A DNA stretch of 34,011 bases from Pelagibacteraceae bacterium AG-410-D23 (lineage in GTDB: Bacteria; Pseudomonadota; Alphaproteobacteria; Pelagibacterales; Pelagibacteraceae). This document shows, piece after piece, positions 1-34,011 of this stretch. The stretch is taken from the NCBI GenBank assembly GCA_003215185.1, contig QCKR01000002.1:1-34011 (forward strand). Direction: 5' to 3'. Made by a program: the position numbers and the translations under genes. Under the pieces are notes generated by a model. It did no database searches. It saw only the letters and a list, made by a program, of their open reading frames with translations, and had not been told where the DNA came from. Numbering within the stretch: the first letter of the stretch is position 1; every line of letters begins with the position of its first letter.

Positions 1-1474
1 ATGCATATTCCATTGCTTTAATAATTTCTACTTCGCTAAAATTAATTTGTTTTTTTCCTGTTCCAACTAAATCTTTAAAGGCTATAGTTTTATGATTTAA
101 ATGTATTTCAGACAATATATCCATATTATGTCTATTTTTTCCTGCATCTAAAACATATGACATTAACATTGTATCTTCCATTGAATTCATAGTTATTCCT
201 TGTTTGTATAAAACTATAAAATCGAATTTAATATTTTGACCTATCTTTTTTATACTATTGTCTTCAAGAATTGGTTTTAATTTTTTTATAATATTTTCTT
301 TTTTTAGATTATTTCCTATTTTATGGCTCAATGGAATATAACAAGCTTTTCCAATTTTTGTGCTGATTGAGATACCTACTAATTCTGCTTGATGAGGGTC
401 AAGAGAACTTGTTTCGGTATCTATAACGATTTCCCCATTTTCTTCTGCTTCAAATATCCATTTATCCAATTCATTTTCATTTTCTATTAAAAAATAATTT
501 TTTTTATTAATTTTTAATTGCTGTTTGGCTTCCTTTTGATCATTTTTTTCAATTAAATTTTCTAAAAATTGAGGTTCTCCATAAACTGAAATGACTGTAC
601 TTAATAATCGATTGAATTCCATTTCTCTTAAATAGTTATATAATTTAATTTTATTAACTTCTTTTAAAGAAAATTCTTCAATTTTTTTTTTTACTGGTAC
701 ATTTTTTTTTAATGTAACTAGTTTTTTACTTAAAATAGCTTTTTGTTTATTTTCAAGAATATTTTCTCTTCTTTTATTCTGTTTGATATCTTCTGCTTTT
801 TCTAATAAGTTTTCTAATGATTTATACTGATTTATTAACTCGGCGGCTGTTTTTACTCCAATTCCTGGAACCCCAGGAACATTATCACTAGTATCTCCTG
901 CTAAAGATTGAACATCAATTATTTTTTCTGGTTCAACTCCAAACTTATTTAAAATATCTTCCTTTAAAATAAATTTATTTTTCATTGGATCATAAATTCG
1001 AACATCTTTTTTATATAGCTGCATAAGATCTTTGTCTGATGAAACTATTGTAACCTTTGCACCTTGTTCCAAAATTTGTTCTGTATAGGTTGCTATCAAA
1101 TCATCTGCCTCGTAATTTATCAATTCAACAGATGGTAAATTAAATGCCTCTACTGATTTTCTAATATATTCAAATTGTGGAATTAAATCTTCTGGTGCAT
1201 CAGATCTATTTGCTTTATAATCAGAATAAATCTCATTTCTAAAATTTTTTCTGGCAGAATCAAAAATTACTGCAAAATGAGTTGCCTTTTCTTTATTATC
1301 ACTAGATTTTGAATCCTCTAACAATTTAAATAGCATACTACAAAAACCATTCACAGCCCCTGTAGGCAAGCCATCACTTTTTCGACTCAGAGGCGGCAAT
1401 GCGTAGTAAGCTCTAAAAATATATCCAGAGCCATCAATTAAATAAAAATGGTCAGTTTTTTTTATTCTGTTCAT
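1..1474 (-). CDS. polA: DNA polymerase I, N-terminal part (5'-3' exonuclease domain onward); truncated by the window start
   Basis: Reverse-strand translation from ATG at 1474: MNRIKKTDHFYLIDGSGYIFRAYYALPPLSRKSDGLPTGAVNGFCSMLFKLL..., with a typical FEN/PolA N-terminus; open to base 1. Absent from the ORF track because it runs off the edge. Confidence 0.93.
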   Translation of the reverse strand, partial: MNRIKKTDHFYLIDGSGYIFRAYYALPPLSRKSDGLPTGAVNGFCSMLFKLLEDSKSSDNKEKATHFAVIFDSARKNFRNEIYSDYKANRSDAPEDLIPQFEYIRKSVEAFNLPSVELINYEADDLIATYTEQILEQGAKVTIVSSDKDLMQLYKKDVRIYDPMKNKFILKEDILNKFGVEPEKIIDVQSLAGDTSDNVPGVPGIGVKTAAELINQYKSLENLLEKAEDIKQNKRRENILENKQKAILSKKLVTLKKNVPVKKKIEEFSLKEVNKIKLYNYLREMEFNRLLSTVISVYGEPQFLENLIEKNDQKEAKQQLKINKKNYFLIENENELDKWIFEAEENGEIVIDTETSSLDPHQAELVGISISTKIGKACYIPLSHKIGNNLKKENIIKKLKPILEDNSIKKIGQNIKFDFIVLYKQGITMNSMEDTMLMSYVLDAGKNRHNMDILSEIHLNHKTIAFKDLVGTGKKQINFSEVEIIKAMEYA

Positions 1475-1524
1475 TCTTATAATGTATCTTAATTCTTATG
1501 AATGTTATAAATGTATAATTTCTT

Positions 1525-2454
1525 ATGAACAAAAAAAATGTACTTTCTGCAAAAAATTTAAATAAAATTTATTCAAAAAAAAGTGGTAATCCAATATATG
1601 CTATTAACAATTTAAACTTAGACGTGCAACAAGGTGAAATTTTTGGACTATTAGGACCTAATGGTGCAGGAAAAACAACTTTTATAAATATTTTGGGTGG
1701 AACAGTTATTAAGACCTCTGGTGTTGTTAATGTTTGGGGTTTTGATCTTGATAAAAATCCAAGACAAGTCCGTGCTTCTATTGGCATAGTTCCACAAGAG
1801 GTAAATCTTGATCCTTTTTTTAGTCCTAAAAAATTATTGGAATTACAGGCTGGTTTATATGGTGTAAAAAAAAAAGATCGAATTACTGACATTATTCTCA
1901 AATTAGTTTCTCTTGAAGATTGTGCAAACAGCTATGCGAGAAGTTTATCGGGAGGTATGAAAAGAAGATTGCTTATAGCAAAGTCATTAGTACATCAGCC
2001 TCCGATCGTTATACTGGATGAACCAACAGCAGGGGTTGATGTTGAACTAAGAAAAAATCTTTGGGACAATATAAAATTGTTAAACAAGCAAGGAGTTACA
2101 ATAATTCTGACTACTCATTATTTGGTTGAAGCTGAAAAAATTTGTAACCGGATAGGCATTCTAAATAAAGGGAATTTGGTTGCACTTGATAGTACAAAAA
2201 ATCTTTTAGAAAAAATTCATACTAAAAAGGTTAAATTTAAATTAGATAAACCTACTAAAATTAAAGATGGACAATTAGATTCTCTTAAAATTTCATATAT
2301 TAATGAAAATGAGATCACTTTATCTTATGAAAAAAATAAAGTTAAAATTGAAGAAATAATCAATCTAATTCAAAAAGAAAATGCAAAAATATTGGACATA
2401 TCTACACATGATGGTGATCTAGAGGAGGTTTTTATAAGTTTAACAAAAAACTAG
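1525..2454 (+). CDS. ABC transporter ATP-binding protein (ABC-2/DrrA-YadG type)
   Basis: Walker A GPNGAGKTT, signature SLSGGMKRRL, Walker B VILDEPTAGVD, H-loop TTHY. Confidence 0.93.
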   Translation: MNKKNVLSAKNLNKIYSKKSGNPIYAINNLNLDVQQGEIFGLLGPNGAGKTTFINILGGTVIKTSGVVNVWGFDLDKNPRQVRASIGIVPQEVNLDPFFSPKKLLELQAGLYGVKKKDRITDIILKLVSLEDCANSYARSLSGGMKRRLLIAKSLVHQPPIVILDEPTAGVDVELRKNLWDNIKLLNKQGVTIILTTHYLVEAEKICNRIGILNKGNLVALDSTKNLLEKIHTKKVKFKLDKPTKIKDGQLDSLKISYINENEITLSYEKNKVKIEEIINLIQKENAKILDISTHDGDLEEVFISLTKN

Positions 2455-2486
2455 ATTAAATTACTTATAAATAGTAAAATTACATT

Positions 2487-3038
2487 ATGGAATTAATAAA
2501 ATCATCTCAAAATCTAAAAATTTTAAAGTCAGTTTTAATTGTTTTTTTTGGATCAATTCTATTAGTTATTTCTGCAAAAATAAAAATTCCTTTTTACCCA
2601 GTGCCAATGACAATGCAAACATTTGCTGTATTATTCATAGGACTTTCTTTTGGATATAAGATTGGATTAGCAACTATTGGATTATATCTTTTGGAAGGAA
2701 TATTTGGACTGCCAGTTTTTTCTAACTCTCCAGAAAAAGGGGTTGGATGGATTTATTTCACAGGACCAACCATGGGTTATTTAATAGGTTTTTTATTTGC
2801 AACATTTTTAGCTGGATATTTAAATTTTAAAACAAATTTTATAGTTATTTTTTTTAAATTAATAGTTTCTGTATCAACAATATACATATTGGGTGTTTTA
2901 TGGCTTGGAAATTTAATCGGTTGGGATAAACCAGTAATCGAATTTGGTGTAACACCATTTTTATTAGCTGAATTATTTAAGATTTCTTTACTAACAGTAA
3001 TAAGTAAAAAAATTTTAAAATTTAGAAATTTTATTTAG
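2487..3038 (+). CDS. bioY: BioY family biotin transporter (S component)
   Basis: KIPFYPVPMTMQTFAVLFIGLSFG and GVGWIYFTGPTMGYLIGF are BioY hallmarks; about 183 aa membrane protein. Confidence 0.9.
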   Translation: MELIKSSQNLKILKSVLIVFFGSILLVISAKIKIPFYPVPMTMQTFAVLFIGLSFGYKIGLATIGLYLLEGIFGLPVFSNSPEKGVGWIYFTGPTMGYLIGFLFATFLAGYLNFKTNFIVIFFKLIVSVSTIYILGVLWLGNLIGWDKPVIEFGVTPFLLAELFKISLLTVISKKILKFRNFI

Positions 3039-3624
3039 GAGATCTTTTAGATAATATTCTTTGTAAAGTTCTTCTATGCATCTTGAGTCTTCTAGCTGTC
3101 TCGGATACATTTCTATTACATAATTCAAAAACTCTATGTATATGTTCCCATTTTACTCTATCAGCTGACATCGGATTTTCGGGTGGTGGTGCCTTACTTT
3201 TTGGATCTGCTAAAAGAGCTTTTTCAACATCATCTGCATCAGCTGGTTTTGCTAAATAGTCTATAGCACCATGTTTAACTGCTGCAACAGCTGTTGGGAT
3301 GTTACCATAACCTGTAAGCATTATGATTCGACTTTTGTTATTGAAGTTTTGAAGTTCCTTTACAACCTCAAGTCCATTTCCATCATTTAATCTTAAATCT
3401 ATAACTGCAAATGCAGGTTTTTTTAATTTTAAACATTCAATTCCTCTTTTTACACCTTCAGCTTGCGTTACTTTAAAACCTTTTTTTTCCATTGCTCTTG
3501 AAAGTCTTTCTCTAAAAGGATTATCATCATCTACTATGAGTAGTGATTTATCCTCAAATTCACTAGCATTTTTTATATTTTTGAAGTCATTCATTATCTT
3601 TATAATATGTGAATAGTTTTCCAC
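3031..3624 (-). CDS. regA: RegA/PrrA/ActR-type response regulator (receiver plus Fis-type HTH)
   Basis: LIVDDDNPFRERL, AVIDLRLNDGNG, MLTGYGNIPTAVAAVKHGAIDYLAKPADADDV, C-terminal NVSETARRLKMHRRTLQRILSKR. ATGs at 3624 and 3594 are both possible starts. Confidence 0.92.
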   Translation of the reverse strand: MENYSHIIKIMNDFKNIKNASEFEDKSLLIVDDDNPFRERLSRAMEKKGFKVTQAEGVKRGIECLKLKKPAFAVIDLRLNDGNGLEVVKELQNFNNKSRIIMLTGYGNIPTAVAAVKHGAIDYLAKPADADDVEKALLADPKSKAPPPENPMSADRVKWEHIHRVFELCNRNVSETARRLKMHRRTLQRILSKRSPK

Positions 3625-3644
3625 ATTTCAAGAGGTAATTATTT

Positions 3645-3721
3645 ACTTTACATTGATTAATTATTGTCTTAACTGCTGAATCATGTAAAGTTTTTCAGTT
3701 AAATATTGAAAAATTTTTTTT
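3645..3721 (+). ncRNA. Putative structured leader (H-type pseudoknot plus alternative terminator-like hairpin) of the polyamine cluster
   Basis: P1: ACTTTACAT(T)GATT 3645-3658 pairs with AATCATGTAAAGT 3679-3691. Pseudoknot: loop TTAACTG 3669-3675 pairs with CAGTTAA 3696-3702. Alternative hairpin: TTTTTCA 3691-3697 pairs with TGAAAAA 3707-3713, followed by T8 (3714-3721). Confidence 0.5.
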
Positions 3722-3747
3722 GTTAAATTTTTTTGGGGGCATATGAA

Positions 3748-4926
3748 ATGGAAAAATTTAAAACAGTTGATGAATTAGTACGTCAACTAAAACCTGTTGA
3801 GCCAGTTTATTGTATCAGAAAAAAATCGATACAAGTGGCTTCCAAGATTTTTCAGAAAAAATTTCCAGGCAAAGTGTTGTATGCCGTAAAAACGAATCCT
3901 CATACTGAAGTATTAAAAACAATTTCTCAAAGTGGTATAGAAAATTTTGATGTAGCATCAATAAAAGAAATTGATGATATAAAGAAAATAAATCCCAAAG
4001 CAAAATGCTCATATATGCATACTGTAAAAAGCAGAGAAAGTATAAATGAAGCTTATTTTAAATATGATGTTAAAACTTTTTCTTTAGATTCAAAAGATGA
4101 ATTAATAAAAATAATTGAATCAACAAATCATGCAAAAGACTTAGAGTTATTTGTAAGAGTATCAGTTTCTAATGAGCATGCTGAAATTGATTTATCAAAA
4201 AAATTTGGAGCATTAACTTCTGAAGCTATTGGTCTGTTAAGATTAGCAAAACAATATGCAAAAAAAATCGGTTTAAGTTTTCATGTTGGCTCACAATGTA
4301 TGCATCCAATTTCTTATTCAAAAGGCATCACTGAAATAGGAAATATAATTAAAAAAACAAAAATTGTTCCAGATTACATAAACGTTGGTGGAGGATTCCC
4401 CACTATATATCCTGATTTAATACCACAATCTTTGGATAATTATTTTAAAGAGATAAAAGATAGTTTAAAAAATTTAAAATTGGATAAAAAACCAGAAATC
4501 TTATGTGAACCTGGAAGAGCAATAGTTGCGGAAAGTGGTTCCACTATTGTTAGAGTTAATTTAAGAAAAAAACAAAAACTTTATATAAATGATGGTACAT
4601 ATGGAACTCTTTTTGATGCAGGAGTTCCAAATATAGTGTATCCATCTCGAATTATTACAAATGGAAGAATTATTTCAAAAAAATTAACTGCATTTGATTT
4701 TTATGGACCTACTTGTGACAGCATGGATTATATGAAAGGTCCTTTTGTGCTTCCAAACAATATTAAGGAAAATGACTATATAGAGCTAGGTCAACTTGGT
4801 GCTTACGGTTTAACTTTTAGAACTAAGTTTAATGGTTTTTATTCTGATAGAATTTATGAAATTGAAGATGAACCAATCATGACCATGTATGACAAAGAAG
4901 CTAACAAAGCGTTTCTTGTTGCTTAA
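3748..4926 (+). CDS. Fold-type III PLP-dependent ornithine/lysine decarboxylase
   Basis: Tracked ORF begins at TTG 3733; ATG 3748 is the likelier start, with GGGGG (3735-3739) as Shine-Dalgarno. VLYAVKTNPH (PLP Lys), HVGSQC, CEPGRAIVAESG, YGPTCDSMD. Confidence 0.9.
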   Translation: MEKFKTVDELVRQLKPVEPVYCIRKKSIQVASKIFQKKFPGKVLYAVKTNPHTEVLKTISQSGIENFDVASIKEIDDIKKINPKAKCSYMHTVKSRESINEAYFKYDVKTFSLDSKDELIKIIESTNHAKDLELFVRVSVSNEHAEIDLSKKFGALTSEAIGLLRLAKQYAKKIGLSFHVGSQCMHPISYSKGITEIGNIIKKTKIVPDYINVGGGFPTIYPDLIPQSLDNYFKEIKDSLKNLKLDKKPEILCEPGRAIVAESGSTIVRVNLRKKQKLYINDGTYGTLFDAGVPNIVYPSRIITNGRIISKKLTAFDFYGPTCDSMDYMKGPFVLPNNIKENDYIELGQLGAYGLTFRTKFNGFYSDRIYEIEDEPIMTMYDKEANKAFLVA

Positions 4927-5970
4927 ATGTCAGAAAAAAAAAATCTAGGACACAACAGTAAAAAAGACTTTTTAAATAAAGAAGTTGAACATATTGATAT
5001 TACCTCTTTTGATGCGAGAAAAATAATTTCATCAATGAAAAAAATGTCTTTTGTTTCAAGAGAAACTGCAAATGCCGCTAGTATATTTAATGAAATGATT
5101 AAAGATAAGGATTGTACAATTTTTTTAACACTGGCTGGATCCACTTCTGCTGCGGGATGTATGCATATTTATAGAGATATGATTAAATACAACATGGTTG
5201 ATGCAATTGTAGCTACTGGAGCATCAATTATTGATATGGATTTTTTTGAAGCTCTTGGATTTAAACATTACCAAGGCTCACAATTTCAAGACGATACTGA
5301 ATTAAGAAAAAATTATATTGATAGAATATATGATACTTACATTAATGAAGATGAGCTTCAAATGTGTGATAAAATAATATGTGAAATAGCAGATAAACTA
5401 GAACCAAGAAGTTATACATCTAGAGAGTTTATAAATGAAATAGGAAAATACTTGAAAAGTAATGCCAAAAAGAAAGGTTCCTTAATAGAGACTGCATATG
5501 AAAACGATGTTCCAATTTTTTGCCCAGCTTTCACAGATTCAAGTGCTGGATTTGGATTGGTAATGCACCAAGAAAAAAATCCAAAAAAACATATTACAAT
5601 AGATTCAATTAGAGAATTTCGTGAACTAACTGAAATTAAAATAAGATCAAAAGGATCTGGATTATTTATGATTGGCGGAGGGGTTCCAAAAAATTTCATT
5701 CAAGACACAGTTATTTGTGCTGAACTTTTAGGAAAAGAAGTAGATATGCACAAATATGCTGTTCAAATAACTGTTGCCGACTCAAGAGATGGTGCATGCA
5801 GCAGTTCTACTCTAAAGGAAGCTAGCTCATGGGGAAAAGTTGATATTACAAAAGAACAGATGGTATTTGCAGAAGCAACTAGCGTTCTTCCTTTAATTGC
5901 AAGCGACGCTTATCACAAAGGTGAATGGAAAAATAGAAATAGAAAAAATTTTTCAAAAATATTTGGATAA
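4927..5970 (+). CDS. Deoxyhypusine synthase-like protein (probable polyamine aminobutyl/aminopropyl transferase)
   Basis: TLAGSTSAAGCMHIYRDMI, VPIFCPAFTDSSAGFG, IGGGVPKNF (catalytic Lys position of DHS), ITVADSRDGACSSSTLKEASSWGKV. ATG directly abuts the upstream stop. Confidence 0.88.
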   Translation: MSEKKNLGHNSKKDFLNKEVEHIDITSFDARKIISSMKKMSFVSRETANAASIFNEMIKDKDCTIFLTLAGSTSAAGCMHIYRDMIKYNMVDAIVATGASIIDMDFFEALGFKHYQGSQFQDDTELRKNYIDRIYDTYINEDELQMCDKIICEIADKLEPRSYTSREFINEIGKYLKSNAKKKGSLIETAYENDVPIFCPAFTDSSAGFGLVMHQEKNPKKHITIDSIREFRELTEIKIRSKGSGLFMIGGGVPKNFIQDTVICAELLGKEVDMHKYAVQITVADSRDGACSSSTLKEASSWGKVDITKEQMVFAEATSVLPLIASDAYHKGEWKNRNRKNFSKIFG

Positions 5971-5973
5971 AAA

Positions 5974-6852
5974 TTGAATTTCTTATCAAACAAACAGGGA
6001 TTTCTTGGAATTGACAATAAGTTCAAAATTAAAGAGAAAGCTATAATTGTCCCATTTGGTTTAGAAAAAACAGTTAGTTATGGTGGTGGAACAAAAAATG
6101 GCCCGAAAGAAATTATTAAAGCTTCACATCAAGTTGAATTATACGATGAAGAATTAAACTGCGAACCATATAAAAAAATAGGAATAAAAACATTAAAACC
6201 TTTTAAAATAGATAAAAACATAAATAAAGCATTAAATAAAATGTCAAAAATAAATGAAGTAATTTTAAATAAAAAAATTTTTCCATTAACTCTTGGAGGT
6301 GAACACTCAATAACACCTGGTTGTATAGCACCTTTTGCAAAAAAATATAAAAAATTATGTTTATTACACTTTGATGCCCATGCTGATTTAAGAGAAAGTT
6401 ATAATGGAGAAAAATTTTCACATGCCTCAGCAATAAAGAGATGTTTGGATTACAAAAATGTCTCGGTGATATCTTTTGGTATTAGAAACATATCTAAAAA
6501 AGAAGTACCTTATTTAAAAAAAAATTCTTCAAGAATTAATATTTTTTGGGCGAAAGATAAGAAGAAATGGAATTTAAATAAATTTAAAAAAATGATTAAA
6601 AATAAAACAGTTTATTTAACTTTTGACGTAGATGGATTTGACTCAAGTATCATGCCTGCAACTGGCACGCCTGAACCTGGTGGTATTTTTTGGGATGAAA
6701 CTCTAGAAATAATAAAGATAGCTATTAAAAATTCAAATATTGTTGGTGCAGATATAAACGAACTTGCCCCAATAAAAGGGTTTAATTCATACAACTTTTT
6801 AGTAGCTAAATTAGCTTATAAGATTTTATCCTATAAATTTTTATATAAATAA
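5974..6852 (+). CDS. speB: Agmatinase/arginase (ureohydrolase) family protein
   Basis: GGEHSITPG, HFDAHADLR, SHASAIKR, FDVDGFDSSIMPATGTPEPGG, GADINELAP (Mn-ligand motifs). TTG start. Confidence 0.88.
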   Translation: MNFLSNKQGFLGIDNKFKIKEKAIIVPFGLEKTVSYGGGTKNGPKEIIKASHQVELYDEELNCEPYKKIGIKTLKPFKIDKNINKALNKMSKINEVILNKKIFPLTLGGEHSITPGCIAPFAKKYKKLCLLHFDAHADLRESYNGEKFSHASAIKRCLDYKNVSVISFGIRNISKKEVPYLKKNSSRINIFWAKDKKKWNLNKFKKMIKNKTVYLTFDVDGFDSSIMPATGTPEPGGIFWDETLEIIKIAIKNSNIVGADINELAPIKGFNSYNFLVAKLAYKILSYKFLYK

Positions 6853-6855
6853 TTA

Positions 6856-7404
6856 TTAAACTGCTTTAACTCTTCCTAGCAATAATCTAAACGGAATTAG
6901 CATTACTAGTGCAACAAAAATTTTAACTGTCAAATCTCCTAATGATAAACTAAACCAAGGTATACCTGTTGCATAAAAAGATATTGAGAAGAATAAAAAA
7001 GTATCAACAATAGAACCAATTAAAGAAGATGTTAGAGGTGCTACAAACCACTTTTTTCTTCTTAGCTGATCAAAAATTTGAACATCAAGTAATTGAGCAA
7101 CTAAAAAAGCTGTACCTGAACCAATTGCAATTCTTATTGAAATTAAATCTGCAAAATTTGTAGAAAATAAAAGTGTAAAACAAATACCAAAAGCAAAACC
7201 TATATAAACAATTTTTCTAGCAGCTATTTTTCCATAAAATCTATTTGCAAGGTCAGTTATTAAAAAAGCTATAGGATAACTAAAAGCCCCATAAGTTAAA
7301 ATTTTATCTAGACCATAATATCGAATGGGAAACTGAACTAAATAGTTTGAAGATAATACAACCACTCCCATCAAAAAAGATAGAAGTAAAAAAGTTCTAT
7401 TCAT
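6856..7404 (-). CDS. VUT family / YhhQ-like queuosine precursor transporter
   Basis: Hydrophobic; YGAFSYPIAFLITDLANRFYGKIAARKIVYIGF and RIAIGSGTAFLVAQLLDVQIFDQLRRKKWFVAPLTSSLIGSIVDTFLFF. Confidence 0.88.
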   Translation of the reverse strand: MNRTFLLLSFLMGVVVLSSNYLVQFPIRYYGLDKILTYGAFSYPIAFLITDLANRFYGKIAARKIVYIGFAFGICFTLLFSTNFADLISIRIAIGSGTAFLVAQLLDVQIFDQLRRKKWFVAPLTSSLIGSIVDTFLFFSISFYATGIPWFSLSLGDLTVKIFVALVMLIPFRLLLGRVKAV

Positions 7405-7685
7405 TAAATAGATTTTGCAAGAATTGTTTTCTTTAATTTTTTTAATCTTGGAGACAAATTTTTGTTTTTAACGTCTTTTAAAAACTGATCAAAACTTCCT
7501 TTTTTATCTACCGATCTTACAGCTGCATTTGAAACGTTAAGCTTTAAATTTCTTTTCAAAATTTCACTTGTAAACCTTACTTTTTTCAAATTTGGTAAGA
7601 ACCTTCTCTTAGTTTTATTGTTGGCATGGCTTACCTTGTGACCTTTTAAAGGAATTTTACCGGTTAATTCACATTTTTTAGACAT
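7404..7685 (-). CDS. rpmB: 50S ribosomal protein L28
   Basis: MSKKCELTGKIPLKGHKVSHANNKTKRRFLPNLKKV... Confidence 0.97.
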   Translation of the reverse strand: MSKKCELTGKIPLKGHKVSHANNKTKRRFLPNLKKVRFTSEILKRNLKLNVSNAAVRSVDKKGSFDQFLKDVKNKNLSPRLKKLKKTILAKSI

Positions 7686-7702
7686 AATATTTATTTAGTG
7701 AC

Positions 7703-7731
7703 TGTATAAAGTGGGATAGTGACCTCGTCAA
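7703..7731 (-). promoter_or_regulatory. Sigma70-like promoter for rpmB
   Basis: On the minus strand TTGACG-N17-TATACA (plus strand TGTATA 7703-7708, CGTCAA 7726-7731). Confidence 0.65.
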
Positions 7732-7780
7732 GTTTATCGTGCAGCTCTAGAAAAAAAATTTCTAAAACATCAAAATAATC

Positions 7781-7966
7781 ATGGCAAAAACCATAAAGGT
7801 ATGTTACGCAGAAAAAATGTTGCAAATTTTCAATCAAAACTATGAAAAAATCTTAAATAAAATATTTCAACAATTTAGTAGCAACATCATTAAAGCGAGT
7901 GTTCATTTTATGCTTTTTGTTTATTGGCTTATAGTTATTGCAGGTACCTTTTTAATGTTAAATTGA
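7781..7966 (+). CDS. Small membrane protein (61 aa, one predicted TM helix)
   Basis: Intact ORF in a gap with no competing gene; C-terminal hydrophobic segment SVHFMLFVYWLIVIAGTFLML; 8 bp upstream of the TSUP gene. Confidence 0.6.
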   Translation: MAKTIKVCYAEKMLQIFNQNYEKILNKIFQQFSSNIIKASVHFMLFVYWLIVIAGTFLMLN

Positions 7967-7974
7967 TAAAATAA

Positions 7975-9048
7975 ATGGAATTTTTCCTACCAATTGCGGA
8001 AGTATCAGTAAACCTATATATAATTTTTTTTCTTAGTACACTTGTTGGTATTTTATCAGGATTATTTGGAGTTGGTGGAGGATTTCTCATGACTCCATTT
8101 TTAATTTTTTTAGGTATCCCTCCTTCATATGCTGTTGCAAATGAAGCTAATAATATTTTAGCTACATCAGTTTCAGGATCAACAACTCATTGGTTAAAAG
8201 ATACAATGGATTACAAGATGGGTATCATGATAGTTATTGGTGGAACTATAGGAACATTAATTGGAATTCTAACCTTTACTTACTTTAAAGAAATTGGAAA
8301 AATTAATTTAGTGATCTCTCTAGCTTATATGTACATACTAGCTATCATTGGAACTTTAATGCTGGTTGAAGGTGTTTCAGAAATAGACAGAGCGAGAAAA
8401 AAAATTGTTTTAAAAAAAAAATTACACTCTCATTATTGGATACATGGTCTTCCTCTAAGAATGAGATTTAAAAAATCGAAATTATATGAAAGTGCATTTA
8501 CTCCAATTATAATAGGTTTAATTGTTGGATTTATTGCAGCTATTATGGGAATTGGAGGCGCTTTTATACTAGTTCCTGCAATGATCTATATTATAGGTAT
8601 GCCAACTAAACTTGTTCCAGGAACATCACTGTTTGTTACAATTTTTGTTAGTGCAATTGTAACCGTCCTCCATGCATTCAACTATGGTTCAATTGACTTA
8701 ATTTTGGTTTCAGTTTTAATTTGTGGATCAATTATTGGAGTTCAAGTTGGACAAAAATTAGGAGAGCGGATTGATAGCTCAGAGCTTAAAACTTTATTAG
8801 CAATTCTTTTACTGGCTGTAGGTATAGCGATTGCATATGATAGTTTTTTTGCTCAAAAAGTAATTAAAGAAACTTCTCATAGTGGAACTTTAAGTACTTT
8901 TTCAATTTTTATAAAAAATCTTTCTATAGATTTTCCAATTCAATATGCAATAATTTCTATTATCTTTGCAATAGTATTAGGAGTTGCTGCTGCTTTTATT
9001 AGAAGATTTTTTTCTAATTTAAGAAAAAAATATAATGTTAAAACTTAA
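7975..9048 (+). CDS. TSUP/TauE-SafE family sulfite/anion exporter
   Basis: Two repeats: GLFGVGGGFLMTPFLIFLGIPPSYAVANEANNI and AAIMGIGGAFILVPAMIYIIGMPTKLVPGTSLF. Confidence 0.9.
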   Translation: MEFFLPIAEVSVNLYIIFFLSTLVGILSGLFGVGGGFLMTPFLIFLGIPPSYAVANEANNILATSVSGSTTHWLKDTMDYKMGIMIVIGGTIGTLIGILTFTYFKEIGKINLVISLAYMYILAIIGTLMLVEGVSEIDRARKKIVLKKKLHSHYWIHGLPLRMRFKKSKLYESAFTPIIIGLIVGFIAAIMGIGGAFILVPAMIYIIGMPTKLVPGTSLFVTIFVSAIVTVLHAFNYGSIDLILVSVLICGSIIGVQVGQKLGERIDSSELKTLLAILLLAVGIAIAYDSFFAQKVIKETSHSGTLSTFSIFIKNLSIDFPIQYAIISIIFAIVLGVAAAFIRRFFSNLRKKYNVKT

Positions 9049-10091
9049 CTTTTTTTTCCAACTATTTCATTAAAGTTATTTACACCAATATTTTTTAATA
9101 ATTTTTTAAGTTCTTTTTTTATTTTAATAACAATATTTGGTCCTTCATAAACCATACCTGTATATAATTGTATAAAACTAGCTCCTGCCAAAAATTTTGC
9201 ATAAGCACTTTTTCCCGAGTCAATTCCTCCTACTCCAATAATTGGAATTTTACCTTTTAATGAATTATAAAATATATTTATTAATTCATTTGATTTTTCT
9301 TCTAAAGGTTTGCCTGACAAACCTCCTTTTTGATATTTATTTGCACTTTTCAATTTATCTCTATTTTCTTCAGTTGTATTTGATACAATTATTGCTTTAA
9401 TTTCATATTTTAATATTATTTCAATTATTCGATTTGCTTTTTCAATTGATATGTCAGGTGAAATTTTTACTACCATTGGCGTGTTAGACTTCAAATTTTT
9501 CATTTCTTCTCTTATAGAACTTAATAGTTCTTCTAATTTCTCATTCTCATGAAAATCTCTTAATTTTTCAGTATTTGGTGATGAAATATTAATAGTTATA
9601 TAGTCAGCAATATCATAAAATTTTTTAATACAAATTAAGTAATCATTTAATCTATCTTTAGTATCACTATTAGGTCCTATATTTATTCCTAATAATCCAT
9701 TGGGCTTAATTGATCTAATTCTAGAACTTATATTTTCTGCTCCAAAATTATTAAATCCTAATCTGTTAATCAACGCCTCATCTTCTTGCAATCTAAAAAC
9801 TCTAGGTTTGGGATTTCCAAATTGTTTTATTGGTGTAATCGTACCAACTTCAACAAATCCAAACCCCAATTTAAACAATGGATTATATACTTCAGCGTTT
9901 TTGTCAAAACCAGCGGCAATTCCTATTGGGTTCTCAATTACTTTTCCAAATAAAGTTGTTTTAAACATTGGGTCATTTTTATTTTCATCAAAAATATTTG
10001 GTATAAAATTAAGTTTTAGTGATTTAATTGCTAAATCATGCGCAGTTTCTGGATTAATTTTAAAAATTAAAGATCTAAATTTTGAAAACAT
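9045..10091 (-). CDS. pyrD: Class 2 (quinone-linked) dihydroorotate dehydrogenase
   Basis: NPIGIAAGFDKNAEVYNPLFKLGFGFVEVGTITP, PRVFRLQEDEALINRLGFNN, ITINISSPNT, GVGGIDSGKSAYAKFLAGASFIQLYTGMVYEGP. Confidence 0.96.
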   Translation of the reverse strand: MFSKFRSLIFKINPETAHDLAIKSLKLNFIPNIFDENKNDPMFKTTLFGKVIENPIGIAAGFDKNAEVYNPLFKLGFGFVEVGTITPIKQFGNPKPRVFRLQEDEALINRLGFNNFGAENISSRIRSIKPNGLLGINIGPNSDTKDRLNDYLICIKKFYDIADYITINISSPNTEKLRDFHENEKLEELLSSIREEMKNLKSNTPMVVKISPDISIEKANRIIEIILKYEIKAIIVSNTTEENRDKLKSANKYQKGGLSGKPLEEKSNELINIFYNSLKGKIPIIGVGGIDSGKSAYAKFLAGASFIQLYTGMVYEGPNIVIKIKKELKKLLKNIGVNNFNEIVGKKS

Positions 10092-11653
10092 TATTTTATT
10101 TTTTCTTTAATAAGTTGTTTTGTTTCATTAACTCCAAAAAAACTTATAAAAAAGCCCATCCTAGGTCCATTTTCATCTCCAAAAACTACTTCGTAAATTA
10201 ATTTAAACCAATCTCTCAAATTTTCTTTATATCCATTCTCTTTACCTACAGAATAAATTTTGGTTTGAATATCCTCTGGTTGCATGTTGTCATTACAACT
10301 TTCTAATGACTCAACTAAAGCTTCAAGTGCTTTTTTCTCTTCATGGTTTGGTTTTTTATAACTTTTTTTCTGCTTTATTACATCATTAAAATATCTTATT
10401 GCATAATTTATTAAATTATCAAAAATTGGGTATTCATTATCTATAATATTTTTTTTATATTTTTTTACAAATTTCCATAATAATTCTTTTGTATTAGCAT
10501 TACTTGTTTCAACTAAATTTAACAGCATTGAAAAAGGCATAATTGTTTTTTCTTTTGGTATTTTTCCATTGTGAACATGCCATGCTGGATTCATTAATAA
10601 CTGTAATTCATTTTGAGATTTTCCTTTTTCAATAAAATCTAAATATTCATCTACAGCTTTTGGAACAATTTCTTTATAAAGTTTTTTTGCTCTTTTTGGA
10701 TTTTGGTACATAAAAAGAGATAAACTTTCTGGCGAAGCATAATTTAACCAATTTTCAATTGTAATTCCATTACCTTTTGACTTAGAAATCTTTTCTCCTT
10801 TTTCATCCAAGAATAATTCATATGCAAATCCTGAAGGATCATTTTTTCCTAATAATTTTATTATTTTTTTTGATAAAATTGCACTTTCAATTAAATCCTT
10901 TCCATACATTTCAAAATCTACATCAAGCGCATACCATCTCATTGCCCAATCAACTTTCCATTGCAATTTACACTTACCATCTAAAACACTAGTTTCTAGT
11001 TTTTTTCCATTATTATCAAAAATAATTGTAGATTTTTTTTTATTAATTTCTATTACAGGTATTTCTAGAACTATCCCAGTTTCTGGACATATTGGTAAAA
11101 ACGGACAATAAGTTTTTTGCCTTTCTTTTCCAAGAGTTGGTAAAATTGTTTCCATAATAGATTGATAATTATCAAGAACAATTTTAAGAGATGAGTTAAA
11201 GAAACCAGATTTATAAAGCTCTGTAGAACTTTTAAAAGTATAACTAAAATTAAAATCATTTAGAAATTTTTTTAGCATTTCATTATTATGTTTTCCAAAA
11301 CTATCAAATTTTTCAAAAGGATCTGGAATACTTGTTAAAGGCTTATGTAGATTTTTATTTAATATTTCTTTTTTTGGAACATTATCTGGAACTTTTCTTA
11401 GACCATCCATATCATCTGAAAAAGTTATTATTTCCTTTGGAAAATCTGTAAGATGATTTAAAGCATTAACAACCATTGTTGTTCGTGCTACCTCGCCAAA
11501 AGTTCCTATGTGTGGTAATCCACTTGGTCCATATCCAGTTTGTAAAATTATTTTACCCTTTTTTTCTATAAATTGTTTTCTTTCTTTTAAAATCTTTCTT
11601 GCCTCAATAAAGGGCCAAGCACTAGTCTTGTCTATATTCAATTTTTCAATCAC
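10091..11653 (-). CDS. lysK: Class I lysyl-tRNA synthetase
   Basis: GYGPSGLPHIGTFGEVARTTMVVNAL, KISKSKGNGITIENWL; class I Rossmann-type LysRS as found in alphaproteobacteria and archaea. Confidence 0.95.
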   Translation of the reverse strand: MIEKLNIDKTSAWPFIEARKILKERKQFIEKKGKIILQTGYGPSGLPHIGTFGEVARTTMVVNALNHLTDFPKEIITFSDDMDGLRKVPDNVPKKEILNKNLHKPLTSIPDPFEKFDSFGKHNNEMLKKFLNDFNFSYTFKSSTELYKSGFFNSSLKIVLDNYQSIMETILPTLGKERQKTYCPFLPICPETGIVLEIPVIEINKKKSTIIFDNNGKKLETSVLDGKCKLQWKVDWAMRWYALDVDFEMYGKDLIESAILSKKIIKLLGKNDPSGFAYELFLDEKGEKISKSKGNGITIENWLNYASPESLSLFMYQNPKRAKKLYKEIVPKAVDEYLDFIEKGKSQNELQLLMNPAWHVHNGKIPKEKTIMPFSMLLNLVETSNANTKELLWKFVKKYKKNIIDNEYPIFDNLINYAIRYFNDVIKQKKSYKKPNHEEKKALEALVESLESCNDNMQPEDIQTKIYSVGKENGYKENLRDWFKLIYEVVFGDENGPRMGFFISFFGVNETKQLIKEKIK

Positions 11654-11744
11654 TTCTTATAATAACAAAATGTCTAATAAATATTGTTTTTATTAATTCT
11701 TATAGAGTTGCAATTTATTTACCATAAAATAATGTTCATTGAAA

Positions 11745-13190
11745 ATGTCTAATTACAAAACTGTCTTTTTTACACTGGGTATTTTGCAGATGATACTTGG
11801 TATCTCAATGATCTTTCCAATAATCACACAAATTATATTTAAAGAATTTGACTCATCTTTCGTAAGCAGTGCCATGATTACAATAACATTTGGAGTATTG
11901 TTTTTTTTATCAAATCTTGAAAATGATAAAAAAATAAATTTAAAACACGCATTTTTATTAACATCTCTTTCTTGGATCAGTGTTGCAGTATTTGGATCTC
12001 TTCCATTTTTATTTTCTGATTTAAATTTAAGTATTACAGACTCTATTTTTGAAAGTATGTCAGGAATTACAACTACAGGTTCAACAATTATAACTGACTT
12101 AAATTCAACTCCCAAAGCAATTCTTTTTTGGAGAGCAATTCTTCAATGGTTGGGTGGAATTGGAATAATTGTAATGGCAATTACTTTAATGCCAACCATG
12201 AACGTTGGTGGGATGCAATTACTTAAAGTTTCAAGTAGCGATAGTTCAGAAAAAATTTTACCCAAAACAAAGGAAATAGCATTTAGATTAATAATTATCT
12301 ATATATCTCTAACTTTTCTTTGTGCATTATTTTATAAAATATTTGGAATGAAATTTTTTGACAGCTTAACTCATTCAATGACAACAATAGCCACAGGTGG
12401 ATTTTCGAATTATAATGATTCAATTGGACATTTTAATAATTTCAAAATTGAAATGACTTCAATCATTTTTATTATACTAGGAAGCATACCTTTTATCGCT
12501 TACATTAAATATTTAAGTGGCAAAAAAAATATATTTATGACTGATAATCAAATAAAATCTTTCTTTAAGATAATTTTTTTTTCAATATTAATTTTATTCT
12601 TATATTTAACCATTATTAATAAAAATTTTTCTGAAATTGGTATAAGATCTATTTCTTTCAATGTAATCTCTATTTTAACTGGAACAGGTTATGTAACACA
12701 GAATTTTGATAGTTGGGGAAATTTCCCTCTTATTTATTTTTTAATTTTAATGTTCATTGGTGGTTGTGCTGGGTCAACAACTTGTGGAATAAAAATTTTT
12801 AGAGTTCAAATTTTATATTTATTTATAAAAAATCAATTAAAAAAAATTATTTATCCTAGAGGTGTCTTTATTATAAAATATGATGGTAATGAAGTTAATG
12901 ATAAATTTATGTCATCAATAATCTCATTTATTTATCTTTATATAATAATATTTTTTGTAATTGCTGCTCTTTTATCTTTAAGTGGATTGGACTTTACTAC
13001 CTCTATTTCTGGGGCAGCAACTTCGATTTCCAATGTTGGGCCAGGACTCGGTGAATTAATAGGCCCAAATGGTAATTTTTCTCAATTACCCAATTTTTCA
13101 AAATGGGTATTAAGTTTTGGAATGATCTTGGGTAGACTTGAATTATTTGCTATACTTGTTCTGTTATTGCCATCATTTTGGCAAAAATAA
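11745..13190 (+). CDS. trkH: TrkH family potassium uptake protein
   Basis: SMSGITTTGSTIITDL, THSMTTIATGGFSNYNDSIG, ILTGTGYVTQNFDSWG, FIGGCAGSTTCGIKI, SNVGPGLGELIGPNGNF. Tracked ORF uses TTG 11739; ATG 11745 preferred. Confidence 0.93.
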   Translation: MSNYKTVFFTLGILQMILGISMIFPIITQIIFKEFDSSFVSSAMITITFGVLFFLSNLENDKKINLKHAFLLTSLSWISVAVFGSLPFLFSDLNLSITDSIFESMSGITTTGSTIITDLNSTPKAILFWRAILQWLGGIGIIVMAITLMPTMNVGGMQLLKVSSSDSSEKILPKTKEIAFRLIIIYISLTFLCALFYKIFGMKFFDSLTHSMTTIATGGFSNYNDSIGHFNNFKIEMTSIIFIILGSIPFIAYIKYLSGKKNIFMTDNQIKSFFKIIFFSILILFLYLTIINKNFSEIGIRSISFNVISILTGTGYVTQNFDSWGNFPLIYFLILMFIGGCAGSTTCGIKIFRVQILYLFIKNQLKKIIYPRGVFIIKYDGNEVNDKFMSSIISFIYLYIIIFFVIAALLSLSGLDFTTSISGAATSISNVGPGLGELIGPNGNFSQLPNFSKWVLSFGMILGRLELFAILVLLLPSFWQK

Positions 13191-13192
13191 AT

Positions 13193-14566
13193 ATGACTGA
13201 AAAAAAACAAAGCTGGTTTGAATCACTTCTAGTTTACAAAGACATAAGAATGGTAAGAATATTGCTTCTTGGAGCAATAAGTGGTTTTCCGTGGGTTTTA
13301 ATAGCAAGTAGTTTAAGTCTTTGGTTAAAAGAAGAAGGTTTAAGTAGATCAACAATAGGTTGGGCAGGTTTAATTTTTGGAGTTTATGCTTTTAATTATT
13401 TATGGGCACCAATAATCGATAGAATTCAAATACCAATTTTAACAAAAAAACTAGGTCATAGAAGAGGATGGATAGTTTTAATGCAAATTGCAATTTTGCT
13501 GAGCTTGTTAGTTTGGAGTTTTATAAATCCAACACAAAACTTAGCTCTATTAATTACAGTTGGATTAATTATTGCAATAGCGTCTGCTACTCAAGATATT
13601 ACGGTTGATGCTTTAAGAATTGAACAAATTAACGAGAATGAAGGAAAATCTATGGCGGCTGGTGCTGCGATGGCAGTGGTCGGTTGGTGGACAGGCTACA
13701 AATTAGGAGGTGTAATTGCTTTATTTACAGCAGAATATTTTGAAAATATGGGTATTGCAGACTACTGGCAAGCTACTTTTTTAGTTTTAGGAGTTGTTAT
13801 AATTTTAATGAATATAGGTTTAATGTTTGTTCATGAACCAACTAAAACTGATAGAGAAGCAAAACAAAGAGATACTGACAAGTTAATACAAGGAAAACTT
13901 GGTTCAAAAAATATTATAACTAGCTTTGTTGCTTACATTGTTGGAACTATAGGTGGACCAATAATTAGTTTCTTTAGAAAAAATGGATTTGCTATTGCTC
14001 TAGGAATATTAGGTTTTGTATTCTTATTTAAAATTGGAGAAGCGTTTCTTGGTCGTATGTCTATTGTTTTTTACAAAGAAATTGGATTTTCTAAAGGTCA
14101 AATAGCAATTTACTCAAAAGGATTAGGATGGATAACAACAGTTATTTTTACATTGCTAGGAGGAGTAATGGCGATGAGAGCAGGAACTATCAAAACTATG
14201 TTTTTTGCTGGAGGTTTAATGGCTTTAACAAACCTGCTTTTTGCTCTTTTGGCTTGGACTGGTAAATCTGAATTATTATTTGCAATTGCTGTGATAGCAG
14301 ATGATATTACTGCTGCATTTGCAACAGTAGCATTTGTTGCTTTCATATCATTATTAGTTGATAGAACTTATACAGCAACTCAATATGCGTTACTTGCATC
14401 AATAGGAACTGCTGGAAGAACAACTCTTGCTTCATCCTCAGGAGCTCTTGTTGACTGGTTAAATGGAGACTGGGGAACCTTCTTTATTATAACTACAGTT
14501 ATGGTCATTCCTTCTCTAGTTTGTTTGTGGTTTATTAAAAATAAAATAAAAATTGGTGCAAAATAA
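13193..14566 (+). CDS. AmpG-like MFS (PAT family) transporter
   Basis: LLLGAISGFPWVLIASSLSLWLKEEGLSRSTIGWAGL, LWAPIIDR, LGHRRGWIVLMQ, ATQDITVDALRIE. ATG 13193 preferred over TTG 13178. Confidence 0.85.
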   Translation: MTEKKQSWFESLLVYKDIRMVRILLLGAISGFPWVLIASSLSLWLKEEGLSRSTIGWAGLIFGVYAFNYLWAPIIDRIQIPILTKKLGHRRGWIVLMQIAILLSLLVWSFINPTQNLALLITVGLIIAIASATQDITVDALRIEQINENEGKSMAAGAAMAVVGWWTGYKLGGVIALFTAEYFENMGIADYWQATFLVLGVVIILMNIGLMFVHEPTKTDREAKQRDTDKLIQGKLGSKNIITSFVAYIVGTIGGPIISFFRKNGFAIALGILGFVFLFKIGEAFLGRMSIVFYKEIGFSKGQIAIYSKGLGWITTVIFTLLGGVMAMRAGTIKTMFFAGGLMALTNLLFALLAWTGKSELLFAIAVIADDITAAFATVAFVAFISLLVDRTYTATQYALLASIGTAGRTTLASSSGALVDWLNGDWGTFFIITTVMVIPSLVCLWFIKNKIKIGAK

Positions 14567-15308
14567 TTTTTTTTGTAATAAGCCCTATATAAATTTATAC
14601 GACAAACCTTTTTGTAACTCTAAAATTAGTTCGCAAATTTTATATGGTGAAAAATTCAAAATATTATCTAGAAAAAAAAAGTTTATTAAAATCAAAACTT
14701 CATACGACAACTATGTAGGTTATATAAAATCATTTAAGTATATTAATAATTTTAAACCAACTCATAAAATAATTACTCTTAAATCAAGGATTTTTAAAGC
14801 TCCAAAAAATTTATCAAAATATCGATCAAAAAAATTTTTGCCTTTTTTAAGTAAAATAAAAGTAATAAAAAAAAATAAAAACTTTTTTATGTTTGAAAAT
14901 AATAAATGGCTATTTGTCAAAGATACAAAAATAATTAATAAAAAAGAAAAAAATTTTCTTAAAATTTTAAAATTATTTTTGAATTCTAAATATAAATGGG
15001 GTGGAAAAACATACGATGGTATTGATTGTTCTGCATTGATTCAATTATTTTATAAATTTAATAATAAATTTTTTCCAAGAGATACTGTAGATCAAATAAG
15101 ATATAAAAAAGGTTTTTCTAAAAAGAAAAAATTCAAATTTGGTGATATTATTTATTGGAAAGGTCACGTTGCAATTTGTGTCAATTCAAAAGAACTAATT
15201 CATGCGTATGGACCTAGAAAGAAAGTTTTAAAAATGCCAATAAAAAAAACAATAGAACTAATAAAAAAAACTGCAAATCTTGAAGTTAAAAAAGTTTTTT
15301 CTATTTAA
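14553..15308 (+). CDS. SH3-containing NlpC/P60 family peptidase
   Basis: YKWGGKTYDGIDCSALIQLFYKF (Cys), FGDIIYWKGHVAICV (His), ELIHAYGPRKKV; N-terminal SH3b-like region. TTG start overlapping the upstream gene by 14 nt. Confidence 0.82.
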   Translation: MVQNNFFCNKPYINLYDKPFCNSKISSQILYGEKFKILSRKKKFIKIKTSYDNYVGYIKSFKYINNFKPTHKIITLKSRIFKAPKNLSKYRSKKFLPFLSKIKVIKKNKNFFMFENNKWLFVKDTKIINKKEKNFLKILKLFLNSKYKWGGKTYDGIDCSALIQLFYKFNNKFFPRDTVDQIRYKKGFSKKKKFKFGDIIYWKGHVAICVNSKELIHAYGPRKKVLKMPIKKTIELIKKTANLEVKKVFSI

Positions 15309-16201
15309 ATTTCTTCTCTACCAAAGTCTGGTTTAGAAATATCGTGTTTTAGCTCTATTATCTGTTTTCTCACTTTTTTTGAATTAATTAATACTCTTCT
15401 TAAATTTTTATCTTCAAGATTATTAATATTTTTTTTGAAAACATTTAAATTTTTAATAAACATATTAATTGTGCTAATCATATTTTCTTTATTACTAAAA
15501 AAAATATCTCTCCACATAATTTCATTTGATGCTGCGGTTCTAGAAAAATCTCTAAGACCTCCAGCACTATACTTAATTATATTTTTTTTCTTTTTTTTTT
15601 GAAAATCTTGAGCAGTTTTAATTAAATTATAAGCAATTAAATGTGGTAAATGACTAGTTATTGCAAATATTTTGTCATGCTCAAATGGATCCATAAAAAT
15701 AATCCTTGAGCCAAGTTTTTTCCAAAATCGCACAACCTTTTTAACTTTATTTTTATTTTTATCATTAGTAATTATGCACCATTTTTTTTTAAATAAATTT
15801 TTGTTACCAAATTCTGGACCACTAACCTCAGAGCCTGTAATGGGATGGCTTAAAATCCAATCTAATGATTTTTTTAACATTTTGTTTTTTAGTTTTAAAA
15901 CATTATGCTTTGTAGAACTTACATCAGTTATTACACTTTTTTTATGTAAAAATTTGTTCAGATAAGGAATAATATTCTGGTATTCACTCATAGGCGTACA
16001 TAAAATAACTAAATCAATATTAGATATTCTTTTATCTAATTTATTCAATATTATTAATTTTGAATTTATTTTTTTTATTATAGATATATTTTTTTTTGAT
16101 TTTTCATAGACAAAAATATTTTTTGATATTTTTTTAGCAATTGAAGCTCTTAGTACTGATGAACCTATTAACCCACAACCTACTATAAGAATATTTTTCA
16201 T
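15305..16201 (-). CDS. tyrA: Prephenate/arogenate dehydrogenase
   Basis: ILIVGCGLIGSSVLRA, LCTPMSEYQNIIPYL, HPITGSEVSGPEFGNKNLF, ITSHLPHLIAYNLI, GGLRDFSRTAASNEIMWRDIF. Confidence 0.9.
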   Translation of the reverse strand: MKNILIVGCGLIGSSVLRASIAKKISKNIFVYEKSKKNISIIKKINSKLIILNKLDKRISNIDLVILCTPMSEYQNIIPYLNKFLHKKSVITDVSSTKHNVLKLKNKMLKKSLDWILSHPITGSEVSGPEFGNKNLFKKKWCIITNDKNKNKVKKVVRFWKKLGSRIIFMDPFEHDKIFAITSHLPHLIAYNLIKTAQDFQKKKKKNIIKYSAGGLRDFSRTAASNEIMWRDIFFSNKENMISTINMFIKNLNVFKKNINNLEDKNLRRVLINSKKVRKQIIELKHDISKPDFGREEI

Positions 16202-17280
16202 TATTTATTAAAAATTTTTTTAAGAATTTTTATTAACTTATTATTAGCAGTACTATTTCCAATTGTTAACCTTAAAGCATTTTTAATTTTGTAAGATTTC
16301 ATCCCTCTTAAAATAATTCCTTTATCTTCTAATTTTTTTTGCACATAATTTGCAGAATATTTAGATTTTTTAAAATTTAATAACAAAAAATTAGCTGTAA
16401 CATCATTTGTAGTTATATTAAAATTATTAAGTATTTTTTTTATTTTTTTGGCCCACAAAAGATTATGTTTTATCGACTTTTTGACAAAAATTTTATCATT
16501 CAATGCTGCAACTGCTGCCAATTGTGCCACCGTATTTGTATTAAATGGTGGCTTAATTTTATTCATTGCATCAATAATTTTTTCGGGACCATAGCCCCAA
16601 CCGATCCTCAAAGAGGCCAATCCATATATTTTAGAAAAGGTTCTTAATACAAGAACATTTTTGCTATTGCGAAAGAGTTTTAATCCTGATGTATAGTCCT
16701 TTTTTCTCATATATTCGTCATAAGCATCATCAACAACTAACAAAATATTAGTTCTAAGTTTTTTTCTTAATAATAATAAATCGTTTTTTTTTAAATAAGT
16801 GCCTGTTGGATTGTTTGGGTTCGCTAAAAAAACTATTTTTGTTTTTCTTGTTACTTTTTTAATAATTTCCGAAATAGATATTTTATAATTATTTTCTTTT
16901 GCATATACAACTTTAGCTCCAATATTTTTCGAGTATATTCTATACATTAAAAAACTAAATTGCGGAACTACTACTTCATCTTTTGCTTTTAAGAATAGTT
17001 GACAAATAATCTGAATAATCTCATCGGATCCAGAACCACAAATAATTTTTTCAAATTTACAATTAAATTTTCTTGAAATATTAAGTCTTAAATAGTTTGA
17101 TTTACTATCTGGATATTTAGAAAAATTAATTTTTTTATTAATTGCCGTTTTAACTTTTGGGCTTGTGCCTAAAGCAGACTCATTTGCTGATAATTTTATA
17201 ATATTTTTTATCCTGGACAATTTTGATTTTCCTGGTTTATAAGATTCAAATCCTATTTTTTTAAATTTCGGTAAATTCAT
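16201..17280 (-). CDS. hisC: Histidinol-phosphate aminotransferase
   Basis: LSANESALGTSPKV, SGSDEIIQII, FLANPNNPTGTYL, VVDDAYDEYM, LRTFSKIYGLASLRIGWG. Confidence 0.93.
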   Translation of the reverse strand: MNLPKFKKIGFESYKPGKSKLSRIKNIIKLSANESALGTSPKVKTAINKKINFSKYPDSKSNYLRLNISRKFNCKFEKIICGSGSDEIIQIICQLFLKAKDEVVVPQFSFLMYRIYSKNIGAKVVYAKENNYKISISEIIKKVTRKTKIVFLANPNNPTGTYLKKNDLLLLRKKLRTNILLVVDDAYDEYMRKKDYTSGLKLFRNSKNVLVLRTFSKIYGLASLRIGWGYGPEKIIDAMNKIKPPFNTNTVAQLAAVAALNDKIFVKKSIKHNLLWAKKIKKILNNFNITTNDVTANFLLLNFKKSKYSANYVQKKLEDKGIILRGMKSYKIKNALRLTIGNSTANNKLIKILKKIFNK

Positions 17281-17357
17281 ATTTTTTAATTTATATTCCT
17301 ATCCTTATAAATAAATTAATCAAGATTTATCAATAATTGTGAGCTATCATAAAAAAT

Positions 17358-17386
17358 TTGACATATAGAATCTGATTTAGTACAAA
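17358..17386 (+). promoter_or_regulatory. Sigma70-like promoter upstream of the SAM-II riboswitch/metX
   Basis: TTGACA (17358-17363), 17-nt spacer, TACAAA (17381-17386); aptamer begins about 3 nt downstream. Confidence 0.6.
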
Positions 17387-17388
17387 AA

Positions 17389-17441
17389 GGCGCGCTGATT
17401 TAATCTGAATTGCGAGCGCTTAAAAAAAACCGCTAAATAAG
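17389..17441 (+). ncRNA. SAM-II riboswitch
   Basis: GGCGCGCTGATTTAATCTGAATTGCGAGCGCTTAAAAAAAACCGCTAAATAAG resembles the SAM-II pattern (CGCGCUGAUUUAA...AUUGCAAGCGC...GCUAAA). P1 GCGCT 17392-17396 pairs with AGCGC 17415-17419. Directly upstream of metX. Confidence 0.9.
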
Positions 17442-17475
17442 TTTTTTTCCTCACAATTCGTTATTAGCACAATTT

Positions 17476-18588
17476 ATGAATACTAAAGAAAATATAAAAA
17501 AAATAATTGTAGAAAAAGAACTTAAATTAGATTGTGGAAAAACTATAAACAATTATCCGCTAGCATATGAAACGTATGGCGTTTTAAATGAAAAAAAAGA
17601 TAATGCTATTTTAGCTTTTCATGCCTTAACTGGTGATCAATTTGTCAGTGGAATTAATCCTATAACTAATAAGCCAGGATGGTGGTCATATTTAGTTGGA
17701 CCTTCTAAAGCAATTGATACTAATAAATTTTTTGTAATTTGTGCAAATGTAATCGGTGGATGTATGGGTTCTTTAGGGCCTTCAAGTATTGATCCTGAAA
17801 CAAACAAACCATATGGCACAAATTTTCCTGTCTTGACAATCAATGACATGGTTAATGCTCAATATAATCTCCTAGAATTTTTCAAAATAGAAAAACTATA
17901 TAGTGTTCTTGGAGGATCGATGGGTGGAATGCAAGTATTACAATTTGTTGCAAATTTTCCAAACAAAACAAAAACAGCAATTCCAATTGCTTGTTCAGCA
18001 AGTCACTCTGCACAAAATATTGCTTTTAATGAACTTGGAAGACAGTCAATAATGGCCGATTCGAATTGGAAAGAAGGAAATTATTCAAAATTAAATCTAT
18101 CTCCTGATAAAGGATTGGCTGTAGCTAGAATGGCAGCTCATATTACATATCTTTCAAAAGAAGGATTACAAGAAAAATTTGGAAGAAAACTACAAGAAAA
18201 AGATGATTTAAATTTTAGTTTTGATGCTGACTTTCAAATTGAAAGTTACTTAAGATATCAAGGTTCAATATTTGTAGATAGATTTGATGCAAACAGTTAC
18301 TTATATATAACTAGGGCAATGGATTATTTTGACTTGCTTAAGCAATACAAGGGAAATTTATCTAAAGCATTTGAAAAAACAAAAACAAAATTTTTTATTA
18401 TTTCTTTTACTTCTGATTGGCTCTATCCAACTTCGGAAAATAAAGAGATAGTAATTGCATTAAATTCTTCTGGTGCAGATGTTGGTTTTATAGAAATAAC
18501 TAGTGACAAAGGTCATGATTCCTTTTTGTTAAATGTCCCAGAGTTTTTAAAAACAATAAAAAACTTCTTAGAAACAAACTATAGATAA
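17476..18588 (+). CDS. metX: Homoserine O-acetyltransferase (MetX family)
   Basis: YETYGVLNEKKDNAILAFHALTGDQ, GPSSIDPETNKPYGTNFPVLTI, SVLGGSMGGMQVLQF, HDSFLL. Confidence 0.95.
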   Translation: MNTKENIKKIIVEKELKLDCGKTINNYPLAYETYGVLNEKKDNAILAFHALTGDQFVSGINPITNKPGWWSYLVGPSKAIDTNKFFVICANVIGGCMGSLGPSSIDPETNKPYGTNFPVLTINDMVNAQYNLLEFFKIEKLYSVLGGSMGGMQVLQFVANFPNKTKTAIPIACSASHSAQNIAFNELGRQSIMADSNWKEGNYSKLNLSPDKGLAVARMAAHITYLSKEGLQEKFGRKLQEKDDLNFSFDADFQIESYLRYQGSIFVDRFDANSYLYITRAMDYFDLLKQYKGNLSKAFEKTKTKFFIISFTSDWLYPTSENKEIVIALNSSGADVGFIEITSDKGHDSFLLNVPEFLKTIKNFLETNYR

Positions 18589-18591
18589 AAT

Positions 18592-19188
18592 ATGAAAAAA
18601 GAATTTCAAATAATTTCTGAATTAATAGATAATAATACTAGAGTATTAGATATTGGTTGTGGTGATGGAACTTTAATGAAAAATTTAAAAGATAAAAAAA
18701 ATATTGATACAAGAGGATTGGAAATATCAAAAAAAAATGTTCAAGAATGTATAGGTAAAGGACTTTCTATAATTGAAGGCAATGCAGAAAAAGATTTATA
18801 TCAATTTCCAAATTTATCTTTTGATTATGCTATATTGAGTCAAACTTTACAAGCATTCTACGATCCAGAAAAAGTAATAAACGATCTTCTAAGAGTTGCA
18901 AATAAAGCTATAGTAACAATTCCTAATTTTGGTCATTGGAAAGTTAGATTAAATTTATTGTTTAAAGGAACTATGCCTGTCACCAAAAATTTACCAAATG
19001 AATGGTACAATACGCCAAATTTACATATGTGTACTATAAAGGATTTTTATAATTTTTGTTTTAATAAAAAAATCGAATTGTATAAATCTATTGCACTAAG
19101 CGGAGAAAAAACCTCTTTAATAAATAATAATAATTTAATTATTAAAAATCTTAGTTCAGAATTAGGAATATTTCTTATTAAAAAGTAA
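18592..19188 (+). CDS. metW: MetW family methyltransferase-like protein
   Basis: RVLDIGCGDGTLMKNL, LSQTLQAFYDPEKVINDLLRV, IPNFGHWKVRLNLLFKGTMPVTKNLPNEWYNTPNLHMCTIKDF; adjacent to metX. Confidence 0.93.
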   Translation: MKKEFQIISELIDNNTRVLDIGCGDGTLMKNLKDKKNIDTRGLEISKKNVQECIGKGLSIIEGNAEKDLYQFPNLSFDYAILSQTLQAFYDPEKVINDLLRVANKAIVTIPNFGHWKVRLNLLFKGTMPVTKNLPNEWYNTPNLHMCTIKDFYNFCFNKKIELYKSIALSGEKTSLINNNNLIIKNLSSELGIFLIKK

Positions 19189-19189
19189 A

Positions 19190-19951
19190 ATGAAAGTTGA
19201 GATAATACCATGCTTACAAGACAATTATTCTTATATAATTGTTGATGAAAAAAATAATAAAACGTGTGTAGTTGATCCAAGTGAATCAAAGCCAATAATT
19301 AATTTTTTAGAAAAAAATAATTTAAAATTAAACTATATTTTAAATACTCATCATCATTATGATCATATTGGTGGCAATATTGAATTAAAAAAAAAATATA
19401 AAGCAAAAGTGATTGGATTTAATGGAGATTATAAAAGAATACCTGAAATTGATATTAAATTAAAAGATGGAGAAATCTGGAAGGAAGATAATTTTGAATC
19501 AAAAATAATTCATATTCCAGGACATACACTCGGTCATATTTGTTTTTATTTTTATAATGAAGATAATTTGTTTACGGGTGATACTTTATTTTCTTTGGGT
19601 TGTGGAAGAATATTTGAAGGAACATATGAACAAATGTTTAATTCATTAGAAAAGATAAAAAATTTACCAAGTAAAACAAAAATTTATTGTGGACATGAGT
19701 ATACATTACAAAATTCAAAATTTTGCATAAAATATGACAAAGATAATTTAGAATTAATTAAAAAAATTAAAGCTATAAAAAAAAAATTAAATAATAATCA
19801 ACCAACTATACCAACAACCTTAGGTGAAGAACTTAAAAGTAATATTTTTTTAAGAAGTGATAATTTTAAAATTAAAAATAACCTAAATATCAATAAAGGC
19901 TCTTCTCTTGATACATTTTCAAAATTGAGGGATTTAAAGGATAATTTTTAA
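19190..19951 (+). CDS. gloB: Hydroxyacylglutathione hydrolase (glyoxalase II)
   Basis: IPCLQDNYSYII, LNTHHHYDHIGGN, IPGHTLGHICFYF, LFTGDTLFSLGCGRIFEGT, YCGHEYT. Confidence 0.94.
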   Translation: MKVEIIPCLQDNYSYIIVDEKNNKTCVVDPSESKPIINFLEKNNLKLNYILNTHHHYDHIGGNIELKKKYKAKVIGFNGDYKRIPEIDIKLKDGEIWKEDNFESKIIHIPGHTLGHICFYFYNEDNLFTGDTLFSLGCGRIFEGTYEQMFNSLEKIKNLPSKTKIYCGHEYTLQNSKFCIKYDKDNLELIKKIKAIKKKLNNNQPTIPTTLGEELKSNIFLRSDNFKIKNNLNINKGSSLDTFSKLRDLKDNF

Positions 19952-19961
19952 GTTATTCGAC

Positions 19962-19989
19962 TTGACTATAATTAGCCTCAGTCTATATT
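19962..19989 (+). promoter_or_regulatory. Sigma70-like promoter for rplU-rpmA-obgE
   Basis: TTGACT (19962-19967), 16-nt spacer, TATATT (19984-19989); rplU ATG at 20016. Confidence 0.55.
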
Positions 19990-20015
19990 CCACCATATAA
20001 AAAATAGGATAAGTA

Positions 20016-20423
20016 ATGTCATTCGCGATAATTCAAACAGGTGGAAAACAATACAAAGTTAAAGCTAGTGAAATAATAAAGATTGAACAGCTAGAAACTT
20101 TAAAAACTCAAAATAAAATAGAATTTAATGAAGTTTTGGCATATGGCGATGAAAAAACAATGGAAATTGGATCTCCACTTGTAAAAGGTGCAAAAGTAGA
20201 AGCTGAGCTTGTAAAAAATGGAAAAAATAAAACAGTATTAATTTTTAAAAAAAAAAGAAGAAAAAATTCTAGAAAAAAAAATGGACATAGACAGCTTTAT
20301 TCACTTATAAAAATAAAAAAAATTTTTTCAAAAGATGGTAGCTTGTTAGCAGAAGCAAAAAAATTAGAAAAAAAAGAAATTAAAAAAACTGAAAAAAAAG
20401 AGACTATAGTTAAAGAAAAGTAA
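20016..20423 (+). CDS. rplU: 50S ribosomal protein L21 with Lys/Glu-rich C-terminal tail
   Basis: MSFAIIQTGGKQYKVKASEIIKIEQL, KKRRKNSRKKNGHRQLYSLIKI. Confidence 0.96.
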   Translation: MSFAIIQTGGKQYKVKASEIIKIEQLETLKTQNKIEFNEVLAYGDEKTMEIGSPLVKGAKVEAELVKNGKNKTVLIFKKKRRKNSRKKNGHRQLYSLIKIKKIFSKDGSLLAEAKKLEKKEIKKTEKKETIVKEK

Positions 20424-20438
20424 ATTTAGGAAAATATT

Positions 20439-20693
20439 ATGGCAACAAAAAAGGCAGGTGGATCATCAAGAAATGGACGAGATAGCGCAGGTAGAAGACT
20501 TGGAGTTAAAAAGTATGGTGGTCAGCTGGTAAATCCTGGAAATATAATTGTTAGACAGCGCGGAACTAAAATTTTTCCTGGAGAGTATGTTAAAATGGGT
20601 AAAGATCATTCAATTTTTTCTTTAGTAAAAGGAAAAGTTGAATTTAAAAAAAGTAAATCAGACAGAACATTTGTTTCAGTAAAACCCAATTAA
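20439..20693 (+). CDS. rpmA: 50S ribosomal protein L27
   Basis: [48 protein letters not shown]. Confidence 0.98.
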
Positions 20694-20695
20694 TC

Positions 20696-20726
20696 AATAC
20701 AACAATTAATTAAACAGAGTTGTATT
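20696..20726 (+). promoter_or_regulatory. Hairpin abutting the obgE start codon
   Basis: AATACAAC (20696-20703) and GTTGTATT (20719-20726) form an 8-bp perfect inverted repeat with 15-nt loop; obgE ATG at 20727. Confidence 0.5.
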
Positions 20727-21710
20727 ATGAAGTTCTTAGATCAAGTAAAAATTTTTGTAAAAGCAGGTGACGGAGGATCAGGGTCAGCTAGTATGCGTAG
20801 AGAAAAATTTGTTGAGTTTGGTGGGCCAAATGGAGGCGATGGAGGAAAAGGCGCTTCAATAATTTTTAAAGCTGAAAGAAATTTAAATACTTTAATTGAT
20901 TATAGATATACTCAACATTTTAAAGCTGAGAGAGGTCAAAATGGAATGAGTAAAAATAAAACTGGAAGAAGTGGAAAAGATTTATATTTAAAAGTCCCAA
21001 TTGGTACTCAAATTTTAGAAGAAGATAATAAAACTTTATTATTTGATTTTAAAAATGAAAAAGAAGAATTTGTTATAGCAAATGGAGGTAGAGGTGGCTT
21101 AGGTAATACAAATTTTAAAAGCTCTACAAATCGTGCTCCTAGAAAATTCACAAAAGGTACTGCGGGAGAAGAATTCTGGATATGGTTACAATTAAAAACA
21201 ATTGCAGATATAGGAATTGTTGGTTTGCCAAATGCAGGAAAGTCAAGCCTGCTTGCTTCAATTACAAACGCAAATCCAAAAATTGCAAATTATAAATTTA
21301 CAACATTAAATCCAAATTTAGGTGTGGCCACATACGATGATAAAGAAATTACTATTGCCGATATACCGGGTTTAATTGAAGGAGCACATCAAGGTGTTGG
21401 ACTTGGTATAAAATTTCTTAAACACATTGAAAGATGTAAAACATTACTTCATATGATTGATGTAACTGATGAAAATTTAGAAAATTCATACAAACAAATT
21501 AAAAATGAATTAAAAAATTATAGTAAAGAATTATTAAATAAAAAAGAAATTATTGTTTTAAATAAAGTAGATTTATTAGAAAAAAAAATAGTAGAAAAAA
21601 TTAAAAAAAAATTCTCAAAAAATAAAAAAAGTGAAGTTATAACTCTATCAACACTTGAAAAAAAATCAGTTAAAAATATTAAGGCAAAACTATTATCCTA
21701 TGTATATTAA
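20727..21710 (+). CDS. obgE: GTPase ObgE/CgtA
   Basis: MKFLDQVKIFVKAGDGGSGSASMRREKFVEFGGPNGGDGGKG, GLPNAGKSSLLASIT, IADIPGLIEGAHQGVGLG. Confidence 0.97.
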   Translation: MKFLDQVKIFVKAGDGGSGSASMRREKFVEFGGPNGGDGGKGASIIFKAERNLNTLIDYRYTQHFKAERGQNGMSKNKTGRSGKDLYLKVPIGTQILEEDNKTLLFDFKNEKEEFVIANGGRGGLGNTNFKSSTNRAPRKFTKGTAGEEFWIWLQLKTIADIGIVGLPNAGKSSLLASITNANPKIANYKFTTLNPNLGVATYDDKEITIADIPGLIEGAHQGVGLGIKFLKHIERCKTLLHMIDVTDENLENSYKQIKNELKNYSKELLNKKEIIVLNKVDLLEKKIVEKIKKKFSKNKKSEVITLSTLEKKSVKNIKAKLLSYVY

Positions 21711-22806
21711 AAATTCTAAAATAATTGTTATAAAAATTGGTTCATCTTTACTTATAGATAAATCAAAAAAAATTAGAAAAAAATGGTTATTAGAATTTTC
21801 AAAAGATATTAAAGAATTATTAAATCAAAATAAAAAAGTGATAATTGTTAGCTCAGGTGCAATTGCTATTGGATGCAAAAAACTTAATTTAAATAAAAAA
21901 AATTTAAAATTAGATAAAAGTCAGGCAATTGCTTCTATAGGTCAGATAGAATTAATGAATCTTTTTAATAAAAATTTTTCTAAAAAAAATATAAATATAT
22001 CTCAAATACTTTTAACTTTAGAAGATACAGAACAAAGAAGAAGATCTTTAAATGCAAAAAGAACTTTTGAAAATTTATTTGAATTAGGCTTTGTACCTAT
22101 CGTTAACGAAAATGATAGTACAGCAACAACAGAAATTAAATATGGTGATAATGATAGGTTAGCATCTAGAGTGGCTCAAATATCTGGTGCAGATTGTTTA
22201 ATTTTATTGTCAGACGTAAATGGTCTTTATACCAAAAATCCAAAGTTTGACAAAAATGTAAAATTAATAAAAGAAATAAAAAATATTGATAAAGAAATTG
22301 AGAGAATCTCAACAAAAAGTACTAGTGAACATGGAACTGGTGGAATGAAAACAAAAATAGATGCCGCAAAAATTTGTCAGTTGTCGGGTTGTTATATGGC
22401 AATTGCAAATGGATTATTGAGTAGACCCATAATACAAATAATAAAAAAAAATAATTGTACATGGTTTGTCCCAAAAATCTCTAAATTAGATGCAAGAAAA
22501 AAATGGATAGTAGGATCTGTTTCTCCAAAAGGAGAATTAATAATTGATGATGGTGCAAAGGAAGCCCTAAAGAAGGGAAAAAGTCTATTAGCTGCTGGAA
22601 TAAAAAATGTTTATGGAAAATTTAACAAAGGAGATCATGTTAAAATTCTTGATAAAAATAAAGAAGAATGTGCAAGAGGATTAAGCTCTTTTTCTTCAAA
22701 CGAAATTAATAAAATTAAAGGACACCATTCTAGCAGCATAAAAGAATTGTTAGGATATATTGCTAAATCTGAAGTTGTTCATAAAGATGATATGGTAGAA
22801 ATATAA
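21700..22806 (+). CDS. proB: Glutamate 5-kinase
   Basis: IVIKIGSSLL, IIVSSGAIAIG, PIVNENDSTATTEIKYGDNDRLASRVAQ, GTGGMKTKIDAAKI. Tracked ORF starts at TTG 21655; ATG 21700 gives the canonical N-terminus with an 11-nt overlap with obgE. Confidence 0.93.
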   Translation: MYIKNSKIIVIKIGSSLLIDKSKKIRKKWLLEFSKDIKELLNQNKKVIIVSSGAIAIGCKKLNLNKKNLKLDKSQAIASIGQIELMNLFNKNFSKKNINISQILLTLEDTEQRRRSLNAKRTFENLFELGFVPIVNENDSTATTEIKYGDNDRLASRVAQISGADCLILLSDVNGLYTKNPKFDKNVKLIKEIKNIDKEIERISTKSTSEHGTGGMKTKIDAAKICQLSGCYMAIANGLLSRPIIQIIKKNNCTWFVPKISKLDARKKWIVGSVSPKGELIIDDGAKEALKKGKSLLAAGIKNVYGKFNKGDHVKILDKNKEECARGLSSFSSNEINKIKGHHSSSIKELLGYIAKSEVVHKDDMVEI

Positions 22807-22807
22807 A

Positions 22808-24058
22808 ATGAAAAATTTAATGTATAAAATTGGAAGAAACGCAATAAATGCATCACAAACTAAAATTAGCACAAAATTAAAAAATAAAGTTTTGAATACT
22901 TATATTAATTTAATTAAAAAAAAAAAAAATTCCATAATTAAACAAAATAGCAAAGATGTTAAACAAGCAATAAAAAAAAGATTAAAAAATAATTTGATTG
23001 AAAGATTAAAAATTAATCAAAAAAAAATAAATAATATTTGTTTAGCTATAAAAAATGTAAGCAAATTAAAAGATCCGGTAGATATAACTATTAATAAATG
23101 GAAAAGACCAAATAATTTATTAATTAAAAAAGTTTCAATTCCATTGGGAATTGTTGGAGTAATATTCGAAAGTAGGCCAAACGTCTCTTCAGATGTATCT
23201 AGTTTATGCTTTAAATCTGGAAATGCTGTTATCTTGAGAGGAGGTTCAGAAGCGCTAAATTCAAATAAAATATTAATTTCATTATTTAGAAAAGCTTTAA
23301 AAAAAAATAAAGTAAATCCAAACTATGTCCAACTAATTGAAAAAAGAGAGAGAAAGTATGTAGATTTTATGCTTTCTAGTATGTCAAAATATATTGATAT
23401 AATCATTCCAAGAGGTGGCAAGGGTTTAGTAGCAAAAGTTCAAAAACTTTCAAAAGTACCTACTATTGGTCACTTAGAGGGAATTTGTCATACATATATA
23501 GATAAAGAAGCTGATTTAAAAATGGCAATAAAAGTTACACATAATGCAAAACTAAGAAATACAAGTATTTGTGGAGCAACAGAAACTATTCTTTTAAATA
23601 AAAAAATCGTTAAAAAATTTTGTAATCCTATTTTAAAAAGACTTGAAGAAAATCATTGTAAAATCATTGGTGATAAATATTTAAAAAAATTTTATAAAGG
23701 TAAATTTTTACTTGCTAAAGAAAAAGACTGGGCAACTGAATATTTGTCTCCTACTGTTTCAGTAAAATGTGTAGAAAACTTAACGCATGCAATTAATCAT
23801 ATTAATAAATATGGAACAATGCATACGGATGCTATTATTACAAAAAACAAAAAGTCAGCAACAAAATTTTTAAAAAATGTCAAAAGTTCTATAGCAATTC
23901 ATAATGCTTCTACACAATTTGCAGATGGTGGAGAATTTGGATTTGGTGGAGAGGTTGGAATATCAACAAATAAACTTCCTCCAAGAGGTCCTGTTGGTTT
24001 AGAACAATTAGTTTCATACAAATATGAAATAATGGGCAAGGGTCAAATTAGGAAGTAA
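22808..24058 (+). CDS. proA: Gamma-glutamyl phosphate reductase
   Basis: IPLGIVGVIFESRPNVSSDVSSLCFKSGNAVILRGGSEA, RNTSICGATETILL, FGFGGEVGISTNKLPPRGPVGLEQLVSYKY. Confidence 0.96.
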   Translation: MKNLMYKIGRNAINASQTKISTKLKNKVLNTYINLIKKKKNSIIKQNSKDVKQAIKKRLKNNLIERLKINQKKINNICLAIKNVSKLKDPVDITINKWKRPNNLLIKKVSIPLGIVGVIFESRPNVSSDVSSLCFKSGNAVILRGGSEALNSNKILISLFRKALKKNKVNPNYVQLIEKRERKYVDFMLSSMSKYIDIIIPRGGKGLVAKVQKLSKVPTIGHLEGICHTYIDKEADLKMAIKVTHNAKLRNTSICGATETILLNKKIVKKFCNPILKRLEENHCKIIGDKYLKKFYKGKFLLAKEKDWATEYLSPTVSVKCVENLTHAINHINKYGTMHTDAIITKNKKSATKFLKNVKSSIAIHNASTQFADGGEFGFGGEVGISTNKLPPRGPVGLEQLVSYKYEIMGKGQIRK

Positions 24059-24059
24059 A

Positions 24060-24593
24060 TTGTCAACAAATATTAAAAAAAAAATTAAAATTGGAATTTT
24101 AGGTGGAACCTTTGATCCTGCTCATAAAGGTCATATAAAAATATCCAGAGAATCAAAAAAAAGATTTAAATTAAATTATATAATTTGGGCTATAACAAAA
24201 AAGAATCCTTTAAAAAATAAAAGTTCTTTAACTTTAGATTCTAGAATTAAATATGCTAAAAAAATAACAAAAAAATATAATTTTATTAAAGTTAAATTTT
24301 ATGAAAATAAAATAAAATCTAATAAAACTATTAATCTAATAAATTATTTTAAAAAAATTAATAATAAATTAGATATTTATTTTATAATGGGAGCAGACAA
24401 TTTGATTAATTTTCATAGGTGGAATAAATGGAAATTAATTTCAAAAAAATGTAATATTTTAGTCTTTGACAGGCATGGTTTTAAAAATAAGTCTTTAAAA
24501 TCAATTACATTTAAACAATTAAATCAAAGAAGATTGAAGTTTATTAAATTCAAAAAAGTTAATATTTCATCTTCTCAATTAAGAAAAATTTGA
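24060..24593 (+). CDS. nadD: Nicotinate-nucleotide adenylyltransferase
   Basis: IGILGGTFDPAHKGHIKIS, FIMGADNLINFHRW; ends in SSSQLRKI-type motif. TTG start. Confidence 0.9.
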   Translation: MSTNIKKKIKIGILGGTFDPAHKGHIKISRESKKRFKLNYIIWAITKKNPLKNKSSLTLDSRIKYAKKITKKYNFIKVKFYENKIKSNKTINLINYFKKINNKLDIYFIMGADNLINFHRWNKWKLISKKCNILVFDRHGFKNKSLKSITFKQLNQRRLKFIKFKKVNISSSQLRKI

Positions 24594-24610
24594 TAAGATT
24601 TTTATAATTA

Positions 24611-24961
24611 ATGGATAAAATTTTTGATTTAAAAAAAATCATTATAAACACTTTAGATTCAAATAAAGCAGTAGATATAATAAGTATAGATTTAGAAAAC
24701 AAAAGCTCAATGGCAGATTATCTGATAATTGCTAGTGGAACTTCATCTAGACATATACAAGCTTTATCAGAAATCGTTTTGGAAAAATTAAAAAGTAATG
24801 GAGTAACAAATTGTAAAATAGAAGGAAATGATAGTAATGACTGGAAATTAATAGATGGAATAGATGTGATAGTTCATATATTTCATCCTGAAAAAAGAAA
24901 ATTTTATGAACTTGAAAAAATGTGGTCAGAATTAATTCCAAAAGAAAAAATTTTAATATGA
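24611..24961 (+). CDS. rsfS: Ribosome silencing factor RsfS
   Basis: NKAVDIISIDLENKSSMADYLIIASGTSSRHIQALSEIV, IEGNDSNDWKLIDGIDVIVHIFHPEKRKFYELEKMW. Confidence 0.95.
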   Translation: MDKIFDLKKIIINTLDSNKAVDIISIDLENKSSMADYLIIASGTSSRHIQALSEIVLEKLKSNGVTNCKIEGNDSNDWKLIDGIDVIVHIFHPEKRKFYELEKMWSELIPKEKILI

Positions 24962-26088
24962 AAACTATAATTATTTTAATCTTCTCATTTTTTATTATAA
25001 GTAACTGTTTTGCCGAAAAAGACAAAACTGTTTATGAAAAAATAGATTTGTTCAGTGAAGTTCTAAGTAAAATAAATAATGAATATGTAGAAAAAGTTGA
25101 TCAAAGTGAAATGATGGATTCTGCAATTGATGGTGTTTTGCAATCTTTAGATCCTTATTCTTCTTATATGTCACCTGAAATTTTTGAAAATATGCAAACA
25201 GAAACAAGTGGTGAGTTTGGAGGGCTTGGTATTGAAGTTGGAATGGAACATGGGGTAGTAAAAGTTATTTCTCCAATTGATAATTCTCCAGCTTCAAGGA
25301 CAGGAATAAAAGCAGGTGATTACATTGTAAAAATAAATGATATTCAAGTTCAAGGTAAAACTTTAACAGAGGCAGTCGAGTTAATGAGAGGGCCTGTAGG
25401 ATCAGATATTGAAATAACTGTTAGAAGAAGAGGTGTTAAAAAAGCACTTGTTTTTAATATTACTAGAGAAATTATAAAAATAGCGTCTGTAAAGTCAAAA
25501 TTTATAAATGATAATATAGGTTATTTAAGATTAACTGCTTTTAATGAAAACAGTGCCTCTCAAATAAAAAAGGCAATTGATATTTTAAATAAAAAAAAAA
25601 ATTTAAAAGGTTATATTTTAGACCTAAGAAACAATCCTGGAGGTTTACTATCTCAGGCAATAAAAATTTCAGATTTTTTTCTAGAAAATGGAGAAATAGT
25701 TTCAACAAAAGGTAGAAAAAAATCAGAAAATAAAAAATTTTTTGCAAGAAAAGGCGATTTAATAAATGGAAAAACTTTAATTGTTTTAATTAATTATGGT
25801 TCTGCCTCAGCATCAGAAATTGTTGCTGGAGCTTTAAAAGATCACAAAAGAGCAATTCTTTTAGGAGAGAATAGCTATGGAAAAGGATCTGTTCAATCAA
25901 TAATTCCTCTAAAAAATAAAGGTGCTATTAAATTAACAATTTCTAAATATTATTTACCATCAGGAAAATCAATATCAGAAGTGGGCGTCAGTCCTGATAT
26001 TATTATAGAAGAAAGTTCAGATGCATTCGTAATTAATTCAAACACTGATAACCAATTAAACTTCGCAGTTAAACTTTTAAACGGCTAG
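24958..26088 (+). CDS. ctpA: C-terminal processing peptidase (S41)
   Basis: Signal peptide MKTIIILIFSFFIISNCFA, PDZ domain, NPGGLLSQAI, GSASASEIVAGALKDHKRAILLGENSYGKGSVQ (Ser/Lys dyad). ATG 24958 overlaps the rsfS stop; tracked start 24922 lies inside rsfS. Confidence 0.93.
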   Translation: MKTIIILIFSFFIISNCFAEKDKTVYEKIDLFSEVLSKINNEYVEKVDQSEMMDSAIDGVLQSLDPYSSYMSPEIFENMQTETSGEFGGLGIEVGMEHGVVKVISPIDNSPASRTGIKAGDYIVKINDIQVQGKTLTEAVELMRGPVGSDIEITVRRRGVKKALVFNITREIIKIASVKSKFINDNIGYLRLTAFNENSASQIKKAIDILNKKKNLKGYILDLRNNPGGLLSQAIKISDFFLENGEIVSTKGRKKSENKKFFARKGDLINGKTLIVLINYGSASASEIVAGALKDHKRAILLGENSYGKGSVQSIIPLKNKGAIKLTISKYYLPSGKSISEVGVSPDIIIEESSDAFVINSNTDNQLNFAVKLLNG

Positions 26089-26090
26089 CT

Positions 26091-26567
26091 ATGAAAGAAA
26101 AATATAAAAATCTTCCACTAAGAAGTGGCGTTGGAGTAATATTACTAAATAAAAATAATCAAGTATTTGTTGCAAAAAGGATTGATAATCCAAAAAACTT
26201 TTGGCAAATGCCTCAAGGAGGCGTTGATAAAGGTGAAGACTATTATGATGCTGCTATAAGGGAACTAAAAGAAGAAACTAGTATAGTAAGTGTAGAACTA
26301 ATTCAGGAAGTTGACAAAAAACTAACTTATATATTGCCGGATGAATTAATAGGAATTATTTGGAAAGGTAGATTTAAAGGTCAAACACAAAAATGGTTTA
26401 TTATGAGATTTATTGGCAATGAATCAGAAATCAATATAAATACGAAAAAACCTGAATTTCTAGAATGGAAATGGATTGATTTAGAAGATTTAACAAAAAT
26501 AGCTGTAAACTTTAAACTCAATGTTTACAAAAATCTTAAACAAGAAATATCAAAAATATTAAACTAA
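26091..26567 (+). CDS. rppH: RNA pyrophosphohydrolase (Nudix)
   Basis: GVGVILLNKNNQVFVAKRID, WQMPQGGVDKGEDYYDAAIRELKEETSI (Nudix box). Confidence 0.93.
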   Translation: MKEKYKNLPLRSGVGVILLNKNNQVFVAKRIDNPKNFWQMPQGGVDKGEDYYDAAIRELKEETSIVSVELIQEVDKKLTYILPDELIGIIWKGRFKGQTQKWFIMRFIGNESEININTKKPEFLEWKWIDLEDLTKIAVNFKLNVYKNLKQEISKILN

Positions 26568-26961
26568 TTTAAAGTTAAGTTCTTTAAAACTTCAATCTTT
26601 TGGTCAATTAGGTATTTGTTTTGGTCAGAAATATCTTTTTTTTGATTATCTTGCTCTGCTTTAGCCAAAGCATCTCTTGCAACATTTTTATCCATTTTTT
26701 TAATATCAAAAATATTACTAGTTAATATTGATAAACAATTATTCTTAAATTCTACTATTCCGTCATCAACATAGTAAGTTTCTTCATTTGAGCCATCAAA
26801 AATTCTCACTAGTCCAGGTTTTAAAAAAGATATTATTGATATATGGTCCTTTAATATTCCCATATCTCCTTCAAATGCTGGCACCACTACTTCAGTAACT
26901 CCTTCTTTTGATAAAAATGAACTTTCAGGGTTTACTATTTCAAGCTTAAAGCCTTCACTCA

Positions 26962-26962
<1 letters not shown>
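26564..26962 (-). CDS. atpC: F1Fo ATP synthase epsilon subunit
   Basis: KLEIVNPESSFLSKEGVTEVVVPAFEGDMGILKDHISIISFLKPG; follows atpD. Confidence 0.94.
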
Positions 26963-29258
<2,296 letters not shown>

Positions 29259-29262
29259 AGAT

Positions 29263-30798
29263 CTATGAATTAAAGTTTTTTTTAAGTTCTGTAATAATTT
29301 CAGTTAAAGATTTTTCTACATCTTCTTCAAGTTTACCTGAACTTGATATTGAATCTAAAATTTCCGATTTTTCAGACTTGCATTTTTCTATAATTTTATT
29401 TTCAAAATCAGAAATATTTTTTTGCTCAATGTCATCTAAATGACCTTTAACACCACAAAATATTGAAATTACTTGTTCGGCTACAGTCATAGGTGAGTAT
29501 TGTTTTTGTTTTAATAGTTCGGTTAATTTAGAGCCTCTATTTAATAATTTCTGAGTAGAAGCATCCAAATCTGATCCGAACTGAGCAAATGCAGCCATTT
29601 CTCTATATTGAGCAAGCTCAAGTTTCATAGATCCAGAAACTTTTTTCATTGCTTTTGTTTGAGCTGAAGATCCAACTCTTGAAACCGATAATCCTACATT
29701 GATTGCTGGTCTTATACCCTGGTTGAATAGCTCTGTTTCCAAAAAGATTTGACCATCTGTAATTGAAATTACATTTGTAGGTATAAATGCAGAAACATCA
29801 CCACCTTGAGTTTCAATTATTGGAAGAGCTGTTAAAGATCCTCCACCATGCTCATCACTCAATTTAGCAGCTCTTTCAAGTAGTCTACTGTGTAAATAAA
29901 ATACATCACCTGGATAAGCTTCTCTTCCAGGAGGTCTTCTTAATAAAAGAGACATTTGTCTATAAGCTACAGCTTGTTTTGATAAATCATCATAAATAAT
30001 TAATGCATGCATCCCATTGTCCCTAAAATATTCACCCATAGCACAACCTGTATACGGTGCTAAAAATTGTAGTGGGGCAGCATCAGAAGCTGTAGCTGCA
30101 ACAATAGTTGTGTATTCCATTGCACCAGCTTCTTCTAAAGTTTTCTCAATTTGTCTAACAGTAGATCTTTTCTGACCTATTGCTACGTAAACACAATATA
30201 ATTTTTGCTTTTCATCATTAGACTCATTTATTTTTTTTTGGTTTATAATTGCATCAATAGCAACTGCTGTTTTGCCTGTTTGTCTATCACCAATAATTAA
30301 TTCTCTTTGACCTCTACCAATTGGAACCAAGCTATCAATAGATTTAAGTCCAGTTTGCATTGGCTCACTAACTGATTTACGTGGAATAATTCCTGGGGCT
30401 TTTACTTCCACTCTGCTTCTCTTAACTCCTTTATCTAATGCTCCCTTGCCATCTATTGGATTTCCTAACCCATCAACAACCCTACCTAATAATTCTTTAC
30501 CTACAGGAGTATCAACTATTGCTCCTGTTCTTTTAACTGTATCTCCTTCTTTAATAGCTTTGTCATCTCCAAAAATTACTACACCAACATTTTCACTTTC
30601 TAAATTTAGCGCCATACCTTTTGATGAGTCTGCAAATTCTACCATTTCCCCTGCTTGAACATTGTCCAGTCCATATATTCTTGCAATACCATCTCCTACA
30701 GATAATACTTGTCCAACTTCAGTTATCTCTGCTTTATCTCCATATTTTTTTATTTGTTCTTTTAATATTTTTGTAACTTCTGATGGATTAATTTCCAT
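29263..30798 (-). CDS. atpA: F1Fo ATP synthase alpha subunit
   Basis: [67 protein letters not shown]. Confidence 0.99.
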
Positions 30799-31356
30799 TT
30801 ATGCCTCTATCATTTTATTTTCTAATTGTTTTAACTTACTTTTTATTGATGTGTCTATCATCAAACTACCAACTTGAATTATCAATCCTCCAATTAAGCT
30901 TGGATCATATTTATAATCTAATTTAACTTTGTTAGTGAAATCTTTTGATAATTCATCTTTAATTCTGTTTACTTCATTATCACTCAATTGTTTAGCAGCA
31001 ATTAGTTTTGCTTTCACTTCACCTCTTTTTTGAGAGCAAATATCTAAAAAATTTCTTAAAATATTTTGTAAAAAAAACAACCTTCTTTTTTCAACTAAAA
31101 AACATAAAAAATTTTTTAACAATATGTTAAAATTATAATTTTCAGATATTTTATTTAATATATCTATTTGGTCTTCTTTTTTATTAGTCGGATTTTTTAT
31201 TAGAGATTCAAAATCTTCACTATTATCAAGAAGTTTAATCAATGCAGAAGATTGATTTTCTATTTCCTGAACATTTTTATTTTCTTCTGCAAGTTCATAA
31301 AGGGCAAGAGAGTACCTGCTCGCAGCTGTATCAGAAAAATTTTTGTTTTTACTCAA
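30799..31356 (-). CDS. atpH: F1Fo ATP synthase delta subunit
   Basis: ASRYSLALYELAEENKNVQEIE, LIGGLIIQVGSLMIDTSIKSKLKQL; first gene of atpHAGDC. Confidence 0.94.
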   Translation of the reverse strand: MSKNKNFSDTAASRYSLALYELAEENKNVQEIENQSSALIKLLDNSEDFESLIKNPTNKKEDQIDILNKISENYNFNILLKNFLCFLVEKRRLFFLQNILRNFLDICSQKRGEVKAKLIAAKQLSDNEVNRIKDELSKDFTNKVKLDYKYDPSLIGGLIIQVGSLMIDTSIKSKLKQLENKMIEA

Positions 31357-31418
31357 TTTAGATCCTCTAATTATAGTAGATGAATTATATAAAGTTGAAA
31401 TTAATTAACATATGAATG

Positions 31419-31441
31419 TTATGTCTTCAAGTGAGACATAA
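31419..31441 (-). promoter_or_regulatory. Hairpin in the priA-atpH spacer
   Basis: TTATGTCT (31419-31426) and AGACATAA (31434-31441): 8-bp perfect inverted repeat, 7-nt loop, no U-tract on the minus strand. Confidence 0.5.
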
Positions 31442-31465
31442 TGAAAAAAAGCTCATTTTTCCCAA

Positions 31466-33430
31466 CTAATTGAAGCTTATTGGATCAACATCAACTGAAA
31501 GTTTTATTCCTTTTTCAAACTTAAAATATTTTAAAGCATTAAATAAAGATTCTTGAATTTTTAAAGATTTTTTTCCTCTAATTAACAACCTCACTCTATA
31601 ATTTTTTCTAATCTTATAAATTGATGAATTTACTGGACCAAGAACTAAGTAATCTATTTTACTATAAATATAATTTTTAAATTTTATTGATTCTCTTTGC
31701 AGTTTTTTTTCATCCGTCGATGTTAAGATCAAAGATATAAATCTTTGATAAGGTGGTAAATTATTTTTTTTTCTTAATTCTAATTCTCTTTCAAGAAATA
31801 AGTTTGGGTTTTTATTTGTAATATCAAAAATTATATTTTTGTCTAAGTTATAAGTCTGAAAATAAACAGTTGCTGGTTTTCCAGTTCTTCCTGCTCTTCC
31901 TGAAAGTTGATGATATAATTGCAGATTTTTTTCAGCACTTCTTAGATCATGTCCCTGCAATGATAAATCTATATCAACTACTACAATACAATTTAAGTTT
32001 GGAAAATGAAAACCTTTTGATATTAACTGAGTTCCAATAAGAATTGGAATTTTATTATCTGTAATTTTTTCTAAAATTTTATATGAATCTTTTTTATTAA
32101 TTGTATCGCTTGAAAAAATAATTTGTTTTCGATTAGGAAAAATTTTTTTTACTTCTTCCGATATTTTTTCAACTCCAGGACCACTAAAAACAAACTTGCA
32201 ACTTCCACTTATGTTTCTTTTACATTCTCTTTTTAAATCTGTACTAAATCCACAATAATGACAAAGAAGATTTTTTCTATTTTTATGATAAACTAAGTTA
32301 ATAGAACAATTTGGACACGAATAAACTTTTGAACAATTTTTGCATAAAACATAAGGTGAAAAACCTCTTCTATTTAAAAAAAAAAGCACTTGATCTTTCT
32401 TATCTAAATGTTTTTTTACCTTTTTAATTACTTCTGTAGATATCCAAGATTGTGCTGATAATTTTGATTTATTTAAATCTATAATTTCGTAATTAGGTAG
32501 TGAGGCCTCTTCAAATCTATTTAATATATTTGAAATTTTATATTTTTTATTTTTTATATTTTCATAAGTTTCTATAGAAGGTACAGCTGTTATTAGGTTT
32601 ACTGGAATATTTTGAAAATAAGCTCTAGATACAGCCATATCTCTAGCATTATAAATTAAACCTTCATCCTGTTTGTAAGACTGGTCATGTTCTTCGTCAA
32701 CAGTAATCAATCCTAAATTTTTAAAAGGTAAAAATAACGAAGATCTGGCTCCAATAACAACCTTAATTTTTCCAGTTGAAATTCCATTCCATATTATTTT
32801 TTTATTTTTTTTTGTAATTCCTGAATGCCATATCGCTGGATCAAAACCAAAAAATTCTCTAAATTTTTCTTCAAATTGTCTGGTCAATCCTATTTCGGGA
32901 AGCATTATTAGTCCTTGAAAGCCTTTATCAATTATTGCTTTTAGAGCTTCAAAATATACAATTGTTTTTCCAGAACCTGTTATTCCTTGAAGAACATGAA
33001 CTCTAAACTTGTCATTTTCTTTGTTAATTTCTCTTAACGCTACTGACTGTTCCTTTGATAAATCAAAGGATTTTTTTTTAAAATTAGTATTAAATTTTTT
33101 AAATTCTTCGGTATTTATATTTTCAATTGCTTCCCCACTAAGTAGTGAAGATCTTAAGGCCATCCCTATAGGAATTAAATTATATTTTGAAAACCAAATA
33201 ATAAAGTTTATTATATTTTTATTAAGCGATGGAACATTTATTTTTGAAATTACTTTTTTAACAATAAATTTCTTATTTTTTTCCTTCTCAAATTCATTCC
33301 AAACAACACCTGTAAGTTCTGAATTGCCAAATGGGATTTTAACATAATCGCCTAATTTTAAATTTAGCTCACCACTTTCATAAGTAAATGGATAATCAAA
33401 AATTTTTGGTAAAAGAATCGGAATCTTCAT
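31466..33430 (-). CDS. priA: Primosomal protein N' (replication restart helicase)
   Basis: LQGITGSGKTIVYFEAL, VDEEHDQSYKQ, zinc-binding CKNCSKVYSCPNCSINLVYHKNRKNLLCHYCG, QLISKGFHFPNLNCIVVVDID. Confidence 0.95.
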   Translation of the reverse strand: MKIPILLPKIFDYPFTYESGELNLKLGDYVKIPFGNSELTGVVWNEFEKEKNKKFIVKKVISKINVPSLNKNIINFIIWFSKYNLIPIGMALRSSLLSGEAIENINTEEFKKFNTNFKKKSFDLSKEQSVALREINKENDKFRVHVLQGITGSGKTIVYFEALKAIIDKGFQGLIMLPEIGLTRQFEEKFREFFGFDPAIWHSGITKKNKKIIWNGISTGKIKVVIGARSSLFLPFKNLGLITVDEEHDQSYKQDEGLIYNARDMAVSRAYFQNIPVNLITAVPSIETYENIKNKKYKISNILNRFEEASLPNYEIIDLNKSKLSAQSWISTEVIKKVKKHLDKKDQVLFFLNRRGFSPYVLCKNCSKVYSCPNCSINLVYHKNRKNLLCHYCGFSTDLKRECKRNISGSCKFVFSGPGVEKISEEVKKIFPNRKQIIFSSDTINKKDSYKILEKITDNKIPILIGTQLISKGFHFPNLNCIVVVDIDLSLQGHDLRSAEKNLQLYHQLSGRAGRTGKPATVYFQTYNLDKNIIFDITNKNPNLFLERELELRKKNNLPPYQRFISLILTSTDEKKLQRESIKFKNYIYSKIDYLVLGPVNSSIYKIRKNYRVRLLIRGKKSLKIQESLFNALKYFKFEKGIKLSVDVDPISFN

Positions 33431-33452
33431 ATGTGCATAATATGAAAATTTT

Positions 33453-34011
33453 TTAAGAGTGTATTGGTCTTTTATCTACCGCTAAAGCTGCTTCTTTCAC
33501 TGCTTCTGAAAAAGTTGGGTGTGCATGACAAGTTCTTGCTATATCTTCTGCACTTGCACCAAATTCCATTGCTAGAGACATTTCTGCTATTAATTCACCT
33601 GCATTAGGCCCTATAATATGAACTCCCAAAACCTTATCTGAATTACTGTCTGCTAATATCTTAACAAAACCTTCTGCCTCGTTTATTGCTTTAGCTCTTG
33701 AATTAGCCATAAAGGAAAATTTACCTATTTTAAAATTTATTTTTTCTTCTAGTAATTGCTTTTCCGTTTTGCCAACTGTTGCAACTTCAGGTGATGTATA
33801 AATTACTCCTGGAATCACATCATAATTTACATGTCCCGCATGACCAGCTATCATTTCAGCTACTGCAATACCTTCATCTTCTGCTTTATGTGCCAACATA
33901 GGTCCTTGTATCACATCACCTATAGCAAAAATATTTTTTATATTTGTCTCATATTTTTCATTAACTTTAATTCTATTTTTATCATCTAAGTTAATTCCAA
34001 CTTTTTTTAAA
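33453..34011 (-). CDS. lpdA: Dihydrolipoamide dehydrogenase, C-terminal part; truncated by the window end
   Basis: Reverse frame stays open to the window end: [82 protein letters not shown]...[15 protein letters not shown]. Confidence 0.96.

Follow-up and report, generated by a model that had tools for sequence, protein, structure and literature searches.

The speF element of alphaproteobacteria (RF00518; PMC1273637), several hundred nucleotides in length and containing a long bulged stem-loop, lies upstream of a decarboxylase gene of the COG0019 type. The same class of bacteria harbors the odc1 (uORF-25-1) motif, which displays a dual-start geometry (PMC8632094): UUG starts two nucleotides apart, an overlapping upstream open reading frame (uORF) with a constant length of 11 amino acids, and a ribosome-binding site set in the right shoulder of stem P1. 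The window analyzed here, i.e., the whole 34,011-nt stretch from Pelagibacteraceae bacterium AG-410-D23, a member of SAR11, the most abundant bacteria in the ocean, contains a previously unlisted short mRNA leader of a polyamine operon. With moderate confidence, we read this region as a promoter followed by a short structured, attenuator-like leader of the SAR11 arginine-to-homospermidine operon. It occupies the same kind of site as speF, upstream of a COG0019-type decarboxylase gene, but is only about 65 nt long, and the speF covariance model matched neither the window nor its leader nor the sister-genus leaders. An Rfam 15 search gave zero matches in the window, zero in 20 sister leaders, and a single meaningless match of the window leader at a relaxed threshold. 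The odc1-like leaders of two distant alphaproteobacteria (L298 and L304) are likewise without an Rfam match; the family is apparently missing from Rfam, whose silence on the window is therefore uninformative about kinship with odc1.

Three genes on the + strand make up the operon. The first (3748 to 4926; Pfam Orn_Arg_deC_N/C) encodes a decarboxylase of the ODC fold, the second (4927 to 5970) is deoxyhypusine-synthase-like (NCBIfam NF002699, 578.6 bits; cutoff, 500), and the third (5974 to 6852) belongs to the agmatinase family (NCBIfam TIGR01230, 202.2 bits; cutoff, 174.3). The initial annotation was right about a polyamine operon but not about an "ODC" gene at its head, since the orthologous Candidatus P. 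ubique protein has arginine decarboxylase activity and no ornithine decarboxylase activity (PMC9992855). This makes ornithine a less likely signal. The second gene is a candidate caldomycin/homospermidine synthase; the SAR11 enzyme has been labelled a SpeY-type homospermidine synthase (PMC9992855), and in Thermus a caldomycin synthase together with a ureohydrolase leads from agmatine to homospermidine (PMC10981699). Literature searches returned nothing direct on SAR11 transcription starts or on regulation of the polyamine operon.

A gene for an ActR/PrrA/RegA redox response regulator (3031 to 3594, − strand, start codon at 3594) diverges from the operon, a gene order kept in 125 of 129 loci, and its product could control the polyamine genes. 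A promoter-like site for this gene lies at 3602 to 3631 on the − strand (TTGAAA, 18 nt, TATTAT; 10 of 12 consensus matches). Because of an inverted repeat, the minus strand also carries a promoter-like TTTACA-N18-AATAAT at 3660 to 3689 that points to regA and whose −35 half, ATGTAAA, relatives do not retain.

The initial annotation had drawn an H-type pseudoknot upstream of the decarboxylase gene, a topology that constitutes the sole likeness of the region to SAM-II, SAM-V, and preQ1 riboswitches, whose covariance models matched neither the window nor the leader. All of the repeats on which the drawing relies are present in the window sequence. The P1 arms ACTTTACAT-T-GATT (3645 to 3658) and AATC-ATGTAAAGT (3679 to 3691) enclose a 20-nt loop, whose TTAACTG (3669 to 3675) is exactly complementary to CAGTTAA (3696 to 3702), and TTTTTCA (3691 to 3697) and TGAAAAA (3707 to 3713) could form a competing terminator hairpin. 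Such complementarity is rare among shuffles of the same stretch: 0.2% of dinucleotide shuffles, made from these 86 nt, yielded a perfect stem of at least 9 bp plus a 7-bp pseudoknot, and folding of the pseudoknot region gave a z of −2.4. Since the 34-kb AT-rich window holds about 400 stretches of this kind, roughly one chance case is to be expected.

Comparison with orthologous leaders, gathered from Pelagibacter and further genera in its family, leaves a riboswitch built on P1 (3645 to 3691) and this pseudoknot with next to no probability. When arms were swapped between the 138 Pelagibacter-type leaders, the longest P1 pairing run averaged 4.89 bp in own arms versus 5.09 bp in swapped ones, and that of the pseudoknot helix averaged 5.04 versus 4.94. 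P1 mapped onto alignment A2 paired in 67.4% of cells, its shuffles in 67.3%, and covariation was not in excess. Neither helix is thus conserved or covarying, and the pseudoknot is absent already in the nearest relatives, where CAGTTAA is replaced by CAATAAT (L055) or CAATTAT (L035). The P1/pseudoknot fold was rejected on the swapped-arm and shuffle controls, and its strands fall on a conserved promoter-like pair. Most of the suspected metabolite-sensing knot is probably promoter sequence that was taken for RNA.

That pair consists of a −35-like box, CTTTACA (3646 to 3652, + strand), which coincides with the 5' arm of P1 and is near-invariant in Pelagibacter, and a −10-like box, TTAACT (3669 to 3674, + strand), a hexamer of the TWAAWT type that coincides with the pseudoknot loop strand and lies 16 nt after TTTACA. 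Anchoring 130 Pelagibacter-type leaders on CTTTAC revealed a near-invariant ATTATTTRCTTTACAWT, a variable spacer, and WTAAWTGC at a fixed distance. In 75 leaders from other genera, the −35-like box (TTTACA in 67, TTGACA in 5, and TTTACT in 3) is followed by N16 and then T (96%) W A A W. This fixed-distance pair is the layout expected of a sigma-70-type promoter. The swap of TTTACA to TTGACA, seen in two lineages, breaks P1 yet keeps or even improves the promoter, which favors the promoter reading. A generic scan for sigma-70 promoters and terminators, whose GC bias is too strong for such DNA, did not call the + strand promoter and missed the −10-like box, which counts against the promoter reading, so that the assignment rests on conservation. 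Position-wise conservation was used in place of a TATAAT-weighted spacer scan of ambiguous outcome, and other genes supplied too few intergenic regions for a promoter consensus.

Judged from the position of the −10-like box, transcription would start at 3681 to 3683 on the + strand. The transcript thus probably begins near 3681, downstream of about 3660, the limit that the initial annotation had set. Because the strands coincide with the −35/−10-like pair at fixed N16, the P1 5' arm and the pseudoknot loop strand are probably both untranscribed, and the P1/pseudoknot would not form in the mRNA. Upstream of the ODC homologue in the distant alphaproteobacteria L298 and L295, too, CTTTACAT precedes the dual start by about 110 nt, similar to SAR11, and the arrangement of promoter and start may be an ancient one.

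Behind the putative promoter, the expectation of a conserved structured leader ahead of the polyamine operon was borne out by a hairpin and its adjoining tracts. In the window, AAAGTTTTTCAGT and ATTGAAAAATTTT pair around a TAAAT loop (3687 to 3717, + strand; ΔG, −9.1 kcal/mol) and run into a first U tract of eight T's at the hairpin foot (3714 to 3721), followed by GTTAAA with a second tract of seven T's (3722 to 3734) and the Shine-Dalgarno sequence GGGGG (3735 to 3739). Most Pelagibacter leaders share this hairpin and the order of hairpin ending in U7-8, RUUAAA-U7-8, and Shine-Dalgarno sequence, and 131 of 138 contain the U-RUUAAA-U tract. The hairpin has a mean ΔG of −7.6 versus −2.1 in shuffled Pelagibacter leaders and reaches −3 or lower in 93% of those with the tract. 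Its stem exists in two unrelated sequences, AAAGUUUUU.. in the first class and ..UUGCAUA.. in the second. The window leader belongs to the first class, and the formal covariation count covers the second (class b), in whose 35 sequences pairing holds in 95.3% of cells, four pairs show changes in both partners, and the covariation score was reached by 0 of 500 shuffles. The terminator-like hairpin of the initial annotation therefore holds up as a stable structure with a U run directly after it.

Lying between promoter and start codon and ending in U7-8, the hairpin resembles a promoter-proximal intrinsic terminator, i.e., an attenuator. It differs from one in its mostly A-U pairs and in starting no more than about 10 nt from the predicted transcription start, which leaves no room for a classical antiterminator upstream. 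In Pelagibacter, the hairpin would most likely be a weak intrinsic terminator and thereby keep expression of the operon low. Hairpin-T patterns match only the polyamine operon locus across 61 genomes; the tract pattern matches this locus plus two unrelated places, apparently inside genes. In 294 kb of background, a hairpin with T7 occurs in 3 of 114 upstream regions, two of them the polyamine operon leader itself. Behind genes, too, hairpin-T7 terminators are rare (2 of 99 downstream regions in L235 to L247 plus the window, 294 kb), suggesting that this lineage may end transcription by other means or with weaker signals. This rarity of intrinsic terminators in the sampled upstream and downstream regions speaks against the promoter-plus-attenuator reading. 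Conversely, the arrangement is seldom found at other genes and is confined essentially to one locus in whole genomes, unlike general stabilizers or enhancers. It thereby weakens an explanation without regulation, in which the hairpin guards the 5' end, the U tracts serve as an S1-type ribosome-binding enhancer, and the dual ATG is a tolerated relic; we regard that explanation as rather unlikely, even with the unremarkable folding of the start region in its favor.

Sister genera build the leader differently. In g32 and g34, it forms a hairpin whose stems vary (AAGCUU/AAGCUU, AAGAGU/ACUCUU, AAGGUU/AACCUU, AUAAGGU/ACCUUAU, and AGCUUC/GAAGCU) around a conserved U-rich loop, UUAUNAAAUUUUUU, with a z of about −2.0 for the hairpin region. 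As stems were picked per leader for pairing, the own-versus-swapped figure leans towards pairing, and the z-scores and stem types are the fairer measures. RNAalifold on a MAFFT alignment of sister leaders recovered P2 only, because stem registers differ between leaders, and a per-leader stem comparison was used in its place. The hairpin is followed by UGUGU...GGGG...ACACAUG, in which UGUGU and ACACA flank the Shine-Dalgarno sequence; these outer pairs are invariant, so covariation neither supports nor refutes the helix. A model of this g32/g34 leader had a single match in each of 10 genomes out of 18, some of them outside the building set, and wherever a gene position was listed the match lay upstream of the decarboxylase gene; the model had no match to Pelagibacter, g33, g35, g36, or g39 leaders. 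The U run after the hairpin is absent in most sister genera, and this loss, together with the A-U-rich hairpin, argues that termination is not the common denominator. There, the Shine-Dalgarno sequence would instead be held inside the small hairpin.

Stems that covary while the U-rich loop is kept, one locus per genome, and genera that differ as expression platforms do would also suit a small-molecule riboswitch of another fold. Its U-tract/RUUAAA/U-tract core and hairpin would recognize a metabolite of the pathway (agmatine, caldomycin, homospermidine, putrescine, or arginine), with the terminator as output in Pelagibacter and the Shine-Dalgarno hairpin in sister genera. We consider this quite improbable, as the core is low-complexity and made of A and U only, the loop and stem of the Pelagibacter hairpin vary freely, and no known aptamer matches.

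Translation initiation is probably limited as well under the attenuator-like reading, given the U-rich core, the Shine-Dalgarno sequence, and the overlapping starts AUGNNAUG found in many relatives. In the window, ATG 3743 and ATG 3748 lie two nucleotides apart, the former (at −5) opening an out-of-frame overlapping uORF (3743 to 3778, + strand) of 11 amino acids, MKWKNLKQLMN; many relatives have uORFs of 12 or 18. Of 67 sister leaders, 46 have an ATG at −5, as do 26 of 140 Pelagibacter leaders (another 3 have TTG). Among 286 background genes the count is 3, but two of these are the decarboxylase gene itself, leaving about 1 in 284 other genes. The upstream ATG is only 3 to 4 nt from the Shine-Dalgarno sequence, and the main ATG stands at a good distance. 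Such proximity may be too close for good use, which would suit an absence of regulation; in the regulatory reading, structure could tune the choice between two competing starts.

Invariance extends into the decarboxylase gene, where the third positions of codons 2 to 4 (A, A, and T; codons 2 to 5 at 3751 to 3762 in the window) are invariant in 144 of 144 leaders and codon 5 is split between AAA (73) and AAG (65). The leader tract UUAAAUUUUU complements this invariant stretch, and the second U tract with its GTTAAA to AAAAATTTAA in codons 2 to 5, a complementarity to be read knowing that AAATTT is self-complementary. Many folds predict a hairpin between UUAAAUUUUU and codons 2 to 5 (AAAAAUUUAA), a candidate pairing in a start region whose folding is not unusual, a result that also counts against the promoter-plus-attenuator reading.

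The described system that comes closest is odc1. Both leaders precede a gene of the ODC family (Pfam Orn_Arg_deC_N/C); the two-nucleotide spacing of the starts (in the window and the 46 sister leaders) and the short overlapping uORF (11 amino acids in the window) recur, and sister genera share with odc1 a large-loop hairpin and a Shine-Dalgarno sequence within structure. The ODC homologues L298 and L304, from another alphaproteobacterial family (42 to 45% identity), have TTG-AA-TTG starts, 11-amino-acid uORFs, and the Shine-Dalgarno sequence inside a long hairpin. In contrast to odc1, nearly all SAR11 leaders start with AUG (UUG as the main start is confined to g35), uORF length varies, the sister-genus ribosome-binding site lies in a separate hairpin rather than in P1, no pseudoknot is supported, and most Pelagibacter leaders lack the dual start. 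The varying uORF and the patchy dual start weigh against the main reading as well. On this comparative evidence, kinship with the dual-start odc1 leader of alphaproteobacteria is probable, with the SAR11 leader as a diverged, AT-rich relative. Bolder still is the proposal of an AT-rich odc1 descendant shared across the SAR11 family, whose U-tract/RUUAAA/U-tract core detects a polyamine or guanidino compound from the pathway that it controls (agmatine, caldomycin, or homospermidine) and drives the Pelagibacter terminator and the sister-genus Shine-Dalgarno or dual-start control; we hold it to be improbable.

To conclude, a promoter-like geometry, a hairpin, U tracts, and a dual start are conserved ahead of the SAR11 arginine-to-homospermidine operon, and the leader would keep polyamine synthesis low, perhaps tunably and in response to polyamine supply. 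The locus is a case in point of how a −35/−10 pair in AT-rich DNA can mimic a riboswitch pseudoknot. Judging by the dual-start geometry common to both, the orphan odc1 may have relatives in a second, very AT-rich alphaproteobacterial branch, which could help separate the essential parts of odc1, and the leader offers a concrete, cloneable test of such control.
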